Below, one piece after another: positions 1 to 64,000 of a stretch of DNA of 64,000 nt. The DNA comes from Spirosoma endbachense. GTDB lineage: Bacteria > Bacteroidota > Bacteroidia > Cytophagales > Spirosomataceae. The stretch lies in the NCBI RefSeq assembly GCF_010233585.1, contig NZ_CP045997.1, positions 1,577,749 to 1,641,748 on the forward strand. The letters are read 5' to 3'. Position numbers and translations under genes: made by a program. Positions within the stretch are counted from its first letter, which is position 1. Each line of letters begins with the position of its first letter. The notes beneath the pieces were generated by a model, which was not told where the DNA came from, ran no database searches, and saw nothing but the letters and a program-made list of their open reading frames with translations.

Positions 1-545
1 GTGACCACTTTACCATCCTGACGCACTTTGTAATAAATGCCGTCTAGCCACACCAAGGTGTACAGACTTTCCAATGGCCGGTTCTGCCACTCCCGCATGG
101 CCGGGATGACTTTGTCTGTAATAGCAGCTAACTCGCTGTCTGACAGTGAATAGCCGTACATCTCTGACAGGTGTTGGCTAATGTCAGCGTAACTATTGCC
201 CACACTGTAAAGTGATATTACCTTCTGTTCGAGCTGAGGTGTCAGTACCACCTGTCGCTTCGGAACTATCTGGGGTTGATAGCTGCCGGTGCGATCACGC
301 GGGGTCTGTAACTCCAAAGGCCCGGCACTGCTTTTAATTTGCTTGGTGGTTTTGCCGTTGCGACGGTTTTGCTCGGTGAGCCGGGTTTGGGTAAGATGGC
401 CATCCATTTCCCCTTCCAAAGCAGACTCCAGAAAGTGCTTAAGCAAGGGAGCGAACAGACCGTTTTCGCCCGTTAAAGGTTTGCCTTCATAAAGGCCTTT
501 GATGGCTGCCTGTTTAAAGGCTTCAAAATCGAACTCGTTAGTCAT
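1..545 (-). CDS. IS256-family (Transposase_mut) transposase, N-terminal part
   Basis: This is the first 181 residues of a DDE transposase of the IS256/MULE type, which cuts and pastes its own insertion sequence; the C-terminal part lies beyond the left edge. The start is the ATG at 545 (MTNEFDFEAF). Visible family features are the N-terminal helical region with a MDGHL segment near residue 48, the PRDR segment near 82 and the LVWLDGIYYKVR segment near 164-175. Asp168 in that last segment is the expected first acidic residue of the catalytic triad. Nothing in the visible part is broken. It lies at the left of an accessory region and is probably a passenger rather than the integration module. 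Confidence 0.85.
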   Translation of the reverse strand, partial: MTNEFDFEAFKQAAIKGLYEGKPLTGENGLFAPLLKHFLESALEGEMDGHLTQTRLTEQNRRNGKTTKQIKSSAGPLELQTPRDRTGSYQPQIVPKRQVVLTPQLEQKVISLYSVGNSYADISQHLSEMYGYSLSDSELAAITDKVIPAMREWQNRPLESLYTLVWLDGIYYKVRQDGKVV

Positions 546-609
546 GATAGTGAAAGTTAGAGGTTTTACTCCTTTCATTCACCTGTGACACAGTTTAGCG
601 AGCAGTCTC
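1..609 (-). mobile_element. IS256-family insertion sequence, partial
   Basis: The element runs off the left edge of the window. Only its transposase N-terminal third and one end are visible. Reading the minus strand, the end seems to begin near 609 with GAGACTGCTCGCTAAACTGT, which resembles IS256-type terminal repeats lying about 60 bases before the transposase start. The second terminal repeat and the target duplication are outside the window, so the boundary is approximate. Confidence 0.6.
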
Positions 610-753
610 GAGTACTCCCAAAATTTGTATTTCTCAATTCAAATTTCTCCCTACTTTGTAAGTCTTTTACATTATCCTAAGCAGCTTCAATATTTCAGAT
701 TGTTTAACAAAATAAACAGTTATATTTCTTACTTTGAACGAAACTTGGCAAAT

Positions 754-1425
754 CTACAATCTAACCAGTGTTACTTCTATAACAAATTCGTTAGAATTTA
801 TTTGTTCGAGGTATTTCTGTCGAGTCTTTATTGTGTATTTCCCCTTCTTAGGGTTACTATAAAAATTAGTTAACCAATCATCTTTACCAATCTTAGATGA
901 GTTAAATACATACTTTAATTCCTTAATCTGCCGTTTTAATTCTAAATATTCTGTTCTACTACTTGTTAAAAAACCAGCTTGTACCAGTGTATTATCGAGA
1001 TAATACACTAACATTACTGATTTAACTCTTGTATTAGCCATGCCCAATTTACTAGTATAAGTATAAAGCATATAGTTGCTATTTAGCGCTTTTACATCGT
1101 AAAATGTATATCCCTTGTTCATTATAAAATCTTCTATTTCATCGCGACTAAGGTCAGTTAATTTTAAAAGAGAAGATATTGATAATACTTGTGCTTGAGC
1201 CTGCAAGTCTGTTATTGAGGTAGTAAATAAAGAAAATATAAATACTCCAATTGAGAACAAGCGACTCCCTCCAAATGCTTTTCTTATATAATGCTTATTC
1301 AAAAGCTGTGTATCTAACTTTTCAGAATTCTTATAAAGAAGGTTAAGTATACAGTCGCAATTCTCTTTAGTAAACCAGCGACTATGTAGATTATTAATTG
1401 CCATTTTAGTTGGTTGTTTAAACAT
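754..1425 (-). CDS. Hypothetical membrane-anchored or secreted protein
   Basis: No family is recognised. The frame stays open upstream to a TTG at 1494, but that extension is translated from the arm of a large hairpin. The ATG at 1425 (MFKQPTK) is therefore preferred, with 1404 (MAINNL) as an alternative. From 1425 it encodes 223 residues: about 50 hydrophilic residues with a CDC segment, one hydrophobic stretch (LFSIGVFIFSLFTTSI) and then a mixed, lysine-rich domain. The hydrophobic stretch followed by LQAQAQ looks like a signal peptide, so the true start may be further in and the N-terminal part may be unrelated sequence. Base composition is AT-rich like the rest of the accessory region. 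No function is proposed. Confidence 0.5.
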   Translation of the reverse strand: MFKQPTKMAINNLHSRWFTKENCDCILNLLYKNSEKLDTQLLNKHYIRKAFGGSRLFSIGVFIFSLFTTSITDLQAQAQVLSISSLLKLTDLSRDEIEDFIMNKGYTFYDVKALNSNYMLYTYTSKLGMANTRVKSVMLVYYLDNTLVQAGFLTSSRTEYLELKRQIKELKYVFNSSKIGKDDWLTNFYSNPKKGKYTIKTRQKYLEQINSNEFVIEVTLVRL

Positions 1426-1449
1426 GGAAAAGCGTAGGACATCACCCGT

Positions 1450-1566
1450 TTGCCAATCGAGGCCCTGAGAAGCCTGCAAAGCAAAACGAAGCAACGCCTA
1501 CGCGGACCGTAGGCGCTGATCTTCGCTTCCCTGCTTTGCTTGAAATTTCTCAGGTTTCGATTGACA
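1450..1566. repeat. Long imperfect inverted repeat (about 55-base arms)
   Basis: The left arm begins TTGCCAATCGAGGCCCTGAG and the right arm ends CTCAGGTTTCGATTGACA. Further inward the arms pair through GCAAAGC/GCTTTGC, CGAAG/CTTCG and CGCCTAC/GTAGGCG, leaving a loop of only a few bases. The result is a hairpin of about 117 bases between two minus-strand genes. It could be a small non-autonomous mobile repeat or a strong terminator for the gene ending at 1631. No second copy was seen in the window. Confidence 0.7.
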
Positions 1567-1630
1567 GGATTAGAAGCTCAACGCTAAGACAATATGTATG
1601 AATGCTACTATTTAAGCCATTCCGTGCTGG

Positions 1631-1903
1631 TTAGTATTTACCTCTGCAAGTTACTATTCGTATTGAAATAACGAAAAGGAACCACAAGCTTGTAAGCGAA
1701 TACAGCACTTTATGACCATTATTGACAATAGATAAGGAGCCGAAGCCGCCATTTTCGGCGACTTTAGAGTAAGCAGAAACCATCTCAAAAGCTGTGATCA
1801 GTAAACACCATAACTGCCCAACGACTCCTATAGGGACCTTACCGCCAAAATGAACCTGAACCACTTTCTCATCAATGCAGGTACCAGTTACTGGTACCTC
1901 CAA
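1631..1903 (-). CDS. Possible small membrane protein
   Basis: This 90-residue frame starts at an ATG that overlaps the last 32 bases of the DUF3871 gene. It has two moderately hydrophobic stretches (VGQLWCLLITAFEMV and LWFLFVISIRIV), so it could be a two-helix membrane protein. No family is recognised. The overlap would allow translational coupling, but the frame could equally be chance in degraded accessory DNA. It is listed with low confidence because nothing else explains the interval. Confidence 0.3.
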   Translation of the reverse strand: MEVPVTGTCIDEKVVQVHFGGKVPIGVVGQLWCLLITAFEMVSAYSKVAENGGFGSLSIVNNGHKVLYSLTSLWFLFVISIRIVTCRGKY

Positions 1904-2855
1904 GGACGGTCTCTAATAGGGATTGACTGAGCTGGAAAGCGTTTACATTTCGATCTAAGAAGGTGTCCACATAGCTGCTCTTAACAGCTCCCGTAAACAG
2001 ATTATAGACATTCCATAGACTGATCGTACCGTCTTCACTTCGGCAAAATGACTCATCCCGATAGTAATCCCGAGCGATAGTATTGATTTGCGCATCCCCT
2101 ATCAGCAAGGGTGCAATCTCCCTTTTCTGAGCTGGGGGCAAATACTGATATAAACGACACCGGCCAATGAGTTGAGCAAATTGCTGCTCAGTTAGAAAGT
2201 AACGCGTCAACTCCTGCATGGCACGTAGGTGTTGACTGGCCTGATAGCGTTGAATCAGCATTTGAATGGTTTCTATCAATTGCTTTACGCTCTTTACCCG
2301 AACATCGGCTAAATACCCATCTGTCCAGATGCACAGGTTAGTACATACCTTATTTTGGAAGCCAATAAAAACTTTGAAATGTTCGTCGGACCCCTTACGA
2401 TTATGCAGACTGTCTAAATTGTAAGCTTTCACGCCCCCAATGGTCAGGGATAACGTATTGTCACCTACCTGTCCTTGAATGGATGGTATTTCAATGGCAA
2501 AAGCAGCCCGCTCATAATAAAGGGTTTTTTCCCAATCCGCTAAATCTTTGGCTGGCTTGTTTCGGGCTGATGGGATTCTACCCTTAATGGGATGGGATAC
2601 ACGCACTAAGGGCTCCAAAATAACCTCCTGTGGAAAGAACTGATAAAGCGTTTCAAAAGTAGCCTCAATAAAGTCAGCATGGGAAATTAGAGGTTCATTG
2701 TCCTTGCTATACACGGGGATAATGTGTTGGTCTCTAATTTCCCCTAACGAAGTTGGCAAGGTATTCGCGACGATAAATGTATTTTCAGGCGAAGTTTCCT
2801 GAGGAGTGATGACGTGCTGACCAACGGTTGGTAAAAGAAGCATTGGGGTTTCCAT
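1872..2855 (-). CDS. DUF3871 family protein
   Basis: This 327-residue protein belongs to the DUF3871 family, which is largely restricted to Bacteroidota mobile elements and has no known activity. Characteristic segments are present in order: IPVYSKDNEPLISHADFIE, RVSHPIKGRIPSA, LTIGGVKAYN, KVFIGFQNKVCTNLCIWTDGY, LTEQQFAQLIGRCRLYQYLP and WNVYNLFTGAVKSSYVDTFLDR. The ATG at 2855 (METPML) lies four bases after the end of the upstream pseudogene frame, so the two were probably co-transcribed. An ATG at 2918 in the same frame would add 21 residues but would overlap the upstream gene. The domain is full length with no lesion, unlike its upstream neighbour. Confidence 0.85.
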   Translation of the reverse strand: METPMLLLPTVGQHVITPQETSPENTFIVANTLPTSLGEIRDQHIIPVYSKDNEPLISHADFIEATFETLYQFFPQEVILEPLVRVSHPIKGRIPSARNKPAKDLADWEKTLYYERAAFAIEIPSIQGQVGDNTLSLTIGGVKAYNLDSLHNRKGSDEHFKVFIGFQNKVCTNLCIWTDGYLADVRVKSVKQLIETIQMLIQRYQASQHLRAMQELTRYFLTEQQFAQLIGRCRLYQYLPPAQKREIAPLLIGDAQINTIARDYYRDESFCRSEDGTISLWNVYNLFTGAVKSSYVDTFLDRNVNAFQLSQSLLETVLGGTSNWYLH

Positions 2856-2859
2856 AGAC

Positions 2860-3664
2860 TTATTTGTTTGATTGGTTAGAGAATTGATTGGCATTGATTC
2901 GCTCTTTACGCTGCACAAAGCAGACGTTGAGTACCTGGCTGAACTCAGGATATTGGTTGTAGATACTTACTACCAGCGTAGGGATGTTGGTAGCCTGTTG
3001 GATTAGTTTCTCGACCTGTTGGCGAGAAGTACGCAATTGGCACCATGCTAGAATCTGGTGGCCTGTTTCTAGCATGGGAATAAACTTGGGTTGATTACTG
3101 AATAGCCCGTTTGATCTTTAGTAGCTCGTACCTGATGGCGCACATCTAATTCAAACAGCAGGGTAAACTCGTAGTCCATTCCTTCCCGTGTGACCTCTTT
3201 GAGTCCCACTTTCTGAGGAGTCTGCTTGCTATTCTTCTCAATCAAGATATAATTCTGCTTAGCTCTGATCTTGGTAATCAGATGATAAGGACTTTGCAGA
3301 ATAGCTTGAATAAAGGCATTGTGGCGGGGAGTGAACTAAGACCAGTTCGTATAGCTATTCCCGGTAGTAGCTTCATGGGTTTCCAAGATAAATTCCCATC
3401 TTGGCTAATCGAATACAGGATAACAACTTCCATTTCAACCTCTATACAAACCTGGATAACTTAGGTCGAGTAAATTGCGAATCCAGTGGCAAAACCTTGT
3501 ACGATCCTAGTAAATCGGCGGCTCGAGCTTCGATATCCATCATAGCTACTTTAGTGTAATCCCGATACAGCAATGAGCAAAGCTGAAGTTTTACAGCTGC
3601 CATAGGGCCCTTGAAGCCCCACTTTGAAGCGAATTTGCCGTCGCTCGGCTTTTCTGAGTTGCAT
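2860..3664 (-). pseudogene. AAA_24-type ATP-binding protein, frameshifted pseudogene
   Basis: Conceptual translation in switching frames gives a recognisable phage/plasmid-type nucleotide-binding protein. It begins MQLRKAERRQIRFKVGLQ (ATG at 3664), followed by a P-loop-like GPYGSCKT in which Cys replaces the usual Gly. After a frameshift come VAMMDIEARAADLLG, then TNWS and a stop, then FTPRHNAFIQAILQSPYH, QKVGLKEVTREGMDYEF and TLLFELDVRHQ. Another single-base loss near 3105 leads into NQPKFIPMLETGHQILAW and the last 71-residue open stretch ending at 2860. At least three frameshifts and one stop are needed, so it is inactive. In intact elements such a gene commonly precedes DUF3871. The family assignment rests on remembered motifs. 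Confidence 0.75.
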
Positions 3665-4048
3665 AGTAGAATTGATTAAGTGAAACGTAGGAAATGAAGT
3701 ACCTCCACCAGAGAAAACAGGTATTGAAAGCTGACTAAGACGTTGGGATGACGAGAGCCGAAAAGAAGAATTAAGGCTTTGAGCATACTTTAAGATTAGG
3801 ATGCAGTGAGATAGTCAAACAAGTTCAACATGCCCGAAACCGCTATAATTATCTGTGTGAATCAACACAAATATTAGCAGTCATTCCGGAAGGGGACCCA
3901 CTTTGTCAAAACAGAGGCTGGGGGGTACGTAGACCTCAATACTTAGGCCGGGGAGACTTCTAAACGAGGTACCCTTTCAATATATATCCAGTAGATTCTG
4001 AGTAATAATAAAATAGCGTATACTTTTATCAACATAAACTAATGTTTT
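3665..4048. other. Intergenic stretch without recognised features
   Basis: About 380 bases lie between the start of the ATP-binding pseudogene and the small zinc-ribbon gene. No open frame of coding character, no strong hairpin and no RNA gene were seen. It includes a G-rich stretch near 3918-3930. It may hold the promoter of either neighbour. Confidence 0.4.
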
Positions 4049-4252
4049 ATGCAGACATCAGACGCAATATTGTTGAGGCGAGCGTGGGGAGATAAGCCCT
4101 GCGAACACCTAAACTTTGATAGGGAATACTATCTTGGTGCGCATACGGAAGACTATATTTGTACTACCTGTGGCCAAGCATTTACTCGTGCTGAGAAGGA
4201 TGCTATCATTAATGCTCGTACTAAAAGTTCATCTAGCGGCCCAAGCTTCTAA
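4049..4252 (+). CDS. Small zinc-ribbon-like hypothetical protein
   Basis: The 67-residue product has a CxH pair (Cys18, His20) and a CTTCGQAF knuckle (Cys38, Cys41), spaced as in a small treble-clef or zinc-ribbon fold. The C-terminal end is a serine-rich tail. The motif HTEDYICTTCGQAF is unlikely to arise by chance, which supports the frame being real. It stands alone between non-coding stretches within the accessory region. Metal binding is inferred from the ligands; the role is unknown. Confidence 0.6.
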   Translation: MQTSDAILLRRAWGDKPCEHLNFDREYYLGAHTEDYICTTCGQAFTRAEKDAIINARTKSSSSGPSF

Positions 4253-4303
4253 TAAACTTTTCTAATTCTTTAGGTAATTAGTTATCATTTGTCAGAGTAA
4301 CAC

Positions 4304-4345
4304 TTGTCCGCTGTCCGCGAGCCCTATAATATTACGGACGGACAG
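4304..4345. repeat. TGTCCG dyad, copy A
   Basis: The left arm is TTGTCCGCTGTCCG and the right arm is ACGGACGGACAG, separated by about 16 AT-rich bases. Each arm is itself a double TGTCCG-type unit, so the site could bind a dimer on each side. Confidence 0.65.
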
Positions 4346-5305
4346 ATAAGTTATTGATTCCTGCTAAATCTTACCTGTCGTTATATTCTATCTAGGGAAT
4401 CAGTGCAGTAGTCAATGGGACATCTTACTTGTTACGGGCTAATATTGCACGTCAGTGATAGTAATTACGTCCTTTAACGATATAAAGTAAAGACTTCGGC
4501 CTGGACAAAAATATCCAGACTCTGAGTATGCTATAGACTAGAAATATAGCAGTAAATTAGGTGGAGCCATAATTTCCCCATAACGACATAAACATCCTAG
4601 ACTTTAGTTCGATCACACTTGAACAATCTAAGCATAAGGTGTTCTTCTAAGACCTATCATATGAATATAAACCAGATTCAACTTCTGGTCTAGGAGTCTT
4701 CTTTTTGCGTACATATGTAGTTATTCCGGGATGAATGGGTCCCCCTGAAATAATAGTTACATCGTACTAAATGTAAAGGAAACCAAAAACTAGCTAAACA
4801 CAGCAGTGGAGTATAGATGTGCATTTCTGATTATGTGTCGAAGATTGCTATACCCGTCAATCCACTGATCAGTTTGTACATTTTCCTCTGTATTTCTGTG
4901 CTTAGAGCTCTATGCGCAAGATTATAGAAGCTTTTTGTACGTTTAACTCTGATGTCAAATAGGGTTAGCTAAGGAATAACACGAGCCGAATATCATCACA
5001 CGAAAGGGGACTATGTAATTCGTAACGGGATTTAGTAAATCCTCTGGCAATAGAAAGGGGCCTTATTTAGATGATGAGAGATGGGTAAACCTAGCCTTAA
5101 GTGCACTGTGATCAATGCCAAGTTTGCTATAATAACTACCATGTGTTAATCCTGTTCTGAGCAACTTAGAATGTACAATCTGGAGTATCTCCCATTACGA
5201 AAATTAATTCGATACACTGAGTTGGTCTAATTGCCGCAGTGGACTTGCTTAACTTAGCAAGATCATACAGCAACCAAGCATATCAAAATTCGGCGGAAGT
5301 TTGAC

Positions 5306-5350
5306 GCTGTCCACTGTCCGTAACCTCTTAGTATTCATAAATGGACGGAA
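5306..5350. repeat. TGTCCG dyad, copy B
   Basis: The left arm is GCTGTCCACTGTCCGT and the right arm is ATGGACGGAA, with an AT-rich spacer of about 19 bases. The right arm is shorter than in copies A and D. Confidence 0.55.
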
Positions 5351-5686
5351 AAATTACAGCTTCCAGTAACTCATTCATCGCCTGTCTGATGAAACGTTGG
5401 CATGGCTTATGATAATACTAAACCAATTACGAGTTATTACTGATGTTTTGTCAGCTAGCGGATATAGGCTTGTTGAAGGTAGATAACTCCTGACTATGCT
5501 ATAGGCAATAATGATGGGAAGTCCCTCTACCAGTTACAGATAGGCTTAGTATATGTTAAACTGATTGGGCTAAGGATAAATACGGAGAAGAAGTATCTGT
5601 ATCCGGTCTAGGGACCAATGCAAACTCCTTCATTTTTTCCGAAGTTGGCCCGTGACGAATGAAACAAAACCATAAGGTATTTGGTG

Positions 5687-5733
5687 TTGTCCGTCCATTC
5701 ACAATTACTAGAGTTATTTTGTGGACAGACAGC
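5687..5733. repeat. TGTCCG dyad, copy C
   Basis: The left arm is TTGTCCGTCCATTCACAA and the right arm is TTGTGGACAGACAGC, with an AT-rich spacer. The CACAA/TTGTG pair extends the dyad inward. Confidence 0.6.
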
Positions 5734-5930
5734 AGGTTAACTTACTTTTGAGGGTTACACTTCTCGTCCCCCTTTGAACCCGACTGCAAATAAAATAGGA
5801 GTAAATGGATAGACGGAAGGAATATACCCTTACAGTTACCTAGTGCCTTTATATTGCTACGGATTTAAGAAAATACTTTACGTCGTTCATCAAAAATATA
5901 GTATTTCTGTGGTTTAGGGAATGATTGAGT

Positions 5931-5975
5931 TTGTCCGTCCATCCACAACAGTATAGGATAACGGACAGACGGACA
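5931..5975. repeat. TGTCCG dyad, copy D
   Basis: The left arm is TTGTCCGTCCATCCACA and the right arm is ACGGACAGACGGACA. It shares the GTCCGTCCAT core with copy C and the CGGACRGACGGACA type of arm with copy A. Confidence 0.6.
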
Positions 5976-6296
5976 TGGCTGGTTGGGCTTATTTTGAATA
6001 ATTCATACTTGTGAATGCTATCATTTGCGATAAGATCAATAGCGTAGGCAAATGTTCTATAATCAATAACTAAAGTCGTCACGGGTTGATAAAGACTGTA
6101 ATTATACAGATTGCAATAAATGATGAATAATGCCTAGGTACTGATACGGTAGATAACATTTACACAAGTAGATGCGGCTAACCATTTATTACTTCTAAAT
6201 GAAATACTGTATTGAATAGGCTCATCCATTTACTTCCGTCCGTTAACCAAGAGAGTACAAAATTCGACCGCTGAAGTCTGTTTGATAAGCTGGCTA

Positions 6297-6334
6297 CAAA
6301 AAAAGGCCGATTCATTTTCAGAATCAGCCTTTTC
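6297..6334 (-). terminator. Rho-independent terminator of the RepA-like gene
   Basis: On the minus strand AAAAGGCTGATTC pairs with GAATCGGCCTTTT across a seven-base loop, and a run of T follows. It lies about 17 bases after the stop codon of the ATPase gene ending at 6351. Confidence 0.8.
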
Positions 6335-6350
6335 ATACTTAAGTTAGCGT

Positions 6351-7580
6351 TTAATCCTCAAAATGACTTTCAGGGTCCATTTCATACCGAAGCCCTTGCT
6401 GACTTGCTAAATTGATTGGTTGGACCGTATCTACAAACGTTATTGGAGCTTGGGCAACCGCCTTAGATTGCTTATGATCATTTATTATCTTATGAATTGT
6501 AGAACGCTTCCAGGGATAACCTCGGCTTTCAAACAATGCCTGAATTTCCCGAATTGATTTGTTCTCCTGAAAATACGAAGCAATTGCTAAATCTGTAGCT
6601 TGCTGTTTGGCCTCATTCGCCTGTGAGCTACGTTTAGCTAAATTTTGAAAGGTTACTCGTTGGCCTGTATTCTGGAAGGTCATAGACTCTTCGTTAAAAC
6701 GTAAAGCATAGCTTTCATTCTTGTGCTCCTGGCCAATATAATTGCCTTTGAGCACACACAGATGACGCAGGCTTGGATCATTTGGATCCCGGCGAAGCTC
6801 AAGTAGCGCCCGCATCTTGCCCTCAAAGCCTACACTTCCGATTACATTATCTTTTGAAGGTACCAAGAGATCGGTTCGCTTCCCGGTGTGGTGGAGGAAA
6901 AGAATTAAACATTGGTGCCGCTGAGCAATTTCAGAAAAGATCTGAATAAAAGAGCGGACCCTATTCAACGCATTCAAATCACCATCATAAATGTCCGAGA
7001 AAGCATCTATAAACACGCAGTCCACTGGATGATCTTGTAGATAGTCATTGAGGTCTGATGCTAATCCAGGCGTCTCGAATACATAACCAAGGTTTTCATC
7101 GGCATTCTCATCCGAACTAGAATCACTAGGTAGACGATTAAATAAGGCTGACATCGCTTGATCATTGTCTTCTGTACTGATATACAGTGCTTTTCCGAAT
7201 CGAAGGTTTAGCGGGAATCCCAGGAATTCAGACTCTTTATTGGCAATTGAATAAGCCAGTTGCCGTAATAATGAACTCTTGCCAGTATCCGAACTTCCAG
7301 CTAAAGCTGCCACCCCAACCTGAGGAAAGAAGGGAGTAAGCAGTGTCGGTACTTCTTTGAAGTTAAGTTTCTTTAGCTGTTTGACAGTAATTACCCGAAG
7401 GCCCTTGTTTTGACTAGAGTTTATTTCTGCTAAGACTTTTGATAAACTCACCTCTTGTTTGGGAACGACTACAGAACTATCTGATTTAATGTCCTCACTT
7501 ATATAGGCTCGGTGTAAACTCTTCACCTGCTGTCCGTCAGTAGTCATATTGACTACTTGGGTTGTTTTTTTATCTAACAT
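6351..7580 (-). CDS. RepA/AAA_25-type hexameric ATPase (helicase-like)
   Basis: This 409-residue protein carries a RecA-fold ATPase core of the AAA_25/RepA group, seen as plasmid helicases and in integrative elements. The Walker A segment GSSDTGKSS is at residues 95-103. An ALYISTED strand follows near 131-138. The Walker B stretch VDCVFIDAFSD is at 186-196, and the sensor-like LILFLHHTGKR is near 225-235. The C-terminal part (EIQALFESRGYPWKRSTIHKII) looks like a small helix-turn-helix. It is divergent from the MerR-like gene at 7686, sharing an intergenic region of about 100 bases, and is followed by a clear terminator. A role in replication or maintenance of the element is inferred from the family and from the repeat-rich region beyond it. 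Confidence 0.75.
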   Translation of the reverse strand: MLDKKTTQVVNMTTDGQQVKSLHRAYISEDIKSDSSVVVPKQEVSLSKVLAEINSSQNKGLRVITVKQLKKLNFKEVPTLLTPFFPQVGVAALAGSSDTGKSSLLRQLAYSIANKESEFLGFPLNLRFGKALYISTEDNDQAMSALFNRLPSDSSSDENADENLGYVFETPGLASDLNDYLQDHPVDCVFIDAFSDIYDGDLNALNRVRSFIQIFSEIAQRHQCLILFLHHTGKRTDLLVPSKDNVIGSVGFEGKMRALLELRRDPNDPSLRHLCVLKGNYIGQEHKNESYALRFNEESMTFQNTGQRVTFQNLAKRSSQANEAKQQATDLAIASYFQENKSIREIQALFESRGYPWKRSTIHKIINDHKQSKAVAQAPITFVDTVQPINLASQQGLRYEMDPESHFED

Positions 7581-7676
7581 TTTGTTTAAAATTTGGCCGC
7601 TCTAACTCATTAACCTTATGTAAATGACTGGCAACTACTCTAATAACCTCTTTTGTCCATATATAGTTCATTAACA

Positions 7677-7690
7677 TCCATATATATGGA
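7677..7690. promoter_or_regulatory. Perfect 14-base palindrome, possible operator
   Basis: TCCATATATATGGA is perfectly self-complementary and overlaps the preferred ATG at 7686. A half-related GTCCATATATAG lies about 20 bases upstream, near 7655. The position between divergent genes suggests autoregulation by the MerR-like protein or its partner. Confidence 0.4.
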
Positions 7691-8618
7691 ACCTATAAAT
7701 CACGATAATGGTTTTAATTATATGAAAGTAAAGATTAGAGACTTTAATCAGGTCGAGCAAAGTAAAATTCAAAATGTAAAACTTGCAATAGGTCAGGAAC
7801 AATACCATCTGGGAGATATTGACGAATGGGGATTTACCTCCCGAAATATCTTTCGATGGGCTGAAGACGACTACTTGTTAAGCGCTCGAAGTAGTACCCA
7901 AAAACGGACGAGATTTTCCTTCTTGGACTATATCTGGATCAAGATCCTACTCTGCATGTCTGATCTAGGAGTTAGTAAAAAAAGCATTTCCCAAGGTACT
8001 GGTCAGAGTGGCAAAGAGGGTAACGTAGGCAAGATCATCCGTTGTCTAGCTGCTCTCCCACTACAAGGTATGATAGTTTCAGAGGTGGTTCAAAGTAGTC
8101 AAGCCAATGCTGTTCTTAAAGCTATTAAAGTTAATGCTTATCAGGCCCTAAACGAGATAATTGTCGATAGCATTTTAACTCAGGCGAAGTACCAGCTTCG
8201 CATACATAGGGAAGGGGTCTGTCAACTGTGGCGGAATGAGCTACTAGTCGTTTCTACTGATAGTCATTTGGAAGTCGATTCTAAGTCGTTCGTTCAAATA
8301 GATTTCTGGGATCTTTTAACCGATTTTATCGTGGGCCGAATTCGGATAGGAGATGGCAAAGATTTAATGTGGAAAGGCTTCTTGACGAATCCAGAAGGGA
8401 CTTTGGTCGAACACCTGAGGTACATAGGCATTATAAAAGAGCTAATGGTAGAGGTAAATGGACAGGAGCCAAAGGTTTTACCAGTTGCTAAGGAGGTAAC
8501 AAAAGAAGTTGCTCAATACCTTGCCAAACGCATGGTCAAAGGTGATTACCAAAAGATAACTTACATGATAGGTAACACAACAACCTCGTTTTCGAGTAGT
8601 GATGATGCTGCCGACTGA
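7686..8618 (+). CDS. MerR-like DNA-binding protein of a mobile element
   Basis: The N-terminal part contains a MerR-type winged-helix pattern: YHLGDIDEWGFTSRNIFRW, then a segment with RTRFSFLDYIWIKIL and MSDLGVSKKSI. The rest (about residues 130-310) matches no domain I recognise. The ATG at 7686 (MEPINHD) is chosen over a TTG at 7653; an internal ATG at 7722 (MKVKIRD) is also possible and would suit the start of the DNA-binding domain. The gene leads toward the small protein and serine recombinase, an arrangement seen in Bacteroidota integrative elements. Regulation of the recombinase module is a reasonable inference but is not shown by the sequence. Confidence 0.6.
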   Translation: MEPINHDNGFNYMKVKIRDFNQVEQSKIQNVKLAIGQEQYHLGDIDEWGFTSRNIFRWAEDDYLLSARSSTQKRTRFSFLDYIWIKILLCMSDLGVSKKSISQGTGQSGKEGNVGKIIRCLAALPLQGMIVSEVVQSSQANAVLKAIKVNAYQALNEIIVDSILTQAKYQLRIHREGVCQLWRNELLVVSTDSHLEVDSKSFVQIDFWDLLTDFIVGRIRIGDGKDLMWKGFLTNPEGTLVEHLRYIGIIKELMVEVNGQEPKVLPVAKEVTKEVAQYLAKRMVKGDYQKITYMIGNTTTSFSSSDDAAD

Positions 8619-8678
8619 ATGATTTTATGCTCCCTCAAAAACTGAGTTTGAGCAAAAGTAATTATTACCAATAAATCA

Positions 8679-8927
8679 ATGATAAGCATAGCAGAATGTC
8701 GTCGGCTATTAACTAGAAATGGACTTTCCATGACTGATGACCAAGTAGAGTTGATTCGCCAGACTCTACTGCAATTGGCGGAAGTAGAGTATCAGCAATT
8801 TAAGTTAAATCAACAAAATGCTTTTATAAGCAATGGAAACTCAAGCGATCATATATACACGAGTCTCGACCGAGGACCAAAAGGAAAATGGATTCAGCCT
8901 ACAGGACCAGGAAGCGCGACTGCGTAA
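8679..8927 (+). CDS. Small recombinase-associated protein
   Basis: The 82-residue product starts MISIAECRRLLTRNGLSMTDDQVELIRQTLLQLAEVEY, a pattern I recognise as a short helical protein commonly encoded just before large serine recombinases in Bacteroidota. Its frame overlaps the recombinase start at 8833 by 95 bases, so roughly the last 31 residues are translated from recombinase coding sequence in another frame and are unlikely to be conserved. Overlap implies coupled translation. The function is unknown; a partner or control role for the recombinase is inferred from the constant gene order. Confidence 0.6.
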   Translation: MISIAECRRLLTRNGLSMTDDQVELIRQTLLQLAEVEYQQFKLNQQNAFISNGNSSDHIYTSLDRGPKGKWIQPTGPGSATA

Positions 8928-10485
8928 ATACTGTCAGCAAAATGGCATAGAGATTATCGGACACTATCAGGATGACCACTCTGCTAAGAACTTTAACCGT
9001 CCCGCTTTTCAGCAGTTCCTACGCGAACTAAAGGCTAAAACGATCAAGCCAGACCTTTTTCTTTGTGTACGGCCGGATCGCTTCTCTCGCAATATGATGG
9101 AGAGCTGGACTATGTTACAGACATTTAAGTCGTTCGGGGTGAAGCTACAAACGCTTGAAAATCATACAGATGTGAATTCACCAGAAGCATTAATCCCTTT
9201 TATGCTTAATCTGCTCTTACCTCAAGTTGATAACGAACGACGTAGCCTAAATACCAAATCGGGTATGCGGCAAGCTGCTCGAGAGGGACGCTGGGTATGG
9301 CGAGCTCCTATTGGGTATAAAAATGATTCGGTTCACAAAACCATCGTTGTTGACAAAGCTGTAGCCCCACTTGTCATAGAAGCTTTCGAGCTATACGGAA
9401 AAGGTGTGTACGCAGCCGAGGAAGTGAGGCTGATGATGCGTAAGAAGGGACTTATTTGCAGCAAAACAAACTTTCTAAGTATGCTCGAAAACCCATTTTA
9501 TACGGGTCGATTTCGACTTGAAGCTTGGAAAGATCAGCCCGAAGAAATTATTCAGGGAATCCACGAGCCGTTAATGAGTGAGGAGCTTTTTGACTTAGTT
9601 CAAGATACCCTTCATGGTAAAAAGCGGAAACAGGTTTCGGTGAGTGCTACACGTCGGGAGGAGCTAGAATTGCGAGGTTTTCTCCAATGCAAGTGCTGTG
9701 GGAGTAAGCTAACGGGTAGCGCTTCTCGTAGCCGTAATGGAGATCGTCATTTCTATTACCACTGTCAACATGGGTGTAAAGAGCGCTTCCGAGCGGATAC
9801 AGCTAATCGTGATTTTGTCAAATTCCTCGATAGCATGGTCCCTCCTAAAGAGGTGATCGATCTATATAATGTAATTCTGAAGGACACTTTTGGAGTTGAT
9901 GCGGCTAGGAAGGAAGTTGAGATTGCCAAGTTAAAAGGACAGATAGGGTTGGCAGAGAAACGACTTTCAGCACTGACAGACAAGTTCGTGGATGAACTCA
10001 TTGAGAAGGATACGTACGTTCAAAAACGTGCAGCTTACAAAGCAGAGTTAACGGTATTGAGTGATTCGTTACGGGTTTTATATATGCAAGAAGATACCTT
10101 CGCTAAATACCTGTCTTATGGCTGTACCTTACTGGGAAATTTGCCTAAATATTATGCTCAATCGCAATTGCCAGTGCAACAAAAGATAATTGGTTCGATA
10201 TTCCCCAATAAGTTGATTTACGAGGATGGAAATTATCGAACCACCGAGACTAATTATTTTATTGAGCTAATGTGCTCACCATCAACACATAACGGAAACA
10301 AAAAAGAAGGACTGACTACAAGTTCACGTAATCAGTCCTTCATGGTACCGGGAGCCGGACTCGAACCGGCATGTCCTTGCAGACAATGGTGTTTGAGACC
10401 ATCGCGTCTACCGATTCCGCCATCCCGGCGACAGAATCGTCTCCGTTTCCAGAGATGCGTTTGTCAAACGTGGGTGCAAAAGTAA
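8833..10485 (+). CDS. Large serine recombinase (element integrase), reading into tRNA-Leu
   Basis: This protein cuts and joins DNA at attachment sites through a 5'-phosphoserine link. The resolvase domain begins at residue 5 with IIYTRVSTEDQ (nucleophile Ser12); the RPDRFSRN arginine motif is at 80-87. The recombinase domain follows (about 155-260), then a zinc ribbon (CKCCG 286-290, CQHGC 311-315) and a coiled coil (about 360-415). The natural body of the protein seems to end near residue 480. From about 491 the frame crosses the terminator and then the antisense strand of a tRNA-Leu gene, giving the meaningless MVPGAGLEPA-type tail. The stop codon at 10483 is therefore probably chromosomal. 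Position next to a tRNA gene marks it as the integrase of the element to its left. Confidence 0.9.
   Translation: METQAIIYTRVSTEDQKENGFSLQDQEARLRKYCQQNGIEIIGHYQDDHSAKNFNRPAFQQFLRELKAKTIKPDLFLCVRPDRFSRNMMESWTMLQTFKSFGVKLQTLENHTDVNSPEALIPFMLNLLLPQVDNERRSLNTKSGMRQAAREGRWVWRAPIGYKNDSVHKTIVVDKAVAPLVIEAFELYGKGVYAAEEVRLMMRKKGLICSKTNFLSMLENPFYTGRFRLEAWKDQPEEIIQGIHEPLMSEELFDLVQDTLHGKKRKQVSVSATRREELELRGFLQCKCCGSKLTGSASRSRNGDRHFYYHCQHGCKERFRADTANRDFVKFLDSMVPPKEVIDLYNVILKDTFGVDAARKEVEIAKLKGQIGLAEKRLSALTDKFVDELIEKDTYVQKRAAYKAELTVLSDSLRVLYMQEDTFAKYLSYGCTLLGNLPKYYAQSQLPVQQKIIGSIFPNKLIYEDGNYRTTETNYFIELMCSPSTHNGNKKEGLTTSSRNQSFMVPGAGLEPACPCRQWCLRPSRLPIPPSRRQNRLRFQRCVCQTWVQK
10300..10341 (-). terminator. Terminator of tRNA-Leu
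   Basis: On the minus strand GAAGGACTGA pairs with TCAGTCCTTC across a loop, then a run of six T follows. It lies immediately after the encoded CCA end of the tRNA. It also sits inside the plus-strand recombinase frame. Confidence 0.8.
10343..10429 (-). tRNA. tRNA-Leu (anticodon CAA)
   Basis: The minus strand folds into a class II tRNA. The acceptor GCCGGGA pairs with TCCCGGT, with a G-U pair at the first position. The D-arm is typical for Leu (GCGGAATCGGTAGACGC), the anticodon stem is ATGGT/ACCAT and the loop CTCAAAC gives CAA. A long variable arm (TGTCTGCAAGGACA) and a T-arm with GGTTCGAGTCC follow. CCA is encoded. It decodes UUG. Its 3' end is the likely attachment site of the element on the left. 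Confidence 0.95.
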
Positions 10486-10505
10486 GGAGAAAGCTGTAAC
10501 GGCAA
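10477..10505 (-). promoter_or_regulatory. Bacteroidota-type promoter of tRNA-Leu
   Basis: On the minus strand a TTG at 10505-10503 is followed after 18 bases by TACTTTTG (10484-10477), which fits the TTG/TAnnTTTG consensus of the primary sigma factor in this phylum. The tRNA begins about 48 bases downstream. The -7 box overlaps the stop codon used by the recombinase frame on the other strand. Confidence 0.7.
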
Positions 10506-10539
10506 AAGAGTGCTACGAAAATTTTTCATTTATTAGCAC

Positions 10540-11778
10540 TTATTCATACCGAAGCGCTTCAATAGGATCGAGTTTTGACGCTCGTACGGCCGGATAAATA
10601 CCGGCAAACAGGCCTACCGTTACACAGACTAATATGCCAAGGCCCATCCATGCCCACGGCACCACGAAACTACCTTCGCCCCCGCTAATGAGCATAGCAA
10701 TCAGATTGCCAATGCCAAGTCCCAAAACAATACCACCCAGTCCGCCAAGAATACAGATAACAATGGCTTCAATCAGGAATTGCTCACGAATGCGTTTCGG
10801 AGTAGCGCCGAGTGATTTTCGGATACCAATTTCACGGGTACGTTCTGTAACGGATACGAGCATAATATTGAGCAAGGCAATAGAAGCTCCGAGTAAGGTT
10901 ATGAACCCAATCCCGAATCCTCCCATGCGAAGATACCCGGTGATATTTTCGGTCTCCTTGGCTAGATCATCGGCGCGCTCAACTTCAAACGAATCCTGTT
11001 GCCCCAATGGGTCCCGCCGAATCTGCCGCATCACGCCACGGGCCTCACCCACGGCTTCGTCCTGATCCGCAACCGTAGGCACAGAGGCCGTAATGTTAAA
11101 CGTTTGTCGTTGGGTTCCGGCCATCGCACGAGCATTGTCTAACGGAATAAGCACAATGCGGTCTTCGTCTCCACCCGTAAGACCGCCTTTTTTGGCCAGC
11201 ACACCTACAACTTTATACTGATTACCAGCTACCCGAATGACCTGATTGACCGGCTCTAGTTTTTTCTCAAATAACGTATTGGCCACCTCGCTTCCTAAAA
11301 TGGCCACATTAAGGGCATAAGTAAGGTCGTTTTCCGTAAAATTCCGACCACTCTGAAGCGTGAATCCTTTCACCGGAATATAAGCGCCATCTCCTCCTAT
11401 TACCTGTACATTCGGATTTGTTTTTTTCGAGCCAAACTTAGCCTGTGCGGCACCGGCAGCTACCGTTGAGAGGGCAATGGTAGCGCCGTATGGGAATCGT
11501 TGTTTAAATTGAACAGCATCATGATAATCAATTGGTTCATCCTGTTTCTGGACTCTCCCACCCCGCCGAAATGCATCCTGACGAGCAACAATACTAAAGG
11601 TGTTGGCGCCCAGGCCCGCAAAACTACTCGCTACAGAATTCTGTATTCCATCAATAGCCGTCAGAATACCAACCAGCGATGTAATACCGATAGCGATAAT
11701 GAGCGAGGTCAGTATGGTACGAAGCCGATTGCTTGCAATCGAGCGCAGTCCTTCGCGAATATTTTCGATAAAATTCAT
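10540..11778 (-). CDS. MacB/FtsX-type ABC transporter permease
   Basis: This 412-residue inner-membrane protein has the usual layout of the family. A first transmembrane helix (about 20-42) is followed by a large periplasmic MacB_PCD domain (about 45-260) and an FtsX domain with three helices near 285-310, 335-365 and 375-400. The conserved ERTREIGIRKSLGATPKRIREQFLIEA segment links the first two of these. Such permeases use the force of a partner ATPase to act on lipids, lipoproteins or drugs from the periplasmic side. No ATPase gene adjoins it, so its partner must be encoded elsewhere. It starts at ATG 11778 and is divergent from the next gene. The substrate cannot be told from the sequence. 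Confidence 0.85.
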   Translation of the reverse strand: MNFIENIREGLRSIASNRLRTILTSLIIAIGITSLVGILTAIDGIQNSVASSFAGLGANTFSIVARQDAFRRGGRVQKQDEPIDYHDAVQFKQRFPYGATIALSTVAAGAAQAKFGSKKTNPNVQVIGGDGAYIPVKGFTLQSGRNFTENDLTYALNVAILGSEVANTLFEKKLEPVNQVIRVAGNQYKVVGVLAKKGGLTGGDEDRIVLIPLDNARAMAGTQRQTFNITASVPTVADQDEAVGEARGVMRQIRRDPLGQQDSFEVERADDLAKETENITGYLRMGGFGIGFITLLGASIALLNIMLVSVTERTREIGIRKSLGATPKRIREQFLIEAIVICILGGLGGIVLGLGIGNLIAMLISGGEGSFVVPWAWMGLGILVCVTVGLFAGIYPAVRASKLDPIEALRYE

Positions 11779-11932
11779 TTGCCAATCAGGGAATGGACGA
11801 ACAGGTAACTGAGCAACGGGCAGACTATAAGTTTAATGCCCCAATCATTCATTCACAATTAATTTTCTGCACAAAATTTGCTTATCTTTCGTTATCACAA
11901 AACTACCATTAGCATTCTTAACGGGGAAACCA

Positions 11933-13195
11933 ATGAAACGGCTGCTGTTACCGCTTATCCTAATTTTGATACTGACGGGTCATGTATGGGCCTCCAAGAT
12001 CCTGATTCCAATGGATGACTCCCAGAAGAATCACCTTAAAGCGTATGGCATTGCCTATTGGGTGCTAAAAACGCACGATACCGAAATTGACTGGCTGCTC
12101 AACTACCGTGGTGGTTCGTTCCTGATGCCCCAAAGCCAGGCCTTTATCAACGAAATGGTGATTCGGGGCGTTAGCTATGAAGTTATTTCCGATGCTCAAT
12201 CTGCCCAGATTCTGTCAGAAATTGCAGCGGCCGATGCCAATATGGACGCGGTAAAGCTGCAAAAACCACCCAAAGTAGCAGTCTATTCCCCAAAAACGAA
12301 ACAACCCTGGGATGATGCCGTAACGATGGTTATGACCTACGCCGAAATTCCCTATGACATTGTTTTTGACGAGGAGGTAATGAATGGCAAATTACCTGAA
12401 TATGACTGGCTGCACCTGCACCACGAAGATTTTACGGGGCAATACGGCAAATTTTTCCACTTCAAGGATCAACCGTGGTACATTGCTCAAAAGCAGGAAG
12501 CCGAAAGCATCTCACGTAAGTTTGGTTTTACAAAGGTACCTCAACTAAAGCGGGCCGTTACCCAGAAAATTCGCGATTTTGTGCTTGGTGGAGGCTACCT
12601 TTTCGCCATGTGTAACGCTACCGATACGTATGATATCGCGCTGGCGTCTCAAAATACAGACATTGTCGATGCGTTCTACGACGGCGATCCAGCAGACCCC
12701 AATGCAAACAGTAAACTGGATTATAGTCAGACATTTGCCTTCCGGAACTTTCAGGTATATACCAATCCATACCTGATCGAATTCTCGAATATTGACAACC
12801 AGCCCGAAGAACGGGGTCTGAGTGAACACAATGATTATTTCACGTTGTTTCAGTTCTCAGCGAAGTACGACCCTATTCCGACGATGCTTACCCAGAACCA
12901 TCTGAACGTCATTAAAGGGTTTATGGGGCAAACAACGGCATTCAAGAAAAATTTGATTAAGCCTGAAGTAGTCATCATGGCCGAAAATCGTTCTGCGGGT
13001 GAGGCTCGATATATCCATAGCCCCTACGGTCGCGGGTTCTTTACCTTCTACGGCGGTCACGACCCGGAAGACTATCGGCACGAAATTGGGGAAGAACCAA
13101 CCGATCTCAATTTACATCCCAACTCGGCGGGTTATCGTCTTATTTTGAATAATATTCTGTTCCCGGCAGCGAAGAAGAAGAAGCAAAAAACCTAG
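11933..13195 (+). CDS. Secreted protein of the group annotated as asparagine synthetase B
   Basis: This 420-residue protein has a signal peptide (MKRLLLPLILILILTGHVWA). It resembles a Bacteroidota family that databases often call asparagine synthetase B. I see neither an N-terminal Cys nucleophile nor an ATP-pyrophosphatase P-loop, so that name is not supported. The pattern PPKVAVYSPKTKQPWDDAVTMVM near 96, the later FVLGGGYLFAMCNATDTYD and RGFFTFYGGHDPEDY suggest a class I glutamine-amidotransferase-like flavodoxin fold exported to the periplasm. The C-terminal tail is lysine-rich. It stands alone, converging on the nuclease gene through a shared terminator. Its function is unknown. Confidence 0.7.
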   Translation: MKRLLLPLILILILTGHVWASKILIPMDDSQKNHLKAYGIAYWVLKTHDTEIDWLLNYRGGSFLMPQSQAFINEMVIRGVSYEVISDAQSAQILSEIAAADANMDAVKLQKPPKVAVYSPKTKQPWDDAVTMVMTYAEIPYDIVFDEEVMNGKLPEYDWLHLHHEDFTGQYGKFFHFKDQPWYIAQKQEAESISRKFGFTKVPQLKRAVTQKIRDFVLGGGYLFAMCNATDTYDIALASQNTDIVDAFYDGDPADPNANSKLDYSQTFAFRNFQVYTNPYLIEFSNIDNQPEERGLSEHNDYFTLFQFSAKYDPIPTMLTQNHLNVIKGFMGQTTAFKKNLIKPEVVIMAENRSAGEARYIHSPYGRGFFTFYGGHDPEDYRHEIGEEPTDLNLHPNSAGYRLILNNILFPAAKKKKQKT

Positions 13196-13244
13196 CAATT
13201 AAGCAAAAAGGCGAGCCGTTGCTCGCCTTTTTGCTTAATTGCTA
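13193..13244. terminator. Bidirectional terminator overlapping both stop codons
   Basis: Two perfect 24-base arms surround the loop CGTT. The core AAAAAGGCGAGC/GCTCGCCTTTTT supplies the T run in both directions. The stop codon of the plus gene (TAG 13193-13195) and that of the minus gene (13235-13237) both lie inside the stem. Confidence 0.9.
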
Positions 13245-14293
13245 AACCATTCTTCCACCATTTCAGAACGACCTTTGCTTTCCAGCTTTCGCTCCAGATC
13301 ATCCGGGATTTTAGGAAAAAAATCTAGTCCCGTCAACTGCTCTATCTGGTCTACTGGAACCACAAACTGCTTTAACGAACTATTGGAGGACTCATTATCG
13401 AGCAAAAAACCAATCATGCGAATGTCTGGCTTGTTGCAATATAAAATAACCTTGTAAAATTTCTGGGGAACGCTTACCTCATTCGCTTTTCCAATGGTCG
13501 GCAAACCGGGTTTGAGCACTGGACCGGTCACTACATAAAGCCCATTGTCGCGCCGGGCCCATGTTCGTATCAGATTTTCAAGATCACTCCAGATACCCCG
13601 GTTAAACTCGGGGGCCTGAGGTGTGATGTTGCTCATAAAGAATGTTTCGCGCATCATTCGCTGTGAAAACTTAAAATCAGCAGCTGGCGCCAAATGCCCC
13701 CGATCATAACCGGAACGCGTATAGTCGGATGGCAGAGCGGTTCCGTTCCTGACTTCAGGATCAGGTCTGAACTGCTCATTTTTCCGATCGGCATCACCGG
13801 TTGTTTCATAGTCAAGTAACGGATAGGCCACCCATTCCGGATCTTTGTATTCGTCGCGATAACTTAGTGAGTAGCCTTCATGACGAATAAGTTCAGCATC
13901 CGATGATTTAGAAACAGGCAGTAAAAAATCGACCTGCTTCTCGAAATCGAAACGTACGGTTTTAGAAGCCCGATTCGTTTCGGACGAGCTACTACTTTTG
14001 TTATCACTCGCTTCACTTTCTGTCGATGAAGGCGATTGGTCATCAGTGGCAACGTCAGGGTTAGGTTCGGGAGCTTTATAAGGATTGGACCCTTCTTTTT
14101 CTGAATGCGAGCGTCCCAGGCCAACAATTTCGCGGACATCGTTCCAGAAGGCGACAACAGGTTTTGTTTTACCACCATAGTGAAGAAACAAACCGATCAG
14201 AAAAAACACGAATAGCAGCCCAAGGGTATTGCCCCGTAGTCGAAATCCCTGTCGTGAATAGTTTTTAGTATTAAATCGAGGCTTGAAAAACAT
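13235..14293 (-). CDS. DNA/RNA non-specific endonuclease (NUC1 family), membrane-anchored
   Basis: The protein cleaves DNA and RNA with a beta-beta-alpha-metal fold. The signature SGYDRGHLAPAADF carries the catalytic His (DRGH) and is followed by the metal-binding Asn in FFMSNITPQAPEFNRGIW. LYVVTGPVL and the FYKVILY strand complete the domain. The ATG at 14293 (MFFKPRF) is preferred over 14341. It gives 352 residues with one N-terminal transmembrane helix (LGLLFVFFLIGLFLHY) and a Ser-rich, low-complexity linker before the nuclease. The catalytic part should therefore lie in the periplasm or outside. A scavenging role is likely; there is no neighbouring immunity gene to suggest a toxin. Confidence 0.9.
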   Translation of the reverse strand: MFFKPRFNTKNYSRQGFRLRGNTLGLLFVFFLIGLFLHYGGKTKPVVAFWNDVREIVGLGRSHSEKEGSNPYKAPEPNPDVATDDQSPSSTESEASDNKSSSSSETNRASKTVRFDFEKQVDFLLPVSKSSDAELIRHEGYSLSYRDEYKDPEWVAYPLLDYETTGDADRKNEQFRPDPEVRNGTALPSDYTRSGYDRGHLAPAADFKFSQRMMRETFFMSNITPQAPEFNRGIWSDLENLIRTWARRDNGLYVVTGPVLKPGLPTIGKANEVSVPQKFYKVILYCNKPDIRMIGFLLDNESSNSSLKQFVVPVDQIEQLTGLDFFPKIPDDLERKLESKGRSEMVEEWFSN

Positions 14294-14518
14294 AACTGTA
14301 AAACTACAGAGTTTGACTATAACCCGGTTGTCAGTCGGCAAGAATTAGTAAGGTATAGATTGGTTAATGCCTTCTTCCAGCCGACGAACCACAAACGCCA
14401 AACTGCTGTTACACGACTTTCACCGAAACAGCGTCAACACGCAATAGGCCGGGGCTAGTTTTAATACCACCAGAAACCCTGACACGGCTCCCGGTGAAAG
14501 TTCTGTCATACAAAAATT

Positions 14519-15739
14519 ATGTCGTTAGCCATTACCGTTATTGGCGGAGGTGCAGCCGGTTTCTTTGGGGCCATTACCGCCCTCGAAACGTTTCCGGGTG
14601 CCACCGTCACCATTCTGGAAAAGACCCGCACTGTCCTGAATAAAGTCCGCATTTCGGGTGGCGGACGCTGTAATGTTACGCATGCCTGCTTTGACAATCG
14701 TCAATTAGTGAAACACTATCCTCGTGGAGAAAAGGCCTTGCGTCCACTGCTCAATCAATTCGATGCCGCCGATACCGTACGCTGGTTTGAACGGAATGGA
14801 GTACGCCTAAAAACCGAGGCTGATGGACGAATGTTTCCTGAAACAAACACTTCCGAAACAATCATCGATTGCCTGCTCCATGTGGCGCAAAACCTGGGCA
14901 TACAGATTCACACAAGTTGTGGGGTAAACTCTTTACAGATACACAAATCAGGCTGGCAAATCCAGTTGCTCACCGGCGAAACCCTCTACGCAGACCGTGT
15001 ACTTGTAGCTACCGGCGGCTATCCGCAACGACCCGCTTATGACTGGTTCCCACAACAAACCGAAGACTTAATAACACCTGTACCTTCGCTGTTTACATTC
15101 AATGTACCAGCCAGTTACCTCTTGCCACTGGCGGGCGTAGCCGTGCCCGATGCGGGGGTTTATGTGATTGGCACGAAGCAGCAGCAACGCGGTCCTCTAT
15201 TATTAACTCACTGGGGGTTCAGTGGCCCGGCTGTACTTCGGCTATCGGCCTGGGCAGCCCGCGATCTGGCAGCAGTCGACTACCGGTTCACCCTACGGAT
15301 AAACTGGGTTCCTACACTCTCTGAAAACGATTTACGGACGGCCTTGCAGAATTTCAGACAGCAGAATGGTCGAAAACAAGTTAGCTCACAAAATCCGTTT
15401 GGATTACCATCACGGCTTTGGCTGGCTCTAGCCGCCGAGTCAGGTATTCAGGAAAGTCAGCGATGGGCCGACCTCCCCGCCAAATTATTTAATCGCCTGA
15501 CCGAACGGCTAACCAATAGCCAGTTCCAGGTAGTTGGTAAAAGTACCTTTAAAGAGGAGTTCGTCACGTGCGGGGGCGTTCCGCTCGGAAGTCTGAATCC
15601 GCAAACGCTTGAAAGCAAGGCACAACCAGGTCTGTTTTTCGCGGGCGAGGTCCTCGATGTAGATGGCATCACAGGTGGGTTCAATTTTCAGAATGCCTGG
15701 ACAACTGGCTATGTCGTCGGAAAACATATTGGCTTATAG
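14519..15739 (+). CDS. NAD(P)/FAD-dependent oxidoreductase, BaiN/HI0933 family
   Basis: This 406-residue flavoprotein starts at ATG 14519 with a dinucleotide-binding motif VIGGGAAGFFGAI at residues 7-19. It then shows the family signature KVRISGGGRCNVTHA near 43-57. A second conserved block, LFFAGEVLDVDGITGGFNFQNAWTTGYVVG, near the C-terminus completes the FAD site, and LLLTHWGFSGPAVL is in the middle. Members of HI0933/YhiN/BaiN are cytosolic flavoproteins with few known substrates, so the exact reaction is not assigned. It is monocistronic, divergent from the nuclease gene across about 225 bases holding no other gene. Confidence 0.88.
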   Translation: MSLAITVIGGGAAGFFGAITALETFPGATVTILEKTRTVLNKVRISGGGRCNVTHACFDNRQLVKHYPRGEKALRPLLNQFDAADTVRWFERNGVRLKTEADGRMFPETNTSETIIDCLLHVAQNLGIQIHTSCGVNSLQIHKSGWQIQLLTGETLYADRVLVATGGYPQRPAYDWFPQQTEDLITPVPSLFTFNVPASYLLPLAGVAVPDAGVYVIGTKQQQRGPLLLTHWGFSGPAVLRLSAWAARDLAAVDYRFTLRINWVPTLSENDLRTALQNFRQQNGRKQVSSQNPFGLPSRLWLALAAESGIQESQRWADLPAKLFNRLTERLTNSQFQVVGKSTFKEEFVTCGGVPLGSLNPQTLESKAQPGLFFAGEVLDVDGITGGFNFQNAWTTGYVVGKHIGL

Positions 15740-15843
15740 GAATCCTTTGCTCAAAACTCCCTGGTTTGGCTTTATTCATGTCTGAATGATACCGTTGCCT
15801 GCAATTCCCAAACTGTTCATGCTATCAGGTAGTTATAGACGGT

Positions 15844-16278
15844 ATGATAACAAGATCCACTCAACGGTTTCACTTTTTGCAAAGCAGCACCAACCAGTTC
15901 TGGCTAGTCGTACCGAAAATTCTGCTGATAGGGTTTCTGGTTGGGTTGGCTTCCTGTAGAGCGACTAAAACCGCTGGTACCAGCCAACGAATTCGGTTAC
16001 AGGTGGGTGAAATCAAGGAAGTTTCGCTGTCCAATCGTGGCGACGGTTCTCTGCAATTAATCGGTACGTCCGATAATCAGGAAGTAGTCGAGGTATCGCG
16101 GCCCGAGTTGGCTCCAGCGGTTGATACACTCCAACGAAATCAGTCAAAACCAACTATTTTTCAACTAAAAGGCGTCACCGTCGGCACCGCAAATGTTGTA
16201 TTTTCTGAAAAACTACCCAGCGACACAGGTAACGGACAGGTGAAGAAAACGTACGTGGTTCAGGTTGTGAGTAAATAA
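15844..16278 (+). CDS. Small lipoprotein, unknown function
   Basis: This 144-residue protein has a hydrophobic segment ending in a lipobox (GLASC, Cys near residue 39), so it should be lipid-anchored. The mature part is beta-rich, with IRLQVGEIKEVSLSNRG and a terminal KKTYVVQVVSK. This suggests an Ig-like domain resembling those found in cell-surface proteins. The hydrophilic stretch before the signal helix is long, so translation might begin further in. No named family is recognised. It converges on the acetamidase gene across a large hairpin. Confidence 0.6.
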   Translation: MITRSTQRFHFLQSSTNQFWLVVPKILLIGFLVGLASCRATKTAGTSQRIRLQVGEIKEVSLSNRGDGSLQLIGTSDNQEVVEVSRPELAPAVDTLQRNQSKPTIFQLKGVTVGTANVVFSEKLPSDTGNGQVKKTYVVQVVSK

Positions 16279-16338
16279 ATTTTGGGGGTTTATAGCCTGT
16301 GTGCTTTCACCTACGAACACCCAATCAATTAATACAGG

Positions 16339-16425
16339 ACTTTCGCTCATCGGTGTAAAGGGGTGCCACGGTTTCTAATCTTGCTACCAATAATCGTGGG
16401 GCCTCTCTACACCGATGAGCGAAGT
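16339..16425. repeat. GTGCCAC-core hairpin, copy 1
   Basis: Outer arms ACTTTCGCTCATCGGTGTA and TACACCGATGAGCGAAGT pair with one bulge. Inside is an imperfect inner stem around GTGCCACGGTTTC, with an apical loop containing TTGCTACCAATAAT. It lies between two convergent genes, where a terminator is expected, but there is no long T run. The core recurs at 37820-37902 and 45269-45343 with different outer stems. Confidence 0.75.
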
Positions 16426-16433
16426 CATATAAG

Positions 16434-17582
16434 CTACTGCCAATAGGCGAATTTCTTATTCGTAAAAATCGATTTGGGAATCATGGCATGGACACCCAGC
16501 GTTTGATCGACTACCTGACTTACTTCGAAATCAACAGCGGTGCTGGCAATCGATAACGCTTCGTTGAACGTAAAGCCCAGTTCGTCCCGAATGAATGCAC
16601 AGGCTTCTGAAAGCGCATTTTTCATGGCTTTATTCAAATCTTTATCCAACCCAACGGCAATGAAATGCGTTGGCGTTTCGGCGCGGGGCAGTTTCAGCGT
16701 TTTTCCTTTGTGAACGATAAATTTAACCGTTAGCGTGATTGCCGTCTCAATCGCAACGCCACTCACTTCGCCATTTCCCTGCGCTCCGTGGCCATCACCC
16801 GTGGTAAACAAACCACCCGGAACCGACACCGGCAGGTGTAATGTCGTTCCTTTTGTCAGGTGCTTGATGTCTAGATTTCCACCAAAAAATCCGGGTGGGA
16901 TTGAGCTAACGCGGCCCGTTTCCGCCGGTGGCGACAAGGCCATAACACCCATAAATGGCCTCAGTGGAATCTCGACGCCCTCTTTTAATAACGCGACTTT
17001 TCGTTTGGCATCATAGCGGTATACGAACGTCTCACGGGTTTTAACCTCATCCGGTATACCACCTCCGCCTGGCCAGACACTGTTTACGCCAAAACCAGCC
17101 GGAAAGGTCAGGTCAAGAATGCGAATTTCAAGGCTGTCGCCGGGCTGAGCCCCTTCGATGTATACCGGACCAGTCAGCATATGACCCCGAATGCCTGATG
17201 GTTCGGGTTTCACATTTTTCATGATCGCAATGACTTCCTGCGCGTGTGCATCGACAGGCAACTGATTCTTGGCGTAAAATTCTTCCGGATTGGTCCGGCT
17301 AACACCCGACGGATTTACGGTCTGAATTTCAACCACATCACCATCTTTTACTTTATAGACAGACGGTACATCAGCCCCAAAATAGCCGTAAACCATATTT
17401 TCCGGCAACGATCGAACAACGTGATCAGGCTTGAGTAACATAGACTCCAGGGATGGCTCAGCCGGAGCCGCGTCATGACCAGTTATCAGGTTGGATACGT
17501 CAGTGGTGATGCCACCCAACGAGAGAGCCGCCAGGCCGTTTCGGGTTGTTTTGTGTAGAAATTTACGTCTGGATGTTTTCAT
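16434..17582 (-). CDS. Exported acetamidase/formamidase family protein
   Basis: This 382-residue protein of the FmdA_AmdA family would hydrolyse short amides to ammonia and the acid. The ATG at 17582 (MKTSRRKFLHKTTRNGLAAL) gives a twin-arginine signal, so the enzyme is likely exported folded; 17639 is open but less natural. Family segments include GIRGHMLTGPVYIEGAQPGDSLEI near 150, PGFFGGNLDIKHLTKGTTLHLPV near 250 and GGLFTTGDGHGAQGNGEVSG near 280, the region that carries the metal-site residues. It is full length. The gene stands alone between two unrelated genes; the physiological substrate is unknown. Confidence 0.85.
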   Translation of the reverse strand: MKTSRRKFLHKTTRNGLAALSLGGITTDVSNLITGHDAAPAEPSLESMLLKPDHVVRSLPENMVYGYFGADVPSVYKVKDGDVVEIQTVNPSGVSRTNPEEFYAKNQLPVDAHAQEVIAIMKNVKPEPSGIRGHMLTGPVYIEGAQPGDSLEIRILDLTFPAGFGVNSVWPGGGGIPDEVKTRETFVYRYDAKRKVALLKEGVEIPLRPFMGVMALSPPAETGRVSSIPPGFFGGNLDIKHLTKGTTLHLPVSVPGGLFTTGDGHGAQGNGEVSGVAIETAITLTVKFIVHKGKTLKLPRAETPTHFIAVGLDKDLNKAMKNALSEACAFIRDELGFTFNEALSIASTAVDFEVSQVVDQTLGVHAMIPKSIFTNKKFAYWQ

Positions 17583-17729
17583 TGGGTTGTATTGTTGATT
17601 GAAGCGTATGATTAAGAGTCCCTCAAGATAAAAGATCAACGGCGAAGTAGTAGCTTCGTCCTCGTTTTATCGTCAATTTTAGTTGAGTCTGGCCCAAACA
17701 ACCAGTCTATTCCACCAGTTAAACCCTAA

Positions 17730-19217
17730 ATGGAACTTCATTTGCCTGTGACCTCTCCCTCTTCTGCCGTCGACTCATCGGCTCCAACCAAATGGATCAT
17801 TCTGGGCACAGTCATGTTCGGAACGTTCATGTCGACGCTCGATAGTAGCATTGTCAATATTGCCCTACCAACAATTCGCCGTGAATTAGCCGCTGGCGAC
17901 AGCGTTGAATGGGTCGTGCTTTGTTACCTGCTAACCACAACCAGTACGTTGCTTATCATGGGCAAATTGTCGGACTGGGTTGGTCGCCGACAGCTATACA
18001 TTACGGGGTTTAGTGTTTTTGTAGTAGGATCATTGTTCTGTGGACTTGCCTGGAGCCTCTGGTCGCTAGTTGCTTTTCGGGTGTTACAGGGGTTAGGTGC
18101 CTCCATGATTTACGCCATCGGACCAGCCATTATCAGTGATGCTTTCGCCCCGCGCGAGCGTGGTCAGGCTCTGGGCTTAATGGGCTCGGTTGTGGCAGCG
18201 GGTTCCAGTGCAGGGCCCGTAATTGGGGGCCTGTTACTCGGCAAATTTGGCTGGTCGAGTATTTTTTTCGTGAATGTTCCGATTGGTTTACTGGCAATCT
18301 GGCGCGCCTGGACAATACTCCCCAAAAGCCCAAAAGTTACCGGACAACGCTTTGATCTGGTTGGCGCTGGTCTTTTTCTAGTGGGCGTTACGACACTACT
18401 GACCGGGCTGGATTTTGGCCCTGAGCCACATTATGGCTGGAATGACCCTCTTGTCATCGCACTACTGTCAATCGGGGTAGTTCTGATCCTGTTTTTTCTG
18501 CTCTGGGAAATGCGGGTTAGCGAACCCATGTTACGGCTCGGCCTATTCCGAATTAAACCCTTTACGGCCGCCATTTTGGCCGCCTTTTGTGGATTTGTTG
18601 CGTCTGGAGCCAATCTGTTTGTTATACCCTTCTTTTTGCAGCAATTGCTGGAACTAAATCCCGAACGGGCAGGGCTAGTGCTGCTGGCCGGACCTTTAAC
18701 ACTCAGCATTATTGCCCCGCTGGGTGGCTATTTATCGAGTAGAGTCAGCACCCGCTGGTTATCGAGTACGGGCTTACTGATTACGGCCTGTGGCTATTTC
18801 GCCTTTTCGTTTCTGGATACTAGCTGGGACTGGACAGACGTGGTTTGGCGAAGTTCACTGGTCAGTTTAGGTTTTGGCCTGTTTCAATCGCCAAACAGCA
18901 GTAGCGCCCTCAATGCCGCACCGCTGACACAGCGGGGAATTGCCAGCAGTATGATTGCCTTTATGCGCAATCTAGGGTTTGTAGTCGGTATTGCTCTGGC
19001 TGCCGCTGTTTGGTATAGCCTCCGGAATCGATATGGCGTAGCCCATTCTGTTTCACCGGAAAGCGCCGTTGCTCAACTTCTGGGCATGCATTATGTCTAC
19101 CTCACAATGACAGGTCTGGTATTGATGGGCGCGCTTATTTCGTTTACACGCGGCACTACGCCACTGCCATCCCCGTCAATCGATTCGGGCAATACGGTGC
19201 CGGGAGCCACTGCTTAG
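17730..19217 (+). CDS. MFS drug exporter, DHA2 (EmrB/QacA) family, 14 helices
   Basis: This 495-residue inner-membrane proton antiporter has the 14-helix layout of DHA2 pumps. Motif DSSIVNIALPTI (motif D1) is near residues 38-50, motif A as GKLSDWVGRRQL near 77-88, and motif C as AAGSSAGPVIGGLLLG near 155-170. These features predict efflux of hydrophobic compounds, but no periplasmic adaptor (EmrA) or outer-membrane factor gene is adjacent. It starts at ATG 17730 and is transcribed divergently from the acetamidase gene. The substrate is not predictable. Confidence 0.9.
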   Translation: MELHLPVTSPSSAVDSSAPTKWIILGTVMFGTFMSTLDSSIVNIALPTIRRELAAGDSVEWVVLCYLLTTTSTLLIMGKLSDWVGRRQLYITGFSVFVVGSLFCGLAWSLWSLVAFRVLQGLGASMIYAIGPAIISDAFAPRERGQALGLMGSVVAAGSSAGPVIGGLLLGKFGWSSIFFVNVPIGLLAIWRAWTILPKSPKVTGQRFDLVGAGLFLVGVTTLLTGLDFGPEPHYGWNDPLVIALLSIGVVLILFFLLWEMRVSEPMLRLGLFRIKPFTAAILAAFCGFVASGANLFVIPFFLQQLLELNPERAGLVLLAGPLTLSIIAPLGGYLSSRVSTRWLSSTGLLITACGYFAFSFLDTSWDWTDVVWRSSLVSLGFGLFQSPNSSSALNAAPLTQRGIASSMIAFMRNLGFVVGIALAAAVWYSLRNRYGVAHSVSPESAVAQLLGMHYVYLTMTGLVLMGALISFTRGTTPLPSPSIDSGNTVPGATA

Positions 19218-19260
19218 GAACCGGACGACCTCTAAATGTAAGGTCGTCCAGTATAACTTT

Positions 19261-19671
19261 CTATCGCTTCGGCCCAATTGAATCGTAGATGACAACTTTT
19301 TCCCACAGCGATGAATAATTTTTTCGAAAATCATCGTGAATCGGGTGTTTCTGATAGCTCTCCTCATCGGCAGGGCTATCGAAAAAACAGAGCCAGGAAT
19401 AGGCGTATTTCCGCTCAATAACATCGCGGGTTGTGCCAGCCGGAGTACCAATATGCACTAGTTTAATGGTAGGACATTTCGCCAGTTTATTCAACCCTTC
19501 CAGCAGTTTGGCCTTGTCGGATGCGCTATCTGGCTTTTTCAGGTAGAAAAGCACATGGTGCACAAACAGTTCTTTGGGGGCCATTTCAGCCATACTCGTT
19601 GCGGGAATAGCAGCACTTAAGCCTGCCGCGACACTACTTTTAACGAATGTTCTGCGTGATTGCTCGTTCAT
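19261..19671 (-). CDS. Exported Dabb-domain (stress-responsive alpha/beta barrel) protein
   Basis: The 136-residue product begins MNEQSRRTFVKSSVAAGLSAAIPA, a twin-arginine signal. It continues with a dimeric alpha/beta barrel: LFVHHVLFYLKKP at the first strand and helix, HIGTPAGTTRDV in the middle, and SWLCFFDSPADEESYQKHP before the end. Dabb proteins are small dimers with varied activities, some of them enzymes of polyketide or haem-like compounds; no catalytic role can be deduced here. It converges on the DHA2 exporter and is divergent from the GntR regulator across roughly 300 bases. Confidence 0.8.
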   Translation of the reverse strand: MNEQSRRTFVKSSVAAGLSAAIPATSMAEMAPKELFVHHVLFYLKKPDSASDKAKLLEGLNKLAKCPTIKLVHIGTPAGTTRDVIERKYAYSWLCFFDSPADEESYQKHPIHDDFRKNYSSLWEKVVIYDSIGPKR

Positions 19672-19969
19672 AAACGCTTCCGGTTGGTAATCAAAACGGT
19701 ATTTGTCCGCTTATAGAAGCAAAAATGAGCAACAGATTGTCAGCAAGCAACTCCCGAAGTTTTCTAATTCACAAAAGTTGCCAATTGCTTACTCATTACG
19801 GATATAAACACCGTCAATCCGCTGCTTCTCACGTTACATCAGGTTTAATCATAAGAAGGAACATTGTATATTTACAAACTGACCAACGTGCGAATGCCCT
19901 CTTCTGTTTGATCAACAGAACAATACTCAACTCAAGCATTTGCAGCTCATTGACCGGTCTATTGAATTG

Positions 19970-20770
19970 ATGGAAAAAAAACGGGCAACGGCTCTACTAG
20001 CAACCGATAAAGCGAAATTCATCGCGCTTAGCGAGATCATTATTGAAAAGATAAAAACTGGTGAGTTAAAGCCAGGCGATCAGATTCCGTCTGAAAATGA
20101 GCTCATTAAAACCTTTAAAATAAGCAATACAACGGCCCGAAAAACGCTGCTTGCCATCGAATCCAAAGGCTGGGCCCGACGCATAAAGGGGAAAGGAACG
20201 TATGTGCTTAATCGAACGGAAGACCACCATTTATTACGCACACTCGGTTCCATCTATGCCACCCGGCGAGGTTTTCACGATAGTCTGATTGCCGAAGGGT
20301 TCACGCCAAAGAATATAGTACTGGAGAAAACAGTGCTACAGGATGGAATTTCATCGGAGATAAATGGGCGGCATTTTATCATTGATGGGCCTGTTCTAAA
20401 ACTGCATCAACTTCGCTATGCCGATGAGCTGCTCATCAAGGACGAGGTCAAATACATTTCCCTGACACTTTGCCCAAAGATCAATAAAATACCAACGGAG
20501 GTCTCTTATTTTAAAGTCTACGAAAACAATTATCATCTGAAAATCAACGAGGTTCAACAAACATTGGGTGTGAAAATTCTGGAGCCCAACACCACTAATT
20601 TTGAACTGAGTAAGCCAACGCCAGTTTTTGTACTGGATAGTGCGGTTATCTGCACCGGCGATAAAGTTGTTGAAATCGAGCAATCGTATTACCACGGCGA
20701 TAAATACAAATTTGCCGTTATCGCGAGCCCTGAATACGATTATCGCCCTGCCAATCCGGTCACTTCGTAA
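19970..20770 (+). CDS. GntR-family (HutC/UTRA) transcriptional regulator
   Basis: The 266-residue protein has an N-terminal winged helix (KFIALSEIIIEKIKTGELKPGDQIPSENELIKTFKISNTTARKTL, about residues 18-65, followed by GKGTYV) and a C-terminal UTRA ligand domain. The latter includes PVLKLHQLRYADELLIKDEVKYISL and a terminal EIEQSYYHGDKYKF. The ATG at 19970 (MEKKRAT) is preferred over a TTG at 19940. It converges on and overlaps the 3' end of the SGNH hydrolase gene by 11 bases, so it is placed at the end of the sugar locus. The UTRA domain normally binds a sugar or sugar phosphate, which fits control of that locus; the palindromic boxes near 34.3 and 35.6 kb are candidate targets. Confidence 0.85.
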   Translation: MEKKRATALLATDKAKFIALSEIIIEKIKTGELKPGDQIPSENELIKTFKISNTTARKTLLAIESKGWARRIKGKGTYVLNRTEDHHLLRTLGSIYATRRGFHDSLIAEGFTPKNIVLEKTVLQDGISSEINGRHFIIDGPVLKLHQLRYADELLIKDEVKYISLTLCPKINKIPTEVSYFKVYENNYHLKINEVQQTLGVKILEPNTTNFELSKPTPVFVLDSAVICTGDKVVEIEQSYYHGDKYKFAVIASPEYDYRPANPVTS

Positions 20771-21467
20771 ACCACTTCATCAATTCAGTAGCAATAATTT
20801 CGTGCCCTTCCAGGTTCGGGTGATTGACGTGCGACATGTAGTTGACCAGGTCGCCACGAGCGGCAATCCGCTTAAATTGCGCATAAGGATCGGCCAGGCC
20901 CGTGTGGTATTTTTCAGCTAGTTGCTTAATCTGCTGAACGTGCGGCTCCAGTGGGTTTGTCCGATCCAGAATGTCTAATCGCTTGTCGGGAGAAGGCGTT
21001 AACAGCACGACTTTTATGTTTCGGGCGAGCGCTGCCTGAATCATCTGACCCCAGGCTTCTTTTACCTTGCCGATCTCGGAGAATCGGTCATTCAGGGCGT
21101 AATCAATAAACAAAACATCGGGCTTATGAACCAGTACATCCTGTTCAAATCGGGTTTGTCCTTTTATGGAATTCTCGCCCCCAATGGCGGTAACAATCAC
21201 ATTGATAACGGCATACGGATATTGATCCTTCAATTTTTTAAGCACCAGATTCGGATAGGATTCCAGTGTATGAACTTCGTGATCGTGCCAGAAACCCGCC
21301 GGTACTGAATGCCCATGAAACACCAGATTGATTGTCCGATTTTTGGGCCAAACCGTGTTCAGTTCCTTTCTGATATCGGCTAAATACGTAGTTGAGTCGG
21401 CCCGTTGAGCCATCAGCCGAACTGATAAACCCAGCAGACAGATCAGTAGAAAAAGTTTTCTTAACAT
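20760..21467 (-). CDS. Secreted SGNH/GDSL-type hydrolase
   Basis: This 235-residue protein has a signal peptide (MLRKLFLLICLLGLSVRLMA). The nucleophile block reads FHGHSVPAG, with GHS instead of the usual GDS. The Gly and Asn blocks (AIGGENS; DYALND) and the C-terminal catalytic pair in SHVNHPN (His) are present. SGNH enzymes remove acetyl or other acyl groups from sugars, or act as lipases. As the last gene of the glycan locus, right after an alpha/beta hydrolase, a deacetylase acting on substituted oligosaccharides is the best guess. It lies 33 bases downstream of the alpha/beta hydrolase gene, so an operon is likely. Confidence 0.8.
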   Translation of the reverse strand: MLRKLFLLICLLGLSVRLMAQRADSTTYLADIRKELNTVWPKNRTINLVFHGHSVPAGFWHDHEVHTLESYPNLVLKKLKDQYPYAVINVIVTAIGGENSIKGQTRFEQDVLVHKPDVLFIDYALNDRFSEIGKVKEAWGQMIQAALARNIKVVLLTPSPDKRLDILDRTNPLEPHVQQIKQLAEKYHTGLADPYAQFKRIAARGDLVNYMSHVNHPNLEGHEIIATELMKWFTK

Positions 21468-21500
21468 AGTCGTGATAGTTTTAAAGCCGTAGCGGCTGTA

Positions 21501-22445
21501 TCATTTCCGTTCAGTCAACAGATATTTCTCAAACCAGTCGGCCAGTACACCTAAATCCGACTCCCAGGTCTCATCCCAACCATGAGCACCACCCTGATGA
21601 ATAATCAACTGAGCCGGAACGCCTGTTTTTTTTAGCTGGGCAATAAACCGCTCTGACTGTTCCAGAGGAATGATGGGGTCAACGGTTCCATGCAAAATTA
21701 ACGTCGGTGGATCATCGGTAGAAATCTGATGATAAGGCGACAGTTTCTGCATTATCGCCAATTTCTCGTCTCTCGACTTTCCTTCTACACCAAACTGCGG
21801 CCAGTACCGACGTACCGTATCGCATTCGACAAACAACCGTCCAGGGTTTCCAAAATTAACCAAATCGGCGGGTGGGAAGAAACAGGCAACGGCTTGCACC
21901 CGACTGGAAACGCCATCGACTGGATCGATGGTCGCCGAGGCATCCTTCTGAATGGAATCAGGCTGCGAAGGCAGCCCTACGCCGGTACCGATCGATAGAG
22001 AGATATGGCCGCCTGAACTCATGCCTGACATACCCAGCCGATTGGGGTTAACGCCGTATTCGGCAGCATGAAACCGAATAAAACGCACAGCCCGGTGCGC
22101 ATCCTGAATGACTTCGCTCACCTGAAATTTCGGGGCAGATCCGTGAATGACCAGAAATACCGTTTGACCCCGATCCGTAAAATAATGGAAGTGCTTACGG
22201 CGCTTTTCAATCATGCTGATGTCGGAGTGCCAGCCTCCACTCAACACGAAGATGACACCAATTCCATTGGGTTTGGCGGGTTTCAGAATATCCATCGTAA
22301 GCGCAGTACCAAACTTATGGTCGTAAATAACGTCCTGAATTCGGGCAGGCTCTTTGGCGTTCAGCTGGCCAGATTGCCCTAATGAACCAATCGGTTTGAT
22401 TAACCCAATCAACGCAAAGAGGCAGCACCACACATACTTTTTCAT
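21501..22445 (-). CDS. Secreted alpha/beta hydrolase (esterase/lipase type)
   Basis: This 314-residue product with signal peptide (MKKYVWCCLFALIGLIKPIGSLG) shows a complete alpha/beta hydrolase. The oxyanion region is LSGGWHSD, the nucleophile elbow GMSGMSSGGH, the acid HGTVDPIIPL and the base GGAHGW. The form matches BD-FAE/acetyl-esterase-like enzymes, which remove ester groups from polysaccharides. It begins 12 bases after the GH106 gene and is followed closely by the SGNH hydrolase, all on one strand. A carbohydrate esterase role in the same pathway is inferred from that context. Confidence 0.82.
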   Translation of the reverse strand: MKKYVWCCLFALIGLIKPIGSLGQSGQLNAKEPARIQDVIYDHKFGTALTMDILKPAKPNGIGVIFVLSGGWHSDISMIEKRRKHFHYFTDRGQTVFLVIHGSAPKFQVSEVIQDAHRAVRFIRFHAAEYGVNPNRLGMSGMSSGGHISLSIGTGVGLPSQPDSIQKDASATIDPVDGVSSRVQAVACFFPPADLVNFGNPGRLFVECDTVRRYWPQFGVEGKSRDEKLAIMQKLSPYHQISTDDPPTLILHGTVDPIIPLEQSERFIAQLKKTGVPAQLIIHQGGAHGWDETWESDLGVLADWFEKYLLTERK

Positions 22446-22457
22446 AGCCTTGTGTAC

Positions 22458-25205
22458 TCAGTTTTTTACGATCTGAACCGTAACCGGCCCCAACAGACCT
22501 GACTTGATCAGGGGCAATTTATCCCAGGGAACCAGGTTCTTATTAGCTTTGGTGATGTTTGTTTTGGTGTATTTTTCACCAGTTATAGCATCGCCGGTTA
22601 ACCGGTTCGACCAGGTGTTGGCAACATCGATACGCAACGAGTTGGCACCCGTTTTAATAGCGTCAGTAATATCGACGCGGTAAGGCGGTGTCCAGACGAT
22701 GCCCAGGGACTTGTTATTCAACCACACCTCTCCTACTTTCGTCAGATCACCTAAATCGAGATAGACCCGCTGCCTGACCGTAGCTGCAACGGGCTTATAG
22801 TCAAATGTTTTCTGGTAAGTGGCTGTTCCTGAAAAGTAGCGGATGCCTTTTTGCTCCGATTCCGTCCAGGAAATTAATTTGGGAAACGTAGCCGATTCGG
22901 GTGCGCCCCAACCTTTGGGGAAGGTTAGATTCCAGGGGCCATCCAACACCAAGGCGGGTTTCGTTGCGTTCAGTATGTCAAAATCAGCATTGGTGACTTT
23001 AGGGCCAGAAGTTGCCGAAGTTTTGCTGAATACGACAAAATAAGCTCCATAAGGTGGAAGCGACACAGGCACATTGATTCGGTCATTTTCCTGCTTATAA
23101 ACAGATATGGGCACAACCGATCCAGAAATTGGGTCCCAGATTTCGGGCGTTTTCGCCTGTTGCCGGAAATGGCATTCTTTAGATACCCATTGATTGGTGG
23201 TGTTGCGAATCAGGTAAAAATCCAGTTCATCGCGCCGATAGTGAATGTAATCCAGTGGCGTATAGCGTTGATCTGCTTTCTGGCCAGCATAGCTAAAATC
23301 AGGTGGAATATGGAGTGCCGCCAAGGCGGGCATTGCCGGTTTCTGTTCGACCAATGTGGCTCCCTGTTCGCTCAGTTTTTTGAGTTTCGCCCGCGCTTCC
23401 GATGGTATACGGCCCTCATTTCCAATGCTCAGAACCTTGTAACGCCCGACACCAGGCAACACCCAGCTGCCCTTTTCGACGGTCAGATCCCGCATTAAAA
23501 CTTCGGTATTGACCACTTCATAATCATACCCTGCCCCAACCGTAAACCGTGTATTCTTGGGTGGAATCAAATTCGGCACATTATCGCCGTAATAATGAAG
23601 CACATCAGCCACAAAATCAGCCTGTTGAAGAATGAATGAGATACGGCCCAGGTAATCGTTAAACGGCTTGACCTTCGGCCACCAGGTGTTCCGATCATTG
23701 TAATGAGTGCCGGCAAAATAAGCAATTCCAGGATGACCCATCTCCTTTGGATTGTGTGGAAATCCGTGAATGACCAGCCGGTTCATGCCTTCGCAGAAGG
23801 CCCGGTCAGCTAAAGGTTTCAAGTCAGATGGTCCCTCCTGCCAGTCCCAGTAACTGGTGAACGATTCTTCTTCAACAATGCCTCGCTTGTAGATATGCGA
23901 CGCAGCCGCAATTTCTTTCACCAGATAAAGCATATCGACCAGGCTATCCTTGTCGTTTTCCATAAAAAACGTTCGGTTGTACCAGTACTCTCCGCGCGGC
24001 ACATCCAGCGCCCCCAGCGCCTTCAGCGTTTCGACCGGAATGTGGTGTAAATGGCCCGGCCCGCCCGATTCGGAAATGATTTGCAAACCGTAGCTGTTGC
24101 AAATTTCCTTCGCTTTCCGGTAATGGTTGTTGATCATCAACTCCGACAGGGTTTTGTCGAAATCGAACTGGAAGTTTTTGGCGACTTCCGGCTGGTAATG
24201 CTCAGGATTATAAATAGCGGGCAAAAACTTGTAAAGGTCGTAGCCGTGCAGTTTTTTGAACGCTGCCGGTAAGGTTGGCGTCCACGTAAATTCTTTGGCT
24301 TCATAACTGGCCAGGTATAGGTTTTTGAGCGCACTCTTCCGAAAATCGCCGATGAGTGGTTTCAATCGGTCGATGAAATACATGACGTGCATCCGCGTAG
24401 CCGTCGAATCAAAATGATCGATGATAGGGCCAACGGAATTGGGGGTTGGGCGGATCAATTGCTCCCCCGAATTGGAGCAGATATACCGATAAACTTCCCA
24501 CTCACCCGCTGGCGCTTTCCAGGTCAGTTCTTCTTTTTTAGCATCGAAAAAGGCCGAGATATTGATAATTTTCGTTGTGTCGAGTTGTGCCTGCTGGCCA
24601 GCCGGAAGGGCAATTACGGCTACTTCTTCGTGATAGGCGGGTTTGCCATCCGGGCCATACGCAATTGGCCTTGGTTTGCCCTGCTTGTCGGGTGGGATGG
24701 CTGGAAACGGTAACCGAACGGTCGACTGGCTCGAACCACTGACCGTCGTTTTGGAGAAGTAAAGCGTTTTGGCTGCGTGCTGGGGCTTCACCCAGGTTCC
24801 GCCCGCATTCCAGCTACTGGCCAAGTTCAAGCCTACCTCCAGCCCCAGTTTACCCGCTTCCCGAATGGCCATGTGAATCGTTTTTACGGATGCGTCGCTC
24901 ATAAAAGCCGGTCCTGCCGGGATAATCTGATTCGGATCGCTGGCGGGTGGCAATCCAATTTCAAAAATATCGACTCCACCCAATCCGGCCTTTTTGATGG
25001 ATGTCAATTCTTCCTTCAATCGAACCGTATCGACATACCCATTCAACCACCACCAGTACACTTTGGGCCGGGCATGAATGGGTGGATTTTTGAATCCTTC
25101 CCGTAAACTTGTGTAGGTGACTATATCGACTTGAGGTCTTATGCTATGAAACGAAACCATAGCCACAAGTAGCCCAAATCCCAGCAGGGAGAAACTACGT
25201 TTCAT
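22458..25205 (-). CDS. GH106-type alpha-L-rhamnosidase
   Basis: The 915-residue secreted enzyme starts with a signal peptide. It matches the glycosyl hydrolase 106 pattern: FKNPPIHARPKVYWWWLNGYVD near residue 37, GLGGVDIFEIG near 74, LGLEVGLNLASSWNAGG near 120 and IISESGGPGHLHHIP and RGIVEEESFTSYWDWQEGP in the catalytic region. A C-terminal jelly-roll (TYQKTFDYKP, YLDLGDLTKVGEVWLNNKSLGIVWTPPYRVDIT) binds or stabilises. The family removes alpha-linked rhamnose from pectic and other glycans. It is at the heart of the locus with SusC/D and esterases, so the target is probably a rhamnose-containing polymer. The end of the enzyme overlaps no neighbour, and 127 bases with a hairpin separate it from the upstream large gene. 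Confidence 0.85.
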   Translation of the reverse strand: MKRSFSLLGFGLLVAMVSFHSIRPQVDIVTYTSLREGFKNPPIHARPKVYWWWLNGYVDTVRLKEELTSIKKAGLGGVDIFEIGLPPASDPNQIIPAGPAFMSDASVKTIHMAIREAGKLGLEVGLNLASSWNAGGTWVKPQHAAKTLYFSKTTVSGSSQSTVRLPFPAIPPDKQGKPRPIAYGPDGKPAYHEEVAVIALPAGQQAQLDTTKIINISAFFDAKKEELTWKAPAGEWEVYRYICSNSGEQLIRPTPNSVGPIIDHFDSTATRMHVMYFIDRLKPLIGDFRKSALKNLYLASYEAKEFTWTPTLPAAFKKLHGYDLYKFLPAIYNPEHYQPEVAKNFQFDFDKTLSELMINNHYRKAKEICNSYGLQIISESGGPGHLHHIPVETLKALGALDVPRGEYWYNRTFFMENDKDSLVDMLYLVKEIAAASHIYKRGIVEEESFTSYWDWQEGPSDLKPLADRAFCEGMNRLVIHGFPHNPKEMGHPGIAYFAGTHYNDRNTWWPKVKPFNDYLGRISFILQQADFVADVLHYYGDNVPNLIPPKNTRFTVGAGYDYEVVNTEVLMRDLTVEKGSWVLPGVGRYKVLSIGNEGRIPSEARAKLKKLSEQGATLVEQKPAMPALAALHIPPDFSYAGQKADQRYTPLDYIHYRRDELDFYLIRNTTNQWVSKECHFRQQAKTPEIWDPISGSVVPISVYKQENDRINVPVSLPPYGAYFVVFSKTSATSGPKVTNADFDILNATKPALVLDGPWNLTFPKGWGAPESATFPKLISWTESEQKGIRYFSGTATYQKTFDYKPVAATVRQRVYLDLGDLTKVGEVWLNNKSLGIVWTPPYRVDITDAIKTGANSLRIDVANTWSNRLTGDAITGEKYTKTNITKANKNLVPWDKLPLIKSGLLGPVTVQIVKN

Positions 25206-25251
25206 AAGAAAGGAGGTTGGGTTTAAATGTAAAGCCGCAAGGCTTTTCGTG

Positions 25252-25317
25252 AAGAGCGCAACGATTATGCAGAGTACGTTAACTTTTGCGGCCTCTGCGG
25301 AATCCTCGCGCTCTTTG
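25252..25317. repeat. Intergenic imperfect hairpin (GAAGAGCGCAACG type)
   Basis: GAAGAGCGCAACGATTATGC with GAG at the end pairs with CTCTGCGGAATCCTCGCGCT plus CTTT (19 of 24 positions). It lies between two genes of the glycan locus and is the sort of GCAAAGAGCGCGAGG repeat common in intergenic DNA of this phylum. It may reduce read-through into the GH106 gene. Confidence 0.5.
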
Positions 25318-25332
25318 CGTATAAAAAGTTTA

Positions 25333-27882
25333 TCACCAGAACGCTACCAGATCGCCCGTTACATTTTCCACGACATAATGCTTACCGTACTTTTTGTCAC
25401 CGGGTTTGAACGTTGTTTGTCCTTTTTTCCACGGATAGCTCGTGTTTGTGTAAACATGCAGGCCCTCATCCGTAACGCCTTCATCCGGGTAGATACGGAC
25501 GGTTGCATTTTTCAGACCCATCAGGCGAATACAGCGTTTCATATGCTTCACCCCCGATGTCATTTCCTGACACGACACGATTCCGTCAGCCTGATCAATA
25601 AACAGGCGACTTTCCCGATGCCAGGCTTTCGGCATGGAATAGACCGAATAGCCATTCGCCAACTCCGTTTCGTAGCCCGTCAGAATGGGCGCTCCCTGCG
25701 GTAGTTTGAATCGATGGGTAATGGTTGTATTGGGGCAGTAACCCGAAAAGAAAAAGCCATTACTGCCTCGGGAAATGGTCAAAACGGGGTTTTTAACCGA
25801 TGGGTTTCGCTTTTCGATCCGGTAATCCAGACCAAATTGATTCAGCACGTAGCGCATCAAAAGCGGGCCTGTAAACAATTGCTCCGGGTCGTCAGGAGTC
25901 AGCAGCTTTCCGCCCGTAAACTTGCTCGAATTGGTGCCGCGTACATAAGCCACCTTGCCGCCTTTCCACTCCGGTTTTTCGCGTACCCAAACCACGTCGC
26001 GTTCGTTCGCAGCCTGCGTCATTTTTGCCAGTACCTTGGTACCAGCATCGCTCTTGTTCTTTACTTGCGTGGCAATGCCGCCACCCGAAAAAAGCGCATT
26101 GTGGACAATCTTGTCCGGGTATTTTTTCGTCAGCTCGTCGAGCGTTATGGTTGAATTTACCCGAAACTCACCGTCAATAGCAGTGGTGTTCTGGAGATTT
26201 AGCAAACTCAGGAAAGCAGGTCCGGCATGATAGGCAGGGCCATAAATGAGTAGTTTGCCGCCATTCTGCACAAAATCAATCAACGTTTTTTCGAGCGAAG
26301 AACCGGCTTCCGGCACAATGGAAACCAGAATCGACTCACTGAAATAAGCCGGTTTTGACGCTAACACTTTCTGGAGCGAACCGGTCGATGTAATTGTGTT
26401 TAACGGAAACCCATTGTTGATAGCCTGCCGGATAAGCCAGTCGCCGTAATAAATTTCCGGGAGTCGTTCGGGCTGTTTGTAGGCCCAGCTATGGTATTCA
26501 TCGAACGGATATACCCAAACCAGTGGGCCCGGCGCAGTTGGCGAATCGTAGCGCGCTTTCAGAATATGGGGCGTCACTTCATCGGGCACCTGAGCGGGCA
26601 TCTCACCATACGAATTATCGGCCGTCAGGAAATTCAGGTGCGTTGGCAGACGGATCTCGCCTTTTGCATTGATGCGCGCCACCGACATAGGCAGGTAAAT
26701 ATCGTGCGGCTCCTGACCGTAACGATCCAGCCACGGACTATTGACCCACCACGGATCATGTGTATAGTAGCGAAACAAATAACGCTCGTCGGGCAACTCG
26801 GCCATTCGCGACATGTAGCCTACCATTTCCAGGCCAAAATCACCATCCAGGGCCGCCCAGGGCGAATTAGGCGGAGGAAGCATGTTGTAATGACCGCCGT
26901 AAATCTGCTTTAAATCAACGCCGTCGCGGGCTAAATCGGCCCCTGTCGATAAGTTGGTACCTCGCGTCTGAATCTGAAATTTCGGGCATTCTTTACGAAA
27001 CATATTCCAGAAACCCGCAATCAATTCTTTTGTATTCGCCAGTTTTTCGGGCGCAAACGCTTTCCCATTGAAGATGGCCCCCGTCGATGACCAGCCTTCG
27101 ACACCGAACCCAAAGCCGTTACTGAGCCAGATGAAATCGTACCCCAGATCGGTCAGGAAATGCTGGCTCTGCCGACCCAGAAACGTACCAAAAGGCGTAT
27201 TGGCCGGAATACCTTTTGGATATCCAGCATATGCATCCGCATCGGCGTTCAGGGTCGAATAACAACTGACCATGGTCTTGTGCCCCATGGCGTTGCCACC
27301 CAGAATTTCCGGATGTTTTTTGTACTTAAATTCTGATTTGGCAAACTCCGGCCCCGGATCAAACGTAGCGCCAATCCGAACGGGTTTGCCGGTAATTCGC
27401 TGACCCGTTTCTTTCAGTGTTTGAATAATGAACTTCAAATCACCGTACGTAAATGCGGGCGGGTTTTCCATGTACACATAAGCCCGTTCGTGAAGCGATA
27501 ATTCTTTGGGTCCCGAACCAACTTCGTGCTCGGTGTTGGGGTTACCGATGTAACGCGCCCATTCGAGCGGCTGATCCAGCCTGCCTTTGTAATCCAGAAT
27601 CTCCGACCCATCCGATGTCCAGAGCATCACCGAAACCGTATCGGTATGGCGCAACAAAGCCGACCATTGCGTAAAAAGCTCGGTAGCAACCTGCTGAATA
27701 TAAGCCTTGTCGTTCTTCTTGAATGGTTTGAGCGACGCTTCCAGTGTAATGTTGTTGAATGGCTTTCCTCGTAGCGTCGAGTTGTCCAGATTTGGCGTAT
27801 CGGTACTGGATATTTCCGAATACGTAAAACCAAAAATGGCTACGGTGAGCAGGCACAGTAAGAGTAAGGCTTGGGAACGCAT
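25333..27882 (-). CDS. Large secreted protein of unrecognised family in a glycan locus
   Basis: From ATG 27882 (MRSQALLLLCLLTVAIFGF, signal peptide) this encodes 849 residues. I recognise no named family. The first half has segments typical of a (beta/alpha)8 glycosidase: NNITLEASLKPFKKND, PVRIGATFDPGPEF, YDFIWLSNGFGFGVEGWSS, FQIQTRGTNLSTG and PLVWVYPFDEYHSW. Around residue 560 the stretch ILVSIVPEAGSS..VQNGGKLLIYGPAYHAGPAFL resembles a GATase-like or flavodoxin-like domain such as the trimerisation domain of GH42. The C-terminal part is beta-rich. A new glycoside-hydrolase-like family acting with GH106 is plausible but unproven. It is downstream of SusD after 145 bases holding a hairpin. Confidence 0.65.
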   Translation of the reverse strand: MRSQALLLLCLLTVAIFGFTYSEISSTDTPNLDNSTLRGKPFNNITLEASLKPFKKNDKAYIQQVATELFTQWSALLRHTDTVSVMLWTSDGSEILDYKGRLDQPLEWARYIGNPNTEHEVGSGPKELSLHERAYVYMENPPAFTYGDLKFIIQTLKETGQRITGKPVRIGATFDPGPEFAKSEFKYKKHPEILGGNAMGHKTMVSCYSTLNADADAYAGYPKGIPANTPFGTFLGRQSQHFLTDLGYDFIWLSNGFGFGVEGWSSTGAIFNGKAFAPEKLANTKELIAGFWNMFRKECPKFQIQTRGTNLSTGADLARDGVDLKQIYGGHYNMLPPPNSPWAALDGDFGLEMVGYMSRMAELPDERYLFRYYTHDPWWVNSPWLDRYGQEPHDIYLPMSVARINAKGEIRLPTHLNFLTADNSYGEMPAQVPDEVTPHILKARYDSPTAPGPLVWVYPFDEYHSWAYKQPERLPEIYYGDWLIRQAINNGFPLNTITSTGSLQKVLASKPAYFSESILVSIVPEAGSSLEKTLIDFVQNGGKLLIYGPAYHAGPAFLSLLNLQNTTAIDGEFRVNSTITLDELTKKYPDKIVHNALFSGGGIATQVKNKSDAGTKVLAKMTQAANERDVVWVREKPEWKGGKVAYVRGTNSSKFTGGKLLTPDDPEQLFTGPLLMRYVLNQFGLDYRIEKRNPSVKNPVLTISRGSNGFFFSGYCPNTTITHRFKLPQGAPILTGYETELANGYSVYSMPKAWHRESRLFIDQADGIVSCQEMTSGVKHMKRCIRLMGLKNATVRIYPDEGVTDEGLHVYTNTSYPWKKGQTTFKPGDKKYGKHYVVENVTGDLVAFW

Positions 27883-27907
27883 GAGTAAAGGGTATGGGTT
27901 GAATTCT

Positions 27908-27986
27908 GTCATGCTGGTGAAGGTCGCAACGTAACGTTTAATATACTCTTGATTCTACGTTAAGATGCACTCGTCATCAGCATGAC
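27908..27986. repeat. Nested inverted repeat with GTCATGCTG ends
   Basis: GTCATGCTGGTGA and TCATCAGCATGAC (12 of 13 pairing) enclose a second pair, AACGTA/TACGTT. On the minus strand a T-rich run precedes it. Such CATGCTGA-ended palindromes recur between genes in many Bacteroidota. Here it separates susD from the large downstream gene and may act as a partial terminator. Confidence 0.55.
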
Positions 27987-28027
27987 AAAAAAATAGACAA
28001 ACGAATTTCCACCAATCTATTGTGCGA

Positions 28028-29464
28028 TCAATAGCCCGGATTCTGCTTCAGTTTGGGATTCAGGTCTATTTCGGCTTGCGGAATAGGAAATAAAACCTCA
28101 AAATCCTGAACCGAAAAGTTAAGTTTCTGACTCGCATAATGGGCATTCAGGACCGTCTGCGCGCGCCCGGTCCGGACCAGATCGAACCACCGATGACCTT
28201 CATACAGGAACTCTATCCGCCGTTCGCGTTCAAGCGCCAGTCGTAAATCGGCCTGCGAAAGACCCGCCAGAACGGGTAGCTTGACACGCTGCCGAATCTG
28301 ATTGATGTAGGGAAGCGCATCCGCTGGTTTGCCCTGTTCATTCAGCACTTCGGCATACATTAACAATATATCGGCATAGCGAAGAATCGTGAACGAAACG
28401 CTCCCATCACCCGGATCAACGGCCTTAAAATCCACAAACTTCAATCCATAACGACTGTATGATTTCTTGCCCCCAATCAATAAAACCGAATCGTTGACCG
28501 ATATGGCCTTACGGGCGTCGCCGTTTTCATACGCTTTGATTAAGTCCAGCGTTGGCACGATACGGCCCGACCCCTGTGCATTTCCCGGAAAGATAGCCAT
28601 ACTCGTAATGGCGGGCGTAAACAGCGACGAATAGTTATTGCCCAGCGTCTGGCCCGACAGATAATCGACTTCCAAAAGCGTTTCCGGCAGATTGACATTA
28701 CCGTTGGTCGACAGCGATTTATAATCGGCCACCAGCGAATACTGCTTTGAGTCGATCACCTCTTTCAGTTTGGTAGCTGCCAGATCGTAACTCAGTTGAG
28801 TCAGGTATACTTTACCCAGCAGGGCTTTGACCGTCATTTGCGAGGCTCTGGTTTTGTCGGCAGTAAGCGTGGCGGGCAAGAGTGTTTCGGCACTGGTCAA
28901 ATCGGCCAGAATCAATTTGTAAACCTCTTCTTTGGGCTTCAGCGTTAAATCAGCGGCCGCTACCTGTGCCGGGCTGCTGAAGGTTTGCGTCGTGATGGGC
29001 ACATTGCCAAACAAACGAACCAGATAAAAATAGCTGAACGCCCGCAGAAACTGTGCTTCGCCTTTAATCCGGTTCTTGGCGGTCTGATCGAAATTGACCG
29101 CATCGATCCGGTTCAACAGGTTGGTCGACTGCGAGATTGTGTACAGGCATGTATTCCAGACCGATCGAACAAACGCATTGGTTGCTGTAACCCCGTTCTG
29201 GTCCATTTGCATCTCATCGGCGGATGGCGACGACCACTGAATTTCAGCGTTATCGGTCGACAATTCGCCAATATACTGAATCGTACTGCCTCTATATAGC
29301 TCCCGTGAGGTACTATAAACCCCGACCAGGGCCGTCTCAAAATCATTCTGATTCTGATAGAAACTCTGATCACTAATCTGGTATGCTGGCTTCAGATTCA
29401 GAAAATCCTGGCAAGATGATAAAGTGGCCGTCAGAAACAATATGGCCAATATTCGCTTTTTCAT
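28028..29464 (-). CDS. SusD/RagB-family nutrient-binding lipoprotein
   Basis: This 478-residue surface lipoprotein caps the SusC channel and binds oligosaccharides. The start at 29464 (MKKRILAILFLTATLSSC) puts the lipobox Cys at residue 18 and is preferred over 29488. TPR-like helices and the RagB/SusD C-terminal domain are seen: AQFLRAFSYFYLVRLFGNVPI near 145, RYADILLMYAEVLNEQGKPADALPYINQIR near 370, RRIEFLYEGHRWFDLVR near 420 and FPIPQAEIDLNPKLKQNPGY at the very end. It follows susC after 32 bases, as usual. The order supports one transcription unit for the glycan locus. Confidence 0.92.
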   Translation of the reverse strand: MKKRILAILFLTATLSSCQDFLNLKPAYQISDQSFYQNQNDFETALVGVYSTSRELYRGSTIQYIGELSTDNAEIQWSSPSADEMQMDQNGVTATNAFVRSVWNTCLYTISQSTNLLNRIDAVNFDQTAKNRIKGEAQFLRAFSYFYLVRLFGNVPITTQTFSSPAQVAAADLTLKPKEEVYKLILADLTSAETLLPATLTADKTRASQMTVKALLGKVYLTQLSYDLAATKLKEVIDSKQYSLVADYKSLSTNGNVNLPETLLEVDYLSGQTLGNNYSSLFTPAITSMAIFPGNAQGSGRIVPTLDLIKAYENGDARKAISVNDSVLLIGGKKSYSRYGLKFVDFKAVDPGDGSVSFTILRYADILLMYAEVLNEQGKPADALPYINQIRQRVKLPVLAGLSQADLRLALERERRIEFLYEGHRWFDLVRTGRAQTVLNAHYASQKLNFSVQDFEVLFPIPQAEIDLNPKLKQNPGY

Positions 29465-29496
29465 GGCAGTAAAAGGAGAATTAATCAATGGAGTGA

Positions 29497-32400
29497 TTAA
29501 AAAGTTACGCGCAGGCCAACGGTATAGGTCCGTGGGTTCGGATACGAGAAAAAGTCGACGCCACTCTTGGCCAGATTATCGCCCCCGGTGCTGCCTTCCG
29601 GATCATAACCCGGATATTTCGTGAAGGTGTAGAGGTTCGTCACATCGGCATAGACAGATAAGGCCTGGAGTTTCAATTTGCTAATGACCGTGGATGGGAA
29701 TGTGTAGGAAAGATTAACATCCCGAATGCGGGTGAACGAACCGTCGAACAGGTATTTGGTCGTTCCGGCGCTAAAGCCGAAGGCATAGTCGTTCCGAATA
29801 GCCCGGCTGTACAAGCCTGCACCCGGATTTTCTGGTGACTTCCAGCGATCAGCCATCGACGCTAACTGATTCTGAACCCCGGCTCCATTCAAAGACACTT
29901 CCCCACCCTGGAAATAAATCTGATTGCCATAAGTACCATTCAGGCTAATGCTCAACGCGAAATTCTTGAAACTGAAGCGATTACCGAGACCCCAGGTAAA
30001 TTTAGGCCAGGGGTTACCCACAATCGTTTTATCCGACGTATTGATTGTACCATTGCCATCCGCATCCTGGTATTTGTAATCGCCCGGCTGTACTCTTGGA
30101 TTCTGGATAGGGCTTTTGCTGATTTCCTCCGGAGTCTGGAAAACGCCCAAAATGTTGAGGAGTCGGAAGCTGGAAATCGGATAGCCAACCTGTGCGACCT
30201 GATAATCGGAGGTGACGATTCGGGCCGCTTCGGAGTTGAGCGCCAGCACTTTATTGCGGTTCCAGCTGATGTTAAAATCGGTATTCCACTGAAATGGGCC
30301 TTTGCCGATGTTCTGCGAGTTAACCGTTAGCTCGATCCCCTTATTTTCGACCTCGCCAATGTTCTGAACTGACGTGCTAAAGCCGGAAGCGGATGGCAAG
30401 GTTACGTTCAGCAGCAGGTTCTTCTTATAAGCCTGATAGGCATCGACCGTAAACGACAATCGGTTCTGAAACAGCGACAAATCCATGCCGACGTTCGATT
30501 GTACGGATTGCTCCCAGGTCAGTTCGTCATTCGCTAAACTGTTCGGCACCACCCCCGATACGATCTGCCCGTTCGATACGGTGCGAGCAACGCCCAGCAA
30601 TCCCTGAGTGGCATAATTTGGGATCAGGTTATTACCCGAAACCCCAAAACTGGCTCTGAGTTTCAGATCACTGATAAAACTGGCCGATTTCATAAAAGGC
30701 TCATCCGACAAACGGTAAGCCGCTGAAATCGACGGGAACGTGCCCCAGCGATTTTTTGCGCCGAACCGCGAGCTGCCATCCTGTCGAATGGTTGCGGTCA
30801 GTAAGTACTTTCCGGCATAGGTATAATTGACCCGAGCCAGCCACGACATGATAGCCCATTCGCTGATGTAATTCGTACCCGTCGAGACGGTACCGGCTGC
30901 CAGAAAAGGTACATAATCTGTAGAAAAACCAGTTGCCCCAGCCTGCAAAATTTCATCCGAATTTTTCTGGATGGTATAACCTACTAAGGCATCGATATCG
31001 TGTTTTCCGCCAAACTTATGCCGATAATTCAGGGTATTTTCGTTCAGCCAGTTCAGGCTTTTTACTTCAGTTGAACCCGCTGTAGCCGCCCCCGTCCGAC
31101 TGGTAGCCAACCCTACCTTCGACGATTTCCATAAGCGTGTCACATTGTTGGAATAATTCACGCCAACCGATGTTTTCAGAATAAGTCCCGGTGCCAGTTC
31201 AAATTGCAGGTAATTATTGGTGAACACATTGGTATTGTTGCGTTTATCCGAAAACTCGGCGGCAATTACCACCGGATTTTCGACCGGAATACCCGTTGGG
31301 CTGGAAAACTCAGAATAAGGTGTTCCATCGGCATTATACACCGGAATAGTTGGATCGCTTGCCAGCGCTGCCGAAATCAGTCCCCGGAATTGCAGGTGAC
31401 CTTCGGCACGGGCAAAATCGCCGTACGAGTGTGCGCCAGAAAACGAAGCGCCTATTTTCAGGCGTTGGCTAAGTTGGGCATCGATGTTGGTACGCAGGGT
31501 AAATTTGCTGAAGTCAGAGCCGATGATGATGCCTTTCTGGTTGAAATAGCCGCCCGACACGTAATAACTGACATCCTTACTGGTGCCACTGGCCGACAGC
31601 TGGTAATTCTGAACCATCCCTTTTCGGAAAATGACGTCCTGCCAGTCAGTACCATAGCCTTCGTCAGCAAACTGACCCGGATTCCGGAATTCGGGTTTGA
31701 CCTGGGTAGCGGTGCTGCGCACATTATTCGGATCAGACGCTTTCCCGCCCGCAAACACCCAGGCGTTGTCGCGTCCTTCAGCGACGAATTCAGCATATTG
31801 GCGAGGTGTTAACAACTTCATCTTCCTGGCCAATTCCTGAACCCCGGTCGAATGTTCGAAGCTGATGGTAGGTTTGCCTAACTTGCCCCGTTTGGTGGTA
31901 ATGATAATGACGCCGTTGGAACCTCGTGAGCCATATATGGCCGTTGCCGACGCATCCTTCAGCACCTGAATCGACTCAATATCAGCAGGATTAATGATGC
32001 TAAGTGGGTTGATGCGGTTCGTTGAGCTACTATTGGCAATACCACTGGCCGTATAGGAGTTCGAACTGAAAGTACTCAAATCGGAACCTCCTCCGCCCGT
32101 GCCAATGGCATATCCATCCACCACATACAGGGGCGAGTTACCGCCCGTAATGGAGCTGATACCCCGAACAATCACGTTGACATTTCCCCCCGGCGCGCCC
32201 GAGGTTTGCGTGATTTGCACACCGGCCACTTTTCCCTGCATCATCTGATCGACGCTTGTGGCTGAGGGTACCGGCACCAGGTCTTTACTGGTGAGGTTGA
32301 CGATAGAGCCGGTAAGATCTTTTTTGCGCTGTGTTCCATAACCAACCACAACCACATCCTGCAATTGCTGCTGGTCAGTTTTTAGGGCGACATTTATGCT

Positions 32401-32712
32401 CGAACGCGGTTGGCCGTTGCCATTCGTAACGGCAATTTCCTGTGGAGCATAGCCAATAAAGCTGACAACCAGCGTTGCATTGCCCGATACATTGAGTTTA
32501 AAGCTACCATTCGTATCGGTCGTCGTACCGTTTGTGGTTCCTTTTTCCGTGATGGTCGCTCCGACCAACGCTTCACCGTCTTCGTCAGCCGTGATTTTAC
32601 CACTTACCAACCCTTTGGTTGATTGAGCAGACACAACCTGTACGACGGCTAAAACACTCAACATGCTCCCAATCACCAGGAGCCGTAGCCGATGGAATAA
32701 AAAATGGTTCAT
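29497..32712 (-). CDS. SusC/RagA-family TonB-dependent outer-membrane transporter
   Basis: This 1071-residue protein has a signal peptide. A carboxypeptidase-regulatory-like domain (GLVSGKITADEDGEALVGATI, about 33-115) is followed by the SusC signature VVVGYGTQRKKDLTGSI and the plug domain (IVRGISSI..SPLYVVDG; VLKDASATAIYGSRGSNGVIIITTKRG). A 22-strand barrel ends in RTYTVGLRVTF. It imports large oligosaccharides using TonB energy. There is no N-terminal anti-sigma interaction (STN) domain, so regulation is probably through the GntR protein rather than an ECF system. It lies 38 bases from the isomerase gene. Confidence 0.93.
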   Translation of the reverse strand: MNHFLFHRLRLLVIGSMLSVLAVVQVVSAQSTKGLVSGKITADEDGEALVGATITEKGTTNGTTTDTNGSFKLNVSGNATLVVSFIGYAPQEIAVTNGNGQPRSSINVALKTDQQQLQDVVVVGYGTQRKKDLTGSIVNLTSKDLVPVPSATSVDQMMQGKVAGVQITQTSGAPGGNVNVIVRGISSITGGNSPLYVVDGYAIGTGGGGSDLSTFSSNSYTASGIANSSSTNRINPLSIINPADIESIQVLKDASATAIYGSRGSNGVIIITTKRGKLGKPTISFEHSTGVQELARKMKLLTPRQYAEFVAEGRDNAWVFAGGKASDPNNVRSTATQVKPEFRNPGQFADEGYGTDWQDVIFRKGMVQNYQLSASGTSKDVSYYVSGGYFNQKGIIIGSDFSKFTLRTNIDAQLSQRLKIGASFSGAHSYGDFARAEGHLQFRGLISAALASDPTIPVYNADGTPYSEFSSPTGIPVENPVVIAAEFSDKRNNTNVFTNNYLQFELAPGLILKTSVGVNYSNNVTRLWKSSKVGLATSRTGAATAGSTEVKSLNWLNENTLNYRHKFGGKHDIDALVGYTIQKNSDEILQAGATGFSTDYVPFLAAGTVSTGTNYISEWAIMSWLARVNYTYAGKYLLTATIRQDGSSRFGAKNRWGTFPSISAAYRLSDEPFMKSASFISDLKLRASFGVSGNNLIPNYATQGLLGVARTVSNGQIVSGVVPNSLANDELTWEQSVQSNVGMDLSLFQNRLSFTVDAYQAYKKNLLLNVTLPSASGFSTSVQNIGEVENKGIELTVNSQNIGKGPFQWNTDFNISWNRNKVLALNSEAARIVTSDYQVAQVGYPISSFRLLNILGVFQTPEEISKSPIQNPRVQPGDYKYQDADGNGTINTSDKTIVGNPWPKFTWGLGNRFSFKNFALSISLNGTYGNQIYFQGGEVSLNGAGVQNQLASMADRWKSPENPGAGLYSRAIRNDYAFGFSAGTTKYLFDGSFTRIRDVNLSYTFPSTVISKLKLQALSVYADVTNLYTFTKYPGYDPEGSTGGDNLAKSGVDFFSYPNPRTYTVGLRVTF

Positions 32713-32749
32713 AAGTTAGAGATTAAGGGTTTAAGGAGGTAGGGCAATC

Positions 32750-34246
32750 TTATCCGTCAATGATGACTGATTCGATTTTCAGGTAATCGGCAATCTTTTG
32801 AATCGTTTCGGCATGGTGGCCGACGCCCAGGGCAAAATGGTGCGTTGGGCCTTCTTTGATCCATCGTTTGAGGAACGTGCGGACATCCGGTTTGAAAAAA
32901 CCCCGCGTGTTGGTATTACCGGTTGGTGGTATTGGTCCTGCGATGGATTCGCCTTCAGCAATGATGAATTTCATTTTGCCCTCATAGGTCGAGTTGATGC
33001 TCAGCATCGTAATCGGTCCTTCTTTGATCTTAAATTCGACACCGGCGCCGAAACCCGGCTTACCGTGGTATTTTTTCAGGCTCCGCAACACTGGCTGACC
33101 TTCGGCAATGGCGATATTGTGGGGACCATCATGCCCAACCAGCACAAAATCTTCCTTGAAATCGACGGGATGGAACTCGGCGAAGCTACCTCCAATGTCC
33201 AGCCGCTCCATGATGAGCATCGCAATACAGGTTTTCAAATCCGATTCACCACACATGGGAAACCCAGCACCCTGGAGTAGTGAATTGCCGACAATCAGAT
33301 TCGACATAACGACCCGCGTATCGCTACCTTCTGGGCCATCGTAGTAATAGGCTAATCCATCGAGCTTTTTGGCTTTAATGAATTTTTCCAGTGCAACAGC
33401 CGCCTGGGCAGCTATGTGCAGATCGGAATCCCTTAGTTTTTCGGAAATTGGGTCGGAGACCGGATCGGGCGTATCAAAAAAAGCCAGAATACGCTCTTTA
33501 ACGGCATCTATTTCCGCGTCGGTTGCCTGATGATACTGCGTAACAATCTCATGAGCCTCGCACTGAACAATGTGGGCGCCAAAATGAGCCGTCAGCATCG
33601 TCGAATCCGAGTGCATATCGAGCATGGCTTCGATCGGATGACCGATATGCCCGATTTTGGCCGTTTTCAAATCATGTAGAACAGCCGCGATTCGGCAATA
33701 TTCTTCGAGTTCACTATCGACGGCGGGGTCGTCATACAACGTTCCGATAATCATCTGCGGCACTTTTTTGCCCATCCGAACGGCTACCCCAGCAAACTCC
33801 GGCAAAGCACAGATATCATCGTTATACAATTGCAGATACGTTGATGCATGACTGTAATCCATCGCTTTATCGGGCTGAAGGGCGACCAGAACAATCGGTG
33901 TTTCGATGCTTTTGATGATTACGCCAAACGTGCTCGACGTAGCATAGGTAAGCATATCACAGAAAATCAGATCCAGATTTGCCGCATTGAGTTTTGGAAC
34001 AAGCTCGTAGGCTTTCGTTACATCGTCGACCAGCCCAAAATCTATGATTTCTACCGAGTTCAGCGATTCTACTTTCTCAATAAAAACGGTCTGTTTTTTC
34101 AACAGATCGTCTAATAATCCGTCAAACTGACCCCAATATTTGAAATAGCCTACACCAAACACGCCAATTCGGGGACGTGTCTTTTTTCGTTTTACAATAC
34201 CCGCTTCATGAACCGGCGCAACACTATTTAGTATGTGATTCTCCAT
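32750..34246 (-). CDS. L-arabinose/L-fucose isomerase-fold sugar isomerase
   Basis: The 498-residue cytosolic protein resembles AraA/FucI isomerases, which convert aldoses to ketoses with a divalent metal. The AraA-like catalytic set can be aligned: Glu in MCGESDLKTC (about 320), Glu in GGSFAEFHPVDF (about 340), His in VGHDGPHN (about 357) and His in HHFALGVGHH (about 470), with the ending VIIDG like AraA. The N-terminal domain RIGVFGVGYFKYWGQFDGLL is also typical. It is not close enough to call AraA: the linker sequences and the GFGAGVEFKIKEGPITMLSI strand are divergent. The likely substrate is a pentose or deoxyhexose released by the neighbours. A palindromic box lies 32 bases before its ATG. 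Confidence 0.75.
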   Translation of the reverse strand: MENHILNSVAPVHEAGIVKRKKTRPRIGVFGVGYFKYWGQFDGLLDDLLKKQTVFIEKVESLNSVEIIDFGLVDDVTKAYELVPKLNAANLDLIFCDMLTYATSSTFGVIIKSIETPIVLVALQPDKAMDYSHASTYLQLYNDDICALPEFAGVAVRMGKKVPQMIIGTLYDDPAVDSELEEYCRIAAVLHDLKTAKIGHIGHPIEAMLDMHSDSTMLTAHFGAHIVQCEAHEIVTQYHQATDAEIDAVKERILAFFDTPDPVSDPISEKLRDSDLHIAAQAAVALEKFIKAKKLDGLAYYYDGPEGSDTRVVMSNLIVGNSLLQGAGFPMCGESDLKTCIAMLIMERLDIGGSFAEFHPVDFKEDFVLVGHDGPHNIAIAEGQPVLRSLKKYHGKPGFGAGVEFKIKEGPITMLSINSTYEGKMKFIIAEGESIAGPIPPTGNTNTRGFFKPDVRTFLKRWIKEGPTHHFALGVGHHAETIQKIADYLKIESVIIDG

Positions 34247-34277
34247 AACACTCAGTTTGTGTCTTTATTAGATTCAG

Positions 34278-34294
34278 TTAGTGCACTAAGTTAA
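34278..34294. promoter_or_regulatory. Candidate operator in front of the isomerase gene
   Basis: TTAGTGCACTAAGTTAA contains the perfect 12-base palindrome TTAGTGCACTAA. The block GCACTAAGTTAA is shared exactly with a site before the transporter gene (35618-35629). The position 32 bases before the isomerase start suits repression by the GntR/UTRA protein encoded at the other end of the locus. Confidence 0.6.
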
Positions 34295-34347
34295 AAAATG
34301 AGCAAGTCTCCCCTCTCGTATACCAATTGTTGAAAAAAAGGTGATTA

Positions 34348-35607
34348 TTAAACAGACGCGGGGATATCCTGTAGTAATCCCTCCTGTTTATCGCCTAAAT
34401 AGAGGCTTTTAATGCTGGGGATCAGCACAATCAATAAAATGAAAGCCAATGGATAAAGTAATCCTGATGCGATCCAAAGTGGACGATAGGAGTATTCCTG
34501 AATGATGGCTCCCATGAGCGGATTAAGCAGTAAACCCGAAACAGCGCCCGCCGTGCCCGACAAACCAACAACGGTTGAGGTAGCTTTCTGCCCGAACATA
34601 TCCGAGATGGACGTGATGTAATTCGTAATCCAGAAACCGTGGGCAAACATAAACACCGACATCAGGGCAACCGCCACTTCAACCGATGACACCCATTCAA
34701 TAGCCGGTGCTGCGAGGGTAAGCAAGGCGGCAATACCCATGACCGTTTTGCGGGCTTTATTCACCGAAAAATTTCGGGCGATGAGCTGCCCCGAAAACCA
34801 GCCACCCAGTACATTGGCAACGCCCAATGCCAGAAAGGGTATCCAGAACAATTTACCAATCTCTTCAAATGACACATTCCGTACCGAACTAAGGTATTTC
34901 GGAATCCAGAACATCATAAAATAAAAGACGGGGTCGAGCAGGAAACGAATGATAATGAAAACCCAGGTTGGGCGCTTTTTGAGCAAAGTCAGAAACGGCA
35001 CTTTATCGGCTTGTGTTGGCCCGCTTTCCGTGCCAGAAGCCATATTTTCTTTCTTCCAGGGTATTAACAACCAGGCAATTACCCAGGCTATTCCTATCAG
35101 GCCAGGAATAAGAAACCCACCCCGCCAGCCGTAATGCTCCGATAACCAGATGGTTAGTGGTGGAGCAACTACTGCTCCGATGGCCGATCCGCCAATAGCG
35201 ATGCCATTGGCCAACGCGCGCTCTTTTTTATCGAACCACCGATAAACTGTCCAGGCTGCTCCCGGAAAACAACCTCCTTCGCCCACACCCAGAAAAAACC
35301 GAAAGGCTACCAGTTGAGAAAAACTGTTTATGACAGCATGCAGACTATTGGCAATGGACCAAATCCCTACCGAAAGCGCTAATCCCGTTTTGCCACCCAC
35401 CCTGTCAATAAGCCAACCGCCCAGCGTAAACATGATCGCATAGCTAATCAGGAAGCTGGTATTGATCATGCCATATTGAACATCCGTAATCTGAAACTCC
35501 TCCTGAATCTTGATAATAGCAATCGACAGTACCTGTCGATCCAGAAAACTCAGCCCGGTTGCAATAAAAAGGAGGCAAACAATCAGCCAGCGGATGTTTT
35601 TTTGCAT
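34348..35607 (-). CDS. MFS sugar-acid type transporter, ACS family
   Basis: This 419-residue inner-membrane protein has 12 predicted helices and an early FLDRQVLSIAIIKIQEEF segment as in hexuronate/anion:cation symporters. Motif A-like GGWLIDRVGGKTGLALSVG is near 60-80, and FLGVGEGGCFPGAAWTVYRWFDKKERALANGIAIGGSAIGAVVAPP is a conserved block of that group. It would carry a sugar acid or related small compound with a cation. It is the first gene of the locus in transcription order, with an operator candidate 6 bases before its ATG at 35607, and is separated from the isomerase by about 100 bases. A substrate such as galacturonate would fit a pectin-related locus but is only inferred. Confidence 0.82.
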   Translation of the reverse strand: MQKNIRWLIVCLLFIATGLSFLDRQVLSIAIIKIQEEFQITDVQYGMINTSFLISYAIMFTLGGWLIDRVGGKTGLALSVGIWSIANSLHAVINSFSQLVAFRFFLGVGEGGCFPGAAWTVYRWFDKKERALANGIAIGGSAIGAVVAPPLTIWLSEHYGWRGGFLIPGLIGIAWVIAWLLIPWKKENMASGTESGPTQADKVPFLTLLKKRPTWVFIIIRFLLDPVFYFMMFWIPKYLSSVRNVSFEEIGKLFWIPFLALGVANVLGGWFSGQLIARNFSVNKARKTVMGIAALLTLAAPAIEWVSSVEVAVALMSVFMFAHGFWITNYITSISDMFGQKATSTVVGLSGTAGAVSGLLLNPLMGAIIQEYSYRPLWIASGLLYPLAFILLIVLIPSIKSLYLGDKQEGLLQDIPASV

Positions 35608-35612
35608 AATAC

Positions 35613-35629
35613 TTAACGCACTAAGTTAA
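35613..35629. promoter_or_regulatory. Candidate operator in front of the transporter gene
   Basis: TTAACGCACTAAGTTAA is a dyad (TTAAC, seven bases, GTTAA) sharing GCACTAAGTTAA with the box before the isomerase gene. It lies directly before the transporter start, where a bound repressor would block transcription or initiation. Confidence 0.6.
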
Positions 35630-36066
35630 CGCTCACAAAGATATAAGTTCAGAAATGTGAAAATCAATAGTTATAGTATTTTTTTTCAATCAAATAGAAA
35701 TAATTCCTTGACCATTGTCGGTATACTGCCAGGTTAAGCAAACCAGCAACTGATACTGTCCTCAGCAAAAGTGATTCGGTAACGATTAATAATGATGTGA
35801 CAGTGAAAGGAGTGTCAACAACTCTAAAATGAGGAACAGGTATCAAGAAAATCCGCCTGATAGAGGAACCCGATGAAGAAGATTGTAAAATTGGTGGTAG
35901 TAGTAATGGGTTGCGAATGGATTCCCTGAAGAAAATCTAGTCAGAATTCGGCGCGGCTCATTTGTCAACGACACAACTTCGGCAGTTTGTTAAGCCCCTG
36001 GAACTTCTAAAGAGGGATTATAACCAAAAAATCCGTTAATCCTGTAAATTCTGACTAAAAAAGCTG
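35630..36066. other. Intergenic stretch without recognised genes
   Basis: About 440 bases lie between the operator of the glycan locus and the promoter of the small basic protein gene. I see only short chance frames, including an 18-codon one at 35873 that begins like a signal peptide and then stops. No RNA gene or strong hairpin was found. Confidence 0.4.
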
Positions 36067-36074
36067 TACTTTTG
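36067..36074 (+). promoter_or_regulatory. -7 box of the 51-residue gene
   Basis: TACTTTTG matches the Bacteroidota -7 element TAnnTTTG exactly and is the same octamer as in front of tRNA-Leu. The ATG follows 41 bases later. No convincing TTG box was found at the right distance upstream. Confidence 0.55.
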
Positions 36075-36115
36075 CACTTCAAAATTCGAACCGACAAGTA
36101 AACTAAGATATAGTC

Positions 36116-36271
36116 ATGGGAATAACTGAACTAAAGCGTAAGGGCCGCCGGAACCGCGCTATCGCGAATAACAAGACGAACGCTATCAAACAACTGCTAC
36201 GTAAGCCGGTCATCAAAAACGTTGACGTTGAAGCGATCAAGGCATCATTCGCTGAGAAGAAAGCAGCATAA
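36116..36271 (+). CDS. Small basic conserved protein (51 residues)
   Basis: The frame encodes MGITELKRKGRRNRAIANN then a stretch with KQLLRKPVIKNVDVEAIKA and a lysine-alanine tail. It is strongly basic in its first half and helical. I recognise this as a small protein conserved in Cytophagales with no assigned function. A strong promoter-like -7 box precedes it and the start context is clean. A nucleic-acid- or ribosome-associated role fits the charge but is speculation. It stands between the glycan locus and an unrelated membrane protein, alone on its strand. Confidence 0.7.
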   Translation: MGITELKRKGRRNRAIANNKTNAIKQLLRKPVIKNVDVEAIKASFAEKKAA

Positions 36272-36329
36272 TCTGGCCAAATAAGGTATACCTATTTATC
36301 CGATTAACTTGTTATCCAGTACATAAGAC

Positions 36330-36358
36330 AAAACCTCGCCTTAACTCGGCGAGGTTTT
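36330..36358. terminator. Bidirectional terminator between convergent genes
   Basis: AAAACCTCGCC and GGCGAGGTTTT form a perfect 11-base stem with a seven-base loop. The stop codon of the minus-strand gene (36341-36343) is within the loop, and the A/T runs serve both directions. Confidence 0.85.
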
Positions 36359-36682
36359 CCGTTTTGGTCGGGATCGCTCCCATTCGCGGTCTCGTTTTTT
36401 GAGTTCCCGACGCACAAACCGGCGATAATCCAGCTGAGCCCGATAACGAACAGCCTGCCCAAACAACAATAGCCCTCCGTTCATAAGAATCAGGCTGTAG
36501 GCTCCCCACAAGAACCATTGCTGAAAGGTAGCGCCGTTGTGTTTTGCGTCGGCCGCTATCGTGAATACGCACAATCCTGCGCTAAAGAGCAACAAGCCCA
36601 GCGGAGCAACAATTAGCCCCTTGGTGCGTGTGCTCATTCGTTTAACCAATTTTTGACCGGGTGGTTTTGCAAGCTTGGTCAT
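36341..36682 (-). CDS. Two-helix membrane protein, unknown
   Basis: The 113-residue protein starts at 36682 (MTKLAKPPGQKLVKR). It has two transmembrane helices (GLIVAPLGLLLFSAGLCVFTI and FLWGAYSLILMNGGLLLFGQAV) between a basic N-terminus and a very basic C-terminal tail (RRELKKRDREWERSRPKRK). A frame overlapping it in another phase (36312-36572) lacks such order and is a shadow. I recognise no named family. A near-palindrome (36701-36720) lies just upstream and may regulate it. Confidence 0.65.
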   Translation of the reverse strand: MTKLAKPPGQKLVKRMSTRTKGLIVAPLGLLLFSAGLCVFTIAADAKHNGATFQQWFLWGAYSLILMNGGLLLFGQAVRYRAQLDYRRFVRRELKKRDREWERSRPKRKTSPS

Positions 36683-36700
36683 AGTGGATATAGGAGTCAA

Positions 36701-36720
36701 TACGTTATGCGTATAACGTA
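36701..36720. promoter_or_regulatory. Near-perfect 20-base palindrome upstream of a membrane protein gene
   Basis: TACGTTAT and ATAACGTA are the arms around the central GCGT; 18 of 20 positions are self-complementary. It lies 18 bases before the start of the minus-strand gene, a normal operator position. The binding protein is unknown. Confidence 0.35.
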
Positions 36721-36795
36721 AAGCAATAAGCTTTCGTTAAGCGTAGATTAACATTTGTAGCCTGCAAAGTAATAAGTATTTCGATAAATCTGTCT

Positions 36796-37803
36796 CTATG
36801 ACGGATACTCAATGGTCGCTCCGGTTTCTTTAAAGCCCTTAGGCTCCCAAAATCGTTTCCATCCTTCGCTGATGAACCCAATACCATAGCCTGTTAGCTG
36901 TATAAAAGCCGCTTCCACGCTCAAAAGGCCTACTTTTACGCTTTTCTCCTTCCGCGTGGCATCAATCAAAATAAGGAAAGCAATTAGAAGCAATACACCG
37001 ACGGCCAGCCCAAATAGAATTGGGCTAATGATCGCCCAAACCGGAATCGAAAATACAAATAAGGTAAACAATGCCGGAATGGCATGTACGAGTTTCAACT
37101 CATTCGGGTAGTATCGCGAGATGTTTATGCGCGCGCGACCAAAAAAGCGTAACTGCCGAAAAAACTGTCCAAAATTCGTTCGACGTTTGTGGTAGATGAA
37201 AGCCTCCGGAATTAGGCCGGTCTTGAAGCCCCGCTCAATAATTCGGATAGCAAACTCAATGTCCTCGCCCATTCGGCTCAGTTTATACCCACCGATCGTT
37301 TCCCAGACCTTTCTCGACAAACCCATGTTGAAACTTCGAGGATGAAAAGTGCCCCCCAGATTCTTCTTACTACCTCGAATGCCGCCCGTTGTAAAAGGCG
37401 ACGTCATGGAATAGCTTATCGCTTTCTGAATGGGCGTAAAATCGGGGTGAGCCGCATCCGGACCACCATATGCATCGAGCCAGCCGGACTCAAGGCGCTG
37501 GTTTACGGCCGCAAAATAGTGTGGGGGAATCAGGGCATCCGAGTCAAAAATGACGAAATAATCGCCCTTAGCGCGTTCAAAACCGTAATTTCTGGTGAAG
37601 CCCTGCCCTGAATTTTCTTTAAAAAAGTAGCGAATGTCGAGTTGATTGGCAAAGGCACTTACAACGCCATCCGCTTTATCCCTGGAGCCATCTTCAACAA
37701 CGATAACTTCAAAATTTGTATAGGTCTGTTTCGTCAGACTAAACAACAGTTCACGCAGTTCGTCGGGGCGATTGAAAACAGGAATAATGATAGAGAATCG
37801 CAT
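36796..37803 (-). CDS. Glycosyltransferase family 2
   Basis: This 335-residue inverting GT-A enzyme starts MRFSIIIPVFNRPDELRELL. The nucleotide-sugar site VIVVEDGSRDKADGV is near 33-47, the DxD motif IFDSDALIPPHYF near 88-100, and an acceptor-side GEDIEFAIRIIERG near 180. Two hydrophobic segments near the C-terminus (AIPALFTLFVFSIPVWAIISPILFGLAVGVLLLIAFLI) anchor it in the membrane. It probably builds a cell-surface glycan or lipid. It follows hemL after a large hairpin and is likely a separate unit; no other polysaccharide genes adjoin. Confidence 0.85.
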   Translation of the reverse strand: MRFSIIIPVFNRPDELRELLFSLTKQTYTNFEVIVVEDGSRDKADGVVSAFANQLDIRYFFKENSGQGFTRNYGFERAKGDYFVIFDSDALIPPHYFAAVNQRLESGWLDAYGGPDAAHPDFTPIQKAISYSMTSPFTTGGIRGSKKNLGGTFHPRSFNMGLSRKVWETIGGYKLSRMGEDIEFAIRIIERGFKTGLIPEAFIYHKRRTNFGQFFRQLRFFGRARINISRYYPNELKLVHAIPALFTLFVFSIPVWAIISPILFGLAVGVLLLIAFLILIDATRKEKSVKVGLLSVEAAFIQLTGYGIGFISEGWKRFWEPKGFKETGATIEYPS

Positions 37804-37819
37804 GGGTAGAATGATGAAT

Positions 37820-37902
37820 GCTGATGGATGAGTACTAAGACCGTGCCACTATTAAGAGCATCATCAGAAACCGTGGCACGGTCCTAGTACTCATCCATCA
37901 GC
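37820..37902. repeat. GTGCCAC-core hairpin, copy 2
   Basis: Two 30-base arms pair with a single mismatch: left GCTGATGGATGAGTACTAAG then ACCGTGCCAC, and the complementary right arm. The loop is 23 bases. The minus strand carries GTGCCACGGTTTCTGATG, almost the same as copy 1, and the shared apical motif TGCT..AATA. It lies just after the hemL stop. Confidence 0.85.
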
Positions 37903-37911
37903 CTTTCACCG

Positions 37912-39201
37912 TTAATCGTTCATTGCCTCTTGTAAACTCTCTTCATTTGCCTGAATGATCTGTGCGACCAAAGCATCAGTGAGCGCAACGGATAAAAACA
38001 GGCTTTCAAACTGCGAGGGAGCCAGATAAACACCCCGCTTCAGCATGGCATGGAAATACCGGCCGAACAGCGGCAAATCACACGTTTTTGCCTCCGTAAA
38101 ATTCGATACAGCATGGTCAGTCATGAACAGGGTGAACATCGACCCAATGTGGTTGATCGTATAATTCAGGCCAACTTTCTGCAACCCTGCCTGAAAACCG
38201 GTTACCAGTGCCGTACCGATTTCTTCCAGTCTTGTATACACCTCCGGGTGATCGTTCAGGTGATGCAGCATAGCCAGCCCTGCCGACATGGCAATGGGGT
38301 TTCCGGAGAGCGTACCTGCCTGGTAAACGGGCCCTACCGGCGACACTATATTCATAATTTCGGCACGGCCACCGTAGGCTCCAACGGGCATACCACCCCC
38401 AATGATTTTACCCATTGTTGTCAGATCAGGCGTAATACCAAATCGTTCCTGCGCACCGCCTTTAGCCAGCCGGAAGCCGGTCATTACTTCATCAAAGATC
38501 AGCAATGCCCCGTGTTGATCGCATAGTGACCGAACACCCTCCAGAAAACCAGGCTCTGGCAATACACAGCCCATATTCCCAACAACGGGCTCCAGAATAA
38601 TAGCAGCAACCTGATTATGATTGTTGTCCAGTAATTTCTCTACAGCCGCCAAATCGTTAAATGGCGCAGTCAGTGTGTCGGCCGCCGTTGCTTTCGTTAC
38701 GCCGGGACTATCGGGAACGCCCATTGTCATAGCTCCGCTTCCCGCAGCAATCAGGAACGAATCGCCATGCCCATGATAGCAGCCTTCAAATTTAATGATC
38801 TTGTCGCGTCCGGTAAAGCCACGCGCAACCCGGATTGCCGCCATGGTGGCTTCTGTGCCTGAATTAACCATGCGCACTTTCTCGACGGAGGGGACCATGC
38901 TGGTAATCAGTTCCGCCATTTCAACCTCTTTGCGCGTAGGTGCGCCAAACGAAAATGAATGCTGAATGGCATCCCGAACGGCTTTTTCCACGGGTTCAAA
39001 CGCGTGGCCCAGAATCATTGGTCCCCATGAGTTGATCAGTTCGATGTACTGTCGCCCGTCTTCGTCATAGAGATAAGGCCCTTTAGCCGATTTGATAAAG
39101 ATGGGCGAGCCTCCGACTGCCCGAAATGCCCGAACGGGTGAGTTAACCCCGCCCGGTATCAGCGTTTTCGCCTTCTCAAATAATTCTTCGCTTGTTGTCA
39201 T
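37912..39201 (-). CDS. hemL: Glutamate-1-semialdehyde 2,1-aminomutase
   Basis: This 429-residue PLP enzyme converts glutamate-1-semialdehyde to 5-aminolevulinate, the C5 route to haem. Typical blocks are LIPGGVNSPVRAFRAVGGSPIFIKSAKG at the N-terminus, INSWGPMILGHAFEPV, VRMVNSGTEATMAAIRVARGFTGRDKIIKFEGCYHGHGDS near 105-145, LIFDEVMTGFR near 235 and the PLP lysine in TTMGKIIGGGMPVGAYGG (Lys near 265). It is full length with the ATG at 39201. It lies 71 bases downstream of the TPR/periplasmic-binding gene, and a strong hairpin after it separates it from the glycosyltransferase. No other haem genes are near. Confidence 0.95.
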   Translation of the reverse strand: MTTSEELFEKAKTLIPGGVNSPVRAFRAVGGSPIFIKSAKGPYLYDEDGRQYIELINSWGPMILGHAFEPVEKAVRDAIQHSFSFGAPTRKEVEMAELITSMVPSVEKVRMVNSGTEATMAAIRVARGFTGRDKIIKFEGCYHGHGDSFLIAAGSGAMTMGVPDSPGVTKATAADTLTAPFNDLAAVEKLLDNNHNQVAAIILEPVVGNMGCVLPEPGFLEGVRSLCDQHGALLIFDEVMTGFRLAKGGAQERFGITPDLTTMGKIIGGGMPVGAYGGRAEIMNIVSPVGPVYQAGTLSGNPIAMSAGLAMLHHLNDHPEVYTRLEEIGTALVTGFQAGLQKVGLNYTINHIGSMFTLFMTDHAVSNFTEAKTCDLPLFGRYFHAMLKRGVYLAPSQFESLFLSVALTDALVAQIIQANEESLQEAMND

Positions 39202-39272
39202 AATTAAAAGAGTGAATGAGTGAATTGGTGAAAGAGCGAAATCCGCTTGATGGGAAATGCACGTTCAATTTG

Positions 39273-41054
39273 TTACTCTTTCACTTTTATAAACCGCCCA
39301 TCGGCATATTTCACGATTGGAACGATCTGGTTTTCATTGGTTTGGGTGTAATCAAATCCTGACAGTAAATAGTCGTCGGTATCAGAACGCAGGGTATTTC
39401 GGTTACGGAGCTGCGGTCCGTTTTTCGCCAGCTGACGACCAAAAAACAGCATCATGTCATAACCCTCACTGGCAAACACCGATGGAATAGTGTTCCGCTT
39501 TGCCAGGTATTCCTCCTGAAACTCGGTAACCGGCTCACGCGCAGAGTCGATGAAATCAGGATAAAGCAGGTATAAATCCCGGCGGGTGAATGTAGAGGCC
39601 GAGTTTCTATAGAAATCAAAAGCTGAGGCCGTGGCAATCAGTGGTCCACTTACTTTACGGCGGCTTAAGGCATCAATGAGCCGGGCACCATCCTCTTCAT
39701 TGTTACTGGCTAAAAATACATGACCCAGCGAAACAGGGGTAACGGTGCTCATCGAACGCGATGGCGTAGTTGTTCCCGTAAGTTGCATGGCGTCGGCCAT
39801 TGTCTGTGCCGAGCCGGTTAATTTCCGAAAATCAACAATTTGATAACTCTGGCGTTTCAATTCATTTTGATAGGCCAGTGCCAGCAATGAATCCCGTCGT
39901 GAGGAACCGAAATAAATAGCGGCCCGGCGCAAACCATTTAGCGCACGTACCTGCTCGGCAACTTTTAGCGCCTGCTGATTCAGAGATGGCTGCACCAAAA
40001 AGGACATAGGCTGATTGGCCACCAGCTCACTACTCGTTGCAATAGGGTTTAGCAACAGTATGTTATTCTGATTGGCATAAGCGGATACAATGCGGTTTGG
40101 CTCCACATAGAGCGGCCCAATAATCATGTCAGTTTGCGCAAACGCGGGGCTATTGACCAGTTCAAGCGCTTTATTGGCATCGTTGTCCAGATCATAAGCG
40201 AACAGATTCACCGTGATGCCTTCATCCTGTAACCGGGCTTTTGCCAGCCTGATCCCGTCATACAGATCGTATACATATTGATTCGAACGTTGACGTTTTT
40301 CGGGATTGAATTCATCGACCCGAAATGGAAACATGACCGCCACATTATAATACCCTTTCGAGCGAGTGTTTCGGACGGGCGTTACAGCCGTTGTTGAGCT
40401 GGTAGCCGACGTTGCCGCAGGTGTCGTACTCGTTGTTCGGGAAACCACAGTTCCGGGAACCCCAAAGCGGTTTGTCAGTCGATCCGACAACTCCAGATCA
40501 TCTTTATCCGTCGCCGTTCGCTGAATAAAATCAATTAAGGTTAAGCCAACGATTCGATCGTCCGGGAATTCCTTATTCAACTGTTTCAGTCGATTCAGAT
40601 CCGTGATTCGGGCGATAAAAGCCTGTTCGAGCTTGGTTACGTCAGCGCGCAAAGTGGGGCTCTTTATTTCCTGGATGGCTTCCAGCGCATCTTCAAACTG
40701 CCCTGTTTCCATACAAATTGCTGCGAACAGGTAGTTGGCGTCGTCTAATTTATGCCAATCCGGATACCGGGTCATCAACTGCTTAATCATCAACCGGGCC
40801 TGATTGAAATTCTTTTGCCGGAATGCCGCAACGGCATAGTAGTAATGAGCATAGGGCGCTAATGGGCCATCCCGCAGAATAATTGCATTCAGGTCCGTTT
40901 TAGCTCGCTCATAGTTGCCGGTCTGTACTAACTGAACAGCAGCTTTATAGCGTTTCAACGCATCGGGAGAAACCTGAGCCAAAGCTACCTGCATGTTCAG
41001 AAGCCAAAGCAGACTAACTGCCGCCAATGTAAGCCAACTTAACCTACCATTCAT
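39273..41054 (-). CDS. TPR plus periplasmic-binding-protein (LpoA-like) protein
   Basis: From ATG 41054 (MNGRLSW, signal peptide ending near VALAQ) this encodes 593 residues. Helical TPR repeats occupy about 30-190 (YKAAVQLVQTGNYERAKTDLNAII, YYAVAAFRQKNFNQARLMIKQL). A Thr/Ser/Ala linker lies near 215-235. A type I periplasmic-binding domain follows (YNVAVMFPFRVDEFN, DGIRLAKARLQDEGI, DMIIGPLYVEPNRIVSAYANQNNILLLNP). Databases would call it a LivJ-type binding protein, but there are no transporter genes nearby. The TPR-PBP1 order is that of LpoA, the outer-membrane activator of PBP1A; no lipobox Cys is seen here. It is in line with yidC and pyrG. Confidence 0.75.
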   Translation of the reverse strand: MNGRLSWLTLAAVSLLWLLNMQVALAQVSPDALKRYKAAVQLVQTGNYERAKTDLNAIILRDGPLAPYAHYYYAVAAFRQKNFNQARLMIKQLMTRYPDWHKLDDANYLFAAICMETGQFEDALEAIQEIKSPTLRADVTKLEQAFIARITDLNRLKQLNKEFPDDRIVGLTLIDFIQRTATDKDDLELSDRLTNRFGVPGTVVSRTTSTTPAATSATSSTTAVTPVRNTRSKGYYNVAVMFPFRVDEFNPEKRQRSNQYVYDLYDGIRLAKARLQDEGITVNLFAYDLDNDANKALELVNSPAFAQTDMIIGPLYVEPNRIVSAYANQNNILLLNPIATSSELVANQPMSFLVQPSLNQQALKVAEQVRALNGLRRAAIYFGSSRRDSLLALAYQNELKRQSYQIVDFRKLTGSAQTMADAMQLTGTTTPSRSMSTVTPVSLGHVFLASNNEEDGARLIDALSRRKVSGPLIATASAFDFYRNSASTFTRRDLYLLYPDFIDSAREPVTEFQEEYLAKRNTIPSVFASEGYDMMLFFGRQLAKNGPQLRNRNTLRSDTDDYLLSGFDYTQTNENQIVPIVKYADGRFIKVKE

Positions 41055-41185
41055 GTTGTTTATCAGGGTTAATGCACAAAAGCAACGCGTGGGCGTTGCT
41101 TTTGTTGGGTATTCAGTATACACTTTTCAAATAGCTCGTTAATGGGCAGCGTGCTCAATGCCATAAACTGCGAATAGCGTAAACT

Positions 41186-43054
41186 TTATTTCTTCTGTTT
41201 TGCTTTCCGTTGTGCTTCTTCAGCCTGTTTGCGGGCTTCTTCGGCAGAGGCAAGTTGCTTTTGCAGAAGGGCCTGGAAACCGCCCGGCTTCTTGCCCTGC
41301 CCAGCTGCATTTTTCCGGCGATTCTCGTCCAGCACTGCTTTAATTTTGTCCTCATCCACAAACCGGCGAATGAGTTGTTGCTGCGTAATCGTAACCACGT
41401 TCGAAACAAAATAATAGAACGTCAGACCGGCCGGATACGAGTTCAGCACAAACATAAACATCAGCGGGAAAATATAACTCAACGCTTTCATGTTTACAGG
41501 GCCTGGCTGGGTTGGCGTGGTCTGGTTGTTGTAATAGGCGTAGGCAATCGACGAGGCCGTCATCAGCACGGTAAACAGGCTGAGGTGGCCACCAATAAAT
41601 GGAATCGTCGGGAAGGTGATGAACGCATCGTAAGTCGACAAGTCACTGGCCCAAAGAAACGGTTTCTGGCGTAGCTCAATCAGGTTCGGGAAGAGCATGA
41701 ACAGGGCGAATAAAATCGGCATTGTGGCCAGCACTGGAATACAGCCATTTAGCGGGCTTACTCCCACTTCCTGATACAATTTCATTTGTTCTGACTGTTG
41801 CTTGGCCATATCGTCGCCAACGCGCTCCTTGATCTCGTTGATTTCCGGACCCAGAACCCGCATTTTTGCCATACTGACATACGACTTGTAAGTCAACGGA
41901 GTCAACACCAACTTCACAAACACGACCAGCGCGATAATCAGCAGGCCATAATTCGAGATAAATTTCTCCAGTAAGTTAAAGACCGGAACAAAGAAGTATT
42001 TGTTGATTGGCTTCAGAATCGAATAACCCAGGTAAACGTTCTGGTCGAACTCAGGGGCTACATTGCCCAGCAACTGAAAATCGTTAGGGCCATAGTAAAA
42101 CTTGTACTGTCCTTTACCAGCCTTCACATCAGCCATAGGCAGCGTGACGTTAGCCACCGCCGTTTTTACGACACTGCTATCGGCCGGATCGACCAGGGCT
42201 TTGAATTCTGCTTTGGGCATCGGGCTGTTCTTAGCCACAAAACCCGCCAGAAAGTACTTGTGTTTGATGGTAAACCACTGAATGGGCTCTTCCACTGTAA
42301 CTTCCTGATTACTTTCTCCCTCTGTCAGTTTCTCGAAGTTTTCATCGGCAGTGAGGTAATCGATCGTAGCCGCCCGACGGTTGTTCGACAAATCGTTTTC
42401 GTACTGACGCATCTTGTCCTCCCAAAAGAACCGGATGTTATCGTTCGTAACCGTATTGGCCAGACCGTTCAGTTTCAGATCATAATCCAGTACATACCCT
42501 TCAGCAGGCACGGTATAGACCTGCTCTACCGATTGCCCAGGAGCTACTTCAGCCCGAAAAACGATTTGTTGGGGCTGTCCGATTACGGTACCACTTTGTG
42601 CTGTCGTCTGGAAATAAAGCTTGTGTACATCTACTTTACCCCGGTTCGTTGGCAGTTCCAGAACTGTTTTGCTGCTCTCATCGTCGACCAGAACCAGGGG
42701 CTTCTGTTCGTACGTTTTGTAATTTTTAAGAATAACCTCTTTTACCCGTCCGCCCTGCGTAGTGAAGGTTACTTTAATGTCTTTGTTTTCAACGACAATA
42801 TCGCGGGTTTCGCCAGTTGCTACTGTGGCGAAGTCGCCAAATTGAGCCTTGGCTGCGGCCGAATCGAGGGTTAGTTCTGCCGGGCTACGTTCGGCTTTGT
42901 TGTTGGTAGTAGCGACGCCCGATCCAGTTGTTGGTTTTGTTGTCTGCGTTTTTTGGGCAGCCTGCTTCTCGGGCGCGGGTTTCGGTACCAGAAGCTGATA
43001 ACCGACCAGCATCGCCAGAATCAGGACAATGCCAATAATTTGATTACGATCCAT
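41186..43054 (-). CDS. yidC: Membrane protein insertase YidC
   Basis: The 622-residue insertase integrates membrane proteins alone or with SecYEG. Helix 1 (IIGIVLILAMLVGYQLLV) is at the N-terminus. A long Thr/Lys-rich linker and a beta-rich periplasmic domain (about 95-340) follow. The conserved core begins with FFVPVFNLLEKFISNYGLLIIALVVFVKLVLTPLTYKSYVSMAKM, which bears the Arg/Lys-side hairpin. Further helices are GCIPVLATMPILFALFML and the final SYPAGLTFYYFVSNVVTITQQ. The tail is lysine-rich, as in Bacteroidota. It follows pyrG after 119 bases with a hairpin. The bases upstream show no Shine-Dalgarno. Confidence 0.95.
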   Translation of the reverse strand: MDRNQIIGIVLILAMLVGYQLLVPKPAPEKQAAQKTQTTKPTTGSGVATTNNKAERSPAELTLDSAAAKAQFGDFATVATGETRDIVVENKDIKVTFTTQGGRVKEVILKNYKTYEQKPLVLVDDESSKTVLELPTNRGKVDVHKLYFQTTAQSGTVIGQPQQIVFRAEVAPGQSVEQVYTVPAEGYVLDYDLKLNGLANTVTNDNIRFFWEDKMRQYENDLSNNRRAATIDYLTADENFEKLTEGESNQEVTVEEPIQWFTIKHKYFLAGFVAKNSPMPKAEFKALVDPADSSVVKTAVANVTLPMADVKAGKGQYKFYYGPNDFQLLGNVAPEFDQNVYLGYSILKPINKYFFVPVFNLLEKFISNYGLLIIALVVFVKLVLTPLTYKSYVSMAKMRVLGPEINEIKERVGDDMAKQQSEQMKLYQEVGVSPLNGCIPVLATMPILFALFMLFPNLIELRQKPFLWASDLSTYDAFITFPTIPFIGGHLSLFTVLMTASSIAYAYYNNQTTPTQPGPVNMKALSYIFPLMFMFVLNSYPAGLTFYYFVSNVVTITQQQLIRRFVDEDKIKAVLDENRRKNAAGQGKKPGGFQALLQKQLASAEEARKQAEEAQRKAKQKK

Positions 43055-43067
43055 TTTCTAAGTTTTC

Positions 43068-43142
43068 AGTTTTCAGTCTTCAGTTTTTAGTTAAAAAGTC
43101 AGGAAAATCAGACTGAAAACTAAAAACCGAAGATTGAAAACT
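43068..43142. repeat. Low-complexity inverted repeat (AGTTTTCAGTCTTCAG)
   Basis: Two 25-base arms, AGTTTTCAGTCTTCAGTTTT with TAGTT and its complement, pair with two mismatches. A further tandem AGTTTTC precedes the left arm. It lies after pyrG and before yidC; a terminator or attenuator role is likely. Confidence 0.65.
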
Positions 43143-43173
43143 ATTTTCGGCAAAATTACGCCAATCTGCCGGG

Positions 43174-44850
43174 TTAATCAACCACCTCAGCGGTTTCTAC
43201 AGGAGCGGGCGTAAGGCGTTTCTGCTGGTTGTATGCAAGGGCGGCCTTAACAAACTGGACAAACAGCGGATGTGGATTCATGACCGTGCTTTTTAGCTCC
43301 GGATGGAATTGTACGCCCACAAACCAGGGATGACTATTTAGCTCAACAATTTCGACCAGTCCCGTATCAGGATTGATCCCTGTTGGCCGAAGTCCTGCCT
43401 TCTCGAATCGATCCAGGTAATCGTTATTGAACTCATAGCGATGGCGGTGCCGTTCGCTGATCTGCGTTTTTCCATAGATCTGGTGAGCCAGTGAATCGCG
43501 CTTCAGTTTGCAGGTGTATGCGCCCAAACGCATCGTTCCCCCTTTGTCGGTGATGGTTTTCTGCTCTTCCATCATGCTGATAACCGGGTGTTTCGTATGC
43601 GGTTCCATTTCGGTCGAATGGGCATCTTCGATACCCATCACATTACGGGCGTACTCAATAACGGCCATTTGCATTCCCAGGCAAATACCGAGGAATGGAA
43701 TATTGTTCTCGCGAACAAACCGTACGGCATTGATTTTACCATCGATACCCCGCTCCCCAAAACCAGGGGCAACCAGTACACCATCTAAATGGCGCAATGT
43801 TTCAGCACAATGATGCTCATCGACCAGCGTCTCTGACTGAATCCACTCCAGTTGAACCTTACACTCATTCGACGCTCCGGCATGAATAAACGATTCAGCA
43901 ATTGATTTGTAGGCATCATGCAATTCTACATACTTCCCAACCAGACCAATCTTTATGGTATCACCCGGATTTTTTAGCCGTCCCAGAAAAGCCTTCCAGG
44001 CATCCAGATCCGCGTCTTTGTCGTTATACAGATCAAGCATATACAACGCACGCTGATCCAGCCGTTCCTTTTGCATCAGCAGCGGCACATCGTAGATCGT
44101 TTCGGCATCAATCGCTTCAATGACTGAGCTAACCTGCACATTACAGAATTGCGCAATTTTCCGGCGAATATCCTGAGGAAGTGGGTGTTCGGTGCGGCAG
44201 GCAATGATGTCGGGCTGAACCCCGTTTTCGAGCAGCATCCGGACTGAGTGCTGCGTTGGCTTTGTTTTCAGTTCGCCCGCCGATTGCAGATAAGGCACCA
44301 GCGTCAGGTGAATAACGAGTGTATCTTTTTCGCCCAGTTCGAACTTCAACTGCCGGACAGCTTCTACAAAAGGCAACGATTCGATGTCGCCCACACAACC
44401 CCCAATTTCAGTAATTACGATGTCGTACTCACCTGTTTCGCCCAATAACTTAATGTTGCGCTTGATTTCGTCGGTGATGTGTGGCACTACCTGAACCGTT
44501 TTCCCCAGGAAATCACCCCGCCGTTCGCGGGTAATCACGTTATTGTAGATTCGCCCGGTGGTGATGTTATTTGCCTGCGATGTTGGACGATTGAGAAACC
44601 GCTCGTAGTGGCCGAGGTCAAGGTCTGTTTCAGCCCCGTCGTCGGTGACATAGCATTCGCCATGTTCGTATGGATTCAGCGTGCCGGGGTCAATATTGAT
44701 GTAAGGATCGAATTTCTGGATCGTTACCGTAAGCCCCCGTGATTGAAGAAGTTTGGCCAGTGAAGAGGCAATGATGCCTTTGCCAAGTGATGAAGTTACC
44801 CCGCCCGTAACAAAAATATATTTCGCGGATTTTGGTCCCGTAGCCGCCAT
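43174..44850 (-). CDS. pyrG: CTP synthase
   Basis: This 558-residue enzyme makes CTP from UTP, ATP and glutamine. The synthetase domain starts KYIFVTGGVTSSLGKGIIASSLAKLLQ, a P-loop-like motif at residues 16-26. It continues with KFDPYINIDPGTLNPYEHGECYVTDDGAETDLDLGHYERF and EIGGCVGDIES. The class I amidotransferase domain has the Cys nucleophile in FLGICLGMQMAVIEYAR (about 390) and the His-Glu pair in GVQFHPELKSTVMNPHPLF near 525. It is full length with the start at 44850. On the minus strand a TACCTTTAC resembling a -7 box lies about 30 bases upstream. Confidence 0.97.
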   Translation of the reverse strand: MAATGPKSAKYIFVTGGVTSSLGKGIIASSLAKLLQSRGLTVTIQKFDPYINIDPGTLNPYEHGECYVTDDGAETDLDLGHYERFLNRPTSQANNITTGRIYNNVITRERRGDFLGKTVQVVPHITDEIKRNIKLLGETGEYDIVITEIGGCVGDIESLPFVEAVRQLKFELGEKDTLVIHLTLVPYLQSAGELKTKPTQHSVRMLLENGVQPDIIACRTEHPLPQDIRRKIAQFCNVQVSSVIEAIDAETIYDVPLLMQKERLDQRALYMLDLYNDKDADLDAWKAFLGRLKNPGDTIKIGLVGKYVELHDAYKSIAESFIHAGASNECKVQLEWIQSETLVDEHHCAETLRHLDGVLVAPGFGERGIDGKINAVRFVRENNIPFLGICLGMQMAVIEYARNVMGIEDAHSTEMEPHTKHPVISMMEEQKTITDKGGTMRLGAYTCKLKRDSLAHQIYGKTQISERHRHRYEFNNDYLDRFEKAGLRPTGINPDTGLVEIVELNSHPWFVGVQFHPELKSTVMNPHPLFVQFVKAALAYNQQKRLTPAPVETAEVVD

Positions 44851-45399
44851 GATTGAAACCTGTTTAGGTCGTTACGGGATGTAAAGGTACGAGAAAAAAG
44901 GCGGAATGGCAGAAAAGAAATCAGGAAAAAGTTAACTACTTGCGGCAGGTCGGTAGCATAGGCACTGATTCTGCGCCGGTTAGCCTGAATTTTATTTACT
45001 GGCCCTAAGCATAGCCACTCCACCGAACAAGGAGCCCGTTTAGCAGCCAAGTAATTTGGCCATAGTCCCTTTAAACAATAGACCAAACCTCAATATTTTT
45101 CGCTCTCTTACTTTTTATTTGCCATAGCGCAGAAAACCAGATCAACTTCGGGCAAAGCCAACCCGGTAGAGAAGTCTGCTGACTAGTTGTAAACCAGAAA
45201 TGGTAACAACACTTTTCAGGTCAGTTGGCCGACCAGAACTTGTTTCGATTGACGCTATGCTTTTCGTTAAATCAGGCAAAAAGAGGTGCCACCGTTACAT
45301 TTAGAGTAATGGGTAAACCTTGGCACCTCTTTTTGCCTGATTTAGTGCCATAAAAGAACGGCTGTCAATCAAAATCTTTAATCACAAACTCTCTGCTGT
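44851..45399. other. Intergenic region before pyrG
   Basis: About 550 bases lie between pyrG and the dehydratase gene. They hold the pyrG promoter near 44,880-44,920 and a large hairpin (45269-45343). No gene-like frame was found; a 96-codon minus-strand frame that overlaps the pyrG start has no coding character. Confidence 0.5.
45269..45343. repeat. GTGCCAC-core hairpin, copy 3
   Basis: Two perfect 23-base arms, AAATCAGGCAAAAAGAGGTG with CCA and its complement, enclose a 29-base loop. On the minus strand the apical part begins GTGCCAAGGTTTACCC, clearly related to copies 1 and 2. The outer stem has A/T runs like a bidirectional terminator. It lies downstream of the threonine dehydratase gene. 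Confidence 0.8.
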
Positions 45400-46347
45400 T
45401 CAAAACGGCAGCTTGCCTAAATCGACGTTTCCACCGGTTAAAATGATACCAATTTTTTGACCTGCAAATTGATCCTTGTGTTTGAGCACGGCTGCCAGTG
45501 GCACCGCACACGACGGCTCGATTACAATTTTCATCCGTTCCCACACCAGTCGCATGGCTGCAATAATTTCGGCATCCGATACCGTCAGAATTTCGGTGAC
45601 GTGTTCACGAATAATCCCCAGCGTTCGCTCACTGAGGGTGGTCATCAATCCATCGGCTATGGTGTTGATATAGGGCGCTTTTTCGACGCGGCCAGACCGG
45701 AACGACAGCACGGCATCGGCTGCCCCTTCAGGTTCTCCTGCAATAACGCGGGTTGTCGGCGACATAAAATGGGTAGCGAGCGACGTACCGCTGAGTAGCC
45801 CTCCCCCACCCACCGGAGCCAGAATGGTGTCAAATGTTTTTTCTAAGCCAAAATCCTCCAGTAGCTCTTTAGTAGCCGTGGCCTGTCCTGCAATCACCCG
45901 GTCGTCGTCGAAGGGATGTACGAGCACGGCTCCGGTTCGTTCCATAACCTCACGCACTCCAGCTTCGCGGGCATCGAGCGTAGGTTCGCACTCGATAATT
46001 TCAGCACCATACCCTCTGACAGCCTCTTTTTTGACCTGTGGGGCCGTTCGCGGCATTACAATATAAGCCGGTAATCCTACCTGCCGAGCCGCAAAGGCGA
46101 CTGCCTGAGCATGATTGCCCGATGAGTGCGTTGTAATGGCCGCTCCTTCTTTATTTTCAGCTACCTGTAAGACGGCGTTCAAGCCACCCCGCGCTTTGAA
46201 GGCGCCTATTTTCTGAAAATTTTCACACTTGAAAAACAGGTCGGCTCCGGCCCGGTCGTTTATCGTATGGTTCGTTAAAACAGCAGTACGGTGAATATAG
46301 GGACGGATTCTGTCGTGAGCTTCACGAATGGTATCGAAAGAAATCAT
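45400..46347 (-). CDS. Threonine/serine dehydratase (PLP, fold type II)
   Basis: This 315-residue enzyme probably deaminates threonine or serine to the 2-oxo acid. The PLP lysine lies in KIGAFKARGGLNAVLQ (about 51-66), the Asn-containing THSSGNHAQAVAFAARQVGLPAYIVMP follows, and the glycine loop reads PVGGGGLLSGTSLA near 180. There is no C-terminal ACT regulatory domain, so it is of the short catabolic or serine-racemase-like type rather than IlvA. It is a single gene with a strong hairpin beyond its stop, and divergent from the isomerase/epimerase gene at 46519. Confidence 0.88.
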   Translation of the reverse strand: MISFDTIREAHDRIRPYIHRTAVLTNHTINDRAGADLFFKCENFQKIGAFKARGGLNAVLQVAENKEGAAITTHSSGNHAQAVAFAARQVGLPAYIVMPRTAPQVKKEAVRGYGAEIIECEPTLDAREAGVREVMERTGAVLVHPFDDDRVIAGQATATKELLEDFGLEKTFDTILAPVGGGGLLSGTSLATHFMSPTTRVIAGEPEGAADAVLSFRSGRVEKAPYINTIADGLMTTLSERTLGIIREHVTEILTVSDAEIIAAMRLVWERMKIVIEPSCAVPLAAVLKHKDQFAGQKIGIILTGGNVDLGKLPF

Positions 46348-46518
46348 CGGGTAATAGAGTAGTCGAATGGTGCAAATTACAAAGAAAACAACCCTTGTGA
46401 AGGTAGCTATGCTGATAAGTCTACTTTTCCTCTATGCTGTCCCGCAATCTCGCTTGGTTTTTTGGCAGGGATAGCTGTCTTTTGTTCACGAAAACTCATT
46501 TACCAAACCCGTTCCGTT

Positions 46519-47445
46519 ATGAACACGAATCGTCGTTCGTTCTTAAAGCAAGCTGCCGGATCACTGGCGGCTTTGACTATTACGCCCGCTGCCTTTGCCG
46601 AAATCAACAGAAAAAAGATGTTTTTCGACATCTCGCTGGCCGAGTGGTCGCTCCATAAAGCCCTGTTCGCTAAAAAGATCACGAATCTGGATTTTCCGGG
46701 AATTGCCCGCAAAGAGTTCGACATTAGCATTGTTGAGTATGTAAACCAGTTTTTTAAGGATAAAGCACAGGATAAAACTTACCTGAACGACCTGCTGACC
46801 CGCTGCAAAGACAATGGTATTTCCAATCACCTCATTATGATTGATGGCGAGGGGCATCTGGGAGCTACTGACGCAGCAGAACGTACCAAAGCGGTCGAAA
46901 ATCACCACCGCTGGGTGGAGTGTGCCAAGTATCTGGGCTGTAAAACCATTCGGGTCAATGCAGCGGGGAATGGCACTGCCGAGGAGGTTTCCAAAGCAGC
47001 CGTCGAAGGGCTTAGCAAACTGGGTGAATTTGCCAAAACGATGAACATCAACGTCATTGTCGAAAATCACGGGGGTTATTCGTCGAATGGCAAATGGCTC
47101 TCGGGCGTGATGAAGCAGGTGAACATGAAAAATGTCGGAACACTGCCTGATTTTGGCAATTTCTGTATCAAACGTGGCGAAAATCATACCTGTTCGGAAG
47201 AATATGACCGCTACCAGGGTACGCAGGAGTTGCTACCGTTTGCCAAAGGTGTATCGGCAAAGACCTATACATTCGATGATAACGGCAATTGTGTAGAAAC
47301 CGATTACAACCGGATCCTGAAAATCGTAAAAGATAGCGGTTTTAAAGGCATTGCCGGAATTGAGTATGAAGGCGATAAGGTAGACGAATACGAAGGAATC
47401 CGTAAAACGAAAGCTCTTCTGGAGCGCGTTGGCGCAATGGTTTAG
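46519..47445 (+). CDS. Exported sugar phosphate isomerase/epimerase family protein
   Basis: The 308-residue protein starts at 46519 with a twin-arginine signal (MNTNRRSFLKQAAGSLAAL); the open frame extends to 46462 but loses this arrangement. The rest is a xylose-isomerase-like TIM barrel: FFDISLAEWSLHKALF, FPGIARKEFDISIVEYVN, GCKTIRVNAAGNGTAEE, INVIVENHGGYSSN with a metal Glu, and a terminal GIAGIEYEGDKVDEYEGI. Such exported epimerase-like proteins are numerous in Bacteroidota and act on free sugars or inositols, mostly unassigned. It is followed by a hairpin and then the M20 gene on the same strand. Confidence 0.82.
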   Translation: MNTNRRSFLKQAAGSLAALTITPAAFAEINRKKMFFDISLAEWSLHKALFAKKITNLDFPGIARKEFDISIVEYVNQFFKDKAQDKTYLNDLLTRCKDNGISNHLIMIDGEGHLGATDAAERTKAVENHHRWVECAKYLGCKTIRVNAAGNGTAEEVSKAAVEGLSKLGEFAKTMNINVIVENHGGYSSNGKWLSGVMKQVNMKNVGTLPDFGNFCIKRGENHTCSEEYDRYQGTQELLPFAKGVSAKTYTFDDNGNCVETDYNRILKIVKDSGFKGIAGIEYEGDKVDEYEGIRKTKALLERVGAMV

Positions 47446-47461
47446 CCCTAGGATTTGTTCC

Positions 47462-47491
47462 TGTAGCTCTGACAGTTCTGTCGGAGCTACA
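47462..47491 (+). terminator. Hairpin after the isomerase/epimerase gene
   Basis: TGTAGCTCTGACAG pairs with CTGTCGGAGCTACA (13 of 14) with a two-base loop. There is a short T-containing tail (ATTCATTTTCC). The next gene starts only 26 bases later. Confidence 0.6.
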
Positions 47492-47516
47492 TTCATTTTC
47501 CGATCTTCCGTTGCCT

Positions 47517-48656
47517 ATGCCAGTTGAGAATCCCGATATTTTTGTTGATTTCAGACGAGAACTTCATCGTTTTCCCGAAATCTCCTGCCAAGAGTTTGGC
47601 ACACAGGAACGAATTGCGGCTTTTGTCAGCCGGTTTACTCCCGTTAACCTAACGAAAGTAGGGACCACTGGCCTGCTTCTTCAATACGGAGAAGACCCGA
47701 ATGGTCCGGTAACCCTGATCAGAGCCGATATTGACGCCTTGCCGATTCGGGAGGTGAATGAATTCGACTATAAATCGCAGCATGAAGGTGTTTCTCATAA
47801 ATGTGGTCACGACGGTCATACGGCCATTTTAGCCCGTCTGGCTTCTCATTTAGCCGATAAACCCATACAGAAAGGCCGGGTATATCTTCTCTTTCAACCG
47901 GCCGAAGAGAACGGGAAAGGTGCCGAAGCCGTATTGAATGACCCTAATTTTGCCGCTATTCGCCCCGACCGTGTGTATGCTTTGCACAATTTACCCGGCT
48001 ACAAACAAGGGATAATTGTCTGTAAACCGGGCGATTTTACACCGGCCGTCAAAAGCCTGATCGTGACATTTAACGGGAAAGTTTCTCATTCGGCCGAGCC
48101 CGAAAAAGGCATCAATCCTGCCTATTTGATGGCTTATTTTACGCTGACAAGCAAAGAGCTGGAAAACACCGATCCAAACTCAGACGACTTCGCGCTTTTA
48201 ACGCCCATTTACACGACACTTGGCGAAAAATCATATGGCATCTCGGCAGGGTACGGGGAAGTTCATTTAACGCTCAGAACCCGGAACAATGAGCGAATGG
48301 AGGCTTTAACCAATCAGTTATTAACAACTTTATCGAACCTTTGCGAAGGCACTGGCATTACTATTGAAACAGCTTATACGGAAGCGTTTTTTGCCAATCA
48401 AAACCATCCAGATGCCTTTGAGCAGGTGAAAAGCAGCGCCCTGAAATTAGGCTATGCATTTATTGAAAAACAGGAGCCGTTCAAATGGGGTGAAGATTTT
48501 GGCCTGTTTACCCAGAAATACAAGGGAGCGATGTTTGGCATCGGCGCGGGCGAAAACACACCCGCTTTACACAATGACGATTATGATTTCAATGACAACC
48601 TGATTGAACCCGCTGCACGATTATTTTTAGAGCTTATCGAAAGCCATCACTCTTGA
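47517..48656 (+). CDS. M20 family amidohydrolase (hippurate/IAA-amino acid hydrolase type)
   Basis: This 379-residue metallo-enzyme releases amino acids from N-acyl or related conjugates. From ATG 47517 (MPVENPD) the metal site can be read: RADIDALPI near 70-78, HKCGHDGHTAILARLASH near 97-114, LLFQPAEENGKGAEAVL near 128-144 (catalytic Glu), ALHNLPG near 158 and the late HNDDYDFND. The dimerisation domain VTFNGKVSHSAEPEKGINPA lies between. A TTG at 47511 is also in frame. The next gene on the strand begins 55 bases downstream, so they may be co-transcribed. Confidence 0.9.
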   Translation: MPVENPDIFVDFRRELHRFPEISCQEFGTQERIAAFVSRFTPVNLTKVGTTGLLLQYGEDPNGPVTLIRADIDALPIREVNEFDYKSQHEGVSHKCGHDGHTAILARLASHLADKPIQKGRVYLLFQPAEENGKGAEAVLNDPNFAAIRPDRVYALHNLPGYKQGIIVCKPGDFTPAVKSLIVTFNGKVSHSAEPEKGINPAYLMAYFTLTSKELENTDPNSDDFALLTPIYTTLGEKSYGISAGYGEVHLTLRTRNNERMEALTNQLLTTLSNLCEGTGITIETAYTEAFFANQNHPDAFEQVKSSALKLGYAFIEKQEPFKWGEDFGLFTQKYKGAMFGIGAGENTPALHNDDYDFNDNLIEPAARLFLELIESHHS

Positions 48657-48710
48657 CTACGAACGAAATCCAGCGCTTAGACGCTACTTTTGACCAACTT
48701 ACTCCGAACA

Positions 48711-50309
48711 ATGTCAACATTCCAATATCAACCTACGGCTAATTTCATTGGCCATGAAGCCGTTGCCGGTGAAGGCGACTTATTCAAAGCCTTTGCTCCC
48801 TCAACTCATGAGCAATTAACCGATGAATTCACGAACGTTTCCAGCGAACAGGCCAATCATGCCGTTGAAAAAGCAGCTTCGGCGTTTGCTGGTTATAAAC
48901 AACTCCATCCGAACCAACGTGCCGATTTTCTGGAGGCCATAGCTACGGAACTAGAAGCGCTGGGGGATACGCTGATTGAGCGTGCTGTTCTTGAAAGCGG
49001 ATTACCCACCGGCCGATTGACGGGCGAACGCGGCCGTACTACCGGTCAGCTCCGGATGTTTGCCAAACTCGTTCGCGAAGGCTCATGGGTGGATGCCCGC
49101 ATTAACCCGGCCCTCCCCGATCGCCAGCCACTTCCCCGCCCCGATTTGCGCCGAATGCTGGTTCCGCTGGGGCCGGTAGTAGTATTTGGCGCCAGCAATT
49201 TCCCCCTGGCGTTTTCGGTAGCGGGTGGCGATACGGCTTCAGCGCTGGCATCGGGTTGTCCGGTTATTTTCAAAGCCCATCCCTCGCACCCCGGAACCTC
49301 TTCGCTGGTCGGTCAGGCCATTGCAACGGCGGCCGAGAAATCCGGAATGCCCGACGGTGTTTTTTCGCTCCTTCATGCCGATAACGAAGTTGCTCAACAG
49401 TTAGTAGCCCATCCGGCGGTTAAAGCTGTTGGCTTTACCGGCTCTCGGGGAGGTGGTCTGGCATTGCAGCGAATAGCACAGGAACGGGCGGAACCAATAC
49501 CGGTTTATGCGGAAATGAGTGCCGTCAATCCAGTTGTCGTTTTGCCGGGAGCCATTCAGGAAAATGCCACGAAAGTCGCCGAAGGGCTGGCCGCATCGGT
49601 GACGCTTGGAGTTGGTCAGTTCTGTACGAACCCCGGTCTGGTATTCCTGCTCGATTCTCCCCAGTCAACCGTTTTTCTGGATACTGTCGCCGAAAAAATA
49701 CGGTCATCAGCACCAGCAACGATGCTGAATGCGGGTATTTGCCAAAATTATCAGAAAGGGGTACAGCACAACCGAATCATACCCGGCGTGCATGTTCTGG
49801 CTGAATCGGAAACAGCCTCAGAAGATAGCCGTACCGAAGGCCGACCGGCTGTGCTATCGACAACGGCACCGATTTTTCTGTGCAGCCCAACCTTGAGCGA
49901 CGAAATTTTTGGCCCTACTTCCCTCATTGTCATTTGCCAAACCGAAGCGGAACTAGCCGAATGTCTGCAAACGCTCGAAGGTCAGCTAACGGCAACACTT
50001 TATGCTACGACCGATGAGCTTGGGCAGTCGGCATTCGATTGGGTTTCTCTATTACAGGCCAAAGCCGGACGAGTGCTTTTTGGTGGCTTTCCAACAGGGG
50101 TAGAAGTTAGCGAGGCTATGACTCACGGAGGCCCATTCCCGGCCACGACTGACGGTGGTCGCAGTACATCGGTTGGAACAGCCGCCATTCTACGATTCGT
50201 ACGTCCGTTCACGTACCAGAGCTTTCCGGATGCGTTGTTGCCACTGGCCTTACAGAACGCCAATCCGCTCGGTATCTGGCGAAATGTAGACGGCGAATTC
50301 ACAAAGTGA
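48711..50309 (+). CDS. Aldehyde dehydrogenase, 2-oxoglutarate semialdehyde type
   Basis: This 532-residue NAD(P)-dependent enzyme resembles 2,5-dioxovalerate (alpha-ketoglutaric semialdehyde) dehydrogenases, the last step of oxidative pentose and hexarate breakdown. The start at 48711 (MSTFQYQP) is better than 48690. Segments are PLGPVVVFGASNFPLAFSVAGGDTASALASGCPVIFKAHPSHPGTS near 150-195, VKAVGFTGSRGGG near 240, YAEMSAVNPVVVLPG (catalytic Glu, near 265) and GQFCTNPGLVFLL (Cys near 302). The family is longer than ordinary ALDHs, as here. It follows the M20 gene with a common direction; a pathway link is not evident. Confidence 0.85.
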   Translation: MSTFQYQPTANFIGHEAVAGEGDLFKAFAPSTHEQLTDEFTNVSSEQANHAVEKAASAFAGYKQLHPNQRADFLEAIATELEALGDTLIERAVLESGLPTGRLTGERGRTTGQLRMFAKLVREGSWVDARINPALPDRQPLPRPDLRRMLVPLGPVVVFGASNFPLAFSVAGGDTASALASGCPVIFKAHPSHPGTSSLVGQAIATAAEKSGMPDGVFSLLHADNEVAQQLVAHPAVKAVGFTGSRGGGLALQRIAQERAEPIPVYAEMSAVNPVVVLPGAIQENATKVAEGLAASVTLGVGQFCTNPGLVFLLDSPQSTVFLDTVAEKIRSSAPATMLNAGICQNYQKGVQHNRIIPGVHVLAESETASEDSRTEGRPAVLSTTAPIFLCSPTLSDEIFGPTSLIVICQTEAELAECLQTLEGQLTATLYATTDELGQSAFDWVSLLQAKAGRVLFGGFPTGVEVSEAMTHGGPFPATTDGGRSTSVGTAAILRFVRPFTYQSFPDALLPLALQNANPLGIWRNVDGEFTK

Positions 50310-50330
50310 TAAATTAGCGGAAAGGGTGGA

Positions 50331-50423
50331 ATAATGGATAATGAACGATGGATACCAGGATCTCAATTTTCAGATAGTCACTCTGATTTGATTTGCGGTT
50401 ACCAGTTGTTCATTATCCATAAT
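50331..50423. repeat. Inverted repeat after the aldehyde dehydrogenase gene
   Basis: ATAATGGATAATGAACGATG pairs with the right-hand CATTATCCATAAT stretch; about 23 bases pair in total with two or three mismatches. The arms are about 45 bases apart. It resembles the low-complexity inverted repeat near 43.1 kb in style, not in sequence. Confidence 0.55.
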
Positions 50424-50455
50424 TTCTTGTACATTGCCCCATTACGTTACTCACC

Positions 50456-50959
50456 ATGACACTCCGAGACGTTTTTGAGGCCATTTCGGGCCAACCAACG
50501 TTCCTTTTTTTGCTTCTGATGGCGGTGCCCGCTATCACTTTTCTGGTCAATGTCTGGTCGGGCGAAACAGCGGAAGAAATCTGGAAATGGCGCTACGCCT
50601 ATGCCATACTGGTTTATCTTGCCTGTATTCCGGGGATTTTTGCCTTAACGCTCAACATTTATTTATTCCTGTTTGAACGCCAAAGCATTTGGGATATGCA
50701 CCTGGCCATTCAGGCATTACCGATTCTGACGATGGGGATTACATTACTACTCATTCGGCGTAAAATTCCGTTCAATTACATTCCGGCATTTGGCAGGCTA
50801 TCCAGCATCCTGACGCTCATTGCTGCCGTAATGGGCATTTTGTGGATCATCGATCGCACCCGTATTTATGCCGTTACGTATGTTCCGTTTACCTATGTGG
50901 TAATTGGTTTCATCGCCCTTCTACTCATCATCCGTTTTGCCTGGAGCCGCATCTTCTGA
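50456..50959 (+). CDS. Membrane protein, unknown (four to five helices)
   Basis: This 167-residue protein is nearly all membrane. Helices are seen at about 15-34 (TFLFLLLMAVPAITFLVNVW), 48-73, 84-101 (ILTMGITLLLIR), 112-130 (ILTLIAAVMGILWII) and 138-160 (FTYVVIGFIALLLIIRFAW). No catalytic motif or named domain is recognised. It begins at ATG 50456 after a hairpin and precedes a lipoprotein gene by about 90 bases, but no functional link is evident. Confidence 0.65.
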   Translation: MTLRDVFEAISGQPTFLFLLLMAVPAITFLVNVWSGETAEEIWKWRYAYAILVYLACIPGIFALTLNIYLFLFERQSIWDMHLAIQALPILTMGITLLLIRRKIPFNYIPAFGRLSSILTLIAAVMGILWIIDRTRIYAVTYVPFTYVVIGFIALLLIIRFAWSRIF

Positions 50960-51051
50960 GTTGATCTTACCAGCAACGGCTCTTTTTGCTGGCCTCTTGC
51001 CTGCTTCGTATCTACGCATTACCTTCGAAGATCTATTTCTTTGTTGACTTT

Positions 51052-51750
51052 ATGCACCTACGTAGTTACAGTATAATTCTTTCGATAGGCTTTCTTTTTC
51101 TGATCAATGGTTGCCTGCCGTCTCAACTAGAACCTGTTTCGGCGGGTTACGATTACTTTCCGCTTGAATCGGGACAGTTTGCTATTTACGACATAACTGA
51201 ACAACACTATTCGCTGAATGCAGCCCCTGTTCAGCGGACATACCAGCTAAAAGAAGTTGTTGGCGACTCCTATCTAGACGTAACGGGAAACAAGTCCTTT
51301 CGGCTGATGCGCTATCGTCGATCAACCGTCAGTCAACCCTGGCAGGCCGATTCGGTTTGGTCAACCCGATTAGTCAATAATGAAGCCATTCGTACCGAAA
51401 ATGGTCTGGATTTTGTTAAATTACTATTTCCAGTCAGCGATCAGTTGACATGGGATGGAAATCGCCTTAATTCGGCTGGAAATGATGATTATCAGTTACG
51501 CAATAGCAGGCAACCTTATCGCGTTTCCGATAAACAGTATGATGAAACCATAACGGTAATTGCTCAAAACGATTCAACACTTGTATCGCAGGATAAACGG
51601 CTGGAAGTCTATGCGCGACAGGTAGGCTTGATATATAAAGAACGCACCCAACTACAATTCTGCTCATCGAGTCCTGGCTGTATAGGGAAATATCAGATTG
51701 ACTATGGCATCCGACAAATTTACCGCATCCAACAGTATGGCAAAGAATAG
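51052..51750 (+). CDS. Lipoprotein, unknown function
   Basis: The 232-residue product from ATG 51052 has a lipoprotein signal (YSIILSIGFLFLINGC) with the lipobox Cys near residue 21. The mature part is beta-rich with YDYFPLESGQFAIYDITEQHY and ends with a pair of cysteines (QFCSSSPGCIGKY) that may form a disulphide. I recognise no family name, though similar proteins are frequent in Cytophagales. Its stop overlaps the start of the subtilase gene by 14 bases, so the two should be translated together; the lipoprotein may act with the protease or its secretion. Confidence 0.65.
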   Translation: MHLRSYSIILSIGFLFLINGCLPSQLEPVSAGYDYFPLESGQFAIYDITEQHYSLNAAPVQRTYQLKEVVGDSYLDVTGNKSFRLMRYRRSTVSQPWQADSVWSTRLVNNEAIRTENGLDFVKLLFPVSDQLTWDGNRLNSAGNDDYQLRNSRQPYRVSDKQYDETITVIAQNDSTLVSQDKRLEVYARQVGLIYKERTQLQFCSSSPGCIGKYQIDYGIRQIYRIQQYGKE

Positions 51751-53371
51751 AGCAAGCTTGTTGCTGCTGCTGTTTATTGTAGTCCAGTTCAACAGCTTTG
51801 GCCAGACAACCCGTAAATACCTGGTTCTGTTGCGCGATAAGGCCAACTCGCCTTACAGTGTGAATAAGCCAGACCAGTTTCTGTCGCAACGGTCCATTCT
51901 TCGCAGGCAAAAACAGAATATTTCGATTCTGGAACGCGATTTGCCGGTCAATCCGACTTACCTGACGCAACTTCAGCAAACAGGCGCTAAAATCTGGTTT
52001 CCCTCTCGCTGGCTCAATGCCGTACTGGTCGAAGCAAACGATGCAACAATCGCCACGATTCAGAAATTATCATTTGTGAAAGGGCTGGAATTCGGCCGTT
52101 CACTGACCAATGCCCGTGTTAGTGCCGAAACAACGGTGAGCACGGCGAATCAATTCTCAAAATTTGGTGAAGTTCAACCGTTGAATTATGGTAGTTCACA
52201 GGCCCAGATTGAGCAGCTTGGTGCCGACAAAATGCACCAGCAGGGCTATCATGGCGAAGGTATGCTGATTGGTGTATTGGACGCTGGCTTTCAGAATGCG
52301 AACCGGCTGACTTTTCTAAAACCTCTGTTCGATGAAAAGCGGGTGTTAGCGACCTATGATTTTGTCAGGAAAGAAACCAGCGTGTATGAAGACGATTCGC
52401 ATGGCCTTTCCTGCCTGTCTGCCATTGCAGCTACTGCCGATGGCCAACTTTACGGAACGGCCTATAAAGCGTCCTTTATCTTATTACGCACTGAAGATGC
52501 TAATTCCGAAAGTCGCATTGAAGAGGCTAACTGGCTGTTCGGTGCTGAGTATGCCGATAGTGCCGGAGTCGATGTAATTAGTTCATCATTAGGCTATAGC
52601 GAGTTCGACGATGTATCGACCAACTATACCTATCAGAATATGGATGGCAAAACGGCGCTCTCAACCCGTGCTGCTCAGATTGCCACGGCCACAGGAATGG
52701 TTGTTGTGGTAGCGGCAGGTAATGAAGGGAGTAACTCCTGGCACTATCTGACAGCGCCATCCGATGCGGTTTCGGTTTTGACCATTGGCGCGGTCACTCA
52801 AACCGGTCAGCGGGCATCCTTTAGTTCGTTTGGTCCGTCTGCCGACGGTCGTGTAAAGCCGGATTTAGCCGCCCGAGGTCAGGGCACCATTGTCGGTTAT
52901 CCCAGCGGGACTGTTGCATCGGGCAACGGCACCTCATTTGCGACACCACTCATTGCTGGTTTAGCAGCCTCTTTCTGGCAATCGCATCCCCGCCTGACTG
53001 CCTCTCAGGTAACCGCAAGTTTGCGTCGTTCAGGCAGTCAATACACAACTCCTGACGACATGCTGGGGTATGGCATCCCGAATTTTGAACGAGCCTCGAC
53101 AATTGCTGATGTCTACAGTCAATTATTGGTTTACCCAAATCCGTTTAGTGAAGCCGAGCCACTAGCCATTCAATGGGGCGAAATTGAGGCCAATGTGCCG
53201 CTCAATGCTACGCTTATTGACCTGACAGGTCGTATCATCTGGCAAAATAGCTTCACCTCAAGTGGTCTGGCCGCTTTTGTTCTGCCAAACTTAAACTTAT
53301 CGGCTGGGTTATATTTCATGACCCTCGTTTCGGGCGATAAGAAACGAACAATGAAGGTCATAAAACAGTAG
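51737..53371 (+). CDS. Subtilisin-like serine protease (S8) with type IX sorting domain
   Basis: This 544-residue exported protease starts at ATG 51737 with a signal peptide ([22 protein letters not shown]). An I9-like pro-part follows. The catalytic triad is Asp in [13 protein letters not shown] (about 180), His in [14 protein letters not shown] (about 225) and Ser in [16 protein letters not shown] (about 400); the oxyanion Asn is in [11 protein letters not shown]. The last 80 residues are a type A sorting domain ([37 protein letters not shown]), which directs secretion by the type IX system and cell-surface attachment. It overlaps the lipoprotein gene upstream. The function is probably nutrient proteolysis. 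Confidence 0.92.
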
Positions 53372-53450
53372 ATCGGTTTGTGGTATATGGTTTTGCCATC
53401 GGAGCAGATACGATGACTGTACGTCCAAAATCGATACCATAAACCAGACA

Positions 53451-53963
53451 ATGGCAACAATCCGGATTATTCAGGGCGACATCACCAAGCAGGCAGTTGA
53501 TACAATTGTGAACGCAGCCAACGAAAGTTTACTGGGAGGTGGAGGTGTTGATGGGGCGATTCATCGCGCGGCTGGCCCGGAGTTACTGGCCGAATGTCGC
53601 ACTCTTCACGGCTGCAAAACGGGCGACGCCAAGATGACCAAAGGCTATCGACTACCCGCCAGCTACGTAATTCATACGGTAGGGCCAGTCTGGCGCGGGG
53701 GCACACACGGCGAACCCGACCTATTGGCAAGCTGCTACCGCCGTTCGCTCGAAATTGCGACAGAAAACGGCCTGGTTAGTATTGCGTTCCCTAACATTAG
53801 CACCGGAATCTTTGGCTACCCTAAAGACGACGCAGCCGATATAGCTATAACATCGGTTCGCCAGTTTCTGAAACAGCCAACGACTCTTCAGGACATTGTT
53901 TTTGTCTGCTTTGATGATGACAATTTTTCACTTTATAACAAGCGACTGTCTGCAACAAACTAA
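53451..53963 (+). CDS. Macrodomain protein, O-acetyl-ADP-ribose deacetylase type
   Basis: The 170-residue protein has the full macrodomain. [47 protein letters not shown] carries the ADP-ribose-binding Asp of GDIT and the Asn-Ala-Ala-Asn and Gly-rich loop of the MacroD/YmdB type. [11 protein letters not shown] and [11 protein letters not shown] contribute the second loop. It removes acyl or ADP-ribose adducts from small molecules or proteins. It is a single gene ending in a strong terminator, without toxin or sirtuin neighbours. Confidence 0.93.
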
Positions 53964-54001
53964 AAGAAGCGTGGGCTGCTACCTACCCACGCTTCTTTTA
54001 G
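53960..54001. terminator. Bidirectional terminator between convergent genes
   Basis: Perfect 16-base arms CTAAAAGAAGCGTGGG and CCCACGCTTCTTTTAG with a ten-base loop. The stop codon of the macrodomain gene is inside the left arm, and the stop of the minus gene follows the right arm by one base. Confidence 0.9.
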
Positions 54002-54002
54002 T

Positions 54003-54398
54003 TTAGTCATTCCCGATAACAGAGGTGCTATCGGTCTTGCGTTTACGTTGCCTAACGAGTCCTTCCGAACTAGCTGGCTCACCCACGCGCTGAATTTTAT
54101 AATTACGCTCAGCCAAGGTCACCGAAGGCGTATGATCAACAGTAATTCCTCCTGCTGGCTCTGCATTTGGTAATCCCTTTTTATAATCAGCCACTCGAAC
54201 ATCGCTCGGTGCCGGTTGTTGAACGGCAACGCCCGTTTTTTCTTCCCAACGACGGGCTGTAGCTGCTTTATTCGGGTGCTTATAATTGTGGGTAGAATAC
54301 GTTGGATCGTTGCGTAGCTTTCGATCATTTTGTGCGTGTGTTTGTCCGGCTAAAGCCAGCAAACCCAAACCCGTTAATAATATGAATCCAATTTTCAT
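54003..54398 (-). CDS. Small secreted protein, paralogue A of a pair
   Basis: This 131-residue product from ATG 54398 has a signal peptide (MKIGFILLTGLGLLALAGQTHA). Its mature part shares NDPTYSTHNYKHPNKA, ADYK and GGITVDHTP with the next gene in the same orientation (54702-55085), so the two are tandem paralogues. Between these blocks the two are unlike. The tail is basic (RQRKRKTDS). The family is not one I recognise. Tyr, His and Asn are frequent in the shared block, which might bind metal or haem or be a surface-structure motif; this is not established. Confidence 0.7.
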   Translation of the reverse strand: MKIGFILLTGLGLLALAGQTHAQNDRKLRNDPTYSTHNYKHPNKAATARRWEEKTGVAVQQPAPSDVRVADYKKGLPNAEPAGGITVDHTPSVTLAERNYKIQRVGEPASSEGLVRQRKRKTDSTSVIGND

Positions 54399-54701
54399 AG
54401 CTCTTTCTGTGGTTTTGTTGTACAGCAAAACTATTCCTTTTCCAATACTATCAAAACAATAAAAACCACTACTATATTTATAGTTTTTATCATTTTTTGC
54501 CTTGATTCTTCAAATTTTGCTTTATTCCATACACTTTCCATGCATTTGTACCAAAAACCAGCAATAATTTTCCATTTTGGCAATTTTACTTAGCCTGAGC
54601 CAATTGGTAATTTTTTCGTATAAATTCTACTTATTATTCAATAAAAAGCCTCAAGACTAACTTGTAAGGCTAGCCTTGAGGATCAAACCTGATTTAAAAA
54701 G
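54399..54701. other. AT-rich spacer between the two paralogues
   Basis: About 300 bases, very rich in A and T, lie between the two paralogous genes. It contains the promoter region of the downstream gene and the terminator of the upstream one, both on the minus strand. No gene or RNA is seen. Confidence 0.5.
54643..54682 (-). terminator. Terminator after paralogue B
   Basis: On the minus strand CCTCAAG pairs with CTTGAGG, followed by a T run, and a perfect palindrome AAGGCTAGCCTT lies inside the loop. It starts about 20 bases after the stop of the gene ending at 54702. Confidence 0.7.
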
Positions 54702-55085
54702 TTAAGCGACTTTCGCATTCGACCGGTGTCTCGCATTCCCTACTCGATGTGTGGTCGTTTGCGAATGCACCGATTGCTGGGTCTTATAATTCCAGTCGCC
54801 TGTGTTCCGTGGCGACTTATAGTCGACGGTTATGCTTCCACTGGCATAGTTGGAGTGTATCTGTGGTTTATAGTCAGCCAGTATTCGGTCGGTACTCGTA
54901 GCAGCTGGCACATTTGTACCGATGCTAGCTTCTACACGCTGAGCCTCTATTGCTTTATTCGGGTGCTTATAATTGTGCGTAGAATAGGTCGGATCGTTAT
55001 AAACCTCAGCCCGGTTTTGCGAAAAAGCTGGCGCTACCAAAAGCAGCCCAAAGACTCCCCAAAGTGTTATTCCTACAGTTTTCAT
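54702..55085 (-). CDS. Small secreted protein, paralogue B of a pair
   Basis: The 127-residue product starts at 55085 (MKTVGITLWGVFGLLLVAPAFS, signal peptide). It shares NDPTYSTHNYKHPNKA, ADYK and SGSITVDYKSP plus a terminal WNYKTQ/RNYKIQ-like segment with paralogue A. The C-terminal end is basic and His/Arg-rich (HRVGNARHRSNAKVA). The rest has diverged, so the duplication is not recent. Each gene has its own terminator. Function is unknown. Confidence 0.7.
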   Translation of the reverse strand: MKTVGITLWGVFGLLLVAPAFSQNRAEVYNDPTYSTHNYKHPNKAIEAQRVEASIGTNVPAATSTDRILADYKPQIHSNYASGSITVDYKSPRNTGDWNYKTQQSVHSQTTTHRVGNARHRSNAKVA

Positions 55086-55156
55086 AGCTATTCTCATTTT
55101 TAGTCATCGAAATGCCATTTACAACCATAAGAACAATCGGCAATGAGTATACATTA

Positions 55157-55696
55157 TTAATTATTGGTTAATTTTCTTACCATTCTAAGCACTGACTCTG
55201 AATCAGTTAACGCCTTTACGGCAGCTATCGTGAGCCATTGAACGGCGTTGACTTCATCGGTTAGTACGAATGGTTCTGTAGGGTCGGCTTCGAGTAAAAA
55301 TCGGATGTCATAATGAAGATGTTCCGGTACATCACCACGAGCTGGAATAATGTGAACATCAACGTCGAATATGTCGGCATTAACAAATTGTAATGTTTTT
55401 AGCCCAGTCTCTTCTTCTGCCTCACGAAATGCAACACCTGTGATATCAGGATTGCCATCGGCATGACCACCCGGCTGAAACCAGCGATCAAGCTTTTTAT
55501 GATGAATCAATACGGTTTTCTGACAATCAGGGCTAACAATCCAGGCTGATCCGGTTACGTGCCCACTAAGTAGCGAGCGTTCAAAACAGGCAGCATTTGC
55601 TTCAACAAATGCAATGGTCTCCTGTGTCATAGCTTGCTCGGTAGGGTCGGTGGGCTTATGCTGTCGTAGTAACTTAAGTAGGGGGTAACGATGCAT
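55157..55696 (-). CDS. Nudix hydrolase
   Basis: This 179-residue protein hydrolyses nucleoside-diphosphate-linked compounds. The start at 55696 (MHRYPLLK) is preferred to 55726. The Nudix box lies near residues 85-108 and reads GGHADGNPDITGVAFREAEEETGL; the REAEEETG core is intact, but the first acidic position of the classic box is Pro. This matches a Nudix group with QPGGHADG that often shows such changes. LDRWFQPGG precedes it, and HLHYDIRFLLEAD is a substrate-side strand. It is divergent from the DUF2911 gene. Confidence 0.87.
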   Translation of the reverse strand: MHRYPLLKLLRQHKPTDPTEQAMTQETIAFVEANAACFERSLLSGHVTGSAWIVSPDCQKTVLIHHKKLDRWFQPGGHADGNPDITGVAFREAEEETGLKTLQFVNADIFDVDVHIIPARGDVPEHLHYDIRFLLEADPTEPFVLTDEVNAVQWLTIAAVKALTDSESVLRMVRKLTNN

Positions 55697-55762
55697 TAGT
55701 TGGTTTTTGTGCGTAAAAAGCTGCAATTTGGACCCGATTTTTGTAATACCCTATAGACTATC

Positions 55763-56665
55763 ATGCGCAAACTTTCAGTTACAGCCGCTACACTTTGCTT
55801 AGTAGCACAATTAGCCACTGCCCAGATTAAATTGCCATCACCCAGCCCAGGAGCCACGATAAGCCAAACCATTGGTACCACCGACATTACCATCAACTAT
55901 TCGCGCCCGAGCCTGAAAGGTCGCACACCCTTTACGGATGCCTACGTACCGACGGGCAAAGTCTGGCGAACAGGAGCGAACGGGGCAACTGCTTTCACAA
56001 CGTCGACGGATGTAATGATCAATGGAAAACCCTTGCCCGCCGGAACCTATGCGATCATGTCAATTCCCGAAAAAAGTGACTGGACATTAATTTTTAACAG
56101 TAACAAGGCGGTTACCGAGCAAACCTACAAACCCGAGGAAGACGTTTTACGGGTTCAGCTCAAACCAACGGCTAGCAGTGAGAAATTGGAAACCTTTACT
56201 ATTGGTTTCAGCGACCTGACCGACAGCACTGCCAAACTGAACATCCTGTGGGCCGATGTGAAGGCAAGTGCCGATCTGAGAGTTGATGTCAACGCCAACT
56301 CAGCCGCGAATGTCGATAAGGCAGTCGCCGAAAAACCCGACGATGCGGGCGTATTGCAGGCTGCTGCCAGCTACAATCTTTCGAAGGGCCGGAACCTGGA
56401 TCAGGCGCTGAGTTGGATCGAGAAGTCAATAACGCTGAAAGAAACGTACCGTAATCTGTACGTTAAGTCTCAGATTCTAGCCAGGATGGGCAAATACACG
56501 GATGCACTGCCACTGGCTCAGAAAGCCCTGTCGTTAGGTCAGTCGTCAAATGATGCCGCCTTCTCATTCTTCAAAGAGGGTATCGAGAAAAGCATTACAG
56601 AGTATACGGCCAAACTGCCTGCCATGCCAGCAGTAAAAGGCGTAAAAGGAAAGAAAAAGGCGTAA
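55763..56665 (+). CDS. DUF2911 domain protein, exported
   Basis: The 300-residue product has a signal peptide (MRKLSVTAATLCLVAQLATA). Next comes a DUF2911 domain: LPSPSPGATISQTIGTTDITINYSRPSLKGR near 24-54, VPTGKVWRTGANGATAFTTSTDV near 62-84 and INGKPLPAGTYAIMSIPEKSDWTLIFN near 86-112. A C-terminal helical part (about 190-280) looks TPR-like, LDQALSWIEKSITLKETYRNLYVKSQIL. Ends lysine-rich. The domain's function is unknown. It is monocistronic with a bidirectional terminator to the symporter gene. Confidence 0.82.
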   Translation: MRKLSVTAATLCLVAQLATAQIKLPSPSPGATISQTIGTTDITINYSRPSLKGRTPFTDAYVPTGKVWRTGANGATAFTTSTDVMINGKPLPAGTYAIMSIPEKSDWTLIFNSNKAVTEQTYKPEEDVLRVQLKPTASSEKLETFTIGFSDLTDSTAKLNILWADVKASADLRVDVNANSAANVDKAVAEKPDDAGVLQAAASYNLSKGRNLDQALSWIEKSITLKETYRNLYVKSQILARMGKYTDALPLAQKALSLGQSSNDAAFSFFKEGIEKSITEYTAKLPAMPAVKGVKGKKKA

Positions 56666-56671
56666 GTGTTG

Positions 56672-56710
56672 TAAATCAAAACGGCTCGGTGAACGGGCCG
56701 TTTTGATTTA
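56672..56710. terminator. Bidirectional terminator between DUF2911 and symporter genes
   Basis: TAAATCAAAACGGCTC pairs with GGGCCGTTTTGATTTA at 15 of 16 positions with a seven-base loop. A/T runs flank both sides. Confidence 0.85.
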
Positions 56711-56714
56711 TTGA

Positions 56715-58397
56715 TCAGGACCGTTGGAATCGTTGCAATATCCACGCAAAAATTACCACCAGCAGGCACCCGATTACGTTTAGCCACAGGAACGCCGTTA
56801 GATTCAGATACCAGCTAAGGGCAACAAATATTTCGGCAACAATAGCGGCCCAAAAAGTAGCCCGGCCTCCGACCGATTTTACGTAGAATGCCACTACGAA
56901 CACGCCCAGAATAACACCGTAAAACAAGGAACCCAGGATATTAACGGCTTCAATCATACTGCCGAGCCGGTTGGCAAACTGCGCCACGATAATACAGAAT
57001 ACGCCCCATCCAATTGTTGCCCAACGCGAAACGTTCAGATAGTGCGCATCATCCCCTTCGCTCCTGATCAATCGTTTATACACATCGACGACTGTTGTCG
57101 ATGCCAGTGAGCTATACGCTGCCGCAATCGATCCCATCGATGCACTAAAGATGACGGCAATGAGCAGGCCAATTAGTCCATGCGGCAGATAATCCAGCAC
57201 AAACCGCAAAAACACATAGTTACCATCGTTCGTATCGGCTGCCGGATTATTCTTTTCGATCAGTTTAATAACGTCGGCTTTAACGGTTTTTAGCGCCTGA
57301 TCGGTTTCGTGAAGGCTGGCAACCGCAGCATCCTGAGCATCCTCGTTTTTGGTTTGCACTGCAACCTGCATGTCGGCAACGATACGCTGACGCTGAGCGG
57401 TCAGGTTTTGATGCTTTATTTCCGCAATCTGATAATCGCGGGCATACGGGCTTTCTTTGAGTCGATCGGTTTCCTGCTTATTGAAGAATGTGGGTGATGG
57501 ATTGTATTGATAAAAAACGAAAACCAAAACGCCCACCAACAGAATCAGAAATTGCATCGGCACTTTCAGCAGTCCATTCATGAGCAAACCCAGACGGCTC
57601 TGGCTAATCGACTCACCAGTCAGGTAGCGCCCCACCTGCGATTGGTCGGTGCCAAAGTAAGATAATTGCAAAAAGAATCCACCAATCAGCCCGGACCATA
57701 GATTGTAACGACTATCGGGATCAAACTTCAGATCGATTAAGTTCATACGCCCGGCCTTACCCGCTACGTGCAGCGCATCGACGAAACCTACGTCTTCGGG
57801 TAGTAGCTTAACGGTCAGATAACCAGCCAGCGCCATGGCAAAAGTGACAATAGCCATTTGCTGAAGATGCGTATAGGAAATCGCTTTTGTTCCTCCAGAA
57901 ACGGTGTAAATCAGGACAATACCGCCCATGATCAGGTTTGTCCAGTAAATATTCCAGCCCAGAATGGTTGAGAGGATGATGGCTGGCGCGTAAATCGAAA
58001 GACCGGTCGAAAGCCCCCGCTGGAGTAAAAATAAACCCGCCGTTAACGTACGAACGCGGGTATCAAAGCGGTTCTCCAGAAATTCGTACGCGGTAAAAAC
58101 TTTTAGTTTGTGAAAAATGGGAACGAACGTTATCGACAAAACGACCATTGCCAGTGGAAGACCAAAATAAAACTGGACGAATCGCATTCCATCGCTGAAT
58201 CCCTGTCCTGGTGCCGACAGAAAGGTAATGGCACTAGCCTGCGTAGCCATCACCGATAGTCCGACATGATACCAGGGTAACGACTGACCGGCCAGCAAAT
58301 AATCGTCCATGCTCTGGCTGTTTCGGCTACGAACTACCCCATACACAATGACCCCCAACAACGTTAGAATTAAAACACCCCAATCCAGCGTACTCAT
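56715..58397 (-). CDS. Sodium:solute symporter (SSS family)
   Basis: This 560-residue inner-membrane transporter belongs to the SSS/SGLT group, with about 13 helices. The sodium-site region SVMATQASAITFLSAPGQGF lies near 50-70 and the SSS signature-type AVIFSASMGSIAAAYSSLASTTVVDVYKRLI near 420-450. It has a long hydrophilic loop near 310-380 that is rich in Gln and Lys and probably forms a coiled coil. The start ATG at 58397 overlaps the stop of a 41-codon gene by four bases, so the two are coupled. The substrate is unknown; sugars, sialic acid or organic acids are usual in the phylum. Confidence 0.9.
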   Translation of the reverse strand: MSTLDWGVLILTLLGVIVYGVVRSRNSQSMDDYLLAGQSLPWYHVGLSVMATQASAITFLSAPGQGFSDGMRFVQFYFGLPLAMVVLSITFVPIFHKLKVFTAYEFLENRFDTRVRTLTAGLFLLQRGLSTGLSIYAPAIILSTILGWNIYWTNLIMGGIVLIYTVSGGTKAISYTHLQQMAIVTFAMALAGYLTVKLLPEDVGFVDALHVAGKAGRMNLIDLKFDPDSRYNLWSGLIGGFFLQLSYFGTDQSQVGRYLTGESISQSRLGLLMNGLLKVPMQFLILLVGVLVFVFYQYNPSPTFFNKQETDRLKESPYARDYQIAEIKHQNLTAQRQRIVADMQVAVQTKNEDAQDAAVASLHETDQALKTVKADVIKLIEKNNPAADTNDGNYVFLRFVLDYLPHGLIGLLIAVIFSASMGSIAAAYSSLASTTVVDVYKRLIRSEGDDAHYLNVSRWATIGWGVFCIIVAQFANRLGSMIEAVNILGSLFYGVILGVFVVAFYVKSVGGRATFWAAIVAEIFVALSWYLNLTAFLWLNVIGCLLVVIFAWILQRFQRS

Positions 58398-58519
58398 GAA
58401 AGCCAGCGCATTAAAACGTAAAACAATACGATTTCAACGGCCAGGCTGCCAATAACAATCGTGTAAAGCTGGGTCCAGGAACGAGCAAATGGAGGAAGAC
58501 CAGACGGTTTTTCAGACAT
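58394..58519 (-). CDS. Small single-helix partner of the symporter
   Basis: MSEKPSGLPPFARSWTQLY begins this 41-residue product, which has one transmembrane helix (TIVIGSLAVEIVLFYVLMRWL). Its ATGA junction with the symporter gene (four-base overlap) means the pair should be made in equal amounts. A longer frame to 58642 lacks coding character upstream of this ATG. Small subunits are known for other SSS-type transporters and fit here. The gene is below usual annotation length. Confidence 0.7.
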   Translation of the reverse strand: MSEKPSGLPPFARSWTQLYTIVIGSLAVEIVLFYVLMRWLS

Positions 58520-58630
58520 AAAAGGTGGGTTGATGAATGATAACGGCGAAATTAGTGTAAATCTGTCTTTCGCTTTTGAAATACCTGATGAATGGCATAG
58601 TTTGCAAACATATCTGACAACAAAGCCCGC

Positions 58631-59419
58631 ATGGAACCCCAATCTGCTGTAACTATTGAAAAATCCCTTTTCGACCTCACTGGCAAAGTAGCCCTCATTA
58701 CCGGAGCCAGCAAAGGCATCGGTGAAGATATTGCCCGGTTGTATGCCCGCTTCGGCGCCAAAGTCGTTGTGAGTAGCCGAAAACAGGCCGTTTTGGATGA
58801 GTTAGCCAACGATATAAAGGCACAGGGTGGCGAAGCTACTGGAATAGCGGCCCACGTTGGCGATATGGATCAACTCAAACAACTGGTTGACAAGACAATA
58901 GCGACTTATGGTGGCATCGATATACTGGTCAATAATGCAGCTTCCAATCCCGTGTTTGGCCCCGCTCTGGAATGCGATGGTTTAGCGTTCGACAAAATCA
59001 TGCAAGCCAATGTAAAAGCCCCCTTTGAGCTAAGTAAACTATGTTATTCGAGTATGAAAACGCGTGGGGGCGGTAGCATCATCATGATGAGTAGTATCGC
59101 CGGTCACACGCCCGATCCTGGGTTAGGCATTTATAGTGTCAGCAAGGCCTCCCTAAATATGCTCACAAAGGTTCTGGCTAAGGAATGGGGGCCTGATGGT
59201 ATTCGGGTCAACGCCATTTGCCCCGGTTTGATTAAAACCAAATTTAGCAAGGCTCTCTGGCAGAATGAGCAAATTCTGGACCACTTTACGAAACGAATCC
59301 CGATTGCCCGCATGGGCACAACGGACGAGATCAGCCCACTGGCACTATTTCTAGCTTCAGACGCTTCCTCTTACAGCACCGGAAGTCTGTTTTATGCCGA
59401 CGGCGGAACGGTGATCTAA
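58631..59419 (+). CDS. Short-chain dehydrogenase/reductase
   Basis: This 262-residue Rossmann-fold oxidoreductase uses the TGASKGIG cofactor motif at residues 24-31. ILVNNAASN follows near 97-105, then the catalytic Ser in MMSSIAGHTPD, Tyr and Lys in YSVSKAS (about 168-172), and ICPGLIKTKF near 200. The N-terminal part resembles the DHRS4-like SDRs. It is 11 bases short of overlapping the divergent frame upstream, and 46 bases before DinB on the same strand. The substrate is not predictable. Confidence 0.88.
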   Translation: MEPQSAVTIEKSLFDLTGKVALITGASKGIGEDIARLYARFGAKVVVSSRKQAVLDELANDIKAQGGEATGIAAHVGDMDQLKQLVDKTIATYGGIDILVNNAASNPVFGPALECDGLAFDKIMQANVKAPFELSKLCYSSMKTRGGGSIIMMSSIAGHTPDPGLGIYSVSKASLNMLTKVLAKEWGPDGIRVNAICPGLIKTKFSKALWQNEQILDHFTKRIPIARMGTTDEISPLALFLASDASSYSTGSLFYADGGTVI

Positions 59420-59465
59420 CGTTTTTGCGGCTTTTCACAAGCCATAAACGACAAACTCATTGCTT

Positions 59466-59981
59466 ATGACACCCTCTCCAGAAACCCGCGAAGTCTGGCT
59501 GCGCGGCCCCCTGCCTGCTGTACCTTCCCTCCTGCAACCTGTTGCCCATGCCTTATTACAAGCTCGCGAGGAAGTGGATGCCCTCATGCGCGACTTTCCA
59601 GACGGGCTACTTTGGGAACGTCCCGCCAATGTTGCTTCGGTCGGTTTTCACCTACAGCACCTGACGGGCGTATTGGATCGTCTCTTCACTTACGCACGCG
59701 GTGAATCGCTTTCATCTGCTCAACTGACGGCCCTTTCGCTGGAAGGAAAATCGGTCGGGCAGTCGCCTACTGTTTCCGAATTAGTGAACAGCTTCAGTGT
59801 TCAGGTGGATGCAGCACTTGCTCAATTACGCAGGACCGATGAACAAACGTTAACGGAAATCCGTGGCGTTGGCCGGGCACAGATTCCATCAACAGTACTG
59901 GGGCTGTTTGTGCATGCAGCTGAACATACCATGCGGCATATTGGCCAGTTATCCGTAACTGCCCGAATTTTGTCCATTTAA
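59466..59981 (+). CDS. DinB-like four-helix-bundle metalloprotein
   Basis: The 171-residue product, from ATG 59466 (MTPSPETR), has the DinB bundle: LLQAREEVDALMRDFPDG, then a metal His in VASVGFHLQHLTGVLDRLF near 60, and the His pair in LFVHAAEHTMRHIGQL near 150. DinB-like proteins bind metal and often act on thiols; many have no known substrate. A TTG at 59460 is in frame. It follows the SDR gene closely and may be in an operon with it. Confidence 0.8.
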   Translation: MTPSPETREVWLRGPLPAVPSLLQPVAHALLQAREEVDALMRDFPDGLLWERPANVASVGFHLQHLTGVLDRLFTYARGESLSSAQLTALSLEGKSVGQSPTVSELVNSFSVQVDAALAQLRRTDEQTLTEIRGVGRAQIPSTVLGLFVHAAEHTMRHIGQLSVTARILSI

Positions 59982-60089
59982 TAATCTTTTAAGTCCTACT
60001 TCATTGGCTTTTAATAATAACCATCGACCTTTCGGCCGAGAAGCCCGCTCCTGTGGTGGGCCAGTCACATTAAACCTGATCTCAATACT

Positions 60090-60278
60090 ATGAAAAAGTC
60101 AATTCTGGTAGCTGCCTGCGTAGTAGCTGCTCTCTGCGGAAATGTTGCTGTTGCGAATACCCCATCACAAGACAAACCCGTTAGCAAAACCACAACAACG
60201 GTCAAGAAAACGACGCCTGCCAAGGCAACGACCTCAACCAAAACGGTGCACAAAAAACACGTAAAGAAGTCCGAATAA
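60090..60278 (+). CDS. Small lysine-rich exported protein
   Basis: The 62-residue product has a signal peptide MKKSILVAACVVAALCGNVAVA. The mature part is only about 40 residues, made of Thr, Lys and Ala repeats (TTTTVKKTTPAKATTSTKTV) with a HKKHVKK end. It is low-complexity, highly basic and most likely a small periplasmic or surface peptide. A frame on the opposite strand is a shadow caused by the repetitive codons. A hairpin follows it. No function is proposed. Confidence 0.6.
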   Translation: MKKSILVAACVVAALCGNVAVANTPSQDKPVSKTTTTVKKTTPAKATTSTKTVHKKHVKKSE

Positions 60279-60284
60279 ACACGC

Positions 60285-60327
60285 TGGTACCAGACAAGGG
60301 ATGCATCGGTATCTCCTGTCTGGTACT
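60285..60327. terminator. Hairpin between the small basic gene and an SDR gene
   Basis: TGGTACCAGACAAGGGAT pairs with ATCTCCTGTCTGGTACTA at most positions with a seven-base loop. It lies between convergent genes; a T run on the minus side is weak. Confidence 0.6.
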
Positions 60328-60342
60328 ACAAATTGGCTTTTT

Positions 60343-61071
60343 TTATAATATTGTCAATCGGCCACCGTCGGCAACGAGAGTCGTTCCATTGATAAATCGT
60401 GCTTCGTCAGAAGCCAGGTAACAGATGGCTGATGCAATGTCGGCGGGTTTACCAATCACTCCTTCAATTTTCTCCTTCCCACTCTTCACATTCGGATTAT
60501 CCCACAGCATGGGCGTATCGACCGCTCCGGGTGCAACACAATTGATACGCACTTTGGCAATGTCATATTCCAGCGAGACTCCACGTGTGAAAGCTTCCAT
60601 CCCACCCTTACTGGCTGCATATGGAATTACATTGGCCGTTGTCTGGTGGGCGTGAACCGAGCTAACATTAACGATTGCACCGCCGTTCATGTGGGGAATA
60701 CAGTGTTTACAGAACAAAAAAACGGCCCGTAGATTAACCGCCAACACCTGATCCCAGTCTTCAACCGATAAATCGACAATGGGGGTAAATGTCATCATGG
60801 CTGCATCATTGACCAGAATATCAACTTTACCCCAAGCCCCGACTGCCTGATTTACAGCGGCTTCAATAGCCTTTGCATCGGCCAGATCAACCTCGGCAAA
60901 CTGTGCATCGCCACCTTTATTCTTGATAAAATTGACAACTTCCTGCCCCCGATCCCGATCGCGTCCGACAATTAAGACCTTACCACCTTCTTCGCCCATT
61001 CGTTCAGCCGTGGCCCGGCCAATGCCCGATGTAGCACCGGTAACAATGCACACTTTATCCGTAAATCGCAT
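60343..61071 (-). CDS. Short-chain dehydrogenase/reductase
   Basis: This 242-residue SDR has TGATSGIG at residues 11-18, Asp in EVDLADAKA near 60, NDAA in place of the usual NNAG near 86-89, Ser in NVSSVHAHQ, YAASKGG with the catalytic Tyr and Lys near 150, and CVAPGAVDTPML near 180. It is a classical SDR with the cofactor probably NAD(H). It converges on the small basic gene at 60090. It is a different branch from the SDR at 58631; the two share only the fold. Confidence 0.87.
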   Translation of the reverse strand: MRFTDKVCIVTGATSGIGRATAERMGEEGGKVLIVGRDRDRGQEVVNFIKNKGGDAQFAEVDLADAKAIEAAVNQAVGAWGKVDILVNDAAMMTFTPIVDLSVEDWDQVLAVNLRAVFLFCKHCIPHMNGGAIVNVSSVHAHQTTANVIPYAASKGGMEAFTRGVSLEYDIAKVRINCVAPGAVDTPMLWDNPNVKSGKEKIEGVIGKPADIASAICYLASDEARFINGTTLVADGGRLTIL

Positions 61072-61146
61072 AAATCAGGTTGTTTCCCTTTTTTAACTGA
61101 CGCCAGAACTTAACTGTTCCTTAAATCGATATTGATTAAGCTACTG

Positions 61147-61190
61147 ATAGCAAAAAAGCGCAGGCCAATTGACCTGCGCTTTTTTGCTAT
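61147..61190 (-). terminator. Terminator after the PorE-like gene
   Basis: Perfect 18-base arms ATAGCAAAAAAGCGCAGG and CCTGCGCTTTTTTGCTAT with an eight-base loop. It starts 23 bases after the stop of the gene ending at 61213 and has the T run on the correct strand. Confidence 0.9.
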
Positions 61191-61212
61191 TCCAAAAGTT
61201 ATCCAACTTTGT

Positions 61213-63507
61213 TTATTGTACGGCCAGAATTTTGAATTCAGTTCGACGATTCTGCTGATGTTCATCTTCAGAACAATTCACTCCGTCTACACAGCCGTTT
61301 ATTATTTCGCTTTCGCCATAACCCCGAGCCACTAACCGTTTTGGTTCTATTCCACGCTGTACTAAATAGTCGAGTGCAGCACGGGCGCGGTTTTCCGAAA
61401 GCCTGACATTATAAGTATCCGGAGCGCGGGAGTCAGTGTGTGAGCGCAATTCGATCTGCATCTGCGGATACTCTTTGAGGATCGCCAGCACGTGATCGAG
61501 CTCTTTGGCAGCATCGGCCCGGATGAAGAATTTGTTCAGGTCATAGTAGATGTTCTTCAACTGATATACATCACCTACGCCATAGAGACCCAGGGAATCA
61601 GTTACTACCTTACTTTTCTTCTTAACCTTACTATACTGGGTTTTCTTGGTTGCATACCGATCTTTTTGAGCAGTGAGTGTGTAAGGTGCCCCTGGCTTCA
61701 TATTGAACTCATACCCGCCATCTGGCCCTGTCGTTACGGTTTGTTCCGACTTATCTTTCTCATTCCGAAGGGTTACTTTTACGCCGGTAGCTGGTTTCTG
61801 GTTCACTTCAGTTTTTACAACTCCTCTCACCAAGGTATTTTCTGTGCGTTCGAGGTAAATCGAAACGCTCAGCACCGGTTTAGCCGATTGGGTCAACGTT
61901 GAGAATCGAACGCTATTCAAGGCAAATCCTTCTTTTACGGCCCGGAATTCATACTCGGTGTTTGCTTCTACGCATATTTCAGCACGCCCGTCAACATTCG
62001 TTATACGCAAATCCTGATTGGCTCCGTTTCGCATAATTCGCACATCGGCACTCTCGATTGGTGTACCGGTTTTGGCATCGTACACTAAAATATTGAGTTG
62101 CTTACACGTACGGCGAAACGAATAAATATCGTCGTCACTAACCCCTTTCTTACGGTTGCTGCTAAAAAAGCCCGATGTCCGATATTTATCGGTTATGAAT
62201 CCGAAGTCATCTTTTTCAGAGTTGATGGGCGCACCTGCGTTCTGAACACCTTTGTAGGCTACGCCATCTTTAAGTTCAGCATAAAATACATCCAAGCCGC
62301 CGAGCCCTTCGTGACCATCCGATGAGAAATACAGATTTCCATTTTCGTCGGCAAAGGGGAACATCTCGTTACCTTCCGTATTGATCTCTTTCCCTAAATT
62401 AACCGGTGTTCCCCACTGGCCATTGGTATACTCAACTACATATAAGTCGGTGCCACCAAATCCGCCCGGCATATCCGATACGAAGTACATTTTGGAATCA
62501 TCGGGCGCAAACGCAGGGTGACCTACCGAATATTCATTGCTGTTGAATGGCACTTCCTTGATCTCGACCCACTTACCGCCCTTATTCACGGAAGAATACA
62601 ATTTCAGTTTTTTTACACCATCAGAACTTTTCCCTGCTTTACCTTTACTGGTATTATTTCGGGTGAAAACAATGGTGTTCTGATCTCGGGTAAATGTCAT
62701 TGGTCCCTCATGGTATTTGGTGTTGAGGGTCCGGCTGAATATTTCTGCTTTGGTCAGGGGTTGAGACGCATCGGCAGCTTCTTCTGCGGTCTGTCCTTTA
62801 GCATCGGTTCCTCCACCTACAATGGCCGTACTCGGACCACGTTTCAGCTCTGAACCCGGAACTCGTAACTGGTTTGTATCCGGGTGAAAATACATATCAA
62901 GAAATGGGGTCTGATTCCAGTTAAAGACTCGTTTTACCACACCCGATTCGTCGCGGGCCGATACGAAGACAATACCTCCTTTATAATACATTGGGCTGAA
63001 ATCAGCCTGACGGGAGTTAATGGGCAGACTATAAAGCCGATACGAAGATGAATCCTGATAGAAGCGGCTTATATCCATGTAGGAAACTGTATATCGACGT
63101 CCACGCAAATCCTGGCCCTGTTTTTCACCGTATTGGCTATACATTTTCTGCGACTCCCGATACTTACCATTCTGCGCCAGAGACTGCGCATAGTATAGAT
63201 AAATTTCGCTGTCCAGATCCGTGTACTGCTTCACTAATTCGGAGTAAACGCGTTCTGCATTACGGGTGTCCTGTAGCTTACGATAGCTATAGCCGAGTTT
63301 GGTCAAAGCTTCGCGCGTTTCAGCAGGTTCCTTCTTTTTATCGGCTCGCAAAAACTCTTCATACGCCCGCACTGCGCTGACGTAACTAAGGTTATCAAAC
63401 TGTTTGTTAGCCGCTCGTAACCGCGCATTTTGCGCCCGGACGGTAAGGCTTCCAAGTGCCATTCCCGCTATGAGCAAAATCAGTATAAATCGGTTCATGG
63501 GAGTCAA
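61213..63507 (-). CDS. OmpA-family protein with TPR, WD40-like and CRD domains (PorE-like)
   Basis: This 764-residue envelope protein has the domain order of PorE of the type IX secretion system. A signal peptide (MTPMNRFILILLIAGMALGSL) is followed by TPR helices (about 30-130), a six-bladed PD40 propeller (about 150-440, with PAFAPDDSKMYFVSDMPGGFGGTDLYV and EMFPFADENGNLYFSSDGHEGLGGLDVF), carboxypeptidase-regulatory segments (about 465-625), and a C-terminal OmpA domain (YDLNKFFIRADAAKELDHV, IELRSHTDSRAPDTYNVRLSENRA, NRRTEFKIL) for peptidoglycan binding. A role in anchoring the secretion machine is inferred from order and length. No other Por genes adjoin. Confidence 0.8.
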   Translation of the reverse strand: MTPMNRFILILLIAGMALGSLTVRAQNARLRAANKQFDNLSYVSAVRAYEEFLRADKKKEPAETREALTKLGYSYRKLQDTRNAERVYSELVKQYTDLDSEIYLYYAQSLAQNGKYRESQKMYSQYGEKQGQDLRGRRYTVSYMDISRFYQDSSSYRLYSLPINSRQADFSPMYYKGGIVFVSARDESGVVKRVFNWNQTPFLDMYFHPDTNQLRVPGSELKRGPSTAIVGGGTDAKGQTAEEAADASQPLTKAEIFSRTLNTKYHEGPMTFTRDQNTIVFTRNNTSKGKAGKSSDGVKKLKLYSSVNKGGKWVEIKEVPFNSNEYSVGHPAFAPDDSKMYFVSDMPGGFGGTDLYVVEYTNGQWGTPVNLGKEINTEGNEMFPFADENGNLYFSSDGHEGLGGLDVFYAELKDGVAYKGVQNAGAPINSEKDDFGFITDKYRTSGFFSSNRKKGVSDDDIYSFRRTCKQLNILVYDAKTGTPIESADVRIMRNGANQDLRITNVDGRAEICVEANTEYEFRAVKEGFALNSVRFSTLTQSAKPVLSVSIYLERTENTLVRGVVKTEVNQKPATGVKVTLRNEKDKSEQTVTTGPDGGYEFNMKPGAPYTLTAQKDRYATKKTQYSKVKKKSKVVTDSLGLYGVGDVYQLKNIYYDLNKFFIRADAAKELDHVLAILKEYPQMQIELRSHTDSRAPDTYNVRLSENRARAALDYLVQRGIEPKRLVARGYGESEIINGCVDGVNCSEDEHQQNRRTEFKILAVQ

Positions 63508-63655
63508 TAAGTTAAAATACTATGGGCTTACGGCAATCGTATCAAATAAAGTGCCAGTTTTTTAAATTTAATAGATCCATACCCCGACTTATTACATAAA
63601 TCGTTTTTTTTAACCTTAAAAGTACAATTTATTAGAGTTAAATTCGCGACATGAG

Positions 63656-64000
63656 TCACTTATTTTGCCAAATAAATCGGGCAATTTGCCTTGTTTTCGC
63701 CGTTACCCGATAGCGATGATCAATCCGACGACCAGCTACCCATACAATCTGATCAGCTGACAGCAGAACGATTGCCTGTTCTCGTTCAGACCTGGTTAGC
63801 TTGAGATCATTGAGCAGATCACTCACTAATTTATGGCCGTTCAGCCCTAACGGATGAAAACGGTCGCCCTGACGCCAAGTCCGAATGGTGAGCGGAAACG
63901 TTATCAGGTCAGCATCCAGGCAGGCTATTTTAGGATCAGTAGGTAATCGAAACGCAGTAGTTTTTTCAACAACATCCACAGTCAGTATAAATTGTCCGGC
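63656..64000 (-). CDS. tilS: tRNA(Ile)-lysidine synthase, C-terminal part
   Basis: This is the last 115 codons of a gene running off the right edge. The TilS C-terminal domain is recognisable by LTIRTWRQGDRFHPLGLNGHKLVSDLLNDLKLTRSEREQA, then VLLSADQIVWVAGRRIDHRYRVT. The enzyme makes lysidine at C34 of tRNA-Ile(CAU); the catalytic N-terminal domain lies outside. In frame, the left-most visible residues are AGQFILTV. There is about 150 bases of AT-rich DNA between it and the PorE-like gene, so the two are probably separate units. Confidence 0.85.
   Translation of the reverse strand, partial: AGQFILTVDVVEKTTAFRLPTDPKIACLDADLITFPLTIRTWRQGDRFHPLGLNGHKLVSDLLNDLKLTRSEREQAIVLLSADQIVWVAGRRIDHRYRVTAKTRQIARFIWQNK

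What the first reader, a model, noticed from the sequence alone, without database searches (positions are those of the whole stretch)
16339..16425. A family of intergenic hairpins with a conserved GTGCCAC core
Three intergenic hairpins (16339-16425, 37820-37902, 45269-45343) carry the same apical sequence on one strand: GTGCCACGGTTTC in two and GTGCCAAGGTTTA in the third. In the first two the loop also agrees (TGCT, then AATA). They are all beyond gene ends. This is not the random stem expected of ordinary terminators and implies a repeat family or a structural signal. I do not recognise it as a named element.
Basis: seen in the sequence. Interest (0 to 1): 0.72.

Follow-up and report, generated by a model that had tools for sequence, protein, structure and literature searches.

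The report
Mobile hairpin repeats with rewritten stems
The three hairpins belong to a family of small mobile DNA repeats scattered between genes of this soil bacterium and its relatives, whose stems appear to be re-copied from one arm to the other, so their matching base changes need not mean a working RNA.

Summary
The three hairpins are members of a dispersed palindromic repeat family, about 220 copies in this 10.3-Mb genome (genus inferred: Spirosoma), extrapolated from 34 loci in 80 sampled 20-kb stretches. None of 37 loci is centred in a called gene, and they favour gene ends. A full copy is a ~80-bp near-perfect palindrome with a constant cap, GTGCCACGGTTTC..loop..AACCGTGGCAC, and variable outer arms. 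Against the closest genome, seven family copies are clean one-sided insertions, four with a plausible 4-6 bp target repeat, so the element moves. No Y1 (IS200/RAYT) transposase was found in this genome, nor an autonomous partner in partial searches. Shared hairpins, family and other, change both arms together (34 double changes, 4.3 expected); one 5-nt insertion is mirrored in both arms and copy 1's loop is inverted. Sense-strand mismatches are as often A-C as G-U. This fits template-switch copying of DNA better than selection on RNA. A 29-bp form with almost no outer arm occurs in other Cytophagales and Chitinophagales. REP- and MITE-like, but neither definition is fully met.

The parts
16336..16426 (+). 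Family copy 1, between convergent ORFs; core GTGCCACGGTTTC at 16363-16375. The orthologous hairpin in the closest genome G001 has the loop inverted and a partly different stem.
   Evidence: (73.5 bits)
37820..37902 (-). Family copy 2, 9 nt past the end of the aminotransferase ORF (37912-39201, -) and upstream of a glycosyltransferase ORF. At this site G001 has another hairpin with the same base (GCTGA..TCAGC) but no core.
   Evidence: (73.1 bits)
45268..45344 (-). Family copy 3, with a loop like those of two S. arboris copies (L293, L311; by eye); 55 nt past the end of the PALP ORF (45400-46347, -). Absent at the orthologous place in G001.
   Evidence: (57.4 bits)
14414..14508 (-). G001 has the empty site.
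   Evidence: (18.2 bits)
14410..14413 (.). TACA, left copy of the presumed target repeat of the decayed copy
14509..14512 (.). TACA, right copy of the presumed target repeat of the decayed copy

Best explanation
The hairpins are copies of a non-coding mobile palindromic repeat (REP/MITE-like) of Spirosoma. A full copy is an about 80-bp near-perfect palindrome: outer arms (commonly TAGGACTTTCGCT..), a constant cap GTGCCACGGTTTC / AACCGTGGCAC, and a ~17-nt loop. Copies insert between genes (shown by filled and empty sites), probably through an enzyme supplied in trans that is not an IS200/RAYT-type transposase (inferred) and leaves a short A+T-rich target repeat (plausible in four of seven cases). 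Once in place, the palindrome is re-copied arm to arm by fold-back template switching during replication (inferred from paired substitutions, a mirrored indel, flipped loops, and sequence that is stem in one species and unpaired flank in the other). That turns over the outer stem while keeping it paired. The cap stays constant because it is what the mobilising enzyme recognises, or because it marks recent common descent (inferred, undecided). Copies persist mainly past stop codons, where they presumably do least harm; there they may also act as 3'-end or terminator structures (not shown).
For: Dispersal: 34 loci in 80 sampled 20-kb stretches plus 3 in the window; 0 of 37 centred in a called gene while 83% of the sequence is called coding. 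Mobility: in 317 kb aligned to G001, 7 of 11 one-sided indels of 30-400 bp are clean gains of one family hairpin, 4 here and 3 in G001, with plausible target repeats (GTATC with one mismatch, AAATT, TATA, TACA) in 4 of 7. Stem rewriting: of 54 hairpins in the aligned part, 37 were compared (5 flagged family-like, 32 other; 10 unmapped and 7 with large length change dropped); 719 pairs show 34 double changes against 4.3 expected from the per-site rate, 32 of them Watson-Crick. The shared copy at OB 53912 / GB 82851 has 3 paired substitutions plus a 5-nt insertion present in both arms. Loops: copy 1 is inverted between species (it is not among the 37 compared); by a strict score 2 of 26 usable loops are inverted, with OA 56671 and OB 23954 more by eye. 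In OA 86572 / GA 71422 the left sequence TTYCCAAAC is unpaired flank here and stem in G001. DNA rather than RNA level: sense-strand mismatches are G-U 8 and A-C 10 in 20 family hairpins, G-U 25 and A-C 22 in 48 others. Template switching is reported to give arm homogenisation and spacer inversion (PMC8604942, abstract and passages) and to create and maintain hairpins (PMC8794818, abstract).
Against: No transposase or autonomous partner found. The target repeat is not uniform in length and is unclear in 3 of 7 insertions. Only 5 hairpins in the arm comparison were flagged family-like, by a loose motif, and two of them (OB 142225, OB 144536) are doubtful members, so the arm-copying statistics rest mostly on other hairpins. 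By the strict loop score 15 of 26 loops are unchanged and 9 unclear. Loop inversion could also come from recombination between the arms. The G-U test has little power and rests on my own approximate gene calls. Only one close relative was available, so the direction of change is often unknown.
Confidence: 0.72

Rival explanations
1. A structured RNA or 3'-end signal (terminator, mRNA-stabilising hairpin, protein-binding hairpin) kept by selection: the cap is bound by a host factor and the stem is kept paired by compensatory selection.
For: Strong covariation (0 of 500 shuffles reach it); 16 of 33 copies within 30 nt of a stop codon against 9% of random placements; outside Spirosoma 19 of 30 copies lie 2-36 nt past a stop codon; T-runs at the stem base are no rarer than in other long hairpins (3 of 16 against 10 of 48).
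Against: Clean recent insertions and patchy presence in the genus (12 of 36 genomes); no excess of G-U over A-C on the sense strand; mirrored indel and loop inversion are not expected from stepwise compensation; 5 of 33 copies lie between divergent genes.
Confidence: 0.17
2. A REP/REPIN system moved by a RAYT (Y1 HUH transposase).
For: Short palindromic form of REP size; extragenic; gene-end bias; 11 of 13 carrier genomes searched hold Y1_Tnp genes (two of the 11, G020 and G050, appear to be one genome).
Against: No Y1_Tnp in the own genome nor in G001 and G051, although G000 and G001 gain new copies; no GTAG or CGTC tag; the two Y1 genes of Niastella caeni have no family hairpin within the 235-333 nt read on either side.
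Confidence: 0.06
3. A MITE proper: internally deleted derivative of a DDE transposon whose terminal repeats are the ~35-nt arms.
For: Terminal inverted repeats, no coding capacity, short A+T-rich target repeats in four cases. This is a narrower form of the best explanation.
Against: No kb-spaced inverted arms seen: 57 exact AGGACTTTCGCT sites (reversed control 6), of which 13 unpaired ones were fetched and 6 of these read with their ORFs by eye, none beside an obvious transposase; none in the listed part of 278 looser arm matches (control 47), nor in 2.46 Mb searched; outer arms vary much for a fixed transposase binding site.
Confidence: 0.3

Closest known systems
REP elements / REPINs (GTAG and CGTC super-families)
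   Same: Small extragenic palindromes in tens to hundreds of copies, often downstream of genes, non-coding; CGTC REPs also lack a dedicated transposase (PMC3733652, passages).
   Different: No GTAG or CGTC tag; the long form has stems of 18-49 positions in 29 sampled copies against 5-13 bp, the short form 13 bp; no Y1 gene in this genome; variable outer arms.
Prokaryotic MITEs (e.g. RUP, BOX, SPRITE; Correia recalled)
   Same: Inverted ends, no ORF, insertion between genes, presumed trans mobilisation (review PMC10969869, passages; in part recalled).
   Different: Almost wholly palindromic; outer ends variable while the centre is constant; no parent transposon found; target repeat not uniform.
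Quasipalindrome correction / template-switch mutation
   Same: Arm homogenisation and spacer inversion as described for yeast genes (PMC8604942) and hairpin maintenance for RNA genes (PMC8794818).
   Different: Here seen in a dispersed bacterial repeat family and other long intergenic hairpins between two species, with an insertion mirrored in both arms.
Intrinsic (bidirectional) terminators
   Same: Long intergenic hairpins at gene ends; this genome has many others, which also change both arms together; T-runs are equally seldom.
   Different: Family copies carry a conserved GTGCCACGG cap, absent from 83 of 83 other long hairpins, and are more scattered (16 of 33 against 59 of 80 within 30 nt of a stop codon).

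Membership tests
REP (GTAG type) | GTAG tetranucleotide at one end of the stem-loop | tested here: not met
   20 aligned copies and 51 copies from other genomes, read by eye
REP (GTAG type) | RAYT (Y1 transposase) in the genome, flanked by the repeats | tested here: not met
   PF01797: 0 matches in G000, G001 and G051; the two Y1 genes of N. caeni have no family hairpin within 235-333 nt on either side; Y1 genes of the other carriers were not read
REP (CGTC type) | CGTC tag, stem 8-9 bp, loop 4-5 | tested here: not met
MITE | Terminal inverted repeats and no coding capacity | tested here: met
   Inverted arms; ~80-bp length leaves no room for a transposase gene
MITE | Target site duplication of constant length | tested here: inconclusive
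   Plausible 4-6 bp repeat in 4 of 7 clean insertions, unclear in 3
MITE | Autonomous transposon with the same ends | tested here: inconclusive
   None found in partial searches; the whole genome could not be read
Mobile element in general | Filled and empty orthologous sites | tested here: met
   7 clean one-sided insertions in 317 kb
Intrinsic terminator | Stem followed by a T-tract | tested here: inconclusive
   T4 or longer near the 3' base in 3 of 16 family and 10 of 48 other hairpins; none of 17 sites of the consensus scan lies on copy 2 or 3, but that scan only allows loops of 3-8
Rfam RNA family | Match above gathering score | tested here: not met
   Only a tRNA in the window; copy 1 gives sub-threshold microRNA-precursor matches, as any long hairpin might
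Template-switch (quasipalindrome) evolution | Multi-base paired changes and spacer inversion between relatives | tested here: met
   the enzymatic cause is not testable here

The most novel reading that the evidence does not exclude
A family of mobile hairpins spread across Bacteroidota in which only the cap (CCGTGCCACGGTT/AACCGTGGCACGG, each arm itself nearly palindromic) is the recognised unit of an unknown, non-Y1 mobilising enzyme, while the outer stem is grown and rewritten by template switching at the site where it lands. If so, the covariation normally taken as proof of a functional RNA is here a product of DNA copying, and the genus offers hundreds of natural records of how fast this happens.
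Probability: 0.35. Interest if true: 0.66.

Novelty: new variant of a known kind. Interest (0 to 1): 0.5.

Why it matters
Covariation of paired bases is the usual proof of a selected RNA structure. Here it is very strong, yet the between-species record (mirrored insertion, flipped loops, A-C as common as G-U) points to copying at the DNA level. The family would give a natural, countable system for measuring template-switch rates in bacteria, and a warning for searches that infer RNAs from covariation. It also points to an unidentified mobilising activity in Bacteroidota that spreads hairpins in genomes without a detectable Y1 transposase.

Tried and rejected
Rfam: no gathering match for the hairpins in the window; permissive matches on copy 1 are microRNA precursors, read as generic hairpin scores; 6 fetched loci gave one weak match, E 0.56. 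RAYT/IS200: judged unlikely for this genome. Autonomous partner by arm sequence: 57 exact sites against 6 for the reversed pattern; of the unpaired ones, 13 were fetched and read by eye as hairpin variants or truncated arms; ORFs of 6 of the 13 were read by eye only, with no family search; the site near 9825104 was not read. Looser pattern: 278 sites against 47 control, only part listed. A search of 2.46 Mb found decayed copies, no kb-spaced pair. Empty-site reading at copy 2 across the genus did not work beyond G001, because the spacer differs too much among the 30 loci taken. Copy 3 as terminator-plus-cap hybrid: dropped, because S. arboris copies have the same AAAAAG next to the cap; whether G001 never had copy 3 or lost it is open. 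Copy number from model E-values alone was not trusted, since unrelated long hairpins can score; the core test was added (2 of 37 lack the core). Exact 13-mer matches L009, L011, L012, L014, L016 in relatives are not family hairpins and were not counted; the reversed pattern also rings in some of those genomes. Genus name: G020, of the same genus, has the same Y1 hit coordinates as the genome of the Spirosoma arboris locus L282. Papers: PMC8794818 abstract and opening; PMC8604942 abstract and passages; PMC3733652, PMC6006769, PMC10969869 passages; the rest only as search listings. Nine searches of an open-access library, six of them aimed at this family, showed no description of it; subscription papers were not searchable.

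Full report
Observation. The 13-mer GTGCCACGGTTTC occurs 14 times in the 10,326,072-base genome, at 13 places, against none for the reversed pattern. From 20 copies (13 of this genome by exact 13-mer, copy 3, and 6 of G001) I built an alignment and a covariance model. In the window it finds the three copies with E from 2e-13 to 6e-18 and, weakly, a fourth at 14401-14507 (18.2 bits, E 0.018).

Copy number and place. A search of the whole genome scored only 150 of 2,110 candidates, and 149 of them matched, both strands of each palindrome being counted, so it gives a lower bound only. I therefore took 80 stretches of 20 kb spread along the chromosome, denser in its first 1.7 Mb, and searched them with the window: 70 matches at E up to 0.01, which I reduced to 37 distinct loci, 34 of them outside the window. 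That scales to about 220 per genome. Of the 37, 35 carry the core with up to two mismatches, against 0 of 83 other long hairpins; the two-armed core is found 24 times, against 1 in the reversed sequence. None of the 37 is centred inside a gene by my own codon-based gene calls, which cover 83% of the sequence. Of 33 copies with a called gene on both sides (4 at stretch ends left out), 16 lie within 30 nt of a stop codon; random placement in intergenic space gives 9%. Other long hairpins of the same stretches do so in 59 of 80 cases. Family copies are thus gene-end biased but more scattered. T-runs near the 3' base of the stem are equally seldom in both (3 of 16 and 10 of 48 hairpins between tandem genes), so this feature does not tell them apart.

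Anatomy. A full copy is a nearly perfect palindrome of about 80 bp: outer arms often TAGGACTTTCGCTYRGAGCC, then GTGCCACGGTTTC, a loop of about 17 nt, AACCGTGGCAC and the mirror arm; stems of 29 sampled copies span 18-49 positions, median 30. Variants have a 3-nt loop, or a GC-rich extra stem module between GTGCCAC and GGTTTC. Each arm of the cap is itself an odd palindrome, CCGTG-S-CACGG. In the 20 aligned copies the outer stem covaries strongly: 92.4% of cells are paired against 75.4% in shuffles, 100 cells changed on both sides against 26, 0 of 500 shuffles as high.

Mobility. In the genus, 12 of 36 genomes (this one included) have a model match at 1e-10, with only 118 candidates scored in each; G000, G001 and G020 are rich (113, 110 and 56 matches, both strands). 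G001 is the closest, most aligned blocks being 91-95% identical. I fetched 540 kb of it and aligned 317 kb to this genome. Of 11 one-sided indels of 30-400 bases, seven are clean gains of one whole family hairpin: four in this genome (window 14414; OA 109252, OB 99728, OB 130369) and three in G001 (OA 100152, OB 81131, OB 91598). The other four are copy 3 (ends do not coincide with the hairpin, so gain or loss is open), a loss here that left one arm (OB 47748), an unrelated repeat (window ~25230) and one event without the family. Plausible target repeats are GTATC (left copy ATATC), AAATT, TATA and TACA; in the other three none is clear. So the family moves, and did so since the two genomes parted.

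What moves it. The Y1 transposase family PF01797, which covers RAYTs and IS200, has no match in this genome, nor in G001 and G051; it is present in 11 of 13 carrier genomes (two of these, G020 and G050, appear to be one genome). In Niastella caeni the two Y1 genes have no family hairpin within the 235-333 nt read on either side. No autonomous element with these ends was found, but not all of the genome could be read. The enzyme is unknown.

How the stems change. At shared sites the two species differ in a telling way. At OB 53912 / GB 82851 both hairpins are almost perfect, with three substitutions mirrored in both arms and a 5-nt insertion mirrored in both arms. At copy 1 the loop of G001 is the reverse complement of the loop here, and the stem differs. 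At OA 86572 / GA 71422 the left sequence TTYCCAAAC is unpaired flank here and stem in G001, where its mirror image stands on the right. Other shared copies are less tidy: the pair at OB 90046 has several unmatched changes here, and the pair at OB 80970 has decayed in both. Taking all hairpins of at least 14 pairs in the aligned part (54; 37 comparable, 10 unmapped, 7 dropped for length change), 719 pairs show 43 single and 34 double changes; independence predicts 4.3 doubles; 32 of 34 are Watson-Crick. Only 5 of these hairpins were flagged family-like by a loose motif, two of them doubtful (6 doubles, 0.84 expected); the 32 others behave alike (28 doubles, 3.5 expected). By a strict score 2 of 26 usable loops are inverted, 15 the same and 9 unclear; OA 56671 and OB 23954 look inverted by eye. 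If RNA pairing were selected, mismatches on the transcribed strand should be G-U rather than A-C. They are 8 against 10 in 20 family hairpins and 25 against 22 in 48 others between tandem genes. This strand symmetry, the mirrored insertion and the flipped loops fit template switching of DNA synthesis, which is reported to homogenise arms and invert spacers (PMC8604942, abstract and passages) and to make and maintain hairpins (PMC8794818, abstract).

Distribution. In one genome per GTDB species, the exact pattern CCGTGCCACGGTT-N3-30-AACCGTGGCACGG occurs in 50 stretches (51 copies by my count), in Spirosoma arboris, endophyticum and fluviale, Telluribacter, Persicitalea, Niastella, Longitalea and unnamed Bacteroidota. 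Outside Spirosoma 28 of 30 copies are a 29-bp form with a 3-nt loop, with few or no paired bases beyond the cap, and 19 of the 30 lie 2-36 nt past a stop codon by longest-ORF calls (over all 51 copies 5 overlapped an ORF and 6 lay at a stretch end). With up to 3 mismatches the short form is present in 13 of 15 genomes searched, 2 to 34 places each, with the reversed control at 0 in all but one genome, where it is 1 per strand; most of those genomes were chosen because they carry it. The short form may be ancestral and the long Spirosoma form derived; this is inference.

Verdict. It is best read as a REP/MITE-like mobile palindrome of unknown mobilising enzyme, whose stems are turned over by template switching. 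It meets the test of a mobile element, fails the tests of GTAG and CGTC REPs, and meets those of a MITE only in part. No description was seen in nine searches of an open-access library.

Noticed in passing
window 25231-25314: An unrelated repeat (GTGAAGAGCGC..GCGCTCTTTGCG) is present here and absent in G001; L072 12604-12694 looks like a similar kind.
   Followed up: no
window 37804-37911 and orthologous loci L168-L197: At the site of copy 2 several Spirosoma species carry different, unrelated hairpins or AATGATGAATGATGA repeats between the same two genes: fast turnover of gene-end hairpins.
   Followed up: partly
L011 near 1600 and L271 near 1400 (beside the matches): Another short hairpin type, like GGTGTCGGTTTTGAGAAACCGACACC, recurs in these genomes and may be a sister family.
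   Followed up: no
window 13193-13244, 53957-54004, 61147-61190: Long symmetric terminator-like hairpins with A- and T-tracts within the stem; other long hairpins in the aligned part show paired arm changes and some loop flips between species.
   Followed up: partly
L063 18273-18380, L074 17915-18028, L099 19728-19853: A GC-rich extra module (such as CGCAGCCGCGGACGGT) is nested in the stems of some family copies, as if the stem had grown from within.
   Followed up: no
window 43068-43142: Hairpin built of TTCAGTCTTCAGTTTTTAG-like repeats between two genes.
   Followed up: no
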